Under the pieces are notes generated by a model. That model was not told where the DNA came from. It did no database searches and saw only the letters and a list, made by a program, of their open reading frames with translations. Below, piece after piece: positions 1 through 64,000 of a stretch of DNA of 64,000 nt. Both the position numbers and the translations under genes were made by a program. This DNA comes from Hyphomonas atlantica corrig. (GTDB taxonomy: Bacteria > Pseudomonadota > Alphaproteobacteria > Caulobacterales > Hyphomonadaceae), in assembly GCF_000682715.1 (NCBI RefSeq), contig NZ_AWFH01000002.1:1-64000 (forward strand), written 5' to 3'. Position 1 is the first letter of the stretch. Each line of letters opens with the position of its first letter.

Positions 1-132
1 AACAATGGACCACTTTCCGGGGAGCAGACCATAGAAAGAATTACGTCAACAGGTGAGCCATTTGACCTCCTTGGCCGAATCGTGCAGCGCTCTCTGTCGA
101 CAGGTTCAGTTATCCATTTGACGGCACGCTGA
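1..132 (+). CDS. possible C-terminal tail of a gene cut by the window edge
   Basis: Frame 1 is open from the first base to a TGA at 130-132, giving 43 codons with ordinary residue composition and no start inside the window that is needed. It may be the last part of an upstream gene of the same island, running in the same direction as the methylase that follows after 130 bases. I recognise no domain in it. A 43-codon open frame can occur by chance, so this is only a suggestion. Confidence 0.25.
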   Translation, partial: NNGPLSGEQTIERITSTGEPFDLLGRIVQRSLSTGSVIHLTAR

Positions 133-262
133 TCTAACCGGCCTCGGCGCAATACCGGGGTGCTCAATACGCTCCTGTCGGGCACGCCGGTCAGTCTCCA
201 GTACGCCGACGGAACTCTCGGACAAATCCGAAAGTTTCGTTCGCGTTAGAAAGGAGACTTCG

Positions 263-1621
263 ATGGGCAACCAGCCCCTAATTTCATTTGCGTCCAACTC
301 TCCCCAGCCTGAGATTGAACGTGTTCCTATTGCGTCGCTGAAACCTTGGCCGCGCCATGCCCGCACCCACGATCGCGGGAAGCAGCAGGCGCTGATGGCG
401 TCTATCCGCGCCCACGGCATGATTGACCCTATCGTGATCGACGAACTCTCGTTCATTCTATCGGGGCATGAGCGAACAAAGCTGATGCGCGAACTTGGAT
501 TCAGCCACATCGACGCAGTTCGCGTGCGTCATCTTTCACTGGCTGATAAGCGGGCCTATGTCATCGCAGCCAACCGCTTTCCGGAGCGCGGCGGGTGGGA
601 CCGAGAAGTCCTGGGCTTGGAGTTCTCGGCTCTCGTCGACACAGCGATCGATCTCGACCTCCGCACCACTGGCTTCGAGATCGCCGAAATTGACCTTGCG
701 CTCCAGCAGGCTGAACAACAGCCTGCGACGGACGATGACCAGGAATTGGAAGTACCTGAGGCGCACATCTCCAGACCCGGCGATCACTGGCTCCTTGCGG
801 ACCATGAGCTGATCTGTGGCAATTCACTAGAGTCAGGCGTCTGGTGCCAACTGATGCGGGAAGACAAGGCGCGCCTGTGCCTTACCGATCCTCCGTATAA
901 TGTCCGGATACGGGGGCACGTCACGTCTAAGGGACATGATGAATTTCAGTTCGCTTCAGGCGAAATGAACAGCGAGGAATTCCAGGATTTCCTGCGAGCA
1001 GGTCTCTCGCTCGCCATCAAGTACAGCCTCGACGGCGCATTACACTTGGTCGCGATGGATCATCGCCATCTTGGCGATCTTTTCGCGGCGGCAAAGTCCA
1101 TCTATTCGCAGCGCCTGAACATCTGCGTATGGACCAAAACAACGCCCGGGATGGGCTCCCTGTATCGATCCCAGCACGAATTTTTCGCACTGTATAAAGT
1201 GGGAACCGGACCGCATACGAATAACATCCAGCTTGGCCGATTTGGCCGCAATCGATCGAATGTCTGGACCTATCCAGGCGCCGCAGGCTTCCGGAAAGGC
1301 CGTGACGAGGACCTTGCCGCGCACCCGACGGTAAAGCCCACCGACCTCCTCGCCGATGCCATTCTTGATCTGACCGATCCAGGCGACATCGTAATCGACG
1401 GCTTTGGGGGCTCTGGATCCCTCATCCTTGCGGCCGAGCGCACCCGGCGCAGAGCTCGCGTGATTGAGCTCGAGCCGAAATACGTGGATGTCGCCATACA
1501 CCGCTGGGAAGCCATGACGGGCCAGCAGGCTCGCCTCGCCGGGACGGGTGCGACGTTCTCTGATGCCGGTCAGCGCGGAGCGGTGCTCGCCCTGCCGGCA
1601 CCTGCGAAGCGGGAGGACTGA
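263..1621 (+). CDS. ParB-like domain fused to N6/N4 DNA methyltransferase
   Basis: A 452-residue site-specific DNA methylase of the phage and mobile-element type. Residues about 18-120 resemble ParB/Srx nuclease-like domains (including LSGHERTK). The rest is an N6-adenine/N4-cytosine methylase with the catalytic DPPY at 209-212, HPTVKP in the middle and the AdoMet-binding DGFGGSGS at 379-386, so the order is catalytic motif first, as in beta-class enzymes. AAGGAG lies 7 bases before the ATG, which settles the start. It is followed after 2 bases by the DUF5681 gene and then terminase. This trio is common in alphaproteobacterial prophage-like islands, where the methylase probably modifies the element's own DNA. 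No partner restriction enzyme is visible. Confidence 0.9.
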   Translation: MGNQPLISFASNSPQPEIERVPIASLKPWPRHARTHDRGKQQALMASIRAHGMIDPIVIDELSFILSGHERTKLMRELGFSHIDAVRVRHLSLADKRAYVIAANRFPERGGWDREVLGLEFSALVDTAIDLDLRTTGFEIAEIDLALQQAEQQPATDDDQELEVPEAHISRPGDHWLLADHELICGNSLESGVWCQLMREDKARLCLTDPPYNVRIRGHVTSKGHDEFQFASGEMNSEEFQDFLRAGLSLAIKYSLDGALHLVAMDHRHLGDLFAAAKSIYSQRLNICVWTKTTPGMGSLYRSQHEFFALYKVGTGPHTNNIQLGRFGRNRSNVWTYPGAAGFRKGRDEDLAAHPTVKPTDLLADAILDLTDPGDIVIDGFGGSGSLILAAERTRRRARVIELEPKYVDVAIHRWEAMTGQQARLAGTGATFSDAGQRGAVLALPAPAKRED

Positions 1622-1623
1622 TC

Positions 1624-2016
1624 ATGTCCAAGACCGCGAACGCGGGCGGCTACGGTAAGCCGCCCAAGAAACACCAATTCAAGCCTGGCCAATCGGGGAA
1701 CCCGAAGGGGCGTCCCAAAGACGCCCGCTCCTTCAAGACAGCCTTATCGAAGGAGTTGGAAACGCGGCTCGAGATCAAGGAAGCCGGCAAGGCCAAGAAA
1801 GTGTCCAAACTCGAAGCCGTAGCGAAGCGCCTCGTCACTGATGCGCTGAACGGTAATCCAAAGGCACTGACCGAGCTCCTTCGGCAGTTGAACTTGCACT
1901 TCGGCGACGCCCCCGATGTCGATCCGAGACAGCAGCCTGCCAGCGCCGAAGATCAGGCCCTCCTGGCCCGATTCATTGAGCGGGCTATTGCGGAAAAGGG
2001 GGCCAAGGATGACTGA
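1624..2016 (+). CDS. DUF5681 domain-containing protein
   Basis: A 130-residue basic protein whose N-terminal half has the DUF5681 signature: GKPPKKHQFKPGQSGNPKGR (about residues 10-29) followed by a lysine-rich helical segment. Members of this family are regularly encoded next to terminase large subunits in alphaproteobacterial phages and islands. A small-terminase-like or DNA-binding role is often guessed but I know of no proof. It starts 2 bases after the methylase stop and its 3' end overlaps the terminase start by 8 bases, so the three genes are almost certainly translated from one transcript. Family assignment is firm, function is not. Confidence 0.85.
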   Translation: MSKTANAGGYGKPPKKHQFKPGQSGNPKGRPKDARSFKTALSKELETRLEIKEAGKAKKVSKLEAVAKRLVTDALNGNPKALTELLRQLNLHFGDAPDVDPRQQPASAEDQALLARFIERAIAEKGAKDD

Positions 2017-3472
2017 CACCATGATATTGCCGGAGGTCCACGCCCTTAAATCCGACATTCACGCGCTATGCCGCACTGATTTTCGAAGCTTCGTTCGCAA
2101 AGCCTTTTCCTGCCTCCATCCGACCAAGAGGCTCGAAGAAGGCTGGCATCTCGATGCGATGGGCTACCATCTGCAGTGCGTTGGCGAAGGGAGCATTCGA
2201 CGACTCATGATCTCGCTTCCGCCACGGTCCCTGAAGTCGCTCATTACTTCCGTTTTTTGGCCTGTATTCATCATCGGAAACGACCCAGCGAAGACAGTCC
2301 TTGCCGTTTCTCACTCACTCGAACTCGCAGTCAAACTGTCGAACCTCGCCAGGCAACTAATCTCGCATCCAGATATCCAGGAAATATTCCCTTCACTGAA
2401 GGGCGTGTTGACGAAGGATAGCGAACGGGAATTCACCACGCTTCAGGGTGGTGGCCGCATTGCTGTGTCAGTTGACTCGAATGTCACCGGGCGAGGCGGC
2501 GACGTAATCATCATTGATGACCCGCTAGACGCATCTGATGCGGACAATGAAACCGCGTGCTTTGCTGTGAACAAATGGATCGACGAGACACTGTCGACCC
2601 GCACCAACAATCCAGCCACGACTCCCATTGTTCTCGTTATGCAGCGGCTTTCGATCTACGATCCTGCCGCCCACCTTGCCGAGCAAGAGGATTGGTCGCA
2701 GCTGAGCTTCCCGGCCATCGCGGTTCGCAATGAAAGGATTCCGATTGGCCGCGGTCTTTTCCATGATCGAAAGATAGGCGACCTGCTTCACCCCGAGCGC
2801 TACCCTCTAGAGTATCTTGAGAAGCAGCGCAGGATCATGGGGCATAGAGCGTTCGAGGCGCAGTTCCAGCAAAATCCGCTGCCAGATGGCGGCGGCATTA
2901 TCGATCTGGCTAAATTTTGTCGCTACCAAAAGATCCCAAAGCTCAGTGATCTTCGTTTCTACAGCATCGATGCTGCATCCGGGTCAGATTCTGGATCCTA
3001 CTCCGTAATCATGAGCTTTCGGATAACTGATGGCAAAGTGTATCTGACGGGCGTCTCAAGGAAGCGGTATACGTTTCCCGAGTTGTGCCGCCTCGTTCAC
3101 TCACTTTCCGTCGAGCATCGACCGGACCATCTGATTATCGAAAGAGCTTCCAACGGCATTGCCCTGATCGAACATCTGAATGAAAAGCTCCGGGATACAG
3201 ATTTTGTCGGCCGGTTTATTCCGTATGTTTACGGAATAAGTCCGACTCAGGACAAAATTACGCGTATGGAAAAGGCGATGGTCGCAGTCGAAGAAGGAAA
3301 GGTCCTATTGCCTGAGAAAGCAGACTGGTTGCCAACGCTAGAATCTGAGCTTCGTGCTTTTCCAAACGGGCGAAATGATGACCAGGTCGACGCATTATCT
3401 CAGGCCGTGAAGTTCTTCGTTTGGTATATGCAGCATCCAATCGCGGAAGAGCGTAAACGCCGGTATCGATGA
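2009..3472 (+). CDS. terL: phage terminase large subunit
   Basis: A 487-residue packaging motor/nuclease. The ATPase half carries the variant Walker A LPPRSLKS near residue 70 and Walker B VIIIDD near 167. The RNase H-like nuclease half has YSIDAASG near 321 and the late acidic DDQVDA near 457. The ATG at 2009, overlapping the DUF5681 stop, is preferred over an in-frame ATG at 1916 that lies deep inside that gene. Length is normal and no frameshift is seen, so it could be functional. No portal, protease, capsid or tail gene follows, and the next gene is on the other strand, so this is a packaging module detached from a complete phage. Confidence 0.92.
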   Translation: MTDTMILPEVHALKSDIHALCRTDFRSFVRKAFSCLHPTKRLEEGWHLDAMGYHLQCVGEGSIRRLMISLPPRSLKSLITSVFWPVFIIGNDPAKTVLAVSHSLELAVKLSNLARQLISHPDIQEIFPSLKGVLTKDSEREFTTLQGGGRIAVSVDSNVTGRGGDVIIIDDPLDASDADNETACFAVNKWIDETLSTRTNNPATTPIVLVMQRLSIYDPAAHLAEQEDWSQLSFPAIAVRNERIPIGRGLFHDRKIGDLLHPERYPLEYLEKQRRIMGHRAFEAQFQQNPLPDGGGIIDLAKFCRYQKIPKLSDLRFYSIDAASGSDSGSYSVIMSFRITDGKVYLTGVSRKRYTFPELCRLVHSLSVEHRPDHLIIERASNGIALIEHLNEKLRDTDFVGRFIPYVYGISPTQDKITRMEKAMVAVEEGKVLLPEKADWLPTLESELRAFPNGRNDDQVDALSQAVKFFVWYMQHPIAEERKRRYR

Positions 3473-3507
3473 CGGCTAACATCTCCTAGACGGCTTGTTT
3501 GGTACGC

Positions 3508-5553
3508 TCACCCTAATCCGCAACGCATGAGGTAGGCCGCGATGCCATCGTAGAAATGCGGATGCCGGGTCTTGTCCTCTACAACTCCCTGCGGGATGTA
3601 GAGGATCATGCCTTGCCGCGCTCGCGTCAGAATTACTCTGTATGCATTCTTCAGGTAGAGCCTACGCTCCGGCGAATTCACACTCTGCCAACGCGTCCCC
3701 TTAAACGCGTGCTGCCTCCAGGCGCCATCCTCGTAACGTAGGTCCGCATCCCAACAAATGCCCGCCCAGTCGAGCTCGAGCCCCTGCACGTCGAATTCTG
3801 TGGCGACCTCTTCGAGATAGTAGGCCGATCGGACGTCATCTGGTCCATTGAGAAACCAATTTGCCGGATCAATGCTGGCGCGCACATTGATGCCGTCAGG
3901 CCTAAGGCGATACGCCCCCGACGAGGCAATTAACCCAGGGCGCTCTGTCCCCCGCGCATGCTGGCGGAGCCACTCGCGGGCAGCATCGATGTCCCGGGTC
4001 AGCGCGATCGGATATCGGTCCTTGATCTCCGCATAGACCCGCCGAGCCTCCTCCGGGCGATTGTCGAGGATGTGACCAACAAATTCTGAAAGCTTCTCGG
4101 CTCGAAAGGAACGCATCGACACGCCAAGGTGTAGCCCCGCCTCCCATGTGACCCGTTTCGACCCGAGAAGCCCTTCACGATGCTCTGAGAGGCCATAGTC
4201 GGGGTCGTGCAGGCGTTCCGAGACATGCACCTCCCAGTCCGGATAGTGCGCCTGCAGCGCGCCCATCCATTCCGCCAGGCCCGCTTCGCCGGTGTTGATC
4301 TCTTGGCCGCCGCCGACGAGACAGATAATCACCGCCCAGTCGGCGTGTCGGTCCATCACGCTGACTAAGAATTGCGGCTCGGACATATCGAAATTCGCCT
4401 GGCCACGCTTCTGCTGCATGAACTTCGATGCTTGATCCCGGGTCCATGCACGTTGGGCTTCATCAAAGATGACAATATGCTCGGGCGGTGGCGCCTCCAA
4501 GCGCAGAGCCTCATCCCGGAAGTGGTGAATGTTCTGCACGAAGCTCGATACTTCGCGCAGGGCATCGCCCTTCTTGACCTTGAGGCGCGCGACCTGATCC
4601 CGGGCCAGCGCCTCCCGCAAGACGATCACGAGCGGCCCATTGCCGGAGAGGAACACCGCCCGCCCCTCTTCGTCCTCGTGCGAACTCTCCGTCGCAATAT
4701 TGAGGCCGGCGAGGGTTTTGCCCGATCCTGGTACGCCGGTGACGAAGCAAATCGCCTTCTTCCGATTGGCGCGGGCATCTGCCACGATCTGCCGGATGCA
4801 CTCCGTCGTCATTGTGAGGTTTTGCGCACCGGCATCGGAGCGGGCAATCTCTTCGACGGAATGGTTCTGATAGAGGGCCTGAGCCGCTTCAATGATGGTG
4901 GGGGTTGGTAGATAGCCGGATCGGATCCACGTTTCGGCGTCGACCGCCGCAACCGGTCTGGGCACTAGCCCGTGCAGGAGTGGGATCAGCTCTTTGCCGC
5001 TAGAGAGGATCGGCGCGGCGACATGGTCCTTAGCCCAGTTCACCTCCTCAGGCGCCATACGGGGGGCCCGCGTGGCGATGAGGATGGGGACGATGGGTAA
5101 TCCATGAGACCCCTTGTGAAAGTTCTTCAGATCGAGGGCGTAGTCGTGCACCTGGTCGATGGCGCTGCGGTCGAAACTCGACGCCCCGACCTTGAATTCC
5201 ACCACGAAGACTGTGCCGTCCAGCAGCAATACGACATCTGCTCGCTTGCCCATGCGCGGGATCGCGAATTCGAAGAAGATCTCGCCGTGATCGAGCTCCC
5301 TTAATTGGTCCTGGAGCAACTCAACTTGCACCTTCCAGGCATCGCGTTGCGTGAGCTCCAGGGCGAAGCCGTGCGCTGCAGTCAGTTGCCCGAGGATCTC
5401 ATCGACGGACTGGTTCAGGAACTGATCGATCGGGGCTTGGTAATAGGCCGGCGCAATCACGCGATGTTCTCTCCAATGTAGCAGCAGCCTCGGCAGCTTC
5501 GGTTTAATCTCGCCAGATTGACTAGCCTGATTCACGTAAAATGCGCGGACCAA
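3508..5553 (-). CDS. PD-(D/E)XK nuclease fused to DUF2075 (Schlafen-like) helicase
   Basis: A 681-residue protein with two parts. Residues about 90-125 carry a PD-(D/E)XK core (D106, then E119-x-K121 in FVVEFK). The rest is a DUF2075 P-loop NTPase with Walker A GVPGSGKT at 273-280 and Walker B-like VIFDEAQRAW ending at 370. DUF2075 proteins are superfamily 1-type ATPases related to the Schlafen helicase domain. The nuclease fusion and the place beside other defence-type genes suggest anti-phage or DNA-processing activity, which is inference. The best start is TTG at 5553, since stop codons precede it and the MVRAFYVNQ beginning fits the family. GTG at 5535 is the alternative. It is transcribed opposite to terminase. 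Confidence 0.85.
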   Translation of the reverse strand: MVRAFYVNQASQSGEIKPKLPRLLLHWREHRVIAPAYYQAPIDQFLNQSVDEILGQLTAAHGFALELTQRDAWKVQVELLQDQLRELDHGEIFFEFAIPRMGKRADVVLLLDGTVFVVEFKVGASSFDRSAIDQVHDYALDLKNFHKGSHGLPIVPILIATRAPRMAPEEVNWAKDHVAAPILSSGKELIPLLHGLVPRPVAAVDAETWIRSGYLPTPTIIEAAQALYQNHSVEEIARSDAGAQNLTMTTECIRQIVADARANRKKAICFVTGVPGSGKTLAGLNIATESSHEDEEGRAVFLSGNGPLVIVLREALARDQVARLKVKKGDALREVSSFVQNIHHFRDEALRLEAPPPEHIVIFDEAQRAWTRDQASKFMQQKRGQANFDMSEPQFLVSVMDRHADWAVIICLVGGGQEINTGEAGLAEWMGALQAHYPDWEVHVSERLHDPDYGLSEHREGLLGSKRVTWEAGLHLGVSMRSFRAEKLSEFVGHILDNRPEEARRVYAEIKDRYPIALTRDIDAAREWLRQHARGTERPGLIASSGAYRLRPDGINVRASIDPANWFLNGPDDVRSAYYLEEVATEFDVQGLELDWAGICWDADLRYEDGAWRQHAFKGTRWQSVNSPERRLYLKNAYRVILTRARQGMILYIPQGVVEDKTRHPHFYDGIAAYLMRCGLG

Positions 5554-5597
5554 CCCACAACCCCGAATAGGATTCGGCTATCGATTGGAGGTAGCCC

Positions 5598-5819
5598 ATG
5601 CGCACAAAGCTTTGGTCATTTGATACGGTCGTTGTGGATCTTGAAGATCGGGATGTCACGGTGAAACTGGTTCACGAAAGGGCCTTTGCTGAAATCACGG
5701 TCCAGTTCAGTATCCCCGAAAAGTCACTCGAAACGAGCGCACAGATATTACGCCGTCATGCGGAAGCCCTAGCAACTGACAGGATCCTCGACCTCGCCTC
5801 CTTCGTGGACGCACCATGA
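5598..5819 (+). CDS. small protein of unknown function
   Basis: A 73-residue protein with a strong ribosome site (GGAGG 9 bases before ATG). It looks like a compact beta-rich then helical domain (VVVDLEDRDVTVKL, then a helix SLETSAQILRRHAEAL), with no membrane segment. I do not recognise a family. It is divergent from the nuclease-helicase gene with only 44 bases between their starts, so the two may share a control region. Reality of the gene is supported by the ribosome site and sensible composition; its role is unknown. Confidence 0.55.
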   Translation: MRTKLWSFDTVVVDLEDRDVTVKLVHERAFAEITVQFSIPEKSLETSAQILRRHAEALATDRILDLASFVDAP

Positions 5820-5965
5820 AGATGGGCAGCGAGCTTGCGATGGGCGCCAGCAGAAAGAGCTTGGCGACGGAAGCGACAAACAACCAAAGGGCAATAAGAC
5901 AAACGCGTTCGGATGTGCTCACCGCCCAAGTCGATTAATGGACGCCACCTCTGACCACTACTCGG

Positions 5966-6469
5966 TCAGTCGTAGTTGCGGTCACCCCAAAGGTCCGCTG
6001 GGCAGTCCAGCCCCCAAATGCCTCGACGGGCATTTCGGGCTTGGCGTTCTTCATCGGCATAGGCGCCGTGACTGTAGCGCGGCCAGTCCCTCGCCCAGCC
6101 TTCGCTGACCATGAATTCAGCGAGGCTTTTGCCGCCAGCCTCGCAGTTGCCAATCTTGCGGTCGTAGCGGTCCTTGCCGCTGATGTCGCAGATGACGGTG
6201 CGCTGGCCGATGAAGTCGGACAAAACGAAAGCGGCCTTCTTGTAGACATTGACCGAACCGCATATGGAGCCACGCTCGGGGGAGTCGAAGCCATCGAGCC
6301 GAATGCGCTCGCCGTGGATTTCGATCGTGTCGCCGTCGATGACCGAGGCCGTGCCGGCAAGTTGGTCTTCAGAGCCTTGGGTAAGCTCGGTAGTCGACGG
6401 TCGGCAAGCCGCCACACCAATCGCGGCCAGGACAAAGATAGATTGCATGTGCCGCATGTGCATCCCCAT
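5966..6469 (-). CDS. thermonuclease (SNase-like) lipoprotein
   Basis: A 167-residue staphylococcal-nuclease-fold protein. A short hydrophobic N-terminus (SIFVLAAIGVAAC) ends in a lipobox-type VAAC, predicting an exported, lipid-anchored protein. The nuclease domain begins with DGDTIEIHGERIRLDGFDSP, in which the Ca-binding aspartates, the Arg and the Glu of DSPE are present, and ends with GIWGLDCP. The start at 6469 (MGMHMRH) gives a proper signal peptide. An upstream ATG at 6520 would place extra residues before it. An AAGGAG sits 12 bases upstream, a little far. It probably degrades nucleic acid in the periplasm. Neighbours give no clear operon. Confidence 0.82.
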   Translation of the reverse strand: MGMHMRHMQSIFVLAAIGVAACRPSTTELTQGSEDQLAGTASVIDGDTIEIHGERIRLDGFDSPERGSICGSVNVYKKAAFVLSDFIGQRTVICDISGKDRYDRKIGNCEAGGKSLAEFMVSEGWARDWPRYSHGAYADEERQARNARRGIWGLDCPADLWGDRNYD

Positions 6470-6592
6470 GGATTCGAATAGCTCCTTCGTGAATCTATAG
6501 CGGATCGACTGTCGGGGCAATTTCCCCCGACTTTAAATTGAATGGACGCCTCCACATTCTCCGCTATTGTTTGCTAAAAAGTGGGGTGTGAA

Positions 6593-7396
6593 ATGGCTGA
6601 ATCTCAAATCAAAGCAGATCAAAAGCAAAAGTCACTTGGGGTATTCTCTACGTTAGCGGTCGGAGTGGTTTTATCTCTCTATGCCATCGTCATTGGTGGC
6701 ATTTACTTTGGGGTCCGAGACGGATGGCTGGCAGAACTCTGGACAAATCTCGAAGGCGATGGACGAGCCAACGTTATCTCATCAATGGTAACAGCACTTG
6801 GGCTACTCTCTTCCGCGGTAATCCTGCCCTTTGTGTTCAAAGATCGCATTTCCTCCCTGAGTGACATGGTCGATCGAACCGAGCGAGACCTGAAAGATCT
6901 GAGCAATACAACTAACGACAAACTTGATGACCTAACGAGCCGGTTCAAGTCCCAACTAGATCAATTTCAGGCTCAAACGGTTCAGAAAGCAGATGAAGGC
7001 CAAGAGCTAATCGAGGGCTTGTATGCGGCAGTCTCCTTGCTGCTTGGCCAAGGCATCGTCACTGACTCCAACCACGCCCGTCAAATTGTAAAAGGACTAT
7101 GGGAAAGGGCAAAACTTGCTTGTCGGGAGAAACTTCAGAACAAAAAGTACATGCGCCAGACGACGAAAGACGAAGTCCGAAAGTTAAAAATGATGAGTGC
7201 GGATTATTTTTCAGCTTTGGTCGCCAATGGAGTCATATCCACTGAGGAACGCGACATGCTAGTTCAACTCAGAGGGTTTAGATACGCCCAATCTCCGCCC
7301 ACGCCGACCGACTTCCCCCTAATTGGACGCCTCCAAGAGGCTATCGATCGATTTTCACAAAGCGACGAAAATGGAAATATCGGTGAGACGAACTAA
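6593..7396 (+). CDS. two-TM coiled-coil protein, possible third member of the SIR2-HerA operon
   Basis: A 267-residue protein I do not recognise. It has two hydrophobic segments (about residues 17-42 and 61-82), then a heptad-like coiled coil (about 85-135, rich in D/L/K), then a helical cytosolic domain. A GTG at 6581 is in frame, but the ATG at 6593 with GGGG 6 bases upstream is the better start. The next gene in the same direction begins 83 bases later and is the SIR2 protein, with no obvious terminator between. Base composition is AT-richer than flanking genes, like the SIR2 and HerA genes, hinting at joint acquisition. A membrane-bound sensor or effector for the defence pair is a guess. 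Confidence 0.6.
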   Translation: MAESQIKADQKQKSLGVFSTLAVGVVLSLYAIVIGGIYFGVRDGWLAELWTNLEGDGRANVISSMVTALGLLSSAVILPFVFKDRISSLSDMVDRTERDLKDLSNTTNDKLDDLTSRFKSQLDQFQAQTVQKADEGQELIEGLYAAVSLLLGQGIVTDSNHARQIVKGLWERAKLACREKLQNKKYMRQTTKDEVRKLKMMSADYFSALVANGVISTEERDMLVQLRGFRYAQSPPTPTDFPLIGRLQEAIDRFSQSDENGNIGETN

Positions 7397-7479
7397 TAGA
7401 AATTCAAAGGTAATAGGTCGAAACTCGGTTACTCGCTATCTCCAAAAAGTTATTCGACGATTCAACGCCAGGATGTTCT

Positions 7480-8517
7480 ATGAGTTCAGATAGTTTGACA
7501 ATCGAAGCCGTTGGCAAACTTGCCCAAACCTGCGTTCAGCATCATCCTGTTGTGGTGCTTGGGAGCGGAGCTTCCGTGCCACACGGCATCCGAGGAATGA
7601 TGGCTCTTGCCGATGAACTTAAGAACACGCTAACGGCAGAAGGTTGTGAGGAACAAGAGGCTTGGAATCGGATTCTGGCCGATTTGGCGAATGGTGATGG
7701 GCTAGAAGAGGCACTCGGAAAAACAAATGTGCCGTCGAGCTTGATTCAAAAAATTGTTGAGCGCACTTGGCTTACCATCACAGCCGATGACTTAGCGCTG
7801 CTTCAGCGAGCCGCCTTAGGTGAAGAAGCTTTTCCTTTGTCCGAATTTATTCGGGGGCTTTTTAGAAGCACAAACAACACACTTCACCTTGTTACACCAA
7901 ACTACGATCGAGTAGCCGAATATGCTGTTGATGTAGCCGATCATTTCCATGGAACAGGCTTTGTTCCGGGCTTAATTCGACGACGGGAGGGCGCGGATGG
8001 AATCACCTTTCGAAGAGGGAACCATCCAGCTCGAGTTGTGCGTATCTGGAAAGTCCATGGCTCGCTAGATTGGTTTCAAGGCAAACAAGGGCAGATCGTT
8101 TCACTGCCACTAAGTCGCGAGCTTCCAGCCGAATTTTCCCCGATGATAGTAACACCTGGCGTGAGCAAATATGAGCGAACGCACGATGAGCCCTTCAGAT
8201 CGGCGATCCAAGGAGCTGACCTCGCACTTGGCACAGCAAATTCGGTGCTATGTATCGGCTACGGATTTAGGGATCGACATATTCAACCGAAGTTGGTTGA
8301 GCGATGTCGTCAGAAAAACGTACCGCTCGTAGTTCTCGCGCGGACGCTAACTGATGAGACGAAGGAATTTCTCCGCACAAGCGCTGGTACATCGTACTTA
8401 GCTCTGGAAAGTTGTGAGGATGGCACTCGAGCCTATACGTACGAAATACCAAATGGTGCGGTAATCGAGAATTGCGAATTCTGGTCATTCGCAAAATTCA
8501 ATGATCTGGTTTTGTAA
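7480..8517 (+). CDS. SIR2-like domain defence protein
   Basis: A 345-residue protein with a SIR2_2-type NAD-binding core: VVVLGSGASVPHG (Gly/Ser loop at 28-32), TPNYD at 139-143 and the catalytic-type WKVHGSLDW with His193, then GYGFRDRHIQP late in the domain. In characterised SIR2-HerA systems such proteins hydrolyse NAD+ (and in some reports act as nucleases) to abort phage infection, assembling with a hexameric HerA ATPase. The next gene is exactly such an ATPase, 10 bases downstream, so pairing is secure. No zinc ribbon typical of deacetylase sirtuins is visible. NAD+ depletion is the likely toxic activity, inferred from the family. Confidence 0.88.
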   Translation: MSSDSLTIEAVGKLAQTCVQHHPVVVLGSGASVPHGIRGMMALADELKNTLTAEGCEEQEAWNRILADLANGDGLEEALGKTNVPSSLIQKIVERTWLTITADDLALLQRAALGEEAFPLSEFIRGLFRSTNNTLHLVTPNYDRVAEYAVDVADHFHGTGFVPGLIRRREGADGITFRRGNHPARVVRIWKVHGSLDWFQGKQGQIVSLPLSRELPAEFSPMIVTPGVSKYERTHDEPFRSAIQGADLALGTANSVLCIGYGFRDRHIQPKLVERCRQKNVPLVVLARTLTDETKEFLRTSAGTSYLALESCEDGTRAYTYEIPNGAVIENCEFWSFAKFNDLVL

Positions 8518-8527
8518 AGGTGCAGCC

Positions 8528-10279
8528 ATGACGATCCTCGACTATCAAGATGAAGAATCTCTTGGGAAAATTATCGCAGTCGACACCGCCGTTGTAGTTG
8601 TTCGAGTCGATGATCTCGAACGACTAAAGCGCGTCCAAGTAAATCGCTTGGTGGTTTTGCAAAGCAGCAAAGCTGGCCAACACCTGATTGGGATTGTCTC
8701 TCGGATCACACGGAAAGCACTTGATAGCGGGACAGAACTTGACCTGGAAACAGATGAAATTCCGGCTGCATTGCCAGAGAACAATCTGGTTCGAATTGCA
8801 CTAATCGGAACACTAATCAACCGTATTGGAATGGCACGAAATGTGTTCCGCCGCACGCTGGAGACGGTGCCGGAGATAGATGCGAACTGCTTTGCGTTAG
8901 AGGGCGACCGTCTTACGAAATTCATGCAAGTTATTTCAAATGTTGTCGGCGAGGGCCCGCAACTTGAACTCGGAAATTATACGCTGGACGAAGATGCCAC
9001 TGCATATTTGAACGGCAACCGACTATTTCAGCGGCACGCGATAATCGTAGGAAGCACAGGCTCAGGCAAATCATGGACTACAGCAAGACTATTGGATCAG
9101 ATTGCCTCCTTACCGCAAGCCAATGCCATCCTCTTTGACGTGCACGGAGAGTACAAAACACTTGAGGGAGACGAATTTAGACACTTGCGAGTAGCAGGCT
9201 CTGGCGATCTTGAAAAAAAAGCAGGACTAGATGATGGGATATTGTTCTTGCCGTACTGGCTGCTGGGTTACGAAGCAATGGTATCTCTCTTTGTCGATCG
9301 AACGGACCAAAATGCGCCCAATCAAGCAATGGTCATGGCTCGTTGCATTACTGAGGCCAAGCGTTCCTATTTAGAAGCTGGCAATCACGACGACATATTG
9401 AGAAACTTCACTGTGGACAGCCCCGTCCCATTCGATATCTCCGTCGTAGTGAACGAGCTGGAGCGCCTTGATACTGAACGCGTAGATGGCGCCAAAGCTG
9501 GAACCACCAAGGCTGGTGATTTCAATGGCAAACTTAGTCGTTTGATTGCCCGCTTCAAGTCAAAGACATTGGACCGAAGACTGGGCTTCCTGTTCCAACC
9601 CAGCGAAGAATGCATGAAGATGGAATGGCTCGGCGCAATGACCCATCATCTAATGGGCGGACGTGACTCACAAGCCGATGGAAAAGGCGGGATTAAGATA
9701 GTCGATTTCTCAGAGGTCCCCTCCGACATTCTGCCACTTATGGTGAGCCTCCTTGCCAGGCTTATATTCACGGTTACTCAGTGGACAGAAATCGAAAAGC
9801 GACATCCAATTGCGCTTTTTTGTGATGAGGCCCACTTGTATGTTCCAGAGCGCTCAAACGCAGATTCCGTGAGTGATATTTCTGTTGGAGTATTTGAGCG
9901 AATTGCCAAAGAAGGCCGGAAATATGGAATTGGATTGGTTGTGATTAGCCAGCGGCCAGCCGAAGTGAACCGCACCGTTCTGAGCCAATGCAATAATGTC
10001 GTCGCGATGCGACTGACAAACGGTGAGGATCAATCAGCAATCAAACGGTTGCTACCTGACAGCTTGGGTGGTTTTGGCGACCTTCTTCCAGTTCTTGATA
10101 TTGGAGAAGCGCTGGTCGTTGGAGATGCGAGTTTGCTGCCAACCCGTGTTCGCGTCGCCGAACCGAAGTACAAGCCAGATAGCGCGACTGTGCCTTTCTG
10201 GGATCGATGGAGCAAAAGTGACCTAGTTCCTGACACGGACCGCGCAGTGCTTGCATGGCGCCGCCAGAGCATCCAATAG
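8528..10279 (+). CDS. herA: HerA-like ATPase of SIR2-HerA defence system
   Basis: A 583-residue FtsK/HerA-superfamily translocase. A beta-barrel N-terminal HAS-barrel-like region (about 1-120) precedes Walker A GSTGSGKS at 175-182, Walker B LFCDEAH near 430 and the arginine-containing sensor region VISQRPAEVNR near 475. The ATG at 8528 has a purine-rich site just upstream; an earlier in-frame ATG at 8501 lies inside the SIR2 gene. Spacing of 10 bases to the SIR2 stop indicates one operon. HerA hexamers in such systems bind and activate the SIR2 subunits. It is likely a working anti-phage pair since both genes are intact. Confidence 0.88.
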   Translation: MTILDYQDEESLGKIIAVDTAVVVVRVDDLERLKRVQVNRLVVLQSSKAGQHLIGIVSRITRKALDSGTELDLETDEIPAALPENNLVRIALIGTLINRIGMARNVFRRTLETVPEIDANCFALEGDRLTKFMQVISNVVGEGPQLELGNYTLDEDATAYLNGNRLFQRHAIIVGSTGSGKSWTTARLLDQIASLPQANAILFDVHGEYKTLEGDEFRHLRVAGSGDLEKKAGLDDGILFLPYWLLGYEAMVSLFVDRTDQNAPNQAMVMARCITEAKRSYLEAGNHDDILRNFTVDSPVPFDISVVVNELERLDTERVDGAKAGTTKAGDFNGKLSRLIARFKSKTLDRRLGFLFQPSEECMKMEWLGAMTHHLMGGRDSQADGKGGIKIVDFSEVPSDILPLMVSLLARLIFTVTQWTEIEKRHPIALFCDEAHLYVPERSNADSVSDISVGVFERIAKEGRKYGIGLVVISQRPAEVNRTVLSQCNNVVAMRLTNGEDQSAIKRLLPDSLGGFGDLLPVLDIGEALVVGDASLLPTRVRVAEPKYKPDSATVPFWDRWSKSDLVPDTDRAVLAWRRQSIQ

Positions 10280-10638
10280 AATGCGAAGCGTTGCCTGCAA
10301 ATTTTCAAGACATCAGCAGCAATAGTTTTGTAGCTCACACTTAATACGGTCAAACTGGTCGACCGGTTATAATTTATGAGTGCTACACCAAACATGATCG
10401 TTACAGAAATTACTTGAGAGATAGCATAAATCCAATCGACCAAACCCTCCTTAGTACTCCAAAGACTCAAACTCTCTTGAACATTTTGGTGAATAAGAAA
10501 TCCCAGTCCTGAGGCTTCACTCAGGTCCCGAAGGTCAGCCGCAGAAAACATATTTCCCGCCCACTTTTCCACACGTGGCGGATCGGAATCGGTCTCATCA
10601 ATTATTTTTGCCTGCAGATTAAGAAAGCTGGACTTCAT
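10280..10638 (-). pseudogene. possible remnant of a small membrane protein gene
   Basis: Read on the minus strand from an ATG at 10638, this stretch gives protein-like sequence (soluble ~70-residue start, then a hydrophobic segment DWIYAISQVISVTIMFGVAL), and the frame then runs on into antisense HerA sequence where it loses protein character. The pattern fits a gene whose 3' part was replaced when the defence operon came in. No family is recognised and no ribosome site is convincing. It could also be chance. The interval 10280-10754 holds nothing else I can support. Confidence 0.25.
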
Positions 10639-10754
10639 CCCTGTTCCGAGCATTGCTGTTCCTGTCGCGGTCAGCCCCGCGGACGCCCGGCAAATCATCG
10701 GGCCTTCGGGTCGTGGAAGCACTGGTCGCTTCCTCAGACCTGAAGGGAAACCCG

Positions 10755-11009
10755 ATGACAAACCGCAAATCCAACCGCGCCACACCGAAACCCAAGAACA
10801 AGGCTTCGAAAGCAGATCAGCTCAAAAGCTTTCTCGCCAAACCTGACGGCATGACCGCTGAAGCCCTATCCATAAAACTCGGTTGGCAGACCCACACAAC
10901 TCGCGCCGCACTCACCCGCCTGAAACAAGCAGGAATTGAGTTGGAAAAGCTCAATCCCGCAGAAGGCTCGCGGCAATCCCGCTACCGGATTGCCGGAGCG
11001 AAGAAATGA
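10755..11009 (+). CDS. DUF3489 domain-containing protein
   Basis: An 84-residue protein with a lysine-rich N-terminus and a winged-helix-like DUF3489 domain (MTAEALSIKLGWQTHTTRAA, about residues 36-55, then a basic C-terminus). It is the first gene of a three-gene cassette with DUF2924 and a large serine recombinase seen in many alphaproteobacterial integrated elements. GGGAAA precedes the ATG at 10755. An earlier in-frame ATG at 10653 gives non-protein-like sequence. The gene overlaps the next by 4 bases (ATGA). A role as DNA-binding accessory or directionality factor for the recombinase is plausible and unproven. Confidence 0.85.
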   Translation: MTNRKSNRATPKPKNKASKADQLKSFLAKPDGMTAEALSIKLGWQTHTTRAALTRLKQAGIELEKLNPAEGSRQSRYRIAGAKK

Positions 11010-11410
11010 GCCCCGCAGCCGAGCTTAAGGATCTCCCCCGCGCCGACCTGGTTGGTCGTTACGAACACCTACTCGACACGCCGCCACCGAAGGGACTGAG
11101 CACACCTCTGCTCCGCCGGATCGTCGCCTTCGAAACCCAGGCCGTTGAACACGGGGGCCTGGGCCTTCGGCTCAGAAAGCAGCTTCGATCGATCGCCGAT
11201 GCGGACGGATCAGTCAGCCCCACCACCCATCTCAGATCCGATGCCCGGCTGGTCCGCGAATGGAACGGCGTCACACATGTTGTCGATCGCGTCGGGAATG
11301 GCTTTTCTTATCGCGGCAAGACCTACCGGTCGCTCTCTGCCATCGCGAAGGAGATCACCGGCGTCAAATGGTCCGGACCGCGCTTCTTCGGACTGAAGGG
11401 GGCAGCATGA
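11006..11410 (+). CDS. DUF2924 domain-containing protein
   Basis: A 134-residue DUF2924 protein. Key features are the helical N-terminal part with TPLLRRIVAFETQ, a basic middle segment, and the C-terminal GNGFSYRGKTYRSLSAIAKE, which in this family reads as the RAMA-like 'pattern then SLSAIA...ITG..WSG..FFGL' fold, here complete to SGPRFFGL. It overlaps both neighbours by 4 bases, showing translational coupling with DUF3489 upstream and the recombinase downstream. The family is found almost always beside such recombinases in alphaproteobacteria. It probably binds DNA at the element's ends; that is inference from the conserved context. Confidence 0.88.
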   Translation: MSPAAELKDLPRADLVGRYEHLLDTPPPKGLSTPLLRRIVAFETQAVEHGGLGLRLRKQLRSIADADGSVSPTTHLRSDARLVREWNGVTHVVDRVGNGFSYRGKTYRSLSAIAKEITGVKWSGPRFFGLKGAA

Positions 11411-13056
11411 CACAGCCCGGCCGCCGGACAATCCGCTGTGCCGTCTATACCCGCAAGTCGAGCGATGAAGGTCTGGACCAGGCCTTCAATTCCCTCGATG
11501 CTCAAAGAGAAGCTTGCGAGAGCTATATCTCCAGCCAAAGGCATGAAGGCTGGAAACTGATCCCGGCGCATTATGATGACGGCGGATTGTCGGGCGGAAA
11601 CCTGGAGCGACCGGCGCTTCAGCGACTTTTGGAGGACATCGCTGATGGCAAAGTCGACCTGGTCGTTGTCTACAAGATCGACCGGCTCACCCGGTCGCTT
11701 GCGGACTTTGCCAGACTGGTCGACCGGTTCGATGCCGCGGACTGCTCCTTCGTCTCGGTCACCCAGTCGTTCAACACATCGACGAGTATGGGCCGCCTGA
11801 CGCTCAATGTGCTGCTCTCATTTGCCCAGTTCGAACGGGAGGTCACCGCCGAACGCATCCGGGACAAGATCACTGCATCGAAGAAGAAGGGCTTCTGGAT
11901 GGGTGGTCTGCTACCGCTCGGATATGATCGACATCCGGATCCGAAAATGCAGACGCTTGTGATCAACCAAGCGGAGGCAGAGATCGTCCGGGAAATCTTC
12001 CGTCTCTATGTTCAGCATGGCTGCTTGCGTCAGGTCGAACAGGACGTCATCGCCCGTGGCTATCGATCCAAGCGGCGCACCTTCAGCGATGGGAAAGTGA
12101 CGGGTTCCAAACCCCTCAGTCGCGGGCAGATCAACTTCATCCTGCGTAACCCGGTCTATATCGGCCGCATCCGGCATAAGCAGGAATCCCACGAAGGCAT
12201 ACATGATGCGATCGTGGATCAGGACCTGTGGGATCGCGTTCAGGAACGGCTCGACCTGAAATCACCTAAGAAGTCCCGGCGCCCGTCCAGGTCTGGTGCC
12301 TTGCTGACCGGACGGATCTTTGATGAGACCGGCGACTTCCTGACCCCGACACACTCTCAGAAAGGCAGTCGCCGGTATCGCTACTATGTCTCGGGTCGGT
12401 TGCTGGCAGGCTCACCCAACGATGCTTCCGGCTGGAGGCTGCCCGCAAAGCAGTTGGAAGACGCCGTGAGCGAGACTGTCTTCCGGCATATCGGCGGTGA
12501 CGTGTCCCGGCTCCTTCGCAGTCCAACTCCGTCAATACTTGAAGGCGTAAAGCGTAACCTCGCGAGGTTCTCCCGGACCATGGCCACAGACCTGGTCGAG
12601 CGAGTTCAGGTTTCTGCAGGGCATTTGGACATCGCACTGTCTGCGAATGCGATCGCCGAATGGTTCGGAGTGACGGAAGACCAAATTGACCGCGGCAATC
12701 TCCAACTTGAAGCGCCGTTCGGAGTCAGGCGGCGCGGGAAGGAATCGAGGCTGGTGTTCGGAGCGATCCATGCGGCGCCGGATCCGAAGCTGGTCCGGAT
12801 GATTGCCCTAGCGCATTCCTGGCTGGAGGAAATCAAGGCGGGCATCCTTATGAAGGACATTGCGGCGCGCTATGGGTGGCAGACGCTGATGGTCCGACAG
12901 CGCATTCAGCTGGCATTCCTGTCGCCTGCAATTGTCGGGGCGATCCTGGAAGGCCGGCAGCCTGAGGGTCTGACGCTCACACCGCTCGTAACGTCCGACA
13001 TTCCGCTGGACTGGGATGAGCAATGGGCGGCGCTGGGGTTTGAAGCGGCTCCCTGA
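11407..13056 (+). CDS. large serine recombinase (resolvase/integrase family)
   Basis: A 549-residue site-specific recombinase. The N-terminal catalytic domain has YTRKSSDEG with the nucleophilic serine at 18 and the arginine-bearing KIDRLTRSLADF and GRLTLNVLLSFAQFERE motifs. Then come a recombinase domain (about 170-270, with GQINFILRNPVYIG) and a C-terminal region with a beta-rich zinc-ribbon-like part and a helix-turn-helix-like end. The ATG at 11407 overlaps the DUF2924 stop. An in-frame ATG at 11260 lies inside DUF2924. It should integrate and excise the island that fills the left of the window. The gene is intact. The repeat-rich non-coding DNA directly downstream is a good place to look for its attachment site. 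Confidence 0.93.
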   Translation: MTQPGRRTIRCAVYTRKSSDEGLDQAFNSLDAQREACESYISSQRHEGWKLIPAHYDDGGLSGGNLERPALQRLLEDIADGKVDLVVVYKIDRLTRSLADFARLVDRFDAADCSFVSVTQSFNTSTSMGRLTLNVLLSFAQFEREVTAERIRDKITASKKKGFWMGGLLPLGYDRHPDPKMQTLVINQAEAEIVREIFRLYVQHGCLRQVEQDVIARGYRSKRRTFSDGKVTGSKPLSRGQINFILRNPVYIGRIRHKQESHEGIHDAIVDQDLWDRVQERLDLKSPKKSRRPSRSGALLTGRIFDETGDFLTPTHSQKGSRRYRYYVSGRLLAGSPNDASGWRLPAKQLEDAVSETVFRHIGGDVSRLLRSPTPSILEGVKRNLARFSRTMATDLVERVQVSAGHLDIALSANAIAEWFGVTEDQIDRGNLQLEAPFGVRRRGKESRLVFGAIHAAPDPKLVRMIALAHSWLEEIKAGILMKDIAARYGWQTLMVRQRIQLAFLSPAIVGAILEGRQPEGLTLTPLVTSDIPLDWDEQWAALGFEAAP

Positions 13057-13335
13057 TACCGGCAGTCCCGTTCCCTGTTCTCCAAAAACATTTCCCTGGT
13101 CGTCTTCAGGAAATTCCCTGTTCCTGAAGTAGGGAATTCTCCCGAAACCCACTGATTTTACGCATGTTTTCACGAGCGCTCCGGGGTGCTTCCCTGTTAT
13201 TTTACAGAATTTCCCTGTAGATCGCGGGTTATCAGGGAAATCCGGCCCAAGGGTACTGTTGCATTTGGCAAACGGAGACGGCGGCGGATTTCAGCCACGA
13301 AATCTACCCTGTTCCTGAAACGGAGACGCAGCTTG
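13057..13335. repeat. cluster of TTCCCTGTT-type short repeats after the recombinase
   Basis: Non-coding DNA with repeated TTCCCTG cores at about 13071, 13092, 13114, 13190 and 13211, and reverse-strand copies (AGGGAA) at 13131 and 13234. The 13-mer CCCTGTTCCTGAA occurs at 13116-13128 and again at 13307-13319. Similar TTCCCTGTT-rich stretches are familiar to me near recombinases and phage-like elements of alphaproteobacteria, where they often yield spurious short reading frames. They could be recombinase or accessory-protein binding sites, or part of the att region. The arrangement in both orientations is more like protein sites than a coding remnant. Confidence 0.6.
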
Positions 13336-13368
13336 GCGCCAAAGCCCGCGTTATGTGGGGCTTTGCGC
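13336..13368. terminator. hairpin downstream of the recombinase
   Basis: GCGC-C-AAAGCCC (13336-13347) pairs with GGGCTTTGCGC (13358-13368), an 11-bp stem with one bulge and a 10-base loop. No T-run follows, so it may be a Rho-assisted terminator or a structured end of the element. It lies 280 bases after the recombinase stop. Confidence 0.35.
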
Positions 13369-13481
13369 GAAGGTGAGTGTACTTTACTCTAATTGGGGGT
13401 GTGGCTGGCGGAGAGAGAGTCCTTATTCCGTCATGTCGGGCCATTATACATGCTTGTTTTCAATGTAAAAATTAAATTCGC

Positions 13482-13517
13482 GTGCAGCACTTTGTGCAGC
13501 AAAATGTGCAGCACTTT
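13482..13517 (+). repeat. three tandem 12-bp direct repeats
   Basis: Three head-to-tail units: GTGCAGCACTTT (13482), GTGCAGCAAAAT (13494) and GTGCAGCACTTT (13506), the last running into a T-tract. Units 1 and 3 are identical. This iteron-like array lies in a gene-free stretch between the recombinase and the pentapeptide-repeat gene. It may be a protein-binding array at the island end or a leftover of duplication. The remaining bases of 13057-13909 show no supportable gene. Confidence 0.6.
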
Positions 13518-13909
13518 TTTTATGTAGAAGCATGACATTCCTGGTGTCGGCTGGTGAACGCGGCAATGTCTCTATCTATATACGGTGCATGTGCGCTGCT
13601 CACAGATCGCCCTAAGGGACGTTCAAGACTTTCCTCAAGTTTTCGGACCCCGATGTCGTACTGCACTCGCAGATAACTTCTATTGTCGAATATGTAACCG
13701 CGCAATCAAATCGTGCTGATTGGCCCGTTTTTCCCGTAAGCACCTTGACCCGATTCCGGCCCCCCGTCAGAAATTCAGAGCAAGGCAAGCGCCAAACATG
13801 CGCACCATGAAAGCCACTCGAAAGTCCGACCTCCTCAGTGATCAAGCCTGCAAGATTTTCAGGCTCAAGATCCGACATTTCCAATCTCAGATCCGCCGCG
13901 AGGGACATT

Positions 13910-14569
13910 ATGAAAACGTACGATCAAAGTACATTTCTATCCATGATTAAGCAGGGTGAACACACAGACCTGGAAAACGCTTCGCTCATTTCTGTGGATT
14001 GCTCCAATCAGGATCTTGCTGCGGTAAATTGGAAACGGGTGAATGCGGTTGATTGTCAGTTTCGATCCTCCGACCTGTCCGGCTCTGTTTTCACACATTG
14101 CAAGATGACAAACACAGGATTTGAAGCTGCGGAAGGATGCGATGTAAAGTTTGATCTCTGCAACTTGGCCAACTCTAATTGGCGAGGGGCGTCCCTATCA
14201 GGGTCTTCTTTCACGGAGTGCAAACTGACCGGAGCCAATTTCAGTGAAGCACGCCTGCTGGGAGCTTCATTTCAGCATTGCATCCTCAGAGAGGTATTCT
14301 TGCGAAATGCGTCATTCCGTAAACAGACGCTTGAAGGGCTCGATTTTGAAGGTGCCGATCTTGACGGAGCAGATTTTCGCAATGCGATTTTTGATGATTG
14401 CAGCTTGAGGTCAGCATCGCTCAGATTAGCCAAGTTTTCTGGAGCCGACCTGAGAGGCTGCGATCTGGGTCAGATACAATTGTCGGATGCTGGTATACTC
14501 AAAGGAGCCATTGTATCGAAATCACAAGCCACTGACCTCCTCGGAGGGTTGGGCATATCTGTCCTATAG
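13910..14569 (+). CDS. pentapeptide-repeat protein
   Basis: A 219-residue protein built almost entirely of A(D/N)LXX-type pentapeptides (for example GADLDGADFRNA, SGADLRGCDL), predicting a right-handed quadrilateral beta helix. The ATG at 13910 has GAGGG 5 bases upstream; an earlier in-frame ATG at 13838 reads low-complexity leader. The C-terminus (SQATDLLGGLGISVL) departs from the repeat and could be a dimerisation cap, as in Qnr/MfpA proteins that mimic DNA and bind gyrase. Whether it has such a role is unknown. It faces the related gene at 14656-15480 tail to tail, 86 bases apart. Confidence 0.85.
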   Translation: MKTYDQSTFLSMIKQGEHTDLENASLISVDCSNQDLAAVNWKRVNAVDCQFRSSDLSGSVFTHCKMTNTGFEAAEGCDVKFDLCNLANSNWRGASLSGSSFTECKLTGANFSEARLLGASFQHCILREVFLRNASFRKQTLEGLDFEGADLDGADFRNAIFDDCSLRSASLRLAKFSGADLRGCDLGQIQLSDAGILKGAIVSKSQATDLLGGLGISVL

Positions 14570-14655
14570 GCGCCTAGAGGCATTGTATTGCGGGACCGTG
14601 TGCAGACACTATTCGGCACCAGCCAGCATGAATGGATCAGGGATTCTCGTCGATC

Positions 14656-15480
14656 TCAGAATAACGCTTCGTCATCCCAATCTTTTCTTATGGAGAATCC
14701 CATGGAGCTGGCGAGGGCTGATAATTGTGTATCGAGTATTTTTGCTCCGTAGATATTTCGCGCGCCCCAAAGATCGGTTCCAATGAGCTCCCCCCTGGAG
14801 AAATCAATCTCACCAAGATCGGCATTGGAAAGATCACATGCCTCGAAAACGCTGCCGATGAATGAGGCGCCAATACAGTCCGCGTCGGAAAAGTCACATT
14901 CCACGAAATGGGTGTGATCAAACACGGCACGATTAAGCCGCTTGCTTGCGAAGGTGACTTTCCTTGCGATGCTCCGCCGCAACGAAAATCGGCAGATCCA
15001 GGACTCCTTCGCGATATGACGCGAATACTCACACGTGCTCAGCTGGGTTTGATCCATCAGACAATTGTCAAATTCGCAATCAGACAAATCACATCTTGAG
15101 AAGATTACACGGCTTAAATCGCAATCGATAAATCGCGCTCCCTTGAGATTCATTCCCGAGATCACGGAGGGCGACTGTCCAGGCGCGTTGAAATTGCAAT
15201 TCACGAAAGTGCAATCCTGAAAGTTTCCTTGATCGATCTTCACGGAATAGAATTCGCAGGAATCGAATGTTGTCGACTGGGCCTCACAATTTGCGAGGGA
15301 GGAAGTTTCAAAAATCACCCGTTTTAACAATCTGTCGGATAGCAGAGCTGTAAGCGTGAGATTGGAAATGACGCCAAATTGAACAGTGTCCAGACCGGTA
15401 AAGTCCGCCGCGTTCATTCGCTGGTGATCTTCACCTGGGCCACAGCGATAATCGAATTCAGGATTGAGAGGGTCGAACAT
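14656..15480 (-). CDS. pentapeptide-repeat protein, relative of the facing gene
   Basis: A 274-residue pentapeptide-repeat protein with many aromatic/cysteine-bearing repeats (FDSCEFYS, FIDCDLSRVIFSRCDLSDCEF, SNADLGEIDF). Its end (LDTQLSALASSMGFSIRK) matches in style the LLGGLGISV end of the convergent neighbour, so the two are likely diverged paralogues. The start at 15480 (MFDPLN) is chosen because residues before it, from an ATG at 15564, look like leader. Neither start has a strong ribosome site. A beta-helix of this size could mimic DNA; no target is known. Confidence 0.8.
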   Translation of the reverse strand: MFDPLNPEFDYRCGPGEDHQRMNAADFTGLDTVQFGVISNLTLTALLSDRLLKRVIFETSSLANCEAQSTTFDSCEFYSVKIDQGNFQDCTFVNCNFNAPGQSPSVISGMNLKGARFIDCDLSRVIFSRCDLSDCEFDNCLMDQTQLSTCEYSRHIAKESWICRFSLRRSIARKVTFASKRLNRAVFDHTHFVECDFSDADCIGASFIGSVFEACDLSNADLGEIDFSRGELIGTDLWGARNIYGAKILDTQLSALASSMGFSIRKDWDDEALF

Positions 15481-15733
15481 TATTTCGGCTCGTTCACTAA
15501 GATAGGGAGGGAAAGCTGACCGGTTGCCCCCCCTTGCGCGATTCGGATGGGTTATTCCCTTCATTCAATGCAAGACAGCTATCCGGCCAATCTGGTTGAC
15601 GCTCGGGCGCGGGCGAATGGGGCGTCTGCGCGCATTGCTTTCCAGCTTGTCCCGTGAACCGGAAGCCCTGGCACATAACCGGGCGAGCCAGGCCCTGTCA
15701 TTGGAAAACCGGCTGTCCGTCAGACTTCACCGA

Positions 15734-16804
15734 TCAGGTCTTCAGCCCAAGCGCTTCCAGCACATCATGATCCAGGGCTGCATGAAAGACCCGTTCAGCG
15801 GAGCGCTCGACAATATCCGGCGCTCCCATGTCTCGTGGCACGGCGCCATAGGACGCAACTGCATGTGCCATGTTCTGCCGGTAGGACAACCACGCATCTT
15901 CAAAAGCAGGCGCCTCGCCGTGATGGGCCCTCAGCGCGTCAAGATAGTGCCGGACAAGATCCCGTTCATGTGTGCGGCGCTGGGGCACGTCCAAGGCTGT
16001 CACAATAATCCAGGACATGTCATGCGCGTAATTGCCTGCAAAACACAATTGCCAGTCCAGAAATCCGGGCCTGCCATTGCTCTCGTAAAAAATGTTGCCG
16101 CCATGAAGGTCGCCGTGAAGGAATGTATGGGGACGTGCATCCATCAGGCTCCACAAGGTCTCCAGGGATTGTTTTGCCGTCGACGAATCTCGCAATATCT
16201 GTTCGAGCAAATCACCATGCTTGCACGCCAGCAGTTCTTCCCAATGCGCGGGGCGATAGAGGTATTTCAGGAATACACGCTGTGGTTCGCGCCACTTCTC
16301 ATATTTTCGCAATCGGGAATCATCCCACCAGCCGGCATGAAGCTGCGCGATTGTCTCAAGCACAGCCGCGACATCATCAGGCGATACAGCCGCCAGATTA
16401 GAGGCAAATCGCACGCCTCCCGGGCGCCTCTGCAAGTCTTCCAGAACCACAATGCCTTGGGGTGCAGCACTTGTGGCAGCATAGTAAGAATGCGGAATAT
16501 TCAGCTCTATGTCAGGGGCGACTTCATTGTAGAATATCGCCTCCTGTTGCAAGGCCTGATAGACCCGCTTGCGCCAGGTGTCGTCAAACCCGCCCTTCAC
16601 ATAGACAGAGTCGGGGGGCGTCTGTCCGGCCTTGTTGGAGTAGGTCAGGACAAAACAGGCCGACATGGAGGTGCCCCGGTGCCCCCCCGTTCGACGACAG
16701 GTCTCAACCGTTACCCCGGGAAACTGATTCTGGAGTATGTCGGAAAGCCAGCTCGCATCAATGTCATCCAGATCAAGCGGGAGGTCGCGAGGAGATTTAA
16801 TCAT
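15734..16804 (-). CDS. APH/EcKinase-like phosphotransferase
   Basis: A 356-residue protein-kinase-fold small-molecule kinase. It has the ATP-site lysine in DSVYVKGGFD, the hinge QGIVVLEDL, the catalytic loop FLHGDLHGGNIFYES (Asp of HGD) and the metal-binding DWQ in PGFLDWQL. It is a paralogue of the 37922-38992 product, equal in length. Such APH-like proteins are common in steroid, terpenoid and hydroxy-acyl-CoA catabolic clusters, where some phosphorylate a hydroxyl to allow elimination (as in ACAD10/11). Here the substrate is unknown. It is the last gene of a minus-strand run. Antibiotic resistance is unlikely from context. Confidence 0.8.
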   Translation of the reverse strand: MIKSPRDLPLDLDDIDASWLSDILQNQFPGVTVETCRRTGGHRGTSMSACFVLTYSNKAGQTPPDSVYVKGGFDDTWRKRVYQALQQEAIFYNEVAPDIELNIPHSYYAATSAAPQGIVVLEDLQRRPGGVRFASNLAAVSPDDVAAVLETIAQLHAGWWDDSRLRKYEKWREPQRVFLKYLYRPAHWEELLACKHGDLLEQILRDSSTAKQSLETLWSLMDARPHTFLHGDLHGGNIFYESNGRPGFLDWQLCFAGNYAHDMSWIIVTALDVPQRRTHERDLVRHYLDALRAHHGEAPAFEDAWLSYRQNMAHAVASYGAVPRDMGAPDIVERSAERVFHAALDHDVLEALGLKT

Positions 16805-16881
16805 GTCAAATTTTGCCTGAATTGGAAGAGATACAAGGTGCACACACGATGATCAGGGCCAGGGGCAAGGCAAGTCAGACA

Positions 16882-17724
16882 TTACGGGCGGTCCGCAGCA
16901 CCCGTGCTGCTCATCCGCATGCCCGATGTTCTTGACGCGCCCGAATGGGGAAACAGCCCAGGCCCCCAGGCAAGCAACCCTCCGTCTACAAGCAATGTGG
17001 TTCCTGTCACAAAGCGGGATTCATCACTCCCGAGATACACAGCTGCATAGGCAATGTCGTTGGACTGCCCCGTATCGGGCCAGGGCTGCTTGCCCTTCAT
17101 GAAAGTCTTCATTTCATCATCCGACGCAGCCGGAACCAGCGGTGTATGAATGCCACCAGGCGCTATGGCATTCACCCGGATGCGGTCTGCTGAAAGTTGT
17201 ATGGCAGCGTTTTTCGTCAAATTTATAACCCCTGCCTTCGCAGCAGAATATGCCGCAGGCCCGCTTCCTCCACCCAGACCAGCGGTGGAAGACGTATTGA
17301 TGATGGCTCCGCCACCCGTATTCTTCATGGCAGGCGCCCCATGCTTGATGCCATAGAATACGCCGCGCATCATGATATCGAACGTCTTGTCCCAATCTTC
17401 TGAACGCGTCTCGACTATGGGACTCATGGCCCCGCCAACACCGGCATTGTTGAAGACAATATCAAGCCGCCCAAACGCGCCCACGGCCAAAGCGATCATC
17501 GCTTCTACCTGGCTCTCTTCGCAGACATCGGTCTTTATAAATCTTATCGCATCCTCATGGCCGGCTCGTGTCGCCAAATCGAGCGTGGCCTTTCCCGCCG
17601 CCTCATTCAGATCTGCAACGACCACGGACGCGCCTTCGCGCAGATACATGAGCGCCGACGCCTGCCCCATACCGCTTGCGCCGCCGGTAATGACCGCGAC
17701 CTTGCCTTCCAGTCTTCCGCCCAT
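16882..17724 (-). CDS. SDR-family dehydrogenase
   Basis: A 280-residue classical short-chain dehydrogenase. NAD(P)-binding GGASGMG near residue 14, NNAG near 90, catalytic Ser in INTSSTAG and the YSAAK motif are all present, with a C-terminal FVTGTTLLVDGG. The start at 17724 has AGGGG a few bases upstream; an in-frame ATG at 17814 lacks one. An acidic residue after the first beta strand's end (VVADLN) suggests NAD preference. Likely oxidises a hydroxyl group on the pathway substrate or an acyl-CoA. It has a long upstream intergenic region with one copy of the shared 17-bp motif. Confidence 0.87.
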   Translation of the reverse strand: MGGRLEGKVAVITGGASGMGQASALMYLREGASVVVADLNEAAGKATLDLATRAGHEDAIRFIKTDVCEESQVEAMIALAVGAFGRLDIVFNNAGVGGAMSPIVETRSEDWDKTFDIMMRGVFYGIKHGAPAMKNTGGGAIINTSSTAGLGGGSGPAAYSAAKAGVINLTKNAAIQLSADRIRVNAIAPGGIHTPLVPAASDDEMKTFMKGKQPWPDTGQSNDIAYAAVYLGSDESRFVTGTTLLVDGGLLAWGPGLFPHSGASRTSGMRMSSTGAADRP

Positions 17725-17852
17725 CGATTTCCCCTGCTCTGAGTTTCCTGGTGTTCGTCTCTCATCCATCCCAGCGTCTTCCAGACTCTCAAGCCCAGCA
17801 AGAAACTGCACCATGGATCAGATTTCGGGCTCATCTAGATCCCGCGTCAATT

Positions 17853-17869
17853 AATACCCTTGTTTTATT
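17853..17869 (+). promoter_or_regulatory. shared 17-bp operator-like motif
   Basis: AATAC-CCTT-GTTTTATT, 128 bases upstream of the SDR gene starting at 17724. Confidence 0.6.
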
Positions 17870-18012
17870 CTATCTTTCGCGGATTGCAATGATGTTCGCG
17901 TGCTGTTGCGCACGCAACCGCCCGCCCGCTCCGGCTTCGTCTTTCAGTGACCTTCCAATCCTCCTCACGGGACACCGGGGGGCTTAGATTATTTGCCAAC
18001 ACGAAATAAAAG

Positions 18013-18053
18013 GCCAACGGTGCCTTGCGGCCTTCGCCGCAGGCTCCGTTGGC
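18013..18053. repeat. long inverted repeat
   Basis: Left arm 18013-18031 pairs with right arm 18036-18053 almost perfectly (two mismatch/bulge positions, outer eight bases GCCAACGG exact), leaving a very short loop. No T-run follows. It lies downstream of the ferredoxin gene and may act as a transcript-end structure. Confidence 0.6.
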
Positions 18054-18059
18054 AAGGTG

Positions 18060-18097
18060 GCCGAAGTGCGCACAAGGAGGAAACACTGCACTTCGGC
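18060..18097. repeat. 10-bp perfect inverted repeat
   Basis: GCCGAAGTGC (18060-18069) and GCACTTCGGC (18088-18097) with an 18-base loop, directly beside the previous hairpin. Confidence 0.6.
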
Positions 18098-18180
18098 GAG
18101 ACTGGGCTTGGACGTGATGTGTCCAACACTCCCGATCCATGCACAATTTATCGTCGCCTTCCGCAAGAGACAATCAAAAA

Positions 18181-18197
18181 AGTACAAGTGTTTTATT
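18181..18197 (+). promoter_or_regulatory. shared 17-bp operator-like motif
   Basis: AGTAC-AAGT-GTTTTATT, just downstream of the ferredoxin gene and 457 bases upstream of the SDR gene. Very close to the consensus, though no start is near. Confidence 0.5.
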
Positions 18198-18233
18198 TTA
18201 TTGCTGAGATGTGAGGACTGGCAGGGCCGTAGT

Positions 18234-18560
18234 CTAGGCCTCGCCTTGCGTCTCGGGCGTCTCCACTCCAAGACCGTCAAGCGCCTCTGTAACGAGGATC
18301 TGGCATGACAATCGCGAGTTTTTCCGGACATCGCTGGCAAAACTCAACATGTCCTGCTCCGCCGCCGAGGCTGCTCCCATCTGGGAGAGGAAGGCCGGAT
18401 CAATATAGACATGGCATGTTGCACACGCGCATGCCCCGCCGCATTCGGCCTCCAGGTCCGGGATGTCATTCTTCACAGCGGCCTCCATCAGGGTTTCACC
18501 CGTCTGGGCATCCACTTCCCGGGCAACGCCTGTATGGTCGGTAAAAGTAATTCTTGGCAT
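18234..18560 (-). CDS. [2Fe-2S] ferredoxin, adrenodoxin/putidaredoxin type
   Basis: A 108-residue plant/adrenodoxin-fold ferredoxin with cluster ligands Cys40, Cys46, Cys49 (spacing C-x5-C-x2-C within AECGGACACATCH) and Cys86. The start at 18560 (MPRITF) is the usual N-terminus of the family. Such ferredoxins carry electrons to cytochromes P450 or to Rieske oxygenases. No P450 or ferredoxin reductase lies in the window, so the Rieske dioxygenase at 34-36 kb is the nearest candidate partner. It follows the SDR gene by 110 bases on the same strand. Confidence 0.9.
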   Translation of the reverse strand: MPRITFTDHTGVAREVDAQTGETLMEAAVKNDIPDLEAECGGACACATCHVYIDPAFLSQMGAASAAEQDMLSFASDVRKNSRLSCQILVTEALDGLGVETPETQGEA

Positions 18561-18670
18561 GGCCGCGCATGTCTCCATTGGTCTAAATTGGGAATTCCCG
18601 AAGCGGACGGTTTCATTGTGCTGACAAGAAGCCAGCCGATATGCCCTGACAAAAGGGTCTGGAAAGTCAG

Positions 18671-19414
18671 TTACTGCATGGTGCTTCCACCGTTCACACT
18701 GATTACCTGGCCGGTGACGAAACGGGCCTCGTCAAGACACAGATACGACACCATTGAGGCCACTTCGTCAGGTTCGGCAGACCGACCTTTCGGGATCACC
18801 GCCTCCATTTCGGCGACGATCGGATTGTTCGCCTCCTTGGCAGCAATCACTTGCGGCGTGAGCACCATGCATGGCGCGACCACATTCACCGTAATATCGT
18901 ATTGGGCATATTCTCTGGCCAATCCTGAGGCGATCGCATGCACCCCTCCCTTGGCCGCATTGTATATCGCGTGCATGACAAGCCCGTTGCGAACCGAATC
19001 TGCCCCGATGTTCACGATCCGCCCATAATCATGTTCCACCATGGACGGCAAGCTGGCGCGGGTTACCCAAAGCATGGTCCACAGATTGCGATCAATGGTC
19101 TGACGTATGGACGTCGGAGTATGATTGCGGGTCCAGTCAATTATGCCACCCCCGGCATTGTTCACCAGGATATCGACCGTGCCGAAACGCTGGATCGCGG
19201 CGCTTACAAAGTCCGATGCTGCATGCTCATCGCTCAGATCCGCGACACTGAGCAAAGGGTTTCCTCCAAGCTCCCGCCCTGCCCGGTCCAGGGCCTCCGG
19301 ATCAATATCGGCCAAAGCAATATTCGCCCCTCCCGCGGACAGGCGCCTTGCCACTGCGAGCCCGATCGGGCTCGCCCCCCCTGTTATGAGGGCGGTCTTG
19401 CCATGATATTTCAT
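18671..19414 (-). CDS. SDR-family dehydrogenase
   Basis: A 247-residue short-chain dehydrogenase with GGASPIG, NNAGGG, the catalytic Ser in NIGADS and YNAAKGG, ending FVTGQVISVNGGS. The pattern is of FabG-like enzymes acting on hydroxyacyl-CoA or alicyclic alcohols; ADIDP after the second strand favours NAD. Its ATG overlaps the stop of the extradiol dioxygenase gene by 4 bases, so both are made from the same message and probably act in successive steps. Confidence 0.87.
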   Translation of the reverse strand: MKYHGKTALITGGASPIGLAVARRLSAGGANIALADIDPEALDRAGRELGGNPLLSVADLSDEHAASDFVSAAIQRFGTVDILVNNAGGGIIDWTRNHTPTSIRQTIDRNLWTMLWVTRASLPSMVEHDYGRIVNIGADSVRNGLVMHAIYNAAKGGVHAIASGLAREYAQYDITVNVVAPCMVLTPQVIAAKEANNPIVAEMEAVIPKGRSAEPDEVASMVSYLCLDEARFVTGQVISVNGGSTMQ

Positions 19415-20331
19415 GATTTTGCAGTGTCTCCCAGAGGCTCAAGCGCGCCGACCTTCCCCATTCTGGGGTCTGGCACGCCGTCCCAGTAATCAATGGATTC
19501 CAGGGATGCCGGCATTTCTCGGGGCTGGCGTGGATTGGATTCCGGAAACTCCTCCATGCCATAGCTGTATTCGATCGTCATGCCATCGGGATCGAGAAAA
19601 TAGAGGAAGACCGATTCCGAAGGTGGATGCTTGCCTATTCCGTAAACGATCGGAACATCGGCTTTCTTCATCCGATTGGTAGCCTTGCCGATATCACCCA
19701 TTTCCGTAACCATGAAATTGACATGATTCAGCCCCGGCTTGCCCGCTGATCCGACGCCCAGGGAATGATGAAACGGATTGGGAAAACATCTCATGAAGGT
19801 CACGATTCCCTGAATGCGGTCCGAAACCCGAAAATTCATATGATCCATGAGAAAGGCCTCTGTAGCCTCCCTGTCTGGGCTGCTGAGCACCACATGCCCG
19901 AGCCGGGCAATCTGGGTATGGGTCGGATGATAGGCTTCCGGTGCCGCTGCCATTTCGGAATAGAATTCGAACGTGGCCCCCGTTGTCGGCTCTGTCATGC
20001 GAAAGGCTCGCCCGATCCTGAGCGCCTGCGTTTCGGCGTCTGAAACCGGCGCACAGGCGATGCCAATCGATGTGAGATGCGCCTCTATGGCGTCAAGCGC
20101 TTCCGGGCTTTCCATCTCCCAGCCGATTCTCTTAACGCCAGGCACTTCATGCTCATACAGGGCAATATCGTGATGCCGGTCACTGCATCGCAGATAGGCG
20201 ACACCTGAGGCGGGGCGCGCATCCATCTTCAATCCAACAAGCGTTTCATAGAAATTCACGCTGGCCTCCATATTGGTGACATTCAAACCAACATATCCGA
20301 GGCGCACATAGCGGATGGCATCGATTGACAT
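19411..20331 (-). CDS. VOC-family extradiol dioxygenase
   Basis: A 306-residue two-repeat vicinal-oxygen-chelate protein. The second repeat holds the 2-His-1-Glu iron set: His146 (LGHVVL), His203 (LNHVNFM) and Glu254 (MTIEYSYGMEEF). The first repeat has no full triad, as in type I extradiol dioxygenases. It should cleave a catechol-like ring meta to the hydroxyls. About half of its residues match the product at 36079-36984. GGGAGAAACGG precedes the ATG at 20331. It is coupled to an SDR and preceded by the MFS carrier on the same strand. Other VOC activities cannot be excluded from sequence alone. Confidence 0.82.
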   Translation of the reverse strand: MSIDAIRYVRLGYVGLNVTNMEASVNFYETLVGLKMDARPASGVAYLRCSDRHHDIALYEHEVPGVKRIGWEMESPEALDAIEAHLTSIGIACAPVSDAETQALRIGRAFRMTEPTTGATFEFYSEMAAAPEAYHPTHTQIARLGHVVLSSPDREATEAFLMDHMNFRVSDRIQGIVTFMRCFPNPFHHSLGVGSAGKPGLNHVNFMVTEMGDIGKATNRMKKADVPIVYGIGKHPPSESVFLYFLDPDGMTIEYSYGMEEFPESNPRQPREMPASLESIDYWDGVPDPRMGKVGALEPLGDTAKS

Positions 20332-20408
20332 TCCGTTTCTCCCTTTCAAGGAACGGCCCCGTCTCCCCAGAATTCATCCTGCGGATCAGCGCCTCTCCCA
20401 CTATCCCA

Positions 20409-20425
20409 ATTAAAGCAATTGTCTA
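20409..20425 (-). promoter_or_regulatory. shared 17-bp operator-like motif
   Basis: Minus-strand TAGAC-AATT-GCTTTAAT, 78 bases upstream of the extradiol dioxygenase start; one base off the GTTTTA half. Confidence 0.5.
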
Positions 20426-20526
20426 AATTATTGTCCAGATCGAAACTGACACTGATTATTGATCCCTATCCGTCCAGGACCGACACTCCGCTCATGCGTG
20501 TCTTCTGGACACGCTCAGGCATGCGC

Positions 20527-21846
20527 CTAATCATCCACATCAACCAGATGCCGCGACTGAATCAGGCAGATGATCATCGTTACAAGGAGCAGGGGCGCGA
20601 CCAGAAGACCTGCACGGCTTAATCCGAGCGACAGTTCACTCGCCGCCCCGTCTGCACCGCCCAGCGTGCCGAGATAGACGATCAGACTTGGACCAAGACC
20701 GAACCCCAGCAAGTTCATGGACAACAGATTCAAGGCCGCAAGCTTTCCGCGAAAGCGGCTCGGACTGAAGATCTGGAAGCCAATTACGGGGAGCACAGCC
20801 CAGGCTCCGCTGATCATCACAGCTACCGTCATCCAGGCCAGCAATAATGATGTATCTTCGATGCGTGGCGCAACCGGAAAAACGATGAAGGCAGCGCACG
20901 CCGCAATCAGCAAAGCGGCCGGGGGACCGGAATTCCGGTGCCTCTTCTCAATTTTCATGGCCAGCCATGGCCAGAAGAAAATGCCGAAAAGGCCCGCTGG
21001 CGCAGTTCTGAATCCAAATGCAAATCCCGCCTCTGAGGGATCAAACCCATGTTCTCGCACGAGGATTGTTGGCATCCATGTCGGCATACCCAACCCGAAG
21101 ATCGTCAACAATCCGCCGCTGAGAAGGAAAGGCACATAGAAAGCCCATTTGCTGCGCAGATAGCGGCCGAAATCTCCGATACCCGTCTGGGCTCCCTCCT
21201 TGTCTGCGGAAACGCGGCGCACAGGTTCACGGACCAGGAGAAGGAAGCAGAGGGCCAGAAGCAGGCCCGGCAAGCCGACAAATACCAAAGTGAGGCGCCA
21301 GGGCGCCATCGAAAAGGTTTCCTGCAAGGGGCCGGCTATTTTTAGGACAAGGGCTCCCACGACGAAAGACCCCGTCCCCATGATGGCCCCCACCGAGGAA
21401 TAGACCGCCATCGGCGTCGCCCGCTTCTCCCGAACAAAATAATCCGCAATGAGGGATACCGCCGCCGGGGTCAGTACCGCTTCCCCGATTGCAACGCCGG
21501 CCCGGCAGATCAACAGACTCGTGAAGCCCGTGGCGAAACCCGAAGCAATCGTTGTGCAACTCCACAAAACCACCCCTGCCAGCAGGAGGCGCTTGCGCTG
21601 GTATCTGTCGATCCAGTGGGCAAGGGGCAGGCCGGCCAGGGAATACAAGATGGAAAATCCTGCCCCCATCAGCAGGCCAAGTTGCACATCGCCCAGTCCC
21701 AGGTCACGGGAGATGGGATCGGCGAGAAGTGACAGGATGAATCTGTCCACAAATGATGTCGCAAACAGTAATGTGAGCAGGATAACGGCAACCCATTTTC
21801 GCCATGGCCCCTGCCCCTCTGCCCTCGATGCTACCAGACTGCTCAT
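20527..21846 (-). CDS. MFS transporter
   Basis: A 439-residue major-facilitator protein with about 12 hydrophobic segments, an N-terminal basic leader, and the loop 2-3 signature region AHWIDRYQRKRLL after TM2. The start at 21846 has GGAAGGAAG upstream; an in-frame ATG 60 bases earlier has none. It sits in the inner membrane and likely imports an acidic pathway substrate or intermediate, as many aromatic-acid/H+ and hexuronate-type carriers do. One copy of the 17-bp motif lies 19 bases before the start, so it should belong to the common regulon. Confidence 0.88.
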   Translation of the reverse strand: MSSLVASRAEGQGPWRKWVAVILLTLLFATSFVDRFILSLLADPISRDLGLGDVQLGLLMGAGFSILYSLAGLPLAHWIDRYQRKRLLLAGVVLWSCTTIASGFATGFTSLLICRAGVAIGEAVLTPAAVSLIADYFVREKRATPMAVYSSVGAIMGTGSFVVGALVLKIAGPLQETFSMAPWRLTLVFVGLPGLLLALCFLLLVREPVRRVSADKEGAQTGIGDFGRYLRSKWAFYVPFLLSGGLLTIFGLGMPTWMPTILVREHGFDPSEAGFAFGFRTAPAGLFGIFFWPWLAMKIEKRHRNSGPPAALLIAACAAFIVFPVAPRIEDTSLLLAWMTVAVMISGAWAVLPVIGFQIFSPSRFRGKLAALNLLSMNLLGFGLGPSLIVYLGTLGGADGAASELSLGLSRAGLLVAPLLLVTMIICLIQSRHLVDVDD

Positions 21847-22171
21847 GCTCTTCCTTCCCGACAGATTAAAACATATGTACTCACCTGATTCACCGGTAGG
21901 CAACACTTAGATGATATGCTGCACTTGCGAGCTTGTGGGTCCACCCATCCGGCTGGGCACTGAATTTCATGCCCTTTACAAGACCTTACCTTGGGGAAGA
22001 TTTTGACAGAACACGGCACAAATGCTGCAAGAATGGGCTAAATTGCGTGATGATGTGGTTATTTGTTGAGTAGCATGTTTTAACCGTATATTGTGCGCTG
22101 CAGCATGAGAGCCGGGTTTGCAGTTCGCGTGCTGGAATGAATTGACGAGACAAGGATAAGAGGCAGAAGAT
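21847..22171. other. divergent control region between MFS and TetR genes
   Basis: No gene. It holds the 17-bp motif at 21865-21881 near the MFS start and, on the TetR side, a degenerate copy (GAGTA-GCAT-GTTTTAAC at 22068-22084), which would fit autoregulation by the TetR protein. Confidence 0.5.
21865..21881 (-). promoter_or_regulatory. shared 17-bp operator-like motif
   Basis: Minus-strand AGTAC-ATAT-GTTTTAAT, 19 bases before the MFS start codon. Confidence 0.65.
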
Positions 22172-22906
22172 ATGGCGGATTATGATGATCTGAACACGCG
22201 AAACCGGATCAAGGTTTCTGCAAGACGGCTGTTCGCCGAGCGCGGGGTTGAGGCCGTTACTGTTCGCGAGATTGTCGCTGCATCCGGGGCCAAGAATGGC
22301 GGTTCTCTGAATTATTACTTCAAGTCGAAAGAAGGCTTGATCCTTGAATTGCTCGCAGAAATCTTCCGGGAATCAAGTGATGGCTGGCTGATCGGATTGT
22401 CCGAGCTTGAAAAGAAGGGCGGTCCAGATTGCGTTCGCGATGTGGTCGAAGTACTTGTGCGGTGGCCCGATACGGCGACATTCACCGATCCCTCTCCCAC
22501 CGCCTCCAGATTCCTCAGCAGCCTGTTGTTTACCCGCCGGCATATGGTCCGGGATTTTCTTGAACAGATGAATTTCTCGGTCTTCGCCCGCCTTCTGGCC
22601 TATATTCAACTTCTGCAATCGGACATTCCTCCCGTCGTAATGCAGCAGAGGTTGATCTATTTTGCCTGGTACATCATGTCCTCCAAGGCGGCATATGAAT
22701 CCTATCAGGCGACGGGACGTCGAAACACCATCTGGACCGAATTCGATCCGATGGAGAATCTTATTGATACGGCGAGCGCCTTGATCGAGGCGCCTTGCAC
22801 CCGCGCAGAAATCACCATGGCCGGGTCCACAAACGCCAAGTCAGCCGGCGGTCGACGCAGACAATCGGCGATGCTTCAGGCCCTGGATGCTGCGCTTCCG
22901 CGATAG
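22172..22906 (+). CDS. TetR-family transcriptional regulator
   Basis: A 244-residue regulator. Residues 10-60 form the TetR helix-turn-helix (RLFAERGVEAVTVREIVAAS, then LNYYFKSKEGLI). The C-terminal ligand domain is helical and unassigned, with a basic tail. AGAGG precedes the ATG. It is divergent from the MFS gene and lies at the centre of the catabolic cluster. The repeated 17-bp palindrome found across the cluster is of the length TetR dimers bind, and a degenerate copy sits in front of this gene, so this is my candidate for the regulon's repressor. That link is inference. Confidence 0.88.
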   Translation: MADYDDLNTRNRIKVSARRLFAERGVEAVTVREIVAASGAKNGGSLNYYFKSKEGLILELLAEIFRESSDGWLIGLSELEKKGGPDCVRDVVEVLVRWPDTATFTDPSPTASRFLSSLLFTRRHMVRDFLEQMNFSVFARLLAYIQLLQSDIPPVVMQQRLIYFAWYIMSSKAAYESYQATGRRNTIWTEFDPMENLIDTASALIEAPCTRAEITMAGSTNAKSAGGRRRQSAMLQALDAALPR

Positions 22907-22974
22907 GGCGCACACGCCCCACTTATGAGAGGCGGCGCCTCGCGCCTCCCCGGCTGCCGCCTCTTCCATTCAAG

Positions 22975-23994
22975 TCACGATCCAAACAATCCCGGCGAGC
23001 CCTCCGCAACCCGTACCACCGTCTTGCCAGGGCCTGGAGTCTCCAGCAGGCAGATGGCCTCGCCTGCTTTCTCGAATTCAAATACGTTTCCCAGCGGGGT
23101 GGTAATCTCCCCGTCACGCGCCATGCGTTCCAGCCTGGCATAGGCCTGGCTCTCTTCCTCGGCAGAAAATCCTCCGGAAAACACTCCGATCGCCGAATAG
23201 TTGCGCAAGACCATGTCTTGCGCATCCAGATCCAGCCATGTGCCGCTTGCAAATCCGATCAGGGCAATTCTGGCCGCTGGCGCCAGCGTGGCGAGCGCCT
23301 GCTTGGCAGTCGATCCCCCAACCGGGTCAAAGATCACATCGATACCGTGCCCCTGCGTGGCATCCATGACCGCCTCCACCCATCCTTCCTGACGATAATC
23401 AAAAACGTGATCGGCGCCAATTGACTGACAGAAGCGGCGTTTGTCTTCCGAACTCGCAAGGGCAAAGATTTCACAGCCCAGCGCCTTTGACAGGCAGATG
23501 GCGGCTGCGCCGGAACTGCCGGCCGCCCCCAGAACCAGGATGCGTTGACCACAGGCCACGGGAACGCGCTCGATCAGGCCTGCATGAGCCGTGCGAAAAC
23601 CAATGGTAAATCCGGCAGCCGACTCATCCGTCATGGAGTCCGGAACCCGAAGGCATTTTCGCTCCTGCACAAAGGCATAGTCTGCCAACCCACCCCGCCA
23701 CCAGCCATCGCCATAGAGGGTTATGCCCATCACCCGCTCCCCTGTCCTGAAAGCCGAGCCTGAAGGCACGGAGACCACCCGCCCTGAAACCTCCTGTCCG
23801 GGTTTTACAGGAGGCGTCGCGACGATCGGATACCGACCTTCCGTCATGAATTTGTCAGGCAGGCCGAGGCCACAGGCGGCGACTTTCACCAGGACTGAGC
23901 CCGGGGGGGGCTCCTCCCAAATATCGGTCCCTATTTGGAGCACGGTTTCCGGATCACCAAATCTGTCCGCCTTCCAGGCACGTCCCTTGAACAT
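22975..23994 (-). CDS. quinone oxidoreductase-like (zinc-free MDR) enzyme
   Basis: A 339-residue medium-chain dehydrogenase/reductase of the QOR group. GroES-like N-terminus, then a Rossmann domain with LVLGAAGSSGAAAICLSKAL (about 152-171) and DVIFDPVGG. The catalytic zinc ligands of alcohol dehydrogenases are absent, so an NADPH-dependent enone/quinone or acryloyl-CoA-type reduction is likely. It faces the TetR gene (68 bases between stop codons). A copy of the shared 17-bp motif begins 16 bases upstream of its start, so it belongs to the regulon. Confidence 0.86.
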   Translation of the reverse strand: MFKGRAWKADRFGDPETVLQIGTDIWEEPPPGSVLVKVAACGLGLPDKFMTEGRYPIVATPPVKPGQEVSGRVVSVPSGSAFRTGERVMGITLYGDGWWRGGLADYAFVQERKCLRVPDSMTDESAAGFTIGFRTAHAGLIERVPVACGQRILVLGAAGSSGAAAICLSKALGCEIFALASSEDKRRFCQSIGADHVFDYRQEGWVEAVMDATQGHGIDVIFDPVGGSTAKQALATLAPAARIALIGFASGTWLDLDAQDMVLRNYSAIGVFSGGFSAEEESQAYARLERMARDGEITTPLGNVFEFEKAGEAICLLETPGPGKTVVRVAEGSPGLFGS

Positions 23995-24009
23995 TGCTGC
24001 CCCCCAGTT

Positions 24010-24026
24010 TAGACGGACGTTTTAGT
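24010..24026 (+). promoter_or_regulatory. shared 17-bp operator-like motif
   Basis: TAGAC-GGAC-GTTTTAGT, 15 bases before the start of the quinone-oxidoreductase-like gene. Confidence 0.6.
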
Positions 24027-24088
24027 CCTTCGGGGCGGGAAGGCAAGTGATCTTGCACCGGAGAGCGCAACATGTCCCACAGAGCCGG

Positions 24089-24871
24089 TCAGCTTTGGCG
24101 CGGTCGCATACCGAGATTCCGGCTCAGTCTGGAAGACTGGCGGAGTAGATGACCCGTAAGATCCGGAATCCGGGCCTCAGATTTTTCCGACCAGGTCATG
24201 GAGACAGACAGGGCCGCAAGCACGTCGCCCCATTCATCGCACACAGGTACAGCCACACACATCATGTCGTCTGCAATCTCACGATCATCGATTGCCATCC
24301 CCCTTGCCCGCACTTTTGCGAGTTCTCGGCGCAGACCATCGACCTCGGTTACCGTGCGGGTCGTGGCGGATACAAAGTCACCCTCAGACAGATATTCATC
24401 AAGCTGAGTTGGCTCCAATCCCGCCAGCAACACCTTCCCAACTGCTGAACAATAGGCTTCCAGTTGCATGCCTTCCTGCGTGAAACGTGCGCTATCATCT
24501 GCTGCCCCCGGGGATTTGACCAGATAGGTCACCATCCCGTCCTCCAGAACCCCAAGATGGCCCGTCAGGCCGGTTCGATGAGATAGATGTTGCACAAGGG
24601 GCCGCGCCGTGCGTGCGAGCTGGCTGTTGAAGGTCCGACCGGCCGCCAGTTTCACGGCCGTCAAGCCTATATCATACCTGCCCCGTCCGACCCTGGCGAT
24701 CATGCCCTGCCGCAGGAGTTCCGCGGCAAGCCGATGCGCCGTCGAGGTCGAGAGGCCGAGTTCGTGGCTCAAACGTGCAAATGGCGTACGTGCCCCGTCT
24801 TCAACGATGCGTTGGTACAGCGCCAGTGACCGTCCCAATGTGCAGGAATCGCGTGGAGGTGTCTCACTCAT
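24089..24871 (-). CDS. IclR-family transcriptional regulator
   Basis: A 260-residue IclR protein: winged helix (LSHELGLSTSTAHRLAAELL, about residues 37-56) and the IclR effector domain with AYCSAVGKVLLA and DREIADDMMCVAVPVCDE. Start 24871 follows GGGAAA closely; an upstream in-frame ATG at 24922 would overlap the divergent reading frame. It is divergent from the hydratase/dehydrogenase/aldolase operon with 108 bases between, so it most likely controls that operon in response to an aromatic metabolite, as PcaU/MhpR-type IclR proteins do. Confidence 0.88.
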   Translation of the reverse strand: MSETPPRDSCTLGRSLALYQRIVEDGARTPFARLSHELGLSTSTAHRLAAELLRQGMIARVGRGRYDIGLTAVKLAAGRTFNSQLARTARPLVQHLSHRTGLTGHLGVLEDGMVTYLVKSPGAADDSARFTQEGMQLEAYCSAVGKVLLAGLEPTQLDEYLSEGDFVSATTRTVTEVDGLRRELAKVRARGMAIDDREIADDMMCVAVPVCDEWGDVLAALSVSMTWSEKSEARIPDLTGHLLRQSSRLSRNLGMRPRQS

Positions 24872-24979
24872 TTTCCCAAAATACAGGAAAAACACCAGGG
24901 CCACAAATTGATTATCCCACACATCTCGAATACCGACCTAAAACAATCCAACAAGAAAATCACGGGAGAGTTTATATCA

Positions 24980-25777
24980 ATGCCAGCCCCCTATGGTAAA
25001 TTGGCGCGTGAAGCTGAGCGATTAAGAACCGCCTATACATCTGGCGCGATTGCCCCCTTGCGACATGTTCTGGATCCGACGGACGCCGACACAGCTTATG
25101 CGATCCAGCGCATAAACACCGATTACTGGGCGCAGTCCGGCCGGACCGCCATAGGCCGCAAGATCGGCTTGACCGCCAAGTCCGTACAGGCCCAGCTCAG
25201 GGTGGATCAACCGGATTACGGAGTCCTCTTCTCTGACATGCAGGTAGAGAACGGCCAATATCTTGCGCCCTCGAAATGCTTGCAGCCCAAGGCTGAGGCG
25301 GAAATCGCGCTCATACTCGGCGAAGATCTGTGTGCACCTGACACATCCCCTGAAGACGTCGCGGCAGCAACCGCCTATGCGGTTGCTGCGATCGAAATCG
25401 TGGATAGCCGGATCGCGGACTGGAAAATCACGTTTGCCGACACGGTTGCCGATAATGGCTCTTCCGGATTCTTTGTTCTCGGTACGGAAAAGCACAAGCT
25501 CGAAACCCTGGATCTTTATACGTGCGGCATGGCGCTGGAGATCAATGGCGACCTTGCCTCCCTTGGGGCCGGAGCGGCCTGCCTGGGGCATCCCCTCAAC
25601 GCGGCAGCATGGTTGGCCTCGACGCTTGCAGCAAGGGGCGAAGGCCTGAAAAAGGGCGACATTCTCTTGACGGGCGCGCTCGGGCCGATGGTTGCCCTGA
25701 CGCCGGGTGATCATGTCTGCGCGAAAATCGGCGGTGTTGGGAAATGTGAATTCATCTATTCGGAGGCGACAGAATGA
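24980..25777 (+). CDS. mhpD: 2-oxopent-4-enoate (2-keto-4-pentenoate) hydratase
   Basis: A 265-residue FAH-superfamily hydratase of the MhpD/XylJ/TesE type. It shows [20 protein letters not shown], the metal-site [11 protein letters not shown] (E-x-E) and [13 protein letters not shown]. It adds water to 2-hydroxypenta-2,4-dienoate formed after meta-cleavage product hydrolysis, giving 4-hydroxy-2-oxovalerate. The ATG at 24980 with GGGAGAG upstream is chosen over 24908, which lies in the IclR promoter. It overlaps the next gene by 4 bases. First step of the three-gene lower pathway. Confidence 0.92.
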
Positions 25778-26718
25778 ACACTCAGGTGAAAGCAGCAGTC
25801 ATTGGATCGGGAAATATCGGAACCGACCTCATGATCAAGATCATCAGGAACTCCAAGATCCTGGACATGGCCGCCATGGTTGGCATCGATCCGGATTCTG
25901 ACGGTCTCGCACGTGCCAGGAGACTGGGAGTCGCGACAACGCATGAAGGTATTGACGGCCTCCAGAAGCTGGAGTGCTGGAAGGACATACAGATCGTCTT
26001 CGACGCGACATCAGCGAACGCACACAAACACCATAATGACATTGTCACGGGCGCGGGAAAGGTCATGATTGACCTGACTCCCGCAGCGATCGGCCCGTAT
26101 GTTATCCCTGTCGTGAATGGAGACGCCCATCTGCAAGCGGACAATGTGAACATGGTCACGTGCGGGGGGCAGGCAACCATCCCGATTGTTGCGGCAGTGT
26201 CATCGGTCTCAACGGTCCATTATGGAGAGATTGTCGCCTCGATCGCATCAAAGTCGGCGGGGCCTGGCACACGGGCGAATATTGATGAATTCACAGAGAC
26301 CACCTCCCGGGGCATCGAAACGGTGGGCGGCGCCGCCAAGGGGAAGGCCATCATCGTGCTCAATCCCGCTGAGCCACCCATGATCATGCGTGATACAGTG
26401 TTCACCCTGTCGAGCGGGGCCGATGAATCTACCATCGAGGCGGCCATTCAGTCCATGGTCGAGCGCGTCAGATCCTATGTCCCCGGTTATCGCCTCAAAC
26501 AGAAGGTTCAGTTCGAACGGTTCGGCTCCAACAACAAGGTCGTGATCCCCGGACTGGGAGAATTCGAGGGCTTGAAAACCAGTGTCTTCCTCGAAGTGGA
26601 AGGGGCCGCCCATTATCTGCCCGCCTATGCCGGCAATCTTGATATCATGACCTCGGCCGGCCTTGCGACGGCAGAGAAGATCGCGCTGACGCGCTTTGCA
26701 AAGGAGCAATTGCAATGA
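25774..26718 (+). CDS. mhpF: acetaldehyde dehydrogenase (acylating)
   Basis: A 314-residue CoA-acylating aldehyde dehydrogenase of the MhpF/DmpF/BphJ type. NAD-binding GSGNIG at 11-16, catalytic Cys130 in [12 protein letters not shown], full family length. It turns the acetaldehyde (or propanal, if the substrate is alkyl-branched) released by the aldolase into acyl-CoA, with substrate channelling in the aldolase complex. ATGA overlaps join it to genes on both sides. Confidence 0.95.
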
Positions 26719-27746
26719 CATTCGATCCAGAAAAAGGCCGTCTTTACATTCAGGACGTCACGCTGCGGGATGGGATGCATGCCATCCGTCATCAATACGG
26801 ACTGGACCATGTTCGCCAGATTGCGCGCGCGCTTGATGAAGCTGGGGTCGATGCGATCGAAGTTGCGCATGGCGACGGGCTGAACGGATCCAGCTTCAAT
26901 TACGGATTCGGCGCCCATACGGATTGGGAGTGGATCGAGGCGGTCGCCGAAGTCGTCCAGTCGGCGCGGCTGACAACCTTGCTCCTGCCCGGCATCGGAA
27001 CCATTGAGGAACTGAAACACGCCTATTCTTCGGGCGTGCGATCCGTCAGAATTGCGACACATTGCACCGAGGCAGATATTTCAAAACAGCATATTGAAGC
27101 CGCGCGTGACCTTGGCATGGACACGGTGGGCTTCTTGATGATGAGTCACATGATTGAACCCGATCAGCTGGCGCAGCAGGCCAAGCTGATGGAGACCTAT
27201 GGCGCCGAATGCGTATATGTCACCGATAGCGGCGGCGCCATGGACATGGATGACTATCGCGCCCGGCTGGTGGCCTATGATCGCGTACTTAACCCCGAAA
27301 CAGAGCGCGGCGTGCATGCCCATCATAATCTTTCCCTCGGGGTTGCCAACTCGCTTGTCGCCGCACAAGCAGGCGCCATACGTGTCGATGCGTCCCTGGC
27401 AGGGATGGGGGCCGGAGCTGGCAATGCGCCTTTGGAAGTGTTCATTGCCGCCGCTGACCGGAAGGGCTGGACCCATGGCTGCGACCTGTTCAAGCTCATG
27501 GATGCCGCCGAGGATCTTGTCCGTCCCCTGCAGGACAGACCGGTCCAAGTCGACCGCGAAACCCTGTCACTTGGATATGCTGGCGTCTATTCCTCCTTCC
27601 TGAGGCATGCTGAAAAGGCCTCGGCAGACTATGGAGTCGACACGAGAGACATACTCGTTGAACTCGGCCGCCGAAGAATGGTTGGCGGGCAAGAAGACAT
27701 GATCGTGGATGTGGCGCTCGATCTGGTGGGGTCGACCGCCCGATAG
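26715..27746 (+). CDS. mhpE: 4-hydroxy-2-oxovalerate aldolase
   Basis: A 343-residue HMGL-like TIM-barrel aldolase (MhpE/DmpG/BphI). It starts with [16 protein letters not shown], whose RD pair binds substrate and metal, and has the metal-site HAHHNLSLG near residue 200 and the C-terminal communication domain. It splits 4-hydroxy-2-oxovalerate into pyruvate and acetaldehyde and partners the preceding dehydrogenase. Start overlaps that gene's stop by 4 bases. Last gene of the operon. Confidence 0.95.
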
Positions 27747-27776
27747 CCTGGTACAGGAGGCCCTGTTGCGCCGGCG

Positions 27777-28385
27777 CTAGCCATGCTTGCGCAACAGGGC
27801 ATGCTTCAGATTGGGCAACCGGTCTGCCCCGAAATACATATCGTCTTCATCCAGAAAGAAAGTCGGGACACCGAAGACGCCTCTCGCGATCGCCTCATCC
27901 GTATTGGCCCGCAGACCTGTCCGGACCTTGGGCGCATTGGCGCGCTCAACCAGGTGCACGCCTTCCCAGCCGAGCGAATCTGCAATCCCGGCGAGCACCG
28001 CTGGATCCGCTATATCTTGATCCTGCGACCAGTAAGCCTCGTAAACCGCGCGGATCCAGGCGACGAAGTCTTTTGCATCATGTTCCGCCAGGACCATACT
28101 GACCCGCATTGCGGCTGCACTGTTGACGGGGAAAATGCTTGGCGGAAAATTCACCACCTTCCCCGTATTCCTCGCCCAATCCTGTATGTCTTTGGCGTTG
28201 TAGGCCATCTTGGCAGGCACATGCTCGCGAACATGGTAGACGCTGGAATTCACCGCATTGAATATGCCCCCCACCAGAACGGGCCGCCAGATCAAGGTCT
28301 CCCCATATTCTGCAGCCAGGGGCTGCACGCCCTCAAAACCGAAATATGCCCAGGGACTTGCGCAATCCAAATAGACTTCGATCAT
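27777..28385 (-). CDS. 2-hydroxychromene-2-carboxylate isomerase-like DsbA-family protein
   Basis: A 202-residue kappa-class GST/DsbA-fold protein. It begins EVYLDCASPWAYFGFEGVQPL, with the Ser of the SPWAY motif in the glutathione-binding place, and ends GVFGVPTFFLDEDDMYFGADRLP, typical of NahD. AAGGAG precedes the ATG at 28385. NahD enzymes isomerise hydroxychromene carboxylates in naphthalene-like pathways; presence here points to a polycyclic or fused-ring intermediate. It faces the aldolase gene tail to tail and is divergent from the acyl-CoA dehydrogenase pair, with the 17-bp motif between. Confidence 0.85.
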   Translation of the reverse strand: MIEVYLDCASPWAYFGFEGVQPLAAEYGETLIWRPVLVGGIFNAVNSSVYHVREHVPAKMAYNAKDIQDWARNTGKVVNFPPSIFPVNSAAAMRVSMVLAEHDAKDFVAWIRAVYEAYWSQDQDIADPAVLAGIADSLGWEGVHLVERANAPKVRTGLRANTDEAIARGVFGVPTFFLDEDDMYFGADRLPNLKHALLRKHG

Positions 28386-28455
28386 GCCACTCTTCTCCTT
28401 GCCGCAAATGCTTCGTGTCAGGGCCGGATCCTCAGCCCAAGGGGATCTCATAGAT

Positions 28456-28472
28456 AGTACTTTTGTTTTATT
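28456..28472 (+). promoter_or_regulatory. shared 17-bp operator-like motif
   Basis: AGTAC-TTTT-GTTTTATT, between the divergent isomerase-like gene (start 28385) and acyl-CoA dehydrogenase gene (start 28670). Confidence 0.65.
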
Positions 28473-28669
28473 TTGAGAGATTACTCTAGGGGTTCCCGCT
28501 TTTTTTCAACTATCTGAAATCTCTTTACGTGTTGTGTATACAGGCTTTTTCAGGATTTTTGCCGGATCGGATAATTTTTCGTCGCCCCGCATTATAGACT
28601 TATGATCCAGTATTATTCTATAGAATCGCGATCAACAGGAATGTGACGGCCACAGGCAAGGAGACAAGT

Positions 28670-29872
28670 ATGGATTTCAATCTTCCAAGTGAGACTGACC
28701 CCAGGCGATTGGAAATCCGGGCCTGGTTCGAGGCGCACCCCGACCCAAGCTACACCCAGATTGCCGAGCGTGGCCTGGCGGCCCCCAACTGGCCGGCCCC
28801 ATGGGGGTTGAGCGCAGATCCTGAAACACAATATATCATCGAAGAGGAATTCGCCCGGGCCGGCATCATTCCCCCGTACAATATCAATGCGATTGCGGTA
28901 AACCAGTGCGGCCAATCCCTGCTCGTCCATGGCACCGATGCCCAGAGGGAAGAATTCCTGCCGCCCGCTCTGGCCTGCGAACACATATGGTGCATGCTCT
29001 TCAGCGAACCGTCAGGCGGGTCTGATTTGGCAGCCATCCGGACCACGGCGCGTCGGGAGGGAGACCACTACATCATCAATGGGCAAAAAATTTGGACCTC
29101 AGCAGCCGACAAGGCGACTGTCGGCGTCCTGGTGGCCCGGACAGATCCTTCCCTGCCGAAGCATAAGGGGCTTAGCCAATTCCTTCTGGACATGAACACA
29201 CCCGGCGTCACCGTGCGCCCCATTTACGACATGTCCGGAGAAGAAAACGAGTATAATGAGGTCTTCTTCGACGATGTCCGAATTCCCGCCGATCGCCTGC
29301 TCGGCAAGGAAGGCGATGGATGGCGTCTGGTGATGGAGCAATTGCAGACCGAACGCTCGGCCATGACCAAGCCTGGAGCAGTATGGGGCTTCGGCCCCAC
29401 GGCCCGTGAATTGATGTCCGGACTGATCGAAACAGGGAAGATCAAGGACCCGCTGGTGCGGGATGAAGCCGCTCAGCTCTTCATTGAAGGCGAAATGCTC
29501 CGCCTGCTGGTGTATCGCAATATGAGCAATCGCATCAATGGAAAGCCCGCCGGCCTGGAGGGCAATCTCGGCAAGATGATTGCCTCCCCTCACGGACAGA
29601 AACTCAGCGATCTTGCCAAGCGGACCCAGGGCGCGGCCGGTCTGATTGAAAATCAGGACGTTCTGCCCCTGCCTGACAAGCATTATGGCCTGTTCAGCAA
29701 TTGGGATTATGCGTTCTGGTTTGGTCCTGCCTCCACATTGGGGGTCGGCACACAGGAAATCCTCAAGAATACAGTTGCCGAGCACGTGCTTGGTCTTCCG
29801 CGCGACACAGACCCCACAGCAAAGGTCCCGTTCAAGGAAATCAACAAAACCAAGCTCAAAGCAGCGAGCTGA
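28670..29872 (+). CDS. acyl-CoA dehydrogenase, first subunit of a pair
   Basis: A 400-residue acyl-CoA dehydrogenase. It has the FAD-site MLFSEPSGGSDLA, the IINGQKIWTS beta domain and the C-terminal helix GTQEILKNTVAEHVLGLPR. AAGGAGAC precedes the ATG at 28670; an in-frame ATG at 28643 is less well placed. It is 12 bases from the second dehydrogenase gene. Paired genes like these encode heteromeric enzymes that act on bulky CoA esters such as steroid side chains and cyclic acids, which fits a polycyclic substrate. Probably moves electrons to an ETF not encoded here. Confidence 0.9.
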   Translation: MDFNLPSETDPRRLEIRAWFEAHPDPSYTQIAERGLAAPNWPAPWGLSADPETQYIIEEEFARAGIIPPYNINAIAVNQCGQSLLVHGTDAQREEFLPPALACEHIWCMLFSEPSGGSDLAAIRTTARREGDHYIINGQKIWTSAADKATVGVLVARTDPSLPKHKGLSQFLLDMNTPGVTVRPIYDMSGEENEYNEVFFDDVRIPADRLLGKEGDGWRLVMEQLQTERSAMTKPGAVWGFGPTARELMSGLIETGKIKDPLVRDEAAQLFIEGEMLRLLVYRNMSNRINGKPAGLEGNLGKMIASPHGQKLSDLAKRTQGAAGLIENQDVLPLPDKHYGLFSNWDYAFWFGPASTLGVGTQEILKNTVAEHVLGLPRDTDPTAKVPFKEINKTKLKAAS

Positions 29873-29884
29873 TAGGAGACACTG

Positions 29885-30994
29885 ATGAATTTCTCACTTG
29901 ATGAAGATCATATCGCCCTCCGCGACGCAGCGGCCAGCTTTCTGGACAAGGAAGTGGACCTTTCGCTCCTGCTCACGCATGGGCGGACGGTTCAGGATTC
30001 CAATTATGACGGCCTCTGGAAGAAGATTGTGGAGCTGGGATGGCCCGGCATTGTCATCCCCGAAGCGTTCGGTGGCCTCGGTATGGATTATATCGATCTT
30101 GTCATGATCATCGGTGAAATGGGGCGCACGCTTGCCCCAGCCCCGCTGTTCGGTACGCTGGCTGGGGCCTGGGCGATTGAACGGGCCGGCTCAGCTGCCC
30201 AGAAGGCGGATATCCTGCCCTTGATTGCAAGTGGAGAGCGGCAAGTCTGTCTTGCGATCGCGGACGCTTCCGGGGCGCCCGGAGAAGGTGTTAAAGCCAC
30301 CCCCACGAACGGGGGCTACACCCTGACAGGCGAGAAGTCTTATGTCGTTGATGCAGACTGCGCTGACCAGATTGTCGTGATGGGCCAGGACGACACGTAT
30401 TATCTCGTGGACAGGCATGCAGACGGCGTTGACGTATCTCTCCTGCCCTGGCGCGATATTACACGACAAGTCTGTTCCGTACGGTTTGACGATGCGCCTG
30501 CAGAGCGTCTGGAACAATCGGGCAATGTGTGGCCCTGGGTGAAGGATCGCCTGTATCTTCTTCTTGCAGCCGAAAGCGCTGCTGGAATTGCGACCGTGCT
30601 CGCGGACACCGTTGGCTACGCCAATGAGCGAGTCGCGTTCGGGCGCCCCATCGGGGCCTTTCAGTCAATCAAGCACCAATTGGCCGAGATCGCCGCGCAG
30701 AGTGAATGTGCAACAGCCGGCGTACAATATGCCGCCTGGGCATTGAGCGTAGTCGATGCAAAAGCGCCCCTGGCTGCCGCGATGGCTCAGGCCTATGCGA
30801 GCGAAGCCTACAAGACAGCTACGCATCGCAATATCCAGGTCTATGGTGCAATCGGATTCACGTGGGAAATGAAAAACCATCTTTATTACAAGCGCGCCCG
30901 CGCCAATTCCGAACTCCTGGGCGCGCCGCGCCAGCAGAGAGAAGAAATCGTTCTGTGGCTTGAAACTGACCGCCCCGACAAGGCCGCAGCTTAG
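29885..30994 (+). CDS. acyl-CoA dehydrogenase, second subunit of a pair
   Basis: A 369-residue acyl-CoA dehydrogenase with diverged N-terminal half (the usual SEPxxGSD loop is replaced around AIADASGAPGEG) and a normal C-terminal half (NERVAFGRPIGAFQSIKHQLAE, then YGAIGFTWEM with the family's late Glu). GGAG lies before the ATG, 12 bases after its partner's stop. The weakened FAD loop supports a complex in which the two subunits share active sites, as in ChsE-type enzymes. Confidence 0.9.
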   Translation: MNFSLDEDHIALRDAAASFLDKEVDLSLLLTHGRTVQDSNYDGLWKKIVELGWPGIVIPEAFGGLGMDYIDLVMIIGEMGRTLAPAPLFGTLAGAWAIERAGSAAQKADILPLIASGERQVCLAIADASGAPGEGVKATPTNGGYTLTGEKSYVVDADCADQIVVMGQDDTYYLVDRHADGVDVSLLPWRDITRQVCSVRFDDAPAERLEQSGNVWPWVKDRLYLLLAAESAAGIATVLADTVGYANERVAFGRPIGAFQSIKHQLAEIAAQSECATAGVQYAAWALSVVDAKAPLAAAMAQAYASEAYKTATHRNIQVYGAIGFTWEMKNHLYYKRARANSELLGAPRQQREEIVLWLETDRPDKAAA

Positions 30995-31131
30995 CAAAGA
31001 TCTGGATCGATTGGCCAGCATACGCGCCATCCAGGCGTGATGTGTCATACACTCATGTCCGGCCTCGATTCAAACCTATATCGAGCGAACAGGCATCCAG
31101 AGCCCGTGGCTATGATGTCTGAGGGATACAT

Positions 31132-31806
31132 ATGAATGTTTCTGAAGCCGTGTCGCGGCGCATCTCCACACGCGCCTTCCTGGCCGATCCGTTGCCCGAG
31201 ACAGAGGTCCGGGACTGGCTGACAGCGGCCCAGCGCGCCCCATCCGGGGGTAACATCCAGCCCTGGCGGACAATTGTCGTCACCGGACAGGCGCGATCCG
31301 ATGTCATTTCAGACATCGGATCGGTGCTGGAAACTTTTCCTGAAGGTCAAGCCACAGAGCATCCCATCTACCCTCCTGATCTCTGGCCTCCTTACGAGAC
31401 GCGCCGTCGACGGGTCGGGATCATGCTGTATGAAACCCTCGGCATTCAGCGCGGGGACCTTGCTGGTCGCCGGACCTGGTTTCAACGGAATTTTGAATTC
31501 TTTGAGGCCCCTGTCGGACTCTTCTTGATACTGGACGAACGCATGGGTCATGGCCAATGGGGGCATGCGGGCATGTATCTCCAGACACTGGCCCTCTTGG
31601 CCGAGGAACGCGGCTGGGGCACTTGCCTGCAGGAGTGCTGGGGCATGGTTCGGCCTGCCCTGAAGACCCATTTCGCGCTTGGCCCTGGCGAAATGGTCTG
31701 GTGTGGGATGGCCGTCGGGAAGCCCGATGGATCACATCCGGTCAACACCTTGCGTGCAGAGCGCGCGAATCTCGAAGACGTTGCGGAATTACACGGATTT
31801 CCTTGA
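31132..31806 (+). CDS. nitroreductase-family flavoprotein
   Basis: A 224-residue FMN-dependent nitroreductase-fold protein: SRRISTRAFLADPLP at the start (FMN phosphate site), APSGGNIQPW near 40-49, and WGTCLQECWG late. GAGGGA precedes the ATG. Members of the family reduce nitro groups, quinones or enones, or cut flavin rings. Its role in the cluster cannot be told. It stands alone, 137 bases after the dehydrogenase pair, and could be carried on the same message. Confidence 0.85.
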   Translation: MNVSEAVSRRISTRAFLADPLPETEVRDWLTAAQRAPSGGNIQPWRTIVVTGQARSDVISDIGSVLETFPEGQATEHPIYPPDLWPPYETRRRRVGIMLYETLGIQRGDLAGRRTWFQRNFEFFEAPVGLFLILDERMGHGQWGHAGMYLQTLALLAEERGWGTCLQECWGMVRPALKTHFALGPGEMVWCGMAVGKPDGSHPVNTLRAERANLEDVAELHGFP

Positions 31807-31938
31807 CGCCTTCCCTGGCTATCTCAAACAAGACGACCGCTCACGCGACCGCTATAACATGACAGCAGGTGCCGAGCGGCGCCCTGTCCGGCGGGTGGAA
31901 GCCGGACGGGCCGGCAGATCCGGCCCGTCTTTCCCTCA

Positions 31939-32781
31939 TCACCCAGTCCGAATGAAATCGGCAATCAGGGAATTGAACTCGGTGGCCTTCTCCCATTGCG
32001 CCCAATGTCCACATTTGGAATAGATATGCAGGTCAGCATTCGGAATACGCCGCAAAAACTGGAAGGCCATGTCTACCGGAAGCACGCGATCTTCCAGACC
32101 CCAGATAATCAGGGTCTCATGTGATATGGTTTCCAGCTCACGACGCCAGAGATCATTTGCCTTGTTGTGGACCTGACCCGCGAGCGGTGGCGATGCGAGC
32201 ACTTCAGGCCGCGTTGCCGTTTCGTAGCGTTGCTCGATGAGCTCGGGTGTAATGTCAGACCGGTCATAAACCAGCAAGTCCACGACCCGGTCCACCTTTT
32301 CAACAGACGGTCCATCTCCATCATAGAAGCTCGCCATACGCATGATCCCTTCTGTCGGGAAGGTGGACGTCACGGGCATCCCTCCCCCAGGCCCCATGAG
32401 AATGAGCTTCTCGACGCGCTCAGGATGTGTGAGCGCCAGAACAAGCGCTGTGCCGCCGCCCAGCGAGTTTCCAACAAGGCTTGCCGACTCCAGGCCCAGA
32501 TGGTCCATCAATTCCAGAAGCGCTTCGGCCATGGAATCAAACATGCCGCCTTCGATCTTGCGATTCTGCGATTCACCAAATCCCGGATGATCATAGACAA
32601 TGGACCGGAACCCCTGATCAGCCAGCGACTGCATGTTGCGGCTGAAATTACTGAAGCCATAAGCTCCGGGTCCTCCGCCATGGATGAAGATCACAGCCGG
32701 GCCTTTTCCTGCCTCGTGGTATCGAATGCGTCCTTTCGGCAAATCGGCAAAATGACTTTTTGGGGTTTCTGGTTTGGCCAT
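31939..32781 (-). CDS. meta-cleavage product alpha/beta hydrolase
   Basis: A 280-residue alpha/beta hydrolase of the BphD/MhpC/HsaD group. FIHGGGPGAYGFSNFSRN (oxyanion region), nucleophile Ser in VGNSLGGG, acid Asp in WGLEDRVLP and His in KCGHWAQWE. GAGGAG precedes the ATG at 32781. It should cut the C-C bond of the 2-hydroxy-6-oxo-dienoate made by an extradiol dioxygenase, yielding hydroxypentadienoate for the MhpD-like hydratase plus an acid. Divergent from the MaoC gene with a 17-bp motif between. Confidence 0.9.
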   Translation of the reverse strand: MAKPETPKSHFADLPKGRIRYHEAGKGPAVIFIHGGGPGAYGFSNFSRNMQSLADQGFRSIVYDHPGFGESQNRKIEGGMFDSMAEALLELMDHLGLESASLVGNSLGGGTALVLALTHPERVEKLILMGPGGGMPVTSTFPTEGIMRMASFYDGDGPSVEKVDRVVDLLVYDRSDITPELIEQRYETATRPEVLASPPLAGQVHNKANDLWRRELETISHETLIIWGLEDRVLPVDMAFQFLRRIPNADLHIYSKCGHWAQWEKATEFNSLIADFIRTG

Positions 32782-32901
32782 CGGTTTCACTCCTCTTTCA
32801 TATGTGAGTTTGTCTATTCGTGTTGATTTGGGGACGCTTAAAAAGCGAATATCCCGCACAAAAGCCCTCTCGCCCTGTCTGCCACATATGCAGATGCGAT
32901 T

Positions 32902-32918
32902 AAAGCGCTTGTTTTGAT
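32902..32918 (+). promoter_or_regulatory. shared 17-bp operator-like motif (weaker copy)
   Basis: AAAGC-GCTT-GTTTTGAT, between the hydrolase (start 32781) and MaoC gene (start 33027). Confidence 0.45.
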
Positions 32919-33026
32919 TTCAAGGATTGGCCATACTGAAATCCGTAGGGCAAGCCCCCTTTATGGCCTCCCCTGCCACTATGAAATGGACCCTCAGTCC
33001 AGGGATCAGAAAGCGTCAGGACGCAG

Positions 33027-33911
33027 ATGAGTATGAATATCGTGAGAGACGAATCGCTGCCAAGAATTGACTATGACCACGTCATGTCGCTGACAAAGGC
33101 GAGTGCTCACGCGTGGACGGAGAAGGATGCGATCCTGTACGCCCTGGGAATTGGAATGGGCGCCGATCCTCTGGATGAGACCGAATTGCGTTTTGTCTAT
33201 GAGGACGGTCTCAAAGTCTTCCCCACCTTTCCTGTCGCTGTCGGATTTCACGGGGGCGCGTTGGAGGACATCGGCATAGACTACCGCTATGTCCTGCATG
33301 GTGAACATGCCGTGACGCTGCATCGGCCCTTCCCCGCAAGCGGACGCGCCTCCGCCGCCAGCCGTATCTCAGGAGCATGGGACAAGGGAGCCGCTAAGGG
33401 TGCGATCTTTTCCCAGGAGAAAATCCTGACCCTTGATGGCGACACTCAGCCCCTCGCCACCCTTCAGACGACAAGTTTCGCTCGGGCGGAAGGCGGGTTT
33501 GGCGGCCCGCGAGACGGGCAACCGAGTCCGCACAGGCCGCCCTCACGTTCGCCAGATCACATCTTGAGGATCGCCACCACACCTGGTCAGGCCTTGCTGT
33601 ACAGACAATCGGGAGATCTCAACCCCCTCCATGCAGATCCGGGCACGGCACGAGCCGCCGGTTATGAACGCCCGATCCTTCACGGTCTCTGCTCCTTCGC
33701 TATCTGCTGCCGCGCAGTGATGGCCACTTATTGCAATTTTGACCCTTCTCGAATTCAGCATCATCAGGTGCGATTTTCAGCACCCGTCTATCCAGGGGAA
33801 ACCCTTGCGATTGCTCTGTGGAAAGATGGTAAAACCGTCTCATTTGAGGCCCGGGTGGAGTCGCGGGGGATCACGGCGATCCGGAACGGATTGACCCTTC
33901 TGACAGAATAG
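33027..33911 (+). CDS. MaoC-type enoyl-CoA hydratase (double hotdog)
   Basis: A 294-residue fused two-hotdog hydratase 2. The N-terminal half is the non-catalytic dehydratase-like domain (TKASAHAWTEKDAILYALGIG); the C-terminal half has YRQSGDLNPLHADPGTARAA, with the catalytic Asp and His, then ILHGLCSFA. This is the type that hydrates bulky 2-enoyl-CoAs, for example in bile acid and cholesterol side-chain breakdown. It follows naturally after the acyl-CoA dehydrogenase pair. A second ATG two codons on (33033) is an alternative start. Confidence 0.88.
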   Translation: MSMNIVRDESLPRIDYDHVMSLTKASAHAWTEKDAILYALGIGMGADPLDETELRFVYEDGLKVFPTFPVAVGFHGGALEDIGIDYRYVLHGEHAVTLHRPFPASGRASAASRISGAWDKGAAKGAIFSQEKILTLDGDTQPLATLQTTSFARAEGGFGGPRDGQPSPHRPPSRSPDHILRIATTPGQALLYRQSGDLNPLHADPGTARAAGYERPILHGLCSFAICCRAVMATYCNFDPSRIQHHQVRFSAPVYPGETLAIALWKDGKTVSFEARVESRGITAIRNGLTLLTE

Positions 33912-33982
33912 TCGTTTCCCGATCTGGTTTCGCAGAACATGTTCTGCGCTCCACGCGGGCTGTGGAAAGAAGTTCACGCGGC

Positions 33983-34504
33983 TTATACGATAATGCTGAT
34001 CCGCCCCTGAGGGCGAAGCGTGTTCATATCGATCTGCGTCCGTTTCGCCATGATCTTAAAATTGCCGCTGGCGAAGCTCAGCGTGTACAGATGATGACCG
34101 CAAAACATATCCGTGACGTCATTCTTGGAACGGTGCGTAATGAACCGGCTCGCCACTTTGCAAACACCCTCATCGTGATCCAGGAGTCTCACATTTCCAA
34201 TCATTCGAGAGCAGATGGATCGAGGCCATTCTGAATGATTGCCCCGCTTCTTGAGTCGCTCGACACGATGGCGAAGGCGGAAATAATTATCTGATATGTA
34301 AAACAGATTGGTAGACGAGCTTGCCTCGTCTGAAGCTCCCGCCTGGGGCACCTCATAGCTTCCCCCTTCCTGAAACAAGGCAAACCAGTCATCGAGCCGC
34401 CATTCATCAAGCATCGCAGCCTCCTCATAAAGAAAGGCCTCAATCTCCCGATGATCCAGCTCCGCGCCGGATGCCAATCCGCTCTTCCCGCTCGTCAAGC
34501 TCAT
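33983..34504 (-). CDS. Rieske dioxygenase beta subunit
   Basis: A 173-residue ring-hydroxylating dioxygenase small subunit: AFLYEEAAMLDEWRLDDWFAL near the N-terminus, DNYFRLRHRVERL and the family's R.I.N V SRFITHRS strand, with a NTF2-like fold. It stabilises the alpha3beta3 oxygenase. Its ATG at 34504 overlaps the alpha subunit stop by 4 bases, fixing the start and showing coupled translation. An in-frame ATG at 34546 lies inside alpha. Confidence 0.9.
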   Translation of the reverse strand: MSLTSGKSGLASGAELDHREIEAFLYEEAAMLDEWRLDDWFALFQEGGSYEVPQAGASDEASSSTNLFYISDNYFRLRHRVERLKKRGNHSEWPRSICSRMIGNVRLLDHDEGVCKVASRFITHRSKNDVTDMFCGHHLYTLSFASGNFKIMAKRTQIDMNTLRPQGRISIIV

Positions 34505-35787
34505 GCCCGATCCTCCATCCGGTCTGACCATTCTCTCCAAAAACACCGCATCTGCTCTTCATCCGTCGCTTCGAATTTGGGCTTCAGCATGCCTCTGGAA
34601 ATGTCATTCCATGCCAGCTCATCCAAGGCCGCATATCCTCTTTGGGCGGATTCGAGTGCTTCGACGTCGTCAGGGGTCGCGAATCCGCCGGGTCCGAGAA
34701 ATTCAAGAAAATTATCCAGGCGTCGCTTCCGGAAACCTTCGGACTCCCCCTTCACGCCGAGTGCCCAGGCACTGACATTCATGTTGTTTGGTGCCAGGGG
34801 ATAAAAGGTCCTGATTGTGACGGCCATGATGTCATTGATGACAAGATTGGGAAAGATCCCCGTATTCCGCCCCAGCATGGCAATCCTGTTGGCGTGTTCC
34901 TCGCCCACCCGTGAGACAAGTTCGCGCTTGATTTGCGCAATTTCCGATTTTGCATCCTCTCCCCAGGCCGGGATCCATTTGGCAACCGGCCGGCCCCATG
35001 GAGCATTGCCCTCAATCGCAGCATGACCATTCTGAAGATTCCAGACATGGGTCTCTGCAGGCATTTCTGCAGCGCCCCCGATCGCATCTGCGAGATACTC
35101 AAAATACGTGCCGTGCGTATCGATGGCATGATAGCCATCATAACTGTTCTCCATGAGGAGTTTCCAGTTCGCGCGTATACTGTATTTCTGCTCACCCCCA
35201 ATGACCTCCATCCCATCAGGTCCGTGATCACAAAGCATGTCGAGAATGCTCCGTGCATCTGCCAGATAAGTTTCCAGAGACACCGCCCCAGCATCATAGT
35301 TGAGAAAGTAGAAGCCCCGATATTCTGCGAGTTTGGGTACACTTCTGAGATTTGCGCACCCATCGGAATTGAAATCGTCCGGATATGTGCCCGGTGGCAT
35401 GCGCGTGGCAAATTTCCCGTTATTGTTGAAGGCCCAGCCATGATAAAAACACTTGAAAGCCAATGCGTTTCCGCGGGCCTCTCGCTCCACCATTGCCCCC
35501 CGGTGCGGGCACGTATTCATGAAGGCATGAAACGCGCCCTGCCTGTCGCGATTGAATATCACTTCCTTGCCGCCCACATTTCGGGTGAGGAAATCATTGG
35601 CTTTGGACAATTCCGACTCGTGTCCGAGATAGAGCCAGCACCGGTTGAAGATCCGGTCTCGTTCCCGGGTCAAAATATCTTCATCCACGAAGCTCTTTCG
35701 CGCCACCCTGAACAGGCCGCGCTCTCGGTCATCTATGATATAGGGGCTGATGCGAGTCTCTCGCCTGTCAATGTCTGTAACACTCAT
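34501..35787 (-). CDS. Rieske [2Fe-2S] ring-hydroxylating dioxygenase alpha subunit
   Basis: A 428-residue oxygenase large subunit. Rieske ligands are Cys93, His95, Cys113 and His116 (NTCPHRG, CFYHGW). The mononuclear iron site is His220 and His225 in ENSYDGYHAIDTH, with bridging Asp217. It should insert O2 into an aromatic ring or hydroxylate a ring substituent with electrons from a ferredoxin. A second ATG 54 bases upstream (35841) has GGTG before it and cannot be excluded as the start. Promoter and operator are seen upstream (see 35915). No dihydrodiol dehydrogenase of the usual type follows; one of the SDRs could fill that role. Confidence 0.92.
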   Translation of the reverse strand: MSVTDIDRRETRISPYIIDDRERGLFRVARKSFVDEDILTRERDRIFNRCWLYLGHESELSKANDFLTRNVGGKEVIFNRDRQGAFHAFMNTCPHRGAMVEREARGNALAFKCFYHGWAFNNNGKFATRMPPGTYPDDFNSDGCANLRSVPKLAEYRGFYFLNYDAGAVSLETYLADARSILDMLCDHGPDGMEVIGGEQKYSIRANWKLLMENSYDGYHAIDTHGTYFEYLADAIGGAAEMPAETHVWNLQNGHAAIEGNAPWGRPVAKWIPAWGEDAKSEIAQIKRELVSRVGEEHANRIAMLGRNTGIFPNLVINDIMAVTIRTFYPLAPNNMNVSAWALGVKGESEGFRKRRLDNFLEFLGPGGFATPDDVEALESAQRGYAALDELAWNDISRGMLKPKFEATDEEQMRCFWREWSDRMEDRA

Positions 35788-35914
35788 GATGCGCTTCACT
35801 CCGGATATACGGGCCGGCAGATCGGGTCCGTAGTCATTCACCTGTGTGCGGTGCCACTTTTGGGCCCCGCACGGTTACAATGTTCCACCCCCTGAATTTA
35901 GGGAGCTCTCACAT

Positions 35915-35925
35915 TGGTTGGACCA
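35915..35925. promoter_or_regulatory. FadR/GntR-type operator at the Rieske promoter
   Basis: TGGT-TGG-ACCA. On the minus strand a TTGACA box (35950-35945), a 16-base spacer and TAATGG (35928-35923) form a promoter for the Rieske genes, and the operator overlaps its -10. It lies within a longer direct repeat (35913-35939). Confidence 0.65.
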
Positions 35926-36006
35926 TTATTCCATTAAGTCGGTCTGTCAATCAGGTCGCCTGCGACAATTCGGAACTGGTCTCTGCCGCGTCTCCCCCGG
36001 CCCACC

Positions 36007-36036
36007 TTGACACACATGTGCCGGCCCCTGTATTGG
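36007..36036 (+). promoter_or_regulatory. sigma70-like promoter of the extradiol dioxygenase gene
   Basis: TTGACA at 36007-36012, 18-base spacer, TATTGG at 36031-36036. The GntR-type operator at 36034-36044 overlaps the -10 box, the same geometry as the divergent promoter. Confidence 0.5.
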
Positions 36037-36044
36037 TCCTACCA
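36034..36044. promoter_or_regulatory. FadR/GntR-type operator at the extradiol dioxygenase promoter
   Basis: TGGT-CCT-ACCA, 34 bases before the ATG at 36079. It sits at the same place in the repeat 36032-36058 as the operator in 35913-35939. Confidence 0.65.
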
Positions 36045-36078
36045 TTATGCCATTAAACGGCTTCTGGGAGATTTGAAC

Positions 36079-36984
36079 ATGGACCGATCAAATGCGCGGT
36101 ATCAACGGCTCGGCTATCTGGCCTTGAACGTGTCGGATCTGGAAAGGTCTGCCAGGTTTTATGAGGATATTGTGGGGCTGCAGCGCAGTGAAACCCGGGG
36201 CAATAGCGTGTTCTTCCGTTGCAGCGATCGCCATCACGATATTGTCCTCCACAAAGCGCCAACCCCCGGTCTCAAACGCATTGGATGGCAGATGGAAGCC
36301 GCCACTCAGGTGCAGACACTGGAACAGCATTTCCATGGTCTGGGCATTCCGACACAACGCGTCTCTAACCGGGAGGCTGTAGACTTGGCGATCGATGGCG
36401 GTTTTCGCATGAGAGAGCCGACAACAGGCGTCCTGATGGAGTTCTATTCCCACATGGACACGGCCAGCGAGGTTTTTCATCCAGGCCATACAAAGATTGA
36501 GCGGCTCGGGCATGTTGTCCTGGCCAGCGCCGACATGGCGGAGACTGAGAAGTTTTTTGCGGAGAATATGAATTTCAAGGTATCGGATCGCATCGAGAAT
36601 GGCGTGGTCCATATGCGCTGCTTTCCAAATCCGCTTCACCACTCCTTCGGTATTGGCGCCGGCCAGGCAGCTCAGCTCCACCATGTCAATTTCATGGTGA
36701 CGGACATGGATGATATTGGTCGGGCAAACACGCGGATGAAGTCGCACAAAATTCCAATTGTGTATGGTCCAGGCAAGCATCCCCAGTCCGAATCGGTCTT
36801 CTTCTATTTTCTCGATCCCGATGGCCTTACCCTCGAATACAGCTACGGCATGGAAGAGTTTCCCGAACAGGATGCGCGCGCACCGAGGCTGTTCCCGATG
36901 AAGGTGGAATCGGTGGATCATTGGGGAGGCCTCCCTGAGCCGGATTTCGCTAAAGTCGGCGCGATTGAAACGGCTGAGACATGA
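36079..36984 (+). CDS. VOC-family extradiol dioxygenase, paralogue of 19411-20331
   Basis: A 301-residue two-repeat VOC protein. The likely iron ligands are His145 (LGHVVL), His202 (LHHVNFM) and Glu253 (LTLEYSYGMEEF). It aligns end to end with the other extradiol enzyme, sharing CSDRHHDI, MREPTTG, MRCFPNP and SESVF-YFLDPDG. GGGAG precedes the ATG at 36079; an earlier ATG at 36007 is actually the -35 region. Divergent from the Rieske genes and sharing their operator, so ring hydroxylation and cleavage are probably induced together. Confidence 0.85.
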   Translation: MDRSNARYQRLGYLALNVSDLERSARFYEDIVGLQRSETRGNSVFFRCSDRHHDIVLHKAPTPGLKRIGWQMEAATQVQTLEQHFHGLGIPTQRVSNREAVDLAIDGGFRMREPTTGVLMEFYSHMDTASEVFHPGHTKIERLGHVVLASADMAETEKFFAENMNFKVSDRIENGVVHMRCFPNPLHHSFGIGAGQAAQLHHVNFMVTDMDDIGRANTRMKSHKIPIVYGPGKHPQSESVFFYFLDPDGLTLEYSYGMEEFPEQDARAPRLFPMKVESVDHWGGLPEPDFAKVGAIETAET

Positions 36985-37113
36985 GGGGACGGATTCACGG
37001 CAATTCCCGGATCAGCAATCGGGGCTGCCCTTTCCGGGACAATTGGGGTATGGCCGGGAGGGGCTGAACCGAATGTCGGCCCCTATGAAAATCAATTCAA
37101 GACAGGCTCAGTC

Positions 37114-37842
37114 ATGTCCTCCAGTTCCTTCTTGCCAGTCCAATCCCGGCGCCTGTTCGAAGACGTATGCGATCAAATACGGGCTCAAATCGCCGATGGT
37201 GCGCTTGGCCCCGGTGACAAGCTTCCGGCTGAACGCGACCTGGCTGCGCAGTTCGGAATCAGTCGGACCGCCGTACGCGAAGCCTTGCGGAGTCTCGAAT
37301 TTGCAGGTCTCATCGAGTTGAAGAAGGGGGCTCATGGCGGTGCCTTCGTCCTCGGCCGTGACATGGGACTGGTCCTTCCCTTTCAAAGCATACTTGACGT
37401 CGGGCACCTCTCTCTGCGTGAACTGACAGACGCACGTATTGAAATACAGGACGTGGTCGTGCGTCTTGCATGCTCACATGCGACTCAAGAGAATCTCGAC
37501 GCGCTCGATGCCGACATTCAGCAGACCCGCCAGCATCTGCAACAAGGCACAGCTGGCACTGACCCTTCAGCCACACAGAATTTTTATTCATTGCTCGCCG
37601 AAGCAACCGGGAACCGAGTGCTCGTTGTACTGGTCAAGGCGCTTTCACAAATGGTCTATCAGGCAATTCACCCGCTTCATCGCCCCCTGAACTTCGATCT
37701 GGTCAGTGTACGTTCACGCTTTGTTGAATGCATGCGATCCCGGGATGTCGAAGGCGCTCAGCAGATCATGCGAAACTATCTGGAGTTCTTGCACCAGCAT
37801 ATCGTGGCCGAGGACGCAAATCGGGACCAAGCGGCCAGATAG
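37114..37842 (+). CDS. GntR-family (FadR subgroup) regulator
   Basis: A 242-residue regulator. The winged helix (KLPAERDLAAQFGISRTAVR, about residues 34-53) is followed by an FCD ligand domain (ARIEIQDVVVRLACSHATQE and later metal-type His residues). FadR-subgroup proteins bind TGGTnnnACCA-like sites, and two such sites lie 1.1-1.2 kb upstream at the divergent dioxygenase promoters. It is therefore the likely regulator of those genes, responding to an acid or CoA-linked intermediate. It is 129 bases after the extradiol gene in the same direction. Confidence 0.88.
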   Translation: MSSSSFLPVQSRRLFEDVCDQIRAQIADGALGPGDKLPAERDLAAQFGISRTAVREALRSLEFAGLIELKKGAHGGAFVLGRDMGLVLPFQSILDVGHLSLRELTDARIEIQDVVVRLACSHATQENLDALDADIQQTRQHLQQGTAGTDPSATQNFYSLLAEATGNRVLVVLVKALSQMVYQAIHPLHRPLNFDLVSVRSRFVECMRSRDVEGAQQIMRNYLEFLHQHIVAEDANRDQAAR

Positions 37843-37888
37843 GCATATCCGACGGGTCGTTGACGGAGCAAAAGCCTTGTGCTCAGGT

Positions 37889-37905
37889 AATACGGTTGTA
37901 TTAAT
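37889..37905 (+). promoter_or_regulatory. shared 17-bp operator-like motif
   Basis: AATAC-GGTT-GTATTAAT, 16 bases before the ATG of the second phosphotransferase gene. Confidence 0.5.
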
Positions 37906-37921
37906 TCTGGGCACTATCATC

Positions 37922-38992
37922 ATGATCGAAACCCCGCACCCGCTCCCTCTGTCCCTCGCGGAAGTGACCCCATCCTGGCTGACGACGGCGCTTTCGCATA
38001 CATTTCCCGGTATCCGGATTGAAGCGGCACACCAGAGCGATACCAGGTCAGGCACGGCGAGTTCTGCACGTTTTGAATTACTCTACGGCACACGGGCCGG
38101 ACATATGTCTTTACCGGATTCCGTATATGTCAAAGGCGGATTTGACAGCATCATGCGCAATCGGGTCTGGGCCGCCCTGATCCAGGAAGCGCAATTCTAT
38201 CGCGACTTTGCCGGGGATGCCCCTGTCGCCCTTCCGAGGGCCTATTATTGCGGTTATGACTCGGCGGCCAGGCAAGGCATTGTCATTCTGGAAGACCTCT
38301 TCGCGCGACAAGTGCGGTTTGGTCACGCCACCGATGACACCACCGTCGACACACTCGCCGCCGTGGTGGAGGGACTGGCTAAATTGCATGCTCACTTCTG
38401 GGACGACCCACGCCTTGCCTCCGTATCATCCTGGAAAGATCCCCAACGCACCTTCTTCCGTTATCTGTGTCGACCTTCGCATTGGGCGGATGTCCTCGAG
38501 CGCAGTTACGGGGCCACGCTTCTGGGCATTCTCCCCTCTCGGGAGATGGCCTTGGCCGGTTTGGAACGCATGTGGGCCATGGATGATTCTGCGGCCCGGA
38601 CCCTCGTTCATGGAGATTGCCATTGCGGCAATCTCTTCTATGAGTCAAACGGCGTGCCCGGATTTCTCGACTGGCAATGTGTGTTTCCCGGTGCGCCGGC
38701 GCACGATCTGGCGGAACTGATCGTGACATCCCTTGAGCCAGAGCGGAGGCGAACAGCTGAACGGGATCTGATCCAGCTTTATTGTGACATATTGAAATCA
38801 GAAGGGGTCGCAGATCGGCCGTCAGTCGATGAATTGTTTCATTCCTATCGATGTAACAATATGCATAATCTCATAGGCTCGGTTCTCAATCCCTACGACA
38901 TGCAGACCGAAGAAGTGACTACCATCTCTGCCACACGAGCCCTCGCAGCTGCCCAGGAACTCGACACCCTGAAGGCGCTGGGTCTGGACTAA
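37922..38992 (+). CDS. APH/EcKinase-like phosphotransferase, paralogue of 15734-16804
   Basis: A 356-residue kinase-fold protein with ATP lysine in DSVYVKGGFD, hinge QGIVILEDL, catalytic loop LVHGDCHCGNLFYES and PGFLDWQCVF for metal. It aligns with the other kinase over its whole length, showing a duplication within the cluster like that of the VOC dioxygenases. The ATG at 37922 is chosen because an earlier in-frame ATG (37706) lies inside the GntR gene. A 17-bp motif precedes it. Substrate unknown; a hydroxyacyl or alcohol intermediate is plausible. Confidence 0.8.
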   Translation: MIETPHPLPLSLAEVTPSWLTTALSHTFPGIRIEAAHQSDTRSGTASSARFELLYGTRAGHMSLPDSVYVKGGFDSIMRNRVWAALIQEAQFYRDFAGDAPVALPRAYYCGYDSAARQGIVILEDLFARQVRFGHATDDTTVDTLAAVVEGLAKLHAHFWDDPRLASVSSWKDPQRTFFRYLCRPSHWADVLERSYGATLLGILPSREMALAGLERMWAMDDSAARTLVHGDCHCGNLFYESNGVPGFLDWQCVFPGAPAHDLAELIVTSLEPERRRTAERDLIQLYCDILKSEGVADRPSVDELFHSYRCNNMHNLIGSVLNPYDMQTEEVTTISATRALAAAQELDTLKALGLD

Positions 38993-39195
38993 CACTCCCG
39001 CCTCCCACCCCCTCAAGGCCCTGAGCCGACTTTACCTCGCATATTGGCCGATGCGAACTTTCCTGCGCGGATCGCAATGTCTGCGGAAAGCGGAACATTT
39101 TCCGTCCTGTTTCACGCCGCCTGCCGCTCCAAACCCATAGGATGGATCGCTCAGCTTGACCTAACCTCGGCAGCCCGATTATCGATCAGATCTGT

Positions 39196-40239
39196 TCAAG
39201 GCGTAATTACGGTTTTCAGTACGCCCGGAGAACGCGCGTCCAGTTGCCGGTAGGCCTCTGCCCCCTCGCTCAGCGCAAGGCGCGTCGTAATGAACTGTTC
39301 AGGCCTCAATCGCCCCTGCTGAACCAGGGGAACCAGTTCCCGCCACGTCTCAGGGGGCGAGGTCGTGCCAATGCGAAATGTCACTCCCTTGCTGAGGGCC
39401 ATGCCCATGGGAAAGGGAAATGCCGGATTCTTGTTCACGCCGATAACGGACACCACACCTTCACGCCGCACCATTTCCAAAGCCATGCTTATGGTGGCAT
39501 CGGCGCCAACCGCCTCCAGTACCTTGTCAGCCATCCTGCCCTTTGTCTCGGACCGGACATGCTCAATGGCCTCTTCCGGTGGCATCGGGTCTGCGCCGAG
39601 CCTGGCAGCTATATCACGTCGCTCCTTGATCGGATCGATGGCAAATATGCGGCCCGCGCCCATGATCTTTGCCGTATCAATCGCCATCAGGCCTATCGGT
39701 CCCAGCCCAATAATGACGAAAACATCACCAGCCGCTATCTCAGCATTTCGGCACCCAAACCAGGCGGTCGCCTGCGCATCGGTGAGCATCAATGCCTGGT
39801 CTGTCGAGACCCCATCCGGAATAAGGCCGAGATTGAAATCTCCGAAAGGTACCCGAACAGCCTCTGCCTGCGAGCCCGGCAGGGCTGGCCCGAGGCCGAA
39901 CACTTGCTGTTGACCTTTCTGACAATTGCGAACATTTCCGCGCAGACAATTTGAACAGGATCCGCACCCGACGGCGCCTGGTATCATGACCCGGTCCCCG
40001 GGCCGCAGAGTGTTGACACCAGATCCTGTCTCAACGACTTCGCCGACCGCTTCGTGACCGATACAGAACCCCACCCCTTCCGTGAAGGCGGCCCCGGCCC
40101 CATGATAGATATGAAGATCGCTGCCACAAATGCTGCATGCAGAAACTTTGACCAGGACATCCTGCCGGTCACGTAGCGTGGGATCATCTACACTGTCATA
40201 CCGCACATCATAGGGGCCATGATAGCAAAGAGCTTTCAT
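39196..40239 (-). CDS. zinc-dependent alcohol dehydrogenase (MDR family)
   Basis: A 347-residue zinc alcohol dehydrogenase. Catalytic zinc ligands are in CSICGSD and GHEAVGEV; the structural zinc set is CGSCSNCLRGNVRNC; the Rossmann loop is IIGLGPIGLMAIDTAK. Length and layout match threonine/secondary alcohol dehydrogenases. It likely oxidises an alcohol of the pathway with NAD. It is the second gene of an operon with the CoA ligase 52 bases upstream, so its product may be the acid, after further oxidation, that the ligase activates, though other orders are possible. Confidence 0.88.
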   Translation of the reverse strand: MKALCYHGPYDVRYDSVDDPTLRDRQDVLVKVSACSICGSDLHIYHGAGAAFTEGVGFCIGHEAVGEVVETGSGVNTLRPGDRVMIPGAVGCGSCSNCLRGNVRNCQKGQQQVFGLGPALPGSQAEAVRVPFGDFNLGLIPDGVSTDQALMLTDAQATAWFGCRNAEIAAGDVFVIIGLGPIGLMAIDTAKIMGAGRIFAIDPIKERRDIAARLGADPMPPEEAIEHVRSETKGRMADKVLEAVGADATISMALEMVRREGVVSVIGVNKNPAFPFPMGMALSKGVTFRIGTTSPPETWRELVPLVQQGRLRPEQFITTRLALSEGAEAYRQLDARSPGVLKTVITP

Positions 40240-40291
40240 CGGAATTTCTCCATTCACGCAAGACTCCGGTCAGTCCGCCTTGTCCAATTGG

Positions 40292-41878
40292 TCAAGACAC
40301 GGACCGGCTGGCTTGCTTCCAATAGGGATGACGCAACGTCTTACGGTCGAGCTTGCCGACCCCTGTAAGGGGAAGTTCTGATCTGAATTCTATGGATTTC
40401 GGTGACCAGGGCGCGCCACGCAGCGCCTTGACATGTGCCTGGAGTTGACCCTCCGTGACCTTCGAACCCTGCCGCAAGACCACAAAGGCCTTTACTGCCT
40501 CCCCCCATTTCGCATCCGGAATGCCAATTACTCCAGCTGACAGGATATCCGGATGCGACATCAGGGCATCTTCGACCTCACGCGGATAAATATTGAACCC
40601 GCCACTGATAATCAGGTCCTTGATGCGATCCACGATGGTGAAATACCCCGCCTCATCCTGTATCGCGACATCGCCTGTGTGCAACCATCCGCCTCTGAAC
40701 AAGGCCTCGGTTTGTTCAGGTTGCTTCCAATACCCGTTGCAAACCAGAGGTCCGCGTACGCACAGCTCACCGGGTTGTCCCGGGCTGACTTCCTCCATAC
40801 GCTCATCGAACAGACGTATTTGCGTCAATGTGGTCGCTCTCCCACATGATCCCAGCCTCTCAGGCCGGGCCAGATCATGGTCTGCTTTGCGCAATGTGGT
40901 CACCACTTGGGGAGCTTCGGTCTGTCCATAGAGCTGAAGGAATACCGGTCCCAGGACCCTTATTGCTGCCGCCAGCCGGTCCGGGGACATGGGTGCCGCG
41001 CCGTAAATGATGAGCTGGAGACTGGACAGGTCATACTGCGCGATCAGGCTGTCGGCTTCAATCAGGGCGTTGACCAGGGTCGGCACAAGGAAGGTCGCAC
41101 TCACGCGCTCGGCTTCGACAATCTCGCAGAATCTGGACACATCGAAACCAGATATCAGCCTGACCCGCCCGCCCCTCAACATGACCGGATAGATATTCAC
41201 ACCTGCCGCGTGGCTGATGGGGGTCATCAGCGCATAATGAATGTCCTCCGGCCATTCCCATTCGGCGGATATGGTTATGGCCATGGCAGACAGGGCGCGA
41301 TGGGGCAGCATGACGCCCTTGGAGAGCCCTGTCGTTCCGCCGGTATAGGCCAGCATGACCAGGTCTTCCGGATCGGCACGATCAATGAGGTCCAGAGGCG
41401 GAAGGCCTTCCAGAATCGCTAGCGCGTCCTCAGCTAGTTCTGAAGCACCAAAGCTGAAAATGTTCAAACTGGGCAGTCTTGACTTGATTATGGACGCACG
41501 GGCGCCAAACTTTTCAGCGTCGAAAAAGAGGACATCAAGCTCGGCATCTCCTATGACATGGACATGGTCTTCTTCCCCCGCCAGAGGGTGAAGCGGCGTG
41601 AATCTCAAACCGAAAACGGCAGCGGCACAAATCGCGGCCCAGGTTTCCACCCGATTGCCCGTCAGAAGACCGACCCCATCGCCCTTCGACAGACCAATTG
41701 ATCGATAGAGGGACCCAAAACGGCCGATGAGCTCCCCAAGCTCGGCATAAGTCAGCGCCTTCTGGTCATCCGATATCATCGGACGCGCACCGAATCGTCT
41801 GATCGAATCTGCAATTATAGCCGCGAGTGAACCTCCCGATATCAATTGATCCATTCCTGAACCTCTTTCCGACGGCAT
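40292..41878 (-). CDS. AMP-forming acyl/aryl-CoA ligase
   Basis: A 528-residue ANL-superfamily ligase. Phosphate loop MLAYTGGTTGLSKGVMLPH, the LYGQTEAPQ motif, LHTGDVAIQDEAGYFTIVDR, and the catalytic-lysine end GKLDRKTLR. The start at 41878 has GAGGGGAG upstream; an alternative ATG at 41854 also has GAGG. It activates a carboxylic acid as a CoA ester. Divergent from the CaiB/racemase gene, with two 17-bp motifs in between. Confidence 0.9.
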   Translation of the reverse strand: MPSERGSGMDQLISGGSLAAIIADSIRRFGARPMISDDQKALTYAELGELIGRFGSLYRSIGLSKGDGVGLLTGNRVETWAAICAAAVFGLRFTPLHPLAGEEDHVHVIGDAELDVLFFDAEKFGARASIIKSRLPSLNIFSFGASELAEDALAILEGLPPLDLIDRADPEDLVMLAYTGGTTGLSKGVMLPHRALSAMAITISAEWEWPEDIHYALMTPISHAAGVNIYPVMLRGGRVRLISGFDVSRFCEIVEAERVSATFLVPTLVNALIEADSLIAQYDLSSLQLIIYGAAPMSPDRLAAAIRVLGPVFLQLYGQTEAPQVVTTLRKADHDLARPERLGSCGRATTLTQIRLFDERMEEVSPGQPGELCVRGPLVCNGYWKQPEQTEALFRGGWLHTGDVAIQDEAGYFTIVDRIKDLIISGGFNIYPREVEDALMSHPDILSAGVIGIPDAKWGEAVKAFVVLRQGSKVTEGQLQAHVKALRGAPWSPKSIEFRSELPLTGVGKLDRKTLRHPYWKQASRSVS

Positions 41879-42030
41879 GGCCACTCCCCTCCTATCCTCG
41901 GATCTCTTCCCGCGCCCCGAAAGACTCGTCAGTGTGGGATGCGAACCCGCGTTTGACTGTGCATTCCCGACAAAGACCCATACGCATTTCGCAAATTCTC
42001 AGTCCAATGATGGTTATGACATCGCAATAT

Positions 42031-42047
42031 AATACCTTCGTTCTATT
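42031..42047 (+). promoter_or_regulatory. shared 17-bp operator-like motif
   Basis: AATAC-CTTC-GTTCTATT, 153 bases upstream of the CoA ligase start. Confidence 0.55.
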
Positions 42048-42162
42048 CGTCCAGCCCTAACCCATGAGCCGCGATGACGCCATAAGGCGAGCGCCGTTTT
42101 TCTATAACGCGCTTGGCAAGTTCTTATTTTCGCAAAAGGCTGATCACCTATAGATTCCATTT

Positions 42163-42179
42163 AGGACATATGTTCTAGT
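42163..42179 (+). promoter_or_regulatory. shared 17-bp operator-like motif
   Basis: AGGAC-ATAT-GTTCTAGT, 28 bases before the CaiB/racemase ATG. With the preceding T it forms the near-perfect palindrome TAGGACATATGTTCTA. Confidence 0.65.
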
Positions 42180-42207
42180 TTTCAGCAAAGTGCTAAAGGA
42201 GAACAAT

Positions 42208-43275
42208 ATGCCGGGACCGCTGAATGGATTGAAGATCGTCGAACTGGGCAGTATTGGGCCAGGACCCTTTTGCGGAATGTTGCTGGCGGATGCGGGCGCA
42301 ACCGTTATTCGCATTGAGCGGCCCGGTGTCATGGTCGACAGACATGACGCGATGCTGAGGTCGCGCATGATCGTTCATCTCGATTTGAAGGATGCCCAGG
42401 ACCAGGAGCGGCTGCTGGACATCGTGCAAGATGCTGACGCCCTGTTCGAAGGAATGCGGCCCGGAACCCTGGAGCGCCTGGGACTGTCTCCCGATCGCCT
42501 ACTGGCACGGAATTCCCGTCTGGTGATTGGCCGGATGACGGGCTGGGGACAGACTGGCCCCCTGTCAAAGGCTGCCGGACATGATCTCAACTATATCGCC
42601 CTGAGCGGTGCGCTGCATGGAATAGGACCGTCGGCGCATCCGGTACCGCCACTCGCCCTGGTCGGGGACTTCGGAGGGGGCGGCATGCTCCTTGCCTTTT
42701 CCCTGACCGCAGCCCTACTGCATGCGCAGGCCACCGGACAAGGCCAGGTTATCGATTGCGCCATGACGGAAGGGTCAGGCCAGCTGATGGCCGCATTCTA
42801 CTCATATATGGCAACCGGCTTGTGGCAGGATAAACGGGAAGCAAATATCGTGGATGGGGGCGCTCCCTTTTACGGTGTCTACGAGACACAAGACGGCAAG
42901 TTTGTCTCAATCGGCGCTATAGAGCCCCAGTTTTACACTTTGCTCTTGCAGTCTCTTGGCCTGGAAGACGATGCACGTTTTGCCGATCAGATGGATACAT
43001 CCAAATGGCCTGAACTGAAAAAGGTCATCGCCTCTCTGATCAAGGAGAAGACGCAGGCCCATTGGTGCGATCTTATGGAAAACACTGACATCTGCTTCGC
43101 ACCGGTCCTGAGTCTGAAAGAGGCGCCCCTCCACCCTCATGCGAAAGCCCGTAATGCGTTCATTGAGGTCGAGGGCATCCTGCAACCAGCGCCTGCCCCG
43201 AAATACTCACTGACGCCGATGGCCCCTCCGCGCGTGCCGGAGACGGTCGAAATGCCGAGCGCGCACAATTCCTGA
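42208..43275 (+). CDS. CaiB/BaiF family, alpha-methylacyl-CoA racemase-like
   Basis: A 355-residue class III CoA-transferase-fold protein. It carries AGHDLNYIALSG and LVGDFGGGGML, the His/Asp pairs used by alpha-methylacyl-CoA racemases rather than by transferases. Such racemases invert 2-methyl stereocentres so that an acyl-CoA dehydrogenase can act, for example in sterol side-chain and branched-chain breakdown. AAGGAG sits 6 bases before the ATG at 42208. If the racemase reading is right, the pathway substrate has a 2-methyl-branched acyl chain. The transferase role is the alternative. Confidence 0.85.
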   Translation: MPGPLNGLKIVELGSIGPGPFCGMLLADAGATVIRIERPGVMVDRHDAMLRSRMIVHLDLKDAQDQERLLDIVQDADALFEGMRPGTLERLGLSPDRLLARNSRLVIGRMTGWGQTGPLSKAAGHDLNYIALSGALHGIGPSAHPVPPLALVGDFGGGGMLLAFSLTAALLHAQATGQGQVIDCAMTEGSGQLMAAFYSYMATGLWQDKREANIVDGGAPFYGVYETQDGKFVSIGAIEPQFYTLLLQSLGLEDDARFADQMDTSKWPELKKVIASLIKEKTQAHWCDLMENTDICFAPVLSLKEAPLHPHAKARNAFIEVEGILQPAPAPKYSLTPMAPPRVPETVEMPSAHNS

Positions 43276-43461
43276 CAGAAGGGCACCGCTCTCCTGACCG
43301 ACCGGCGAAATCTTCCCGCACGCCAATAAAGGGACATTCGGATCAGTTCTAGAAAAACGGCCGCTTCAGCGATGGCGCGCCCCTATGCACGCGCCTCGCA
43401 CACAGGTCTGTTCTTGCGGGCAGCCACCGATACTCACGCGCGCCGGGGGGCTGAAAACGGT

Positions 43462-44466
43462 TTAGTCGAACGTCGTATTCAAGAAACGCCGAGCGGCACC
43501 TTCACGCAAATCATCAAGAGCCTGTTGGCCAAGATGAGTTGCCCGTAGATATGCATCCAGCTCTTCCTGCTGGATCAGATAGGGATAATCGGTTCCTGCA
43601 AAGACATGTCCTGGCGCCATGCCTGTAGCAAGACTTGAAAGGCCATGAGCATCATACACATTGCTGTCGTAGAAGAATCTGGCCGCCTGAATGCTCGGCG
43701 CCTCCAAACCCTCAATTCCGTACCCGCCCGTCGCCGTCCATCCTCGATCGAGACGTCCCAATATTGCAGTCAAGGCGCCTCCCCCGTGACTGAACGCGAC
43801 CCTCAATTTCGGATATCTCTGCAAGGTCCCATTCAACATCATTGAGGCGGCACTCATGGCGACGTCTATGGGGAAGCCGGCAAAGGCGGTGTAAGTTGGG
43901 GTGACATCGAGCGACTTGGTCGCGACTGGATGCAGCGCGTGCACGAAAACCGCCATATTGAGGGATTCAGCAGCCTCCCAGAACGGATCGAACATACGCT
44001 CGCCCAACAGATGGCCATTGATATTGCTTCCGATCTCCACGCCGATCAATCCGAATTCGCTCCGGATTCTTTCGAGATAGCGGCCCGAACCGGCGGGATT
44101 CTGTAAAGGGAGCGCCCCCAATCCCGTGAACCGGCTTGGGGATGCGGACACCATTCCAGCAATCTGCGCATTGACATGGTCGCATATGATTTCGGCGCCA
44201 GCCAGATCGAGCCAATAGGACAAAAGTTCCGGCATCGGCGATAGCACTTGGACATCTACCCCATCACGATCCATGTCTGTCAGTCGTCTCGCCAGATCCC
44301 AGGATCTGTCATCCAATTGGCGAAAAGGCCTGTCTCCGATCATCAGCGTTGCTTCGACATTGGAGCCACACCTCATGCATGGCCACTTCGATGCGAAGGG
44401 CTCACCCGGACATTCTGGAAACTGATACGGCGTGACATGCGTATGGACATCTATCAGTTTGGACAC
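43462..44466 (-). CDS. amidohydrolase_2 family (ACMSD/resorcylate decarboxylase-like)
   Basis: A 334-residue TIM-barrel amidohydrolase. The metal motif DVHTHVTP near the N-terminus, FVHALHPV in the middle, AFSHGGGALTAILGRL and the late Asp in FAGTDYPY match decarboxylating/hydrolysing members such as aminocarboxymuconate-semialdehyde decarboxylase and gamma-resorcylate decarboxylase. A GTG at 44466 just before the first barrel strand is my chosen start; the ATG at 44538 would add 24 unusual residues. It likely decarboxylates or hydrolyses an aromatic acid or ring-cleavage product. It follows the TonB receptor on the same strand. Confidence 0.8.
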   Translation of the reverse strand: MSKLIDVHTHVTPYQFPECPGEPFASKWPCMRCGSNVEATLMIGDRPFRQLDDRSWDLARRLTDMDRDGVDVQVLSPMPELLSYWLDLAGAEIICDHVNAQIAGMVSASPSRFTGLGALPLQNPAGSGRYLERIRSEFGLIGVEIGSNINGHLLGERMFDPFWEAAESLNMAVFVHALHPVATKSLDVTPTYTAFAGFPIDVAMSAASMMLNGTLQRYPKLRVAFSHGGGALTAILGRLDRGWTATGGYGIEGLEAPSIQAARFFYDSNVYDAHGLSSLATGMAPGHVFAGTDYPYLIQQEELDAYLRATHLGQQALDDLREGAARRFLNTTFD

Positions 44467-44613
44467 ATTACATCTTTCTATCTGTAAACGCCTGAGCGGA
44501 ACCCTTGTTCGGGGCGTCCAGTCTGGCGCATGCGACACTCAAAGCAAGCCCGGAAGATGCCAGCCCCCGCAGGTGCGCGGGGACTGGCTGTACTGACTGC
44601 GACGGCACGCGAT

Positions 44614-46974
44614 CTAGAACTTCCCGCGCAAGGCAACGCCCCAGGTACGAGGCGCTGCCGGGAAGCCCATGAAGGAACCCGTTTGGAAGGTTGCTCCAAA
44701 TTCGGCACCGACATACCGCTCATCCGTGCAATTGTTGCAATACGCGTTAAACGACCATCCTTGCTCAAGCTGCTTCAGTCCGACACTGAGATCGACCAGC
44801 CACGTATCAGGTTGCTGATTTGCGACATAGCCTGTCGACCCCTGTGTCGGCAGGGCACCGGAATTGGTCCGCTGTTCGGAAGTATACTGGTATCCCGCAG
44901 AAGCTATGAAGGCGATCTGGTCGTTGAAGGGGCGTTCGTAATCCAGTGTAGCTGTTGACGCCCATTCCGGTGTCAACAGAAACCGCTCCCCACTGACCGC
45001 CGCGCCGGCCGACGTTGCCGTCTCGAGGTCGGCATCATATCCATATTCTGCATGCGGAATGTATGTCGCGGCCAGGTTGAGTGTGAGATAATCACTGAGA
45101 ACGAAATTATTCTCGACCTCGATCCCATAATCTTCGGCAGAGGGCGAATTCACGATGGAGAAGGCGGCGCCCAGGAATTGGGGAACCTGAAGGTCTTCAA
45201 TGTCATTATAGAAGAAGGACAGATTTGTTGAAGCCCGACCATCCCAATAGACGAATTTTCCACCTAGCTCATACGCATTTACAAATTCAGACCTGTAAGT
45301 GGGGTCAAGCGGCACACGGCCTGCCCCAAGCTCAGGATTGGTCGCAGGGGAACCCGCTGCTGTACTGTCCAGAATGACCCCCCCGGCTTTGAAACCCCGG
45401 CTCAATTTGCCGAACATGGTCGCATCCCGGCTCAGATGATAACTCAGACTGGCAGCTCCGGAAAACGCGTCTTCCTCATAGGAATCTGAAAATGCCGGCG
45501 CCGGAAAGACATTTATCAGGGTCCAGGCCGATCCAGCGGGCGGATCGATGAGATTGTCATACGCCCCCGTTTTCTCTTCCTTCGACAGGCGTCCGCCCAC
45601 GGCGAAGGTCCACTTGTCCGTCAGATCAAAGGTCCAGTTTGTAAAGACAGACATGCTCTTGGCCGTGCCCGGAATATATTCTTTCTGAATCACGGTGCCC
45701 GGCGTCGCCCCTGAAGGGATCGTAGTCAGAGCCGTGATGAAGGCCTGCGCATCTGCGCCATTGAAGAGCGTTCTTTCCCGCAGCATGTCCTCATCGGAAT
45801 AAAAGGCGCCAAAAATGGCATCGATCGAGTCCGAAATCTGAACGTCATAGAGCAACTCCTGACTGAATTGTTCTGATTGGAACTGGGGGGAGAACGCAAG
45901 GACATCCACCGTGCTGAACAGGGCTTGCTCATTGCGATTGCGGGAAAACCATTCGCGGTAGGCTGTGATTGATGTCAGATTTCCCGCACCCAGTTCGAAC
46001 TCTGATCGCAGTGTCAGCCCCTTGTCCCTCAAGGCCAGATCCCCATTATTTCGGACCGCTGTGCGAAATTCCCCGCCATTGATGTATTCAAGCGTTGTAT
46101 TGGGCAGGCCTTGGGCCGCGCCAATTGCATCAAGGATACGCGTCACCCCCCCATCGGTATTCGTGTATACAGCGCGGGCACAGCAATCGCCGGTCGTATC
46201 GGACCAATCCGCAATGAGATTGAAACTGACCGTGTCGGAAGGCTCAAACAGCACTGACACCTTGGCTGCCCACCCTTCGGTCTGATCCTCTGTCCGCCCC
46301 GTGAGTACATTTTCCACAAAACCGCCATTGTTGAACCCCATGAGCGCCGTGCGAACCGCAAGCTTGTCCTCGATCAAGGGCAGGTTGACCGCGCCCTTGA
46401 ACATGCGACTGTCGAAATTCGACAAACGCATCTCATAACTTCCTGCCGTATCGGACAAGTTCGGCATTGTGCTCGTCAACAAGACCGCCCCGGCCGAGGT
46501 GTTTTTCCCGAAGAGTGTGCTCTGCGGCCCCTTCAGGATTTGAACACTTTCATAATCGAGGAAGTTTGACAGGGCCGCACCGTTCCGGCTGCGATATACG
46601 CCATCGACAAAGACACCGACCCCACCTTCCAGGGAAACACTGGGACCCGTCGTTCCAAGCCCACGAATCAGCAATCGAACGCCTGCCGCAGGCTCATCCG
46701 CTGACCGCAATTGGATACTCGGGGAAATCACGTTGAACCGTGTTCCGTTGTCGATATTCTTGTCGGCAAGCACTTCAGCTGTCGCAACTGATACCTGGAT
46801 CGGTACCTCTTGCAGAGATTCTTCTCGTCGCTGCGCCGTAACGGTTACAGTGTCGAGCTTACGGCTGACATCCCCGCCGTCTTCCTGCGCCTCTGCGCTC
46901 TGTACGGAGCTCATCGCCAAGACCATGGCCGTCGATGCCATTGCCAGGATTCGAAATTCATACGGTTTGTTCAT
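44614..46974 (-). CDS. TonB-dependent outer-membrane receptor
   Basis: A 786-residue receptor: signal peptide (ILAMASTAMVLAMSSVQSAEA), a plug domain starting LDTVTVTAQRREESLQEVPI with GVGVFVDGVYRSR, and a 22-strand-type barrel ending in Phe (GVALRGKF). GGGAGG precedes the ATG at 46974. It imports a substrate across the outer membrane using TonB energy, likely the compound degraded here. The amidohydrolase lies 147 bases downstream. A perfect 8-bp inverted repeat lies 17 bases upstream of the start. Confidence 0.93.
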   Translation of the reverse strand: MNKPYEFRILAMASTAMVLAMSSVQSAEAQEDGGDVSRKLDTVTVTAQRREESLQEVPIQVSVATAEVLADKNIDNGTRFNVISPSIQLRSADEPAAGVRLLIRGLGTTGPSVSLEGGVGVFVDGVYRSRNGAALSNFLDYESVQILKGPQSTLFGKNTSAGAVLLTSTMPNLSDTAGSYEMRLSNFDSRMFKGAVNLPLIEDKLAVRTALMGFNNGGFVENVLTGRTEDQTEGWAAKVSVLFEPSDTVSFNLIADWSDTTGDCCARAVYTNTDGGVTRILDAIGAAQGLPNTTLEYINGGEFRTAVRNNGDLALRDKGLTLRSEFELGAGNLTSITAYREWFSRNRNEQALFSTVDVLAFSPQFQSEQFSQELLYDVQISDSIDAIFGAFYSDEDMLRERTLFNGADAQAFITALTTIPSGATPGTVIQKEYIPGTAKSMSVFTNWTFDLTDKWTFAVGGRLSKEEKTGAYDNLIDPPAGSAWTLINVFPAPAFSDSYEEDAFSGAASLSYHLSRDATMFGKLSRGFKAGGVILDSTAAGSPATNPELGAGRVPLDPTYRSEFVNAYELGGKFVYWDGRASTNLSFFYNDIEDLQVPQFLGAAFSIVNSPSAEDYGIEVENNFVLSDYLTLNLAATYIPHAEYGYDADLETATSAGAAVSGERFLLTPEWASTATLDYERPFNDQIAFIASAGYQYTSEQRTNSGALPTQGSTGYVANQQPDTWLVDLSVGLKQLEQGWSFNAYCNNCTDERYVGAEFGATFQTGSFMGFPAAPRTWGVALRGKF

Positions 46975-46990
46975 GATATTCCTCCCATTC

Positions 46991-47009
46991 GAACGCTTCC
47001 AAAGCGTTC
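46991..47009. promoter_or_regulatory. perfect palindromic operator candidate before the TonB receptor
   Basis: GAACGCTT-CCA-AAGCGTTC. It lies 17 bases before the ATG, in the expected leader, and would block transcription or fold in the mRNA. The AACGCTT half resembles LacI-family half sites; no LacI gene is in the window. Confidence 0.5.
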
Positions 47010-47196
47010 TCATTGATCAAGTTCTGACCGCTTCCCGGTGGGACCTGAATCGCTTATCCGGCGAGCCCTGCCAGCATGGCAGGACCTCGATTTTTCGCCG
47101 CAGTGATCAGCGTTTCGCATTTCCTCCGCGTGAACGGCCGCCTTCCCTCCGCACGACAAGCGTACAATGCGCTTGCGTTCTATGCGCTCTCACCCT

Positions 47197-47213
47197 GAAA
47201 CGATTGTACTATT
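47197..47213 (+). promoter_or_regulatory. shared 17-bp operator-like motif (weaker copy)
   Basis: GAAAC-GATT-GTACTATT, 222 bases upstream of the first receptor gene. Confidence 0.4.
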
Positions 47214-47352
47214 TCGTCAAGCGCCGCCGCTCCAATTCGGACGTCATCTCACGCACATCCGCCAGGGATGCCCTGAACCGCCCCGGCGCAGCAGGCTTGC
47301 CGGCCAAGCTGGCCCCTGATTTCCCGGCCTTTAGGCTCAACCCAGCCTGAAC

Positions 47353-47402
47353 CGCAGGAGGACGGGCATTAGGCCGAACCCGTTCTGGCGCACTCTCCTG
47401 CG
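47353..47402. repeat. nested inverted repeat in the inter-receptor region
   Basis: CGCAGGAG (47353-47360) pairs with CTCCTGCG (47395-47402), enclosing a second pair ACGGG (47362-47366) and CCCGT. It could be a transcript structure or protein site. Confidence 0.45.
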
Positions 47403-47656
47403 GATGGCCCGGCCCTCACGCGCTGACACGCCCCATGACCCCGCTGCTTCTTGTAAACCGCCCCCTCCTACGCGGCAGGCCCTGCCTTGAGGGTGGCGCC
47501 CTGAAATCCGGGCCCGGAATCTCCCGGGCGCCCACTTGCACGTCCCGCCCCGAACCCTGCCTGCCCCTTCCCCCACATATCCGGAATTCGCAAAAGCAAC
47601 ATATTTGCAACATGGTGCCCGCTCAATTCCCACCTCCTCTCAAAACGGTTGACGTA

Positions 47657-47673
47657 ATAAAAACACTCGTACT
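47657..47673 (-). promoter_or_regulatory. shared 17-bp operator-like motif
   Basis: Minus-strand AGTAC-GAGT-GTTTTTAT, 76 bases before the start of the second TonB receptor gene. A TTGACG box (47649-47654) lies just upstream of it. Confidence 0.6.
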
Positions 47674-47749
47674 AGCTGCACCCATAATTATATATTCGTT
47701 CTACTTGCACACGCGGGTGACCGGAACGATCAGATGAGGGAAGAAAAGC

Positions 47750-50128
47750 ATGACAATGAAATTCTTGGCTATGGTTTCGGGATCCGCGATCCTGGCAGCT
47801 GGCGGCGGCTATGCGGTCGCTCAGACACAATTGGGAGACGATGGGGGGGCAGTCGAGCAGTCTCAAAGGGTTCTGGATGCTGTAACCGTGACTGCCCAGA
47901 AGCGGGCCCAGGACGTAAATGATGTGCCCATGTCCATTGTTGCCATGAGTGCAGAAGATCTTGAAACCAGGGGCTTTGAGGATGTGGATGACCTGGACAA
48001 GCTCGTGCCGGGCTTCACAGCGACGGCAACCAATAGCGGGTCACCTGTCTACAGCTTGCGGGGTGTAGGCCTGTATTTGTATGATAGCGGCGTCGGCGCA
48101 GCCCCAGCCGTATCTGTCTATATTGATGAAGTCGGACTCCCTTCGCCGGCCATGACTTCGGGGGCAGCCTTTGATCTCGAGCGGGTCGAGATACTGAAGG
48201 GCCCCCAGGGCACGCTTTTCGGTCAGAATGCCACGGGCGGCGCCGTGAATTTCATTGCCGCAAAACCGACAGACGAGTTGTCCGCCGGCATCTCGTCCTC
48301 ATTCGACCAGCATGGAAAAATCGATGCAGAAGCATATCTGAGCGGCCCTCTTGCTGACACCGTCCAGGCCCGCCTGGCCCTGGGCGTCACACAGGGCGGC
48401 GCGTGGCAGGAAAGCGTGACACGTCCGGGCGATGAACTCGGCGACAGCGATTTGTCGAGAGGCCGGCTCCTGATTGACTGGCAGGCCAGTGAAAATCTCG
48501 ACTTCTCCTTCAATGCAACCCTGGCCAGAGACAAGTCAGACGCCAAGGCAGGACAGTTTTCCGAATTTCACCCGGCCTTCGGCGGTGACACACATCCCAA
48601 CCCTGTCAATCAGGCGGCCCTTTCCAGCGCCGTCATCGTCCCTGATTCCCCGGAACTGGCAGACTGGACACCCGGGACGAATACCAATGACAACCAGTTT
48701 GATTTCTATTCATTGCGGACCAATTATGCGCTGACCGACAGCGTTACACTGACATCTCTGACCGCCTATCAGGAAGTCGAGATCGTGAAGAAGATCGACC
48801 AGGATGGCGTGGCTTTCGACAATTTGACGATCAATCCATTTGGCCGCGCGGAAACCCTCAGTCAGGAGCTGAGACTGTCAGGCGCCACAGATCGAATGGA
48901 CTGGGTCTTCGGTCTGAACTATGAAGACAGCGATGTGATCAACAGCCTCTTCTATGATTCAGATCTGTCTGCGAACTATGCGTTCGGACCAGGTTTTGCA
49001 TATGATCGCATTAACTCAGAAAATACCTCCTCGATCGAGACAGCAGCATTTTTTGCGAATCTGGAATACGCGCTGACAGAGCAGCTTTCTGTTCAATTGG
49101 GCGGACGCTACACAGATTCCAGCATAGATTCTGTGAGCTGCACATCCGGTGATGATAGCGCTCCGGGTGATCCCGGCTTGCCTGATTTCGTGAATTTCCT
49201 GGCCAGTGTGCTAGGCCCGGGCAGCCCGGGTCTCGTAGGGGGAGATTGCATCATGCTGGAAGCCAGCGCGGGGCCGAATGCCGTGCCGACTGGGCCTATT
49301 GCGCAGACCCTGAGCGAAGACAATGTCTCCTGGCGGACCGGGCTGACCTATTCATTGCTGAATGACACCATCATCTATGCCAATATCAGCAGGGCATACA
49401 AATCCGGCGCGATCATTCCCGCTGGCGGCCTGACCCGCGCCTCCTATACCCCGACGACCCAGGAACGCATTACCGCGTACGAAGCGGGCTTCAAGGCACC
49501 GCTCTTTGATGGGACAACCCAGCTGAACGGCTCTGCCTTCTTCTATGATTATGAAGACAAGCAGGTGCCATATTTGGTATATGATCCTGCATTCGGTGTA
49601 CTTCCCGCTCTGGGGAATGTTCCGAAAAGTGAAGTTCAGGGCATCGAGCTTCAGCTCGTGACCCGCCCACTCGACGGCTTGGATCTGAGCGTTGCCGCAA
49701 CATATCTTGATACTGAAGTGACGGAGGACTTCCTCGTACCGACCGGTCTGAGCCCGACGGATGTTTCAAATGTGAAGGGGGTCGAACTCCCCAACACTCC
49801 TGATCTGTCGATTGTTGCCGATAGTCAGTATCGATGGAATGTGAATTCTTCCATGGAGATGTATGTGGGCGCTGGTCTGACCTATGTTGGCGACGCGTTT
49901 TCACGCTTCCCGCAAAGAAGTGGGGGCGCCCCCATATTGCCATCCTATACCTTGCTGGATCTTCGCGCCGGGATTGGACCCGTCGATGGCAATTGGGATA
50001 TTCAGATCTGGGGACGCAATGTCACAGACGAATATTATCGGACCACGGACAATAACAGCGTGGATACAAGCTACCATTATGCGGGTCAGGGTTCAAATTT
50101 CGGGGTAACCCTGAATTACGCGTTCTAG
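47750..50128 (+). CDS. TonB-dependent outer-membrane receptor
   Basis: A 792-residue receptor with signal peptide (FLAMVSGSAILAAGGGYAVA), plug starting LDAVTVTAQKRAQDVNDVPM with VSVYIDEVGLPSP and ILKGPQGTLFGQNATGGAVN, and a barrel ending in Phe (GVTLNYAF). GAGGGAAG precedes the ATG. It is divergent from the other receptor and only moderately alike, so the two may take up different compounds or different congeners. A 17-bp motif is placed to control it. Confidence 0.93.
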   Translation: MTMKFLAMVSGSAILAAGGGYAVAQTQLGDDGGAVEQSQRVLDAVTVTAQKRAQDVNDVPMSIVAMSAEDLETRGFEDVDDLDKLVPGFTATATNSGSPVYSLRGVGLYLYDSGVGAAPAVSVYIDEVGLPSPAMTSGAAFDLERVEILKGPQGTLFGQNATGGAVNFIAAKPTDELSAGISSSFDQHGKIDAEAYLSGPLADTVQARLALGVTQGGAWQESVTRPGDELGDSDLSRGRLLIDWQASENLDFSFNATLARDKSDAKAGQFSEFHPAFGGDTHPNPVNQAALSSAVIVPDSPELADWTPGTNTNDNQFDFYSLRTNYALTDSVTLTSLTAYQEVEIVKKIDQDGVAFDNLTINPFGRAETLSQELRLSGATDRMDWVFGLNYEDSDVINSLFYDSDLSANYAFGPGFAYDRINSENTSSIETAAFFANLEYALTEQLSVQLGGRYTDSSIDSVSCTSGDDSAPGDPGLPDFVNFLASVLGPGSPGLVGGDCIMLEASAGPNAVPTGPIAQTLSEDNVSWRTGLTYSLLNDTIIYANISRAYKSGAIIPAGGLTRASYTPTTQERITAYEAGFKAPLFDGTTQLNGSAFFYDYEDKQVPYLVYDPAFGVLPALGNVPKSEVQGIELQLVTRPLDGLDLSVAATYLDTEVTEDFLVPTGLSPTDVSNVKGVELPNTPDLSIVADSQYRWNVNSSMEMYVGAGLTYVGDAFSRFPQRSGGAPILPSYTLLDLRAGIGPVDGNWDIQIWGRNVTDEYYRTTDNNSVDTSYHYAGQGSNFGVTLNYAF

Positions 50129-50155
50129 TCGGGAACATCTCCCTGCCAGAAATCG

Positions 50156-50189
50156 GCGACCTGCAGGAGCCCTGTCTCCCGCAGGTCGC
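50156..50189. terminator. hairpin after the TonB receptor gene
   Basis: GCGACCTGC (50156-50164) and GCAGGTCGC (50181-50189), perfect 9-bp stem with a 16-base loop, 27 bases after the receptor stop. No T-run. Confidence 0.45.
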
Positions 50190-50420
50190 TTCAACGTTCA
50201 CGACACTGAGTCCCGGATCCATTCCTGACATTGGCTGAAGGGAGGTTTGGGCGCAAGCGGCCCCGGATAGCTGAACATATTCAGAGCCGTCTTGAGCGTG
50301 ACCCGACTTCCGAAACCCGCAAGACCCGGCCGGATCAGGGTGTCATTCCGCAAACAATCCACGGGGCATCAGGCGAACCCCCTCCATTCGCGGAATCGAC
50401 AATCTCGCGGTGCACTTGCA

Positions 50421-50458
50421 GCACTGCCTTGGCGACCGACGTGACGCCAAGGCAGTGC
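50421..50458. terminator. 14-bp perfect hairpin between convergent genes
   Basis: GCACTGCCTTGGCG (50421-50434) and CGCCAAGGCAGTGC (50445-50458) with a 10-base loop. It lies 45 bases beyond the hydrolase stop on the minus strand; likely a bidirectional end signal, although no T-run is present. Confidence 0.5.
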
Positions 50459-50502
50459 GAGAGATATAATTGTCGAAATGAAGACGTCTTCCGAGCCTGC
50501 AC

Positions 50503-51363
50503 TCAAGATAGAAAAAATGACCGCGTCACACGATTGAATTCATCCGGTGCCTCAAATTGAGGCCAATGTTTGGAATCTGCGTCCATTACATACAAGGAGG
50601 CGCCCGCAACTTTTGAACAGGCCAGTTCCGCAGCATCAAGTGTGTGTATGGGATTGTCTCGCGTCCAAAGAAACATGGTCGGGCAGCTGATCTTTTCCAG
50701 GGGTATGTCAAAGGCATGATGGTCAGACGCAGCAAACGCCCCGATGCTTTTATTGGCGACCTCCATGTCCGGATGAGAATAGATACTCAGCCGGGTCCCC
50801 ACCAATTCCTCATCCAGGAGATGATGATTGTGCTCATGCATCAGCCACTTCATGCGCAACAAGGTGCTTTCATAAGTGGGGGTGCCGGCACTTTTCTTCA
50901 TGAGCTCGACGAGTTCGACCATGTCCTTTTCGCCTTTTTCGGACGTGATCTCTATCCCGCCTGTCGTATTCAGCTGAATCTTGATTACGCGCTCCGGATA
51001 CATTCCGGCAAATGTTCCCGCGACCCAGCCGCCCAGCGACTCCCCCGATATGTTGGCCCTCTGATAGCCAAGCACATCCATGATTTCAGCCAATTGCTCT
51101 GACAAGGTGACCGGATTGAACGCCGTATCCTGTTTCTCCGAGAAGCCACAATTGAGAAAGTCATAGGCAATGACATGAAAGTCGGAGGAGAGGGGTTTGA
51201 CATTCTTGGCATAGGCTTCCAGATGCCCGCCAATGCCATGAAGGAGGAACAAGGGATCCTTGCCTTCGCCTTTGCCAGATTCCGCGATTCTCACCCGTCC
51301 GAAATTTGGGGTGTTTATATAGCGGATTTCACATCCCAGGAAATCATTCCAAATCGTCATCAT
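50503..51363 (-). CDS. alpha/beta hydrolase, meta-cleavage hydrolase-like
   Basis: A 286-residue alpha/beta hydrolase. LFLLHGIGGHLEAYAKN, nucleophile Ser in ISGESLGGWVAG, acid region LWTRDNPIH and His in DSKHWPQFEAP. The HWPQFE end is typical of C-C bond hydrolases, and an ester or lactone substrate is also possible. Two ATG codons lie 3 bases apart (51363, 51360), both served by GGAG. It is the last gene of an operon with a CaiB protein (30 bases) and a CoA ligase, pointing to a CoA-linked branch. Confidence 0.82.
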   Translation of the reverse strand: MMTIWNDFLGCEIRYINTPNFGRVRIAESGKGEGKDPLFLLHGIGGHLEAYAKNVKPLSSDFHVIAYDFLNCGFSEKQDTAFNPVTLSEQLAEIMDVLGYQRANISGESLGGWVAGTFAGMYPERVIKIQLNTTGGIEITSEKGEKDMVELVELMKKSAGTPTYESTLLRMKWLMHEHNHHLLDEELVGTRLSIYSHPDMEVANKSIGAFAASDHHAFDIPLEKISCPTMFLWTRDNPIHTLDAAELACSKVAGASLYVMDADSKHWPQFEAPDEFNRVTRSFFLS

Positions 51364-51393
51364 ACGCTCCAGTTTCTGTTATCGGGTTCAGAC

Positions 51394-52536
51394 TCACTTG
51401 TTTAGAATCTCATCTTGGTGCTCACAGAAACGTGGGGCTCTGTGCTCAATCCTTATCTGTGATGTGCCAAACCGAACCGGATAACAGAGATTTCGGATTG
51501 TTCCATAATCTGGATCCTCAATGTCGAACCAGGTCTTATTATAGCGAACTTGCGGGTCTGAGAAAAAATCATCAATGGTATTCACCGGTGCCAGGGGAAC
51601 CCCGTATTTCGCAGCCTTTTCTATGACGGTCCGCGTATCCTGCTTCGATGTGCCTTTTTCCATCTCTGCCCACAAGGACTCATAATGGGTCATGCGGGAC
51701 CATGCATCCTTGAATCTCTCATCGCCAATCAACTCGTCCCTATTCGCGGTACGGCACATGCCTTCAAACTGGGCATCGGTCTGTATATGTCCGATCACGT
51801 ACCCATCCTGAGTTCGTATCGGATGATACATGTCGATTTTTCGGATGCGCTCGGCATCCTCATTCTGGAATGTGTGATTGATCATGATCGCCGGCAGCAT
51901 CAGCGCGGCATATGCCTCAAGTAGGGAGACGGATACCGTCTGGCCTGTTCCGCCATTCCTCTCACGCGCCAGCAAGGCAGCCAGGATACCCTGGGTCAGT
52001 GTCGTCGAGGCGACCTTGTCCACGAGAAAATTGCGAACCGGCACAGGCGCCTTGTCATCTGAATATTGCCCGAAATCATCCATCACCCCGACCAGTCCCT
52101 GGATCACGTGATCATAGGCCGGTCGATCCTTATACGGCCCTTCTGATCCATAACCGGTAATGGACGCAAAAATGAGTCCGGGATTATCGCCACGCAGGCT
52201 TTCATAGCTGAGCCCCAGACGGTCCATTACGCCAGGACGAAAATTCTCGATGATCACATCCGCCTGTAAACACAAATTTCGTGCGGCTTCGCGATCAGCT
52301 TCATCCTTCAAATCAAGCGAGACACTCTTCTTGTTTCGATTAACCTGCTGGAAAAATGCCGGCAGGTCACCCTGCTTTGGATGCATCGCGCGCATCGGAT
52401 CCCCGCTCACGGGTTCTATCTTTATGACTTCGGCACCCAGATCACAGAGCATCTGGCCTGCGAACGGACCAGACACCATCGTTGCAAACTCAACAATGCG
52501 CACTCCCTTACAAGGGGCATCCCTCGGATCAATCAT
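51394..52536 (-). CDS. CaiB/BaiF CoA-transferase family protein
   Basis: A 380-residue class III CoA-transferase: VRIVEFATMVSGPFAGQMLCDLGAEVIKIE at the N-terminus (shown in two parts, the GPFAGQMLCDLGAEVIKIE core is diagnostic), GYGSEGPYKDRPAYDHVIQG, and the Asp of NFLVDKVAS in the catalytic position of formyl-CoA transferases. It should pass CoA between two acids without ATP. It lacks the GHDxNY signature of the racemase-like gene at 42208. CGGAGAA precedes the ATG. Confidence 0.85.
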   Translation of the reverse strand: MIDPRDAPCKGVRIVEFATMVSGPFAGQMLCDLGAEVIKIEPVSGDPMRAMHPKQGDLPAFFQQVNRNKKSVSLDLKDEADREAARNLCLQADVIIENFRPGVMDRLGLSYESLRGDNPGLIFASITGYGSEGPYKDRPAYDHVIQGLVGVMDDFGQYSDDKAPVPVRNFLVDKVASTTLTQGILAALLARERNGGTGQTVSVSLLEAYAALMLPAIMINHTFQNEDAERIRKIDMYHPIRTQDGYVIGHIQTDAQFEGMCRTANRDELIGDERFKDAWSRMTHYESLWAEMEKGTSKQDTRTVIEKAAKYGVPLAPVNTIDDFFSDPQVRYNKTWFDIEDPDYGTIRNLCYPVRFGTSQIRIEHRAPRFCEHQDEILNK

Positions 52537-52673
52537 ATTATTCTCCGTTTATACAGACCAGAATGGGGTCACATCTTCGGTTTAAATGGAAACAGGCTCA
52601 AGTAATTGACATAATACTTCGTCTACGGATCTATCAGGAAGGATTGTCAGACGACCCGGAACGGGTCACGCGT

Positions 52674-54209
52674 TCAGGATTTGACCTTCTGCCAGTACGC
52701 ATCCCGCAAATGGCGCTTGTAAAGCTTGCCCGTCGCGTGCCGAGGTACCTCTTTCATGAAATCGATCTGTTTGGGGATCTTCATCTTCGCGATCTGACCT
52801 TTGAGGTGCTCCTGGATGGATGTTGCCAGCGCATCCCCTGCCTCGGACCAGTCCAGGGGTTGCACAATCGCCACGAGCCGCTCTCCAAGATCATCATCCG
52901 GCGCGCCGATGACCGCCACATCGGCAACCTGTGAATGGGTAATGATGGCATCCTCGATTTCCTGGGGATAGATATTCACCCCGCCGGAGATGATCATGAA
53001 ACTCTTGCGGTCAGTCAGGTAGAGATAGCCCTCTTCATCCACCCAGCCGATATCCCCCAACGTACTCCAGCCCTTGTCATTATAGGCGGATCGGGTTTTT
53101 TCGTCATCATTATGGTAACTGAATGCATTGCCGCCTTCGAAATAGATCAGACCCTCCTTCCTGGCCGGCAACTCCTCGCCGTCTTCTGACAGGATATGGA
53201 TTTTTCCGAAGACTGCCGGCCCCACCGATCCCTTGTGTGTCATCCAGTCCTGCGGCCCAATCGCCGTGAGTCCATTGAACTCGGTACCGGCATAGAATTC
53301 ATGTATGATCAGCCCCCACCAGTCGAGCATCTTTTCCTTGATGGGGACTGGACAAGGCGCTGCAGCGTGAAATGCCAATTGGAGACTCGACAGATCATAG
53401 GATTCCCGCACGCCTTCAGGGAGTTTCAGCATACGCACGAAATGCGTCGGAACCCATTGGGAGTGGGTGACCCGCTCATCCTGAATATGACGAAGCGATT
53501 CCTCGGCATCGAATTTTTGCATCACGATGACCGTGCCCCCGACCTTCAGGACCGACATAGACCACCGCAATGGGGCGGTGTGATACATCGGCGCAGGTGA
53601 TAGATAGACCATGTCGGGATTGTATCCGAACCAGTCCACGGCCAAGCCGGTCAGCCCGTCCATCTCATCAATCCGGGCGTCCGGTAGCGGAAACTTGACC
53701 CCTTTGGGCCGACCTGTGGTCCCGGACGAGTAGAGCATGGGCGCGCCCTGGCTCTCATCTGATATGGGCCCGACAGGGCACGCCTCACGTTCAGCCAGAT
53801 AGTCGCGCGCGCCGTCCGCAGCACCATCCACAAGGAAGACAGTGAGGCCGGGGACAAGTTCGGCAATGGCCTTGCCCAATGAGAATTTCGCTTTGGAGAC
53901 AAACAGGATTTTCGCGCCAGCATCCTGAACAATGTATGACGCCTCAGGCGCCGTCAGCTGTGTCGAGATTGACGTATAGTAAAGTCCGGCCCGATCTGCA
54001 GCCGTGACGATCTCAAGATATCGCGGATGATTTTCCATGAGGATGGCGATAACGCTTCCGCGCATGAGCCCTTCTCGTCGAAGCAATTGGGCACACTGGT
54101 TTGAGCGGGCTTCCAGCTGTTGATAAGTCACGCTCTCTCCGCTCGGCACCAATTTATAGGCGATTTTCTCCGGCGTACGGCGCGCGTGATTATAGGTGTG
54201 CAGATCCAT
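52674..54209 (-). CDS. AMP-forming acyl-CoA synthetase
   Basis: A 511-residue ANL ligase with the phosphate loop MLYSSGTTGRPKGVKFP, EFYAGTEFNG, STLGDIGWVDEEGYLYLTDR and the end-lysine motif HATGKLYKRHLRD. It is like the FadD3/FadD17-type ligases that activate ring-derived or side-chain acids. GGGAGA precedes the ATG at 54209. First gene of the minus operon ligase, transferase, hydrolase; a 17-bp motif is 57 bases upstream. Confidence 0.9.
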   Translation of the reverse strand: MDLHTYNHARRTPEKIAYKLVPSGESVTYQQLEARSNQCAQLLRREGLMRGSVIAILMENHPRYLEIVTAADRAGLYYTSISTQLTAPEASYIVQDAGAKILFVSKAKFSLGKAIAELVPGLTVFLVDGAADGARDYLAEREACPVGPISDESQGAPMLYSSGTTGRPKGVKFPLPDARIDEMDGLTGLAVDWFGYNPDMVYLSPAPMYHTAPLRWSMSVLKVGGTVIVMQKFDAEESLRHIQDERVTHSQWVPTHFVRMLKLPEGVRESYDLSSLQLAFHAAAPCPVPIKEKMLDWWGLIIHEFYAGTEFNGLTAIGPQDWMTHKGSVGPAVFGKIHILSEDGEELPARKEGLIYFEGGNAFSYHNDDEKTRSAYNDKGWSTLGDIGWVDEEGYLYLTDRKSFMIISGGVNIYPQEIEDAIITHSQVADVAVIGAPDDDLGERLVAIVQPLDWSEAGDALATSIQEHLKGQIAKMKIPKQIDFMKEVPRHATGKLYKRHLRDAYWQKVKS

Positions 54210-54265
54210 GATTTTCTCCCGTCCCAATGGCGCATCCCGGCAGGCCTTTGGGGAATTATTATTTT

Positions 54266-54282
54266 GATACGCTTGTTTTAGT
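54266..54282 (+). promoter_or_regulatory. shared 17-bp operator-like motif
   Basis: GATAC-GCTT-GTTTTAGT, between divergent CoA synthetase (start 54209) and acetoacetate-CoA ligase-like genes (start 54459). Confidence 0.6.
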
Positions 54283-54376
54283 ATAAGAGGAATTGTGGCT
54301 TGGCAAGCATGACCTCATCGGAGTTAACACGGCACATCCGGCTCGTTTTTCGACAGTCTGACAGGGTATTTTCCAT

Positions 54377-54397
54377 CCCGCTTGTTTTCAAAGCGGG
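54377..54397. promoter_or_regulatory. 7-bp inverted repeat with a partial 17-bp motif
   Basis: CCCGCTT-GTTTTCA-AAGCGGG. The GCTTGTTTTC part matches the right half of the shared motif. It lies 61 bases before the ligase start at 54459 and may be a second operator. Confidence 0.4.
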
Positions 54398-54458
54398 CAG
54401 ATAATACTAACGTCCTATCCAGATATTGCGACGCTCAAGATCGCACCGAGGGAGACAT

Positions 54459-56522
54459 ATGATGCCGCACCCACTCAAAGACGCAGAGACAGGCACCGAT
54501 ACGGGGAATGTGTCTTTGAGCGTTGCTCAGGGCGACCTGCTCTGGACTCCCACGGCTGAGCGCGTGGAACGCTCGAATCTGTTTCGCTACACGGAATGGC
54601 TGGAGCATGAAAAAGGCCACGTCTTCGAAGATTATCAAGCCCTTTGGACCTGGTCCGTCGAGGAGGTCGACACATTCTGGGCAAGCCTCTGGGAATATTT
54701 CCAGGTCGATGCCTCCCGGACTTACAATTCCATCCTGTCGGGCGCGACCATGCCTGAAGCTGTGTGGTTCGAAGGCGCCAGATTGAATTTCTGCCAGCAT
54801 CTGCTCCGGCACGAAGCCAACAATCCGGACCGGACGGTGATTCACGCCTTTTCAGAAACAGGCCCTCACCTGCAAATCAGCTGGGCCGAATTGGGCAGCT
54901 CTGTCAGAAGCATGGCAACTGCGCTGAGAAACCTGGGCATAAAGCCTGGAGATCGTATTGTTTCTTATCTGCCGAACATTCCCGAGACCGCCATCGCCAT
55001 GATGGCGGCCACCGCCATCGGAGCCGTCTGGGCGTCGGCGGCCCCGGAATTCGGAGCCGGGACGGTAATTGACAGGTTTGCACAGCTCGACCCGAAACTG
55101 ATATTTGTCACTGATGGATACTCGTTCGCAGGCGTTGAACGAGATCGGTCCCGCCAAGTCGAGGAGATCATCGCCGGACTTCCCAGCCTGGAACATGTGG
55201 TACATGTTCCCTTTCGGAAGCCCTCCTCCCACCCGGCCCGCCTCATGGCAAATACACTCCCTTGGGACGCGCTGGCCAAGACCGTGGCTCCGGATGCAAG
55301 CGACTTCCGGTATGAACAGGTCGCTCATGATCATCCCTTGTGGATCCTTTTTTCATCCGGAACGACTGGCCTGCCAAAAGCAATCATTCACAGCCATGCC
55401 GGCATGCTTCTGGAACAATTGCGCGCGCAGCATTTCTGTGCGGAACTCAGGCCCGATTCAACGATCTTCTTCTACACCACAACAAGCTGGATGGTCTGGA
55501 ACTCGCTTTACTCAGCACTCGTAACGGGGGCCTCAGTCGTCATATATGATGGCAATCCTCTCTACCCGAACAGTTCAGCACTCTGGCATATTACAGAAGC
55601 GTCTGGCGCCACGGTTCTTGGTCTCAGCCCGAGCCTCGTTACAAAAATGGACCAGGATGGCGTCAAACCTGCGACGGCGTTTGACCTGTCCGCCCTGGAA
55701 ATGGTGATCCTGGGAGGCGCGCCTTCCACGCCCCATACATTTGCGTGGTTTTACCAGAATGTTAAGGAAGACCTCTGGGTCACCTCTCAGTCGGGCGGCA
55801 CGGAAATTTGCAGCGCCATAACCGGCGCCGTGGCATTCCTCCCCGTCTATGCCGCTGAAATGCAGGGGCGCGTTCTGGGCATCCATGTCGAGTCGTGGAA
55901 TGAAGCCGGAGAAAGCGTACGCGACGAAATCGGAGAACTCGTCATCTGCGCGGCCTTCCCCTCCATGCCTGTCGGATTCTGGAACGATCCGGATCGGCAG
56001 AGATATCATGACAGCTATTTCTCCGACTTCCCGGGTGTATGGCGCCAGGGTGATCTCTTCGTGATCAATACCCGCGGAGGATGTTATATTCATGGGAGAT
56101 CGGATGCCACGCTGAACCGGCATGGAGTAAGAATTGGCACCGCGGAAATCTATCGCACCCTCGAACATATCCGAGAGATCGAGGATTGCATGGTGATCGC
56201 CCCCCTCCTGAACGGGGAGCCAGAAATGCTTTTGTTCGTGACGCGCCAGGACAATGATCCCCTTACATCCGAACTTGAACAGCGGATCAGGAGGGCCCTG
56301 AAAGAGACCAATAGTCCCCGACACGTACCTGACCGAATTCTCCTTGCCCCATCAATTCCCTACACAATAACGGGCAAACGTCTTGAGGTTCCGATTCGGC
56401 GAATTCTTGAGGGCCTGCCGGCCTCGAAAGTAGCAAATCCCGACCTGATGAGAGATCCCGCTTCCCTGGATTGGTATGTTAAACTGTCACAGAATCTGAC
56501 AAGCGGAATGAAGGGGCAATGA
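54459..56522 (+). CDS. acetoacetate--CoA ligase-like synthetase
   Basis: A 687-residue ANL ligase of the acetoacetyl-CoA synthetase group, which is longer than ordinary acyl ligases and begins with an ACAS_N-type region (YTEWLEHEKGHVFEDYQALWTWS). ILFSSGTTGLPKAIIHSH, WRQGDLFVINTRGGCYIHGR and YTITGKRLEVPIRRIL are present. It activates a 3-oxo acid or a similar short acid. Two ATGs follow GAGGGAG; 54459 is used. Divergent from the other synthetase. Confidence 0.87.
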   Translation: MMPHPLKDAETGTDTGNVSLSVAQGDLLWTPTAERVERSNLFRYTEWLEHEKGHVFEDYQALWTWSVEEVDTFWASLWEYFQVDASRTYNSILSGATMPEAVWFEGARLNFCQHLLRHEANNPDRTVIHAFSETGPHLQISWAELGSSVRSMATALRNLGIKPGDRIVSYLPNIPETAIAMMAATAIGAVWASAAPEFGAGTVIDRFAQLDPKLIFVTDGYSFAGVERDRSRQVEEIIAGLPSLEHVVHVPFRKPSSHPARLMANTLPWDALAKTVAPDASDFRYEQVAHDHPLWILFSSGTTGLPKAIIHSHAGMLLEQLRAQHFCAELRPDSTIFFYTTTSWMVWNSLYSALVTGASVVIYDGNPLYPNSSALWHITEASGATVLGLSPSLVTKMDQDGVKPATAFDLSALEMVILGGAPSTPHTFAWFYQNVKEDLWVTSQSGGTEICSAITGAVAFLPVYAAEMQGRVLGIHVESWNEAGESVRDEIGELVICAAFPSMPVGFWNDPDRQRYHDSYFSDFPGVWRQGDLFVINTRGGCYIHGRSDATLNRHGVRIGTAEIYRTLEHIREIEDCMVIAPLLNGEPEMLLFVTRQDNDPLTSELEQRIRRALKETNSPRHVPDRILLAPSIPYTITGKRLEVPIRRILEGLPASKVANPDLMRDPASLDWYVKLSQNLTSGMKGQ

Positions 56523-56528
56523 GGGACA

Positions 56529-56831
56529 TCATTTCCGAGGGAATACAGGGGAGCGTCGCCCTTCCGCAAACGCCGCCATACCTTCCCTGATGTCACGCGC
56601 TGCTCCCGCAACCTGCTGATGGTCCTGCTCAACCGCGAGCAGGTCGTCGAAACCGCGAATCAGGGCTTTCATGACCTGCTCCCGGCTTGGTCCCAGCGCT
56701 ACGGTCGGGTCACCTGCCAGATCGATGGCCTGAGCCGCCTCGGTCAACATCTCGACACTGAGTGTATTGAGTTTCTCGGGCGCGAATGCCTTCCATCCAC
56801 CAGAACAATGATGGCAGTGACGATACGTGTC
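56529..56831 (-). pseudogene. C-terminal remnant of an enoyl-CoA hydratase
   Basis: Reading the minus strand back from the TGA at 56529, about 85 residues (from APEKLNTLSVEML to RDIREGMAAFAEGRRSPVF) match the helical C-terminal end of enoyl-CoA hydratases. Upstream the frame loses similarity and ends at a stop at 56832, with no N-terminal or active-site part. It is therefore a decayed copy. It lies 3 bases past the ligase stop, next to an intact hydratase on the other strand, so the cluster once held two. Confidence 0.6.
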
Positions 56832-56924
56832 TCATCGGACGGGCACCATCTCATCCATAACCAGGATCGGTCTCAAAGGCCTGTCCTTTATGACTGTCTC
56901 CACGACCGGACAGAGCGATGGATC

Positions 56925-56941
56925 AGTACTTTTGTTTTCAT
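56925..56941 (+). promoter_or_regulatory. shared 17-bp operator-like motif
   Basis: AGTAC-TTTT-GTTTTCAT, beside the decayed hydratase gene; it may be a relic of that gene's promoter. Confidence 0.5.
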
Positions 56942-57114
56942 GCTTGGGTCACTTGAACCGGCTATCGCCGACAATGGGAGGAAACCCGATAGAATAGCGT
57001 TACTCGCGCCATTGCGGATTTTGTCTGTATTTAAAGAGAACAGACCCTGTACGGCCCGACGCTCTGGTGACGCCATGCCTGTAGCGAAACACACAACTGG
57101 ATTGACCCGGGTTT

Positions 57115-57131
57115 TAGACATGTGTTCTAAT
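57115..57131 (+). promoter_or_regulatory. shared 17-bp operator-like motif
   Basis: TAGAC-ATGT-GTTCTAAT, 47 bases before the enoyl-CoA hydratase start. Confidence 0.6.
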
Positions 57132-57178
57132 TTGATCTTCAGGTTGCATCACGTCCGAAACTGAAGAACGGAATCCAT

Positions 57179-57946
57179 ATGACACACTTTGTAAGGACGG
57201 AGACAATTGGAAATTTTCTGATTGTCACATTGGATCGGCCAGCCGTTCTCAACAGCCTGCACGCCCCCGCCTGTCATGAACTCTCGATGATCTGGGATGA
57301 CTTTCTGGAAGATGACAATTTGTGGCTGGCCATTGTGACCGGTACAGGCGATCAGGCTTTTTGTGCCGGACACGATCTTGTTGAGGATTTTCATGCGCCG
57401 ATGCCGAAATCAGGCTGGGCCGGACTTTCGCACCGAACCGAATTCCACAAGCCCCTGATCGCAGCCGTCAATGGTCTGGCACTGGGCGGCGGATGGGAAA
57501 TCGCCCTGGAAGCGGACATAATTGTCAGTCACCCTCGCGCCCGGTTCGGCTTGCCTGAACCCAAGGTGGGATTTGCCGCGCTGGGAGGCGGTGCCCGCAT
57601 GTTGCCAAAGCGTATGCCTTACCATGTTGCAATGGGATTGATGCTCACCGGCGACACCTTGTCCGCTGACGAAGCGCTTCATTTTGGTCTGGTGAATGAA
57701 ATTTCTCCTGAGGACGGGCTCATGGAGACCGCCATGGCGTGGGCCGAAAAGCTGAAAAAATGCGCGCCCCTGGCCTTGCGCGCGACAAAGAGGATCGCAC
57801 GCCGCTCCATGGCGCCTGTGCACACGCTGGATGACCTGTACTCTCTGGAATTGCAGCTCGCTGATATGCTTTCAAAATCATCCGATACACAGGAAGGGCT
57901 CTCGGCCTTTGCAGAAAGACGATCCCCCGTCTGGACTGGCAGGTAA
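57179..57946 (+). CDS. enoyl-CoA hydratase/isomerase family protein
   Basis: A 255-residue crotonase. LDRPAVLNSLHAPACHELS at the start, the oxyanion-hole segment FCAGHDLVEDF, LALGGGWEIALEADI with the second glycine set, and FGLPEPKVGFAALGGGARML, where the usual hydratase Glu falls in LPEPKVG. It probably hydrates or isomerises an enoyl-CoA of the ring or side chain. First gene of an operon of four with FAH hydrolase, SDR and 3-hydroxyisobutyrate dehydrogenase-like genes. Confidence 0.9.
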   Translation: MTHFVRTETIGNFLIVTLDRPAVLNSLHAPACHELSMIWDDFLEDDNLWLAIVTGTGDQAFCAGHDLVEDFHAPMPKSGWAGLSHRTEFHKPLIAAVNGLALGGGWEIALEADIIVSHPRARFGLPEPKVGFAALGGGARMLPKRMPYHVAMGLMLTGDTLSADEALHFGLVNEISPEDGLMETAMAWAEKLKKCAPLALRATKRIARRSMAPVHTLDDLYSLELQLADMLSKSSDTQEGLSAFAERRSPVWTGR

Positions 57947-57952
57947 GCCCGC

Positions 57953-58843
57953 ATGTCCCCCGCCGCCCCCGTCACACTCGGCCGCGTCTCGATCAGAGGC
58001 CACACGCACCTGGCTGTTCTTCTGGACGGTTCAGCACTTCCTCTTTCCTACATGATTCCCGGGATTGGAGACGACATGATCTCGCTCATTTCCAACTGGG
58101 AAGACCTTGCACCGCGGATTCACACGCTTGCAGCAGAGGCGAAAGATCCCGAACCGATCCGGTTGAGCGATCTGAGAAGACCGATTGATCGCCCCGGAAA
58201 GATTCTCGCGATCGGCCTGAACTATGCCGATCATGTCGCCGAAACCGGCATGCCAATGCCTGATCGTCAATTGTGGTTTTGCAAATTTCCAACAGCGGCG
58301 AATGATCCTTATGCTGATGTGCAGATCCCACGGGCCGGGCATCAGGTAGATTATGAAGTCGAACTGGTTGCGGTAATCGGCAAGGCCGGACGGCATATTT
58401 CACCGGACGAAGCGAGCCAGCACGTCTTCGGGTATTGCATCGGAAATGATGTGTCGGTGCGCGATTGGCAATTGTCCTCCCCCCAATGGGTGCTTGGAAA
58501 GTCTTTCGATGGCCATGCCCCCTTCGGACCGTTTATTACACTGGCGAATCCCTCGCTCGACCCTCATGACCTCACGATTCGCGCCTGGGTAAATGGTCAA
58601 TTGCGCCAGCACTCGAACACACGGCATCTGGTCTTTTCCCTATGGGAGCAGATAGCGCATGTGTCGAAAGCCGTAACCCTTGAGCCCGGCGACCTCATTT
58701 TCACAGGCACACCGGGCGGCGTGGGCGTGGCCCTGCAGCCTCCGACATTCCTGAAGGCGGGCGATCGCGTTCGCTGTGAAATCGAAGGACTCGGGCATAT
58801 CGAGAATGCATTTCAACCGGAAGGTTCAGAACATGGATCTTGA
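57953..58843 (+). CDS. fumarylacetoacetate hydrolase-family enzyme
   Basis: A 296-residue FAH-family protein. GKILAIGLNYADHVAETGM, the metal set DYEVELVAVIG (E-x-E) and NDVSVRDWQ, GKSFDGHAPFGP and FTGTPGGVGVAL are all present. Members cleave C-C bonds of beta-diketones, decarboxylate oxaloacetate or isomerise hydroxyheptadienedioates. In this cluster, ring-fragment hydrolysis or isomerisation is likely. It starts 6 bases after the hydratase and overlaps the SDR by 11 bases. Confidence 0.88.
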   Translation: MSPAAPVTLGRVSIRGHTHLAVLLDGSALPLSYMIPGIGDDMISLISNWEDLAPRIHTLAAEAKDPEPIRLSDLRRPIDRPGKILAIGLNYADHVAETGMPMPDRQLWFCKFPTAANDPYADVQIPRAGHQVDYEVELVAVIGKAGRHISPDEASQHVFGYCIGNDVSVRDWQLSSPQWVLGKSFDGHAPFGPFITLANPSLDPHDLTIRAWVNGQLRQHSNTRHLVFSLWEQIAHVSKAVTLEPGDLIFTGTPGGVGVALQPPTFLKAGDRVRCEIEGLGHIENAFQPEGSEHGS

Positions 58844-59594
58844 GCTCAGCGGAAAGAAAGTCCTGATCACGGGCAGCACGAAGGGGATCGGACTCGCAAT
58901 CGCCAGGTCTTTTGCCAAAGAGGGCTGCGAACTGGTTCTGGTCGCACGAACCGGCGCTCTTCTCACAGAAGCTGCCGCGTCCATCGAAAGCACATTTGGA
59001 ACGTCCGTGACCACCATTGCCGCTGACCTGTCAGACCCGCATATCTTTCACCACGTCGCAGAAGAAAGCGGAGGCATGGATATCCTTGTCAACAATGCCG
59101 GCGCCATTCCTCCCGGCAATCTGCTCGGAACTGGGATAGCAGACTGGAAGCGCGCTTGGGACCTGAAAGTGTTTGGCTATATCGGGCTGACACAGGCTTG
59201 CTATCCTGATCTGGCAAGTCGCCGCGGCGTGGTCGTGAATATTATCGGGGCCGCCGGATCGCACCCACAGCCTGCCTATATTGCAGGAAGCAGCGGCAAT
59301 GCGGCCCTTATGTCATTCACGACAGGTTTTGCGCAGGAGGCCCGCCAGGACGGCGTCAGAGTGGTGGGGGTCAATCCGGGACCAGTCTCGACGGAACGAT
59401 TTCGGATGCTGTTGCAGGCGCAGGCTGAACGCGAATTCGGCACATCACGCAGATGGCCTGAACTGATGGCGTCCCTCCCCTTCGGGCGCGCGGCGCGCCC
59501 GGAAGAAATCGCCGATACCGTCGTATTTCTATCTTCTGCCCGCTCCACCTATACAAGTGGCGCGATCGTGGCAATTGATGGAGCGATGGCGTGA
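58833..59594 (+). CDS. atypical SDR-family protein without the active-site lysine
   Basis: A 253-residue short-chain dehydrogenase-like protein with a normal GSTKGIG cofactor loop and NNAG, but the usual YxxxK reads YIAGS (HPQPAYIAGSSGNAALMSF), so the catalytic Lys is replaced. This variant occurs in a known SDR subgroup (like PRK06125) whose reaction is uncertain. The ATG at 58833 is chosen because the earlier in-frame ATG (58776) lies within the FAH gene. Its last bases overlap the next GTG by 4. Confidence 0.85.
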   Translation: MDLELSGKKVLITGSTKGIGLAIARSFAKEGCELVLVARTGALLTEAAASIESTFGTSVTTIAADLSDPHIFHHVAEESGGMDILVNNAGAIPPGNLLGTGIADWKRAWDLKVFGYIGLTQACYPDLASRRGVVVNIIGAAGSHPQPAYIAGSSGNAALMSFTTGFAQEARQDGVRVVGVNPGPVSTERFRMLLQAQAEREFGTSRRWPELMASLPFGRAARPEEIADTVVFLSSARSTYTSGAIVAIDGAMA

Positions 59595-60499
59595 GCGCGC
59601 CGGAGAATGTGGGATTTGTGGGTTTGGGCGATATTGGGGCCCCCATGGCCACAAGAGTGCTGGAAAAGGGTTTTCCCCTGAGCGTTTGGAACCGAACGGC
59701 CAGTAAAATGACTCCCTTGTCGATCGGCGGCGCCAGGACGGCAACCAATCCGGCGGATCTCGCCAGCCAGACAACAATTCTCTGCATCTGCGTTGACAGT
59801 CCCGACGCCACCAAGGACATTCTGTTCGGATCGCATGGCGTGACCCGCAGCGCGAATAGCATGGTTGAAATCATCCTGGACCATTCCACCGTATCGCCGG
59901 AATTCACGCGCGAGCTGGCCATGCAGCTCTCCAGTCATGGCATTGATTTTCTGGATGTTCCCGTCTCCGGGGGAGCCATAGGGGCGAAGGCCGGCACCCT
60001 TGCTGCCATGGCTGGTGGGGATGCCGATCTTCTCAAGCGCGTGGCACCGGTCATCTCCTCCTTTGCAAGTCAGATCACCCATATGGGCCCTGCAGGGGCC
60101 GGCCAGGCGGCGAAGGCTTGCAATCAGATCATCAATTTCGGCAACATGGCCGCACTGGCAGAAGCCGTGGCATTGGCCTCGGTCTATGGAATTCCCCCTG
60201 TCCGCATCCCCGAGGCCATAGCGGGCGGATTCGCAGAATCTAACATTTCGCAGGAATATCAGCGCTCCCTGAAAGCTGACGATTTCAGTCCAGTGAGATT
60301 CCTCATCGAGGGATTGGTGGAATTCTATGCCGGGCGGATCGATCCGGACTATAGAGGAAAACTGGGAATCCTCATGAAGGATCTCACCATCGCCCTCGAC
60401 ATGGGCCACAAATCCGGCGTGCCTCTGCCGGGGACAACGCATTTTGATTCAGTGTTCCGGATATTGCAGTCGCCGCCCGAGCACGACAGGGAGGCCTGA
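59591..60499 (+). CDS. 3-hydroxyisobutyrate dehydrogenase-family oxidoreductase
   Basis: A 302-residue beta-hydroxyacid dehydrogenase. VGFVGLGDIGAPMATRVLE is the NAD(P) loop; DVPVSGGAIGAKAGTLAAM binds substrate; the catalytic lysine lies in GAGQAAKACNQIINFGNM. The start is GTG at 59591, inside a GTGA overlap with the SDR stop. It likely oxidises a 3-hydroxy acid. Last gene of the operon begun at 57179. Confidence 0.9.
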   Translation: MSAPENVGFVGLGDIGAPMATRVLEKGFPLSVWNRTASKMTPLSIGGARTATNPADLASQTTILCICVDSPDATKDILFGSHGVTRSANSMVEIILDHSTVSPEFTRELAMQLSSHGIDFLDVPVSGGAIGAKAGTLAAMAGGDADLLKRVAPVISSFASQITHMGPAGAGQAAKACNQIINFGNMAALAEAVALASVYGIPPVRIPEAIAGGFAESNISQEYQRSLKADDFSPVRFLIEGLVEFYAGRIDPDYRGKLGILMKDLTIALDMGHKSGVPLPGTTHFDSVFRILQSPPEHDREA

Positions 60500-60661
60500 G
60501 CCAGGCGTGATGAAAGCGTAGCTTCTGTCTCCGCTCGGCCATGCGTGACCTTGCCACGCCCTTTGACGCCCTGATCGATGTCAGCTGCTTTGCGCTCGAT
60601 CTGTCGGTCATCTTGCACATCATTTTAATAATCCTCTGGCCAAACCCCCTCAATTTGATTT

Positions 60662-60678
60662 AGTACGTCTGTATTATT
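60662..60678 (+). promoter_or_regulatory. shared 17-bp operator-like motif
   Basis: AGTAC-GTCT-GTATTATT, 22 bases before the ATG of the OYE-type gene. Confidence 0.6.
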
Positions 60679-60700
60679 TTTAGTCTGCGAGGGCCCGAAC

Positions 60701-62725
60701 ATGCAAAAGCTTCCGGAATTGTATCAACCTATGAAGCTCGGGCGTTTCCAGATACCGAACCGTTTGATGATGGCGGGCATGTCGGCAGGAACGAAAACTG
60801 ATTCCAATGGGGAGATTACTCCCGAAATGATTGCCTATTATGTCGAGCGGGCGCGCGGCGAACCCGGGATGATCGCAATTGGCGCGTCGCAAGTTGTCCC
60901 GCCCGAGAAACGGCTGTATGGCCCCCATGCCGGTATTGCGCTGTATAGCGACGATATTGTCCCCTCCCTCTCCAAACTGGTCGATGCAGTCCATGCATAT
61001 GATGTAAAGTTTGGCATTCAATTGTGGAATGGGGGCGGCACGGAAGGGACAAGTCACGAGGAATTGTTCTCTCCTTCAGGGCTCTCATCCAATGTTCGGA
61101 CAGCGCGCGGGGATGGCACGGCCAGATATAGAGGTCAGCCAAACCGGGCGCTCGAGAAGGCGGAAATCTCCGATATCGTGAAGTATTTTTCCTCTGCCGC
61201 AAGACGATGCGCCGATGCCGGGTTCGACTTTGTGGAAATCCATGCAGGGCACGGCTATCTGATCAGCAATTTTCTCACACCGCTTTTCAACAAACGGACG
61301 GACGAATATGGGGGGTCATTCGAGAACCGTACCCGCTTCCTGCTGGAAATTGTCGCTGCGGTGAACGCCGAAGTCGGTGACCGTATAGCTGTAGGTCTGA
61401 AGTATAATGGCGATGACTTCCTTGGCGAGGAGGGCTGGACCCTCGCAGAATCCTGTCGTCTCGCCCCTCTGGCTGAAAAGGCTGGTGCCGATTACATAAC
61501 CGTCACTGCAGGATTGGTGGGGTCACCAAAACTTACCATCCCCCCGATGTATGAGCCTCAGGGATGCTATACGGACCTGGCCGCAGCCGTGAAGCCACAT
61601 GTTAACATTCCAGTCGGGACGATCGGCCGGATCAAGAATCCCGAAATGGCAAGAGACCTTGTCGCGGCCGGCAAAGCGGACTTTGTCTGTTTTGGGCGAG
61701 GCACAATCGCCGACCCGGAAATCTTTCTGAAAACGCGCGAGGGTCGTCTCGACGATATACGCCCCTGTCTCGCCGATTGTCGCGGCTGCATTGACGAACA
61801 TCTGCTTCGCAATGGGGGCGGCGATGCCAGCTGTGTCGTCAACCCCAGAATGTCACGGGAACTTACCTGTATCGACATACCGGATTCGGCTGCTGCCAAC
61901 CCCAAAAGGATACTTGTTATCGGTGGCGGCCTGGCCGGCATGGAAGCCGCACGTCGCACCGCATACTCCGGACACCATGTTATGCTGTTCGAACGACGGA
62001 GCCAGCTCGGGGGGCAGATACTGCTCGCGCGCCAAATGCCCGGTCGCAGGGAAATCGGCGACATCGTGCCCTGGTATGAACGTCAGCTCAGCAAAATGGG
62101 TGTTGAGGTACATCTGAACACGGAAGTTACCGAGTCCATGTTGAAGGATTTAAGTCCGGATGTCGTCATTCTCGGCACAGGAAGTGCGCCCGTCGTACCG
62201 CAAGACATGATGGATGTCGTGATGAATGCCGAAGATATCGACATAATGATGCTGGATGATCTCGTTGAGCACCAGCTAGATGTGGGTGAGAATGTTCTGG
62301 TGGTGGGAGGCGACCAGAATGGTATGGTTGTCGCAGATTATCTAGCCCAGGGGGAGCGCAGAGTCGTAGTTGCAGAAGCGCTGAACCATTTTGGTGGAAA
62401 GCTTGCTGCCCATGACCGCTGGTATCTGTTGAACCGACAAAATGCTAAGAATGTCAGGCGGATCAAGAATGTTCACCACATCCAACTGACTCCGGACATG
62501 AGATCGGTGACCCTTATCGGTGACGGCGCGCCTGATACGCTTTCAGGGATTGATACAATTGTTTTCGCCAGTGATCGCCGCTCTGAACGCAGCCTTGTGG
62601 AAGTCGCAGAATCATTGGGGGCCTCCACCTATATCGTCGGGGACGCGCATGACATCAGCTCGGAAAATGCAGGAACAATCTTCAATAACATAGCGCACGC
62701 TTACGACACGGCGAGGCAAATTTAA
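60701..62725 (+). CDS. OYE-type NADH:flavin oxidoreductase (2,4-dienoyl-CoA reductase-like)
   Basis: A 674-residue flavo-iron-sulfur enzyme. An FMN TIM barrel (about 1-340; HAGHGYLISNFLTPLFNKRT with the active-site pair) precedes a Cys cluster (CLADCRGC, then a Cys 15 residues on) and an FAD/NAD domain with ILVIGGGLAGMEAARR near 405. This layout is that of FadH and related enoate, steroid and bile-acid reductases. The Cys spacing C-x3-C-x2-C differs from FadH's C-x2-C-x3-C. It reduces a C=C bond of a conjugated enone or dienoyl-CoA. It stands alone with its own operator. Confidence 0.9.
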   Translation: MQKLPELYQPMKLGRFQIPNRLMMAGMSAGTKTDSNGEITPEMIAYYVERARGEPGMIAIGASQVVPPEKRLYGPHAGIALYSDDIVPSLSKLVDAVHAYDVKFGIQLWNGGGTEGTSHEELFSPSGLSSNVRTARGDGTARYRGQPNRALEKAEISDIVKYFSSAARRCADAGFDFVEIHAGHGYLISNFLTPLFNKRTDEYGGSFENRTRFLLEIVAAVNAEVGDRIAVGLKYNGDDFLGEEGWTLAESCRLAPLAEKAGADYITVTAGLVGSPKLTIPPMYEPQGCYTDLAAAVKPHVNIPVGTIGRIKNPEMARDLVAAGKADFVCFGRGTIADPEIFLKTREGRLDDIRPCLADCRGCIDEHLLRNGGGDASCVVNPRMSRELTCIDIPDSAAANPKRILVIGGGLAGMEAARRTAYSGHHVMLFERRSQLGGQILLARQMPGRREIGDIVPWYERQLSKMGVEVHLNTEVTESMLKDLSPDVVILGTGSAPVVPQDMMDVVMNAEDIDIMMLDDLVEHQLDVGENVLVVGGDQNGMVVADYLAQGERRVVVAEALNHFGGKLAAHDRWYLLNRQNAKNVRRIKNVHHIQLTPDMRSVTLIGDGAPDTLSGIDTIVFASDRRSERSLVEVAESLGASTYIVGDAHDISSENAGTIFNNIAHAYDTARQI

Positions 62726-63104
62726 GCGCAGCTGAATCTGTCTCCCCGTCCGGAAATATATCCGCCGATTGAAGACCTGGCCGTATTCCCTTCCGAATCC
62801 CGCCTGTCTGGATCGATCACTAGCGAAGAATGGAAGGCCTCATTACGGTGAGAAGGTCATGATTTTCACCCCTCAGGCCATTGCTTCGGACCGGGCTGGA
62901 TTCTCCAACCATGGAGTCCCTGTTGATGGCGGCTGACTGCAGAGAAGGATCGATTATCCTCCACATCTGAGGCGCCCTAGAATCAGTCCGTCTTGCAAGC
63001 TTGCCGGTCTGGCAATTCGGGAGCACACTTTTTCAGGTCACAGACCATGCTGCGCGCCTGGATGGTCAGACCAGGGGTCGCCTCATGGATAGGTCGACAG
63101 CGGA
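62726..63104. other. gene-free interval between convergent genes
   Basis: 379 bases between the OYE-type and FAD-flavoprotein stops. No supportable gene, motif or strong hairpin was found. Confidence 0.5.
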
Positions 63105-64000
63105 TCACGTCATGGCGCCCGCCGCGTTCACACCTGCAATACGGCCGAACGTGGCTGAACTGCTCAGCGAGGAGGCGCTATAATATCCGGCCCCGTGAAA
63201 TCCCCCAACAACTTCACCTGCAGCAAACACCCCCTCGATCGGCGCACCAAACCAGTCGAGGACGGCCATATCTCCGTCAGTCGTAATGCCTCCATATGTG
63301 GAGGTGAGCGCATTTCCCGTCGCGGCGATATAATAGGGAGGCTGATCAATCGGGAATAGATTGATGGCGCGCCCGAATTCCGGATCCCCCCCTTTCGCAG
63401 CATGCCTGTTGTACTCGTCGAGCGTGCGTTGCAGGACCATGGGGTCGATCCCCATCAATGAAGCCAGTCCGGCGATGCTGTCGCTTGATTGGATATAGCC
63501 TGCGAGCAAAGCCTCTCTGTAATTGTTCACGGATGTATCTTGATGAGAGCGCTGCATCAGCCGGTCGTCGAAGATCTGAAATCCTATGCCCTCGGGCTGT
63601 GCCATTCCTATATTGCTGAGTGCCTTGTAGCTTTGCCCCTCATTTACAAAGCGCACGCCGTGCTTGTTTACCATGATACCGCCCTCCAGGAAGGAAAACA
63701 GGAGCGGGGGTATTTCATCGGCTTTCGCCTCATTATGGGGGTAGTTGCGTATGCCTCCTCCGAAAGAACCAGACACATAGCCGAGATCCGCATGCCCTGC
63801 CCCAAGATCGGAGGCCATCATCAAGCCATCTCCTGTATTGGCTATCCCCCCATGTTTTACGGCACTTACCAGTTCCGGCGCGTAGGTTTGAAGCAGCTCC
63901 CGGCTCCTTGAAAATCCGCCGGTGGCCAGGATAACGCCGCCGCGCGTTTGAATGAATGTCTCCTGATCTCCGAACAGCACTGCAGCCCCTTCTACTCTAC
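63105..64000 (-). CDS. FAD-dependent oxidoreductase, 3-ketosteroid dehydrogenase/fumarate reductase-like (N-terminus outside window)
   Basis: The C-terminal ~298 residues of a FAD_binding_2 flavoprotein. GGVILATGGFSRSRELL, NTGDGLMMASDLGAG, GGIMVNKHGVRFVNEG, YGGITTDGDMAVLDWFGAPI and GVFAAGEVVGGFHGAGYYSAS, plus the last Gly/Ala-rich FAD loop, are present. The frame stays open to base 64000, so the start lies beyond. Such proteins desaturate ring A of 3-ketosteroids or reduce fumarate-like acceptors; the Y...GG pattern fits both. With the other genes, a dehydrogenase on a cyclic ketone is plausible. Confidence 0.87.
   Translation of the reverse strand, partial: RVEGAAVLFGDQETFIQTRGGVILATGGFSRSRELLQTYAPELVSAVKHGGIANTGDGLMMASDLGAGHADLGYVSGSFGGGIRNYPHNEAKADEIPPLLFSFLEGGIMVNKHGVRFVNEGQSYKALSNIGMAQPEGIGFQIFDDRLMQRSHQDTSVNNYREALLAGYIQSSDSIAGLASLMGIDPMVLQRTLDEYNRHAAKGGDPEFGRAINLFPIDQPPYYIAATGNALTSTYGGITTDGDMAVLDWFGAPIEGVFAAGEVVGGFHGAGYYSASSLSSSATFGRIAGVNAAGAMT

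Follow-up and report, generated by a model that had tools for sequence, protein, structure and literature searches.

Two conserved operator sites in a divergent aromatic-degradation region of Hyphomonas atlantica and the GntR/FCD regulator that probably reads them

Two closely similar sites lie in the 291-bp intergenic region between a Rieske oxygenase gene and an extradiol dioxygenase gene of Hyphomonas atlantica, and they raise the question of which regulator reads them, and whether they are read jointly or one by one. The locus belongs to a 64,000-nucleotide stretch of DNA, called the window here, and the region itself is bounded by the ATG of the Rieske alpha gene at 35787 (minus strand) and that of the dioxygenase at 36079 (plus strand). 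A sequence-only reading of the locus had described a 27-bp direct repeat with few differences and a TGGTnnnACCA element in each copy, and this description is accurate: copy 1 (from 35913, ATTGGTTGGACCATTATTCCATTAAGT) and copy 2 (from 36032, ATTGGTCCTACCATTATGCCATTAAAC) agree at 21 of 27 positions, the mismatches fall exactly where claimed—in the 3-base spacer, at one internal base and at the final two bases—and the two elements occupy 35915-35925 and 36034-36044. Less apt was the term "mirror-image" for the promoters: these would diverge, whereas the repeats run in the same direction and the operator is close to a palindrome. When the 291-bp region was shuffled 20,000 times with dinucleotides preserved, at least one site appeared in 206 shuffles and two sites in none; a pair within one region is thus not a chance outcome. 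The same region contains 18-nt inverted arms (35805-35822 and 36016-36033; 83% complementary, 193 nt apart), a probable coincidence.

Table 1. Features of the divergent region and its flanking genes, in window coordinates.
Feature	Position	Strand	Basis or remark
Ring-hydroxylating oxygenase beta subunit, likely same operon as alpha	33983..34546	-	Pfam Ring_hydroxyl_B
Rieske ring-hydroxylating oxygenase alpha subunit (target)	34501..35787	-	Pfam Rieske + Ring_hydroxyl_A
Operator 1, Rieske side, AWTGGTnnnACCAWT	35913..35927	.	Motif; kept upstream of Rieske alpha in 9/9 genomes
Repeat copy 1 extension with CCATTA box	35928..35937	+	Window and near-identical relatives only
TTGACA, likely Rieske -35 box	35945..35950	-	19-nt gap to TGGT, same in H. 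chukchiensis
TTGACA, likely dioxygenase -35 box	36007..36012	+	21-nt gap to TGGT, same in H. chukchiensis
Operator 2, dioxygenase side, AWTGGTnnnACCAWT	36032..36046	.	Motif; kept in 7/7 genomes with aligned dioxygenase N-terminus
Repeat copy 2 extension with CCATTA box (same box as copy 1)	36047..36056	+	Window and near-identical relatives only
Extradiol dioxygenase (target)	36079..36984	+	Pfam Glyoxalase superfamily
GntR/FCD regulator, FadR subfamily, likely binder of both operators	37114..37842	+	Pfam GntR + FCD

The relatives of the extradiol dioxygenase in the PDB are catechol and homoprotocatechuate 2,3-dioxygenases. Its neighborhood holds a hydrolase nearest to HsaD/BphD and a relative of 2-keto-4-pentenoate hydratase, neither of which reaches its NCBIfam cut-off, together with a 4-hydroxy-2-oxovalerate aldolase and an acetaldehyde dehydrogenase that both score above theirs. 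By these annotations the neighboring genes fit a meta-cleavage pathway, in a host that is probably a marine bacterium. There is also a second extradiol dioxygenase gene (19411-20349, minus strand), its product 56% identical to the first over the matched part, which accompanies the cluster in each of the nine genomes compared below and has the operator upstream in none of them.

The window has four matches to TGGTnnnACCA against 0.56 expected, a number reached in 1 of 100 shuffles. Genome-wide, the bare 12-mer TTGGTnnnACCA occurs near chance, with 23 matches versus 18 for the reversed control; these represent 21 distinct places, and only L005, L007 and L008 lie outside open frames of at least 150 aa (L008 is so counted as its frame is merely a TTG-extended dioxygenase start). 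The extended 23-mer, allowing up to three mismatches, finds the two places described here and no others in the 3.6-Mb genome, and so does the 15-bp form AWTGGTnnnACCAWT, the reversed control being 0 for each. This 15-bp form has 2, 3 and 4 places in G070, G038 and G052, respectively, with the cluster operators accounting for two in each and the reversed control again 0; the three extra places (G038, G052) sit within mechanical open frames of at least 100 aa. Across the whole genomes of seven relatives, WTGGTAWTACCAW has 12 places, 12 of which are cluster operators (reversed control, 1 place, in G044). AWTGGTnnnACCAWT does occur outside the cluster, once each in G036 and G037 and twice in G030, and family-wide it reaches 122 places in 60 of 105 genomes (reversed controls, 8), as expected for an operator form that is used throughout a subfamily. 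A motif this common in the family, and near chance genome-wide in its bare form, was rejected as proof by itself; the regulator claim rests on where the sites lie, not on how many there are.

Location was followed through nine genomes, comprising the window's and eight relatives but not the near-identical G052 and G070, with 48 window proteins mapped onto the clusters fetched from the relatives. The GntR query matches in 11 of 105 family genomes (E ≤ 1e-30) and the dioxygenase query in 12 of 398 order genomes (E ≤ 1e-60), both counts including the window's genome and two near-identical relatives; the dioxygenase match in G044 and G056 is a paralogue, related to 19411-20349. Within 300 bp upstream, AWTGGTnnnACCAWT precedes the Rieske alpha gene in 9/9 genomes, the extradiol dioxygenase gene in 7/7 genomes where its 5' end is intact, and the other cluster genes tested in 0 of 169 cases. 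A gene entered the count if its alignment reached 35% identity and began no later than residue 25, and if 150 bp or more of upstream sequence was available. The sequences used were the window plus 17 stretches fetched for comparison (L069-L085); L086 (G097), L087 (G035), L088 (G464) and L032 (Chachezhania), in which close orthologues of both targets are absent, had been scanned for the motif and were left out of the count. In G044 and G056 the dioxygenase remnants fail these criteria, and no operator precedes them. Also outside the 169 are gntR (6/8) and the 57179 relatives (5/9), because operator regions are common to them in rearranged clusters.

In H. chukchiensis both sites again share one intergenic region. 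The clusters of G036, G037, G030 and G007 have undergone rearrangement: gntR and the Rieske gene are divergently oriented there, the operators are 7.0-9.3 kb apart, and each target retains its own. In six genomes the space between the Rieske gene and gntR contains an operator. In G044 and G056, where the dioxygenase is a C-terminal remnant (L074 5627-5932, L075 4861-5181), its operator is missing and the Rieske operator is kept. G035 encodes more distant relatives of both targets (Rieske 45%, dioxygenase 38-39%) and has no GntR match at 1e-30; its 20-kb stretch contains no TGGTnnnACCA. The pairing of regulator and targets had been called unusually clear on the strength of the motif, which is too generous, because TGGTnnnACCA is a common FadR-subfamily operator form; what holds is that the operator tracks both targets through rearrangement and, where gntR diverges from the Rieske gene, separates the two, and that the regulator keeps its contact residues. 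Comparison with the relatives thus suggests that both sites are binding sites of the adjacent GntR protein.

Conservation also delimits the operator. Between the intergenic regions of the window and H. chukchiensis, 150 of 305 columns are identical. Operator 1 provides the longest stretch of identity (17 bp), and part of operator 2, both TTGAC boxes and CTGCGACA are further such stretches. Over 16 operators the half-site AWTGGT is present in 32 of 32 cases. Beyond the 15-bp core, the 27-bp repeat is restricted to the window and its near-identical relatives and is absent from H. chukchiensis, and the repeat was accordingly rejected as the conserved unit, which, as judged from these alignments, is the 15-bp operator. 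The CTGCGACA stretch reads TTGTCGCAGG on the other strand (35959-35968), just upstream of the Rieske -35 box; TTGTCGCAGG has no further exact copy in the window, and at up to one mismatch the stretch finds 5 matches versus 4.96 expected, leading us to drop it.

A TTGAC box stands upstream of each of the 20 oriented operators, a count that includes two near-identical relatives, at a gap of 11-27 nt that is constant for a given target and clade, except in G005; in the second clade the dioxygenase operator begins just 11 nt past TTGACx. The ATTTTAGTTTGACA run upstream of the Rieske operator is identical in six second-clade genomes (L037-L042), an unusually constant -35 region. Each operator had been said to overlap a promoter -10. 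The upstream TTGACA boxes are clear and conserved, but a strict sigma-70 scan of the region found no promoter, and for this reason the overlap is something we infer rather than read directly.

The regulator itself was correctly recognized as a FadR-subgroup GntR protein encoded at 37114, with both of its domains above the Pfam cut-offs (GntR 70.7 bits, FCD 58.1 bits). Three FCD genes were detected in the genome, this one included, and the ~3.4-kb stretches surrounding the other two contain no TGGTnnnACCA. Identical proteins (100%) are encoded in two assemblies, Hyphomonas sp. UBA5111 and an uncultured Hyphomonadaceae bacterium, and the protein of H. chukchiensis BH-BN04-4 is 82% identical. All 10 aligned homologues retain the FadR DNA-contact residues Glu34, Arg35, Arg45 and Arg49; Thr46, also shared with E. 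coli FadR, as is a related operator, varies among them, while FadR His65 is Lys here. Orthology to FadR itself was rejected at 34.9 bits versus a cut-off of 249.2 (TIGR02812), as was orthology to PdhR at 84.9 bits versus 330 (NF007001); among the NCBIfam matches listed, which also include NanR (107.5) and LldR (90.3), none reached its cut-off. The features that are present—the GntR winged helix with an FCD domain, Arg35/Arg45/Arg49, and TKGT-n3-ACMA at the target genes—identify the protein, on sequence criteria, as a member of the FadR subfamily and not FadR. The Asp/Asn-x3-His metal pair of FCD domains corresponds, by alignment only, to Thr154-x3-Tyr158 in the window protein, with Tyr in all 10 homologues. 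An AlphaFold model built from three sequences (mean pLDDT 74, pTM 0.56) is too weak to judge the FCD pocket; its Foldseek matches are GntR/FCD regulators, at TM-scores of 0.36-0.58 among the matches listed.

Known systems offer several points of comparison. TGGTnnnACCA-type sites are a common operator form in the FadR subfamily, shared by PdhR, LldR, GlcC and others, for which the consensus is given as TKGT-n3-ACMA (PMC4494728). The same source documents divergons in which two sites exert separate control, and they resemble the present locus in their TKGT-n3-ACMA operators and in the placement of each site near its own operon; unlike here, Hyphomonas and dioxygenase or aromatic targets were not found by a text search of PMC4494728. 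The E. coli PdhR box, (A)ATTGGTnnnACCAAT(T), is nearly the same operator, and PdhR is likewise a GntR/FCD protein (PMC7660256), but PdhR governs central metabolism and the targets here are local aromatic genes. The GntR repressors BphS and AphS control biphenyl and phenol meta-cleavage genes (PMC6449761, PMC10282184), and so share with this locus GntR-family control over ring hydroxylation and meta-cleavage. Their operator, in contrast, is AAATmTCGAkATTT (PMC6449761), which at up to three mismatches has 5 matches in the window versus 6.59 expected and none in the intergenic region, and a regulator of the BphS/AphS type was rejected on this difference in operator alone. Agrobacterium Atu1419 is similar in that this FCD protein represses an aromatic-acid pathway through two operators sharing a divergent region, and dissimilar in its operator, ATGTATACAT, and its tetrameric state (PMC7797058). 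Its zinc site is formed by Asn137, His141, His192 and His214 (PMC7797058), the Asn-x3-His pair of which aligns with the Thr154-x3-Tyr158 noted above; a metal-binding FCD type (Atu1419, TM0439, LldR) was set aside on that alignment.

We consider it probable, at roughly 0.8, that the GntR/FCD protein is a local repressor acting through two independent operators, one over the Rieske promoter and one over the ring-cleavage promoter, from which an effector releases it. What has been computed comprises the sites and their linkage, in nine genomes, to the two target genes, along with the DNA-contact residues and the conservation of the TTGAC boxes; binding by GntR, repression rather than activation, the effector and read-through into gntR are what we infer. 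One dimer would bind each AWTGGTnnnACCAWT palindrome, independently of the other. The Rieske promoter would be covered by operator 1 and the dioxygenase promoter by operator 2, both a short way past the respective TTGAC box; a dimer bound there would block RNA polymerase, and it is from this position that the sign of control is deduced. Release would come when the FCD pocket is filled by a metabolite of the pathway, perhaps an aromatic acid, its CoA thioester or a product of ring cleavage; the dimer would then leave the DNA and both operons would be transcribed. The regulator would also govern itself: in the window gntR is probably co-transcribed behind the dioxygenase across a 130-bp gap, and in the second clade gntR and the Rieske gene point away from each other on either side of an operator, making self-regulation likely in both arrangements.

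Several other arrangements could produce part of this picture. Two like sites in one intergenic region invite the idea that a tetramer, or two dimers, bridges them and loops the intervening DNA, as proposed for the tetrameric FCD repressor Atu1419, for which looping between sites at a distance of 190 bp was observed (PMC7797058). The spacing argues otherwise: 119 bp (window) and 122 bp (H. chukchiensis) are not in phase, and four relatives retain both sites at 7.0-9.3 kb. We rejected joint action on this variability and regard it as very unlikely; two sites, each near its own operon at variable spacing, are what a double-site divergon with separate control would present. It is easier to entertain, though still unlikely, that the working operator is the entire 27-bp repeat, with CCATTA as a third half-site beyond the palindrome. 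The box lies ~10 nt from the operator centre in both copies, the repeat persists in two near-identical relatives, and the GntR family is known to have additional, weaker half-sites at 7-12 nt from the centre (PMC4494728); yet H. chukchiensis lacks an extra box at that offset, the second clade has none in a consistent place, and the repeat could equally well stem from local copying.

Nor is it settled by family membership that the protein represses, since GntR-family proteins of similar pathways differ in sign: BphS represses, and BphR1 activates the bph genes of strain KF707 (PMC10282184). Activation of one or both operons by GntR is nonetheless a poor prospect, given that all 20 operators lie downstream of TTGAC at a distance where a bound protein is expected to block polymerase. 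Finally, another protein might read the sites, whether a distant GntR or the product of the TetR gene (22172-22906, plus strand) or the IclR gene (24089-24922, minus strand), both of which accompany the cluster in 8/8 relatives, although in G038 on a different contig from the operators. G005 lends this some appeal, as it retains both operators while no gntR orthologue was found there (best match 28%). In that genome a transposase pair (Pfam HTH_Tnp_1 and rve; L085 12816-13969, L084) adjoins the Rieske operator near a contig end and the dioxygenase has an in-frame TGA, so that the cluster may be decaying while its operators persist. Reading by another regulator is opposed by the FadR-subfamily form of the site (PMC4494728), by the operator that separates gntR from the Rieske gene in six genomes, by the lack of motifs near the other two FCD genes, and by a count of 0/9 for the motif upstream of the TetR gene and 0/4 upstream of the IclR gene, and we think it highly improbable. 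Repression by the adjacent GntR protein at two separate operators remains our preferred account.

As far as comparison can establish it, the finding is real, well supported and ordinary in kind. The layout is documented; what seems new is this regulator-target set, a switch of ordinary kind at a newly described place. No publication joining Hyphomonas and GntR was found in the literature searched, nor, by title, was this set found in work on Hyphomonas aromatic catabolism or on GntR with extradiol dioxygenases or meta-cleavage, and it seems undescribed there. The general picture of GntR regulation is unchanged, but the aromatic-degradation cluster of Hyphomonas relatives gains an assigned regulator, two operators and two target operons.

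A broader proposal can be made only tentatively: that these proteins may form an undescribed orthologous group of FadR-subfamily repressors, so far mainly in Hyphomonadaceae, with two operators per genome serving the Rieske and ring-cleaving dioxygenase genes of one meta-cleavage pathway, metal-free sensing in the FCD domain, and co-change of the operator triplet with residue 46. With the canonical metal pair lost from the pocket, an aromatic or CoA-linked effector would be sensed without metal. At residue 46 the window and H. chukchiensis proteins have Thr, six second-clade proteins Pro, and those of G464 and Chachezhania Asn; the central triplet of the operator is AAT/ATT in 12/12 sites of the second clade and G005, and TGG/CCA or CCT/AGG in the window and H. 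chukchiensis. This apparent co-change reflects a single clade split and is a lead only, but if true it would amount to a natural experiment, on a small scale, in spacer reading by FadR-type proteins. A ready test set is at hand in 16 operators from nine genomes and a single protein family, with a clade split in the spacer that tracks one recognition-helix residue.

More distant homologues show traces of related sites. GntR homologues of 35-42% identity in G464, G197, G268 and G097 have no exact motif nearby; in G268 (L046 1330-1450) three one-mismatch operator forms lie just upstream of a 36% homologue and are possibly a diverged operator cluster. In G019, a genome without this GntR at 1e-30, contig 70 carries an AWTGGTnnnACCAWT pair at 103158 and 103262, 104 bp apart, perhaps a double-site operator for a different FadR-type regulator. 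In Chachezhania, a 32% GntR homologue has the exact motif, as TTGGTATTACCAA, 130 bp upstream of its gene.
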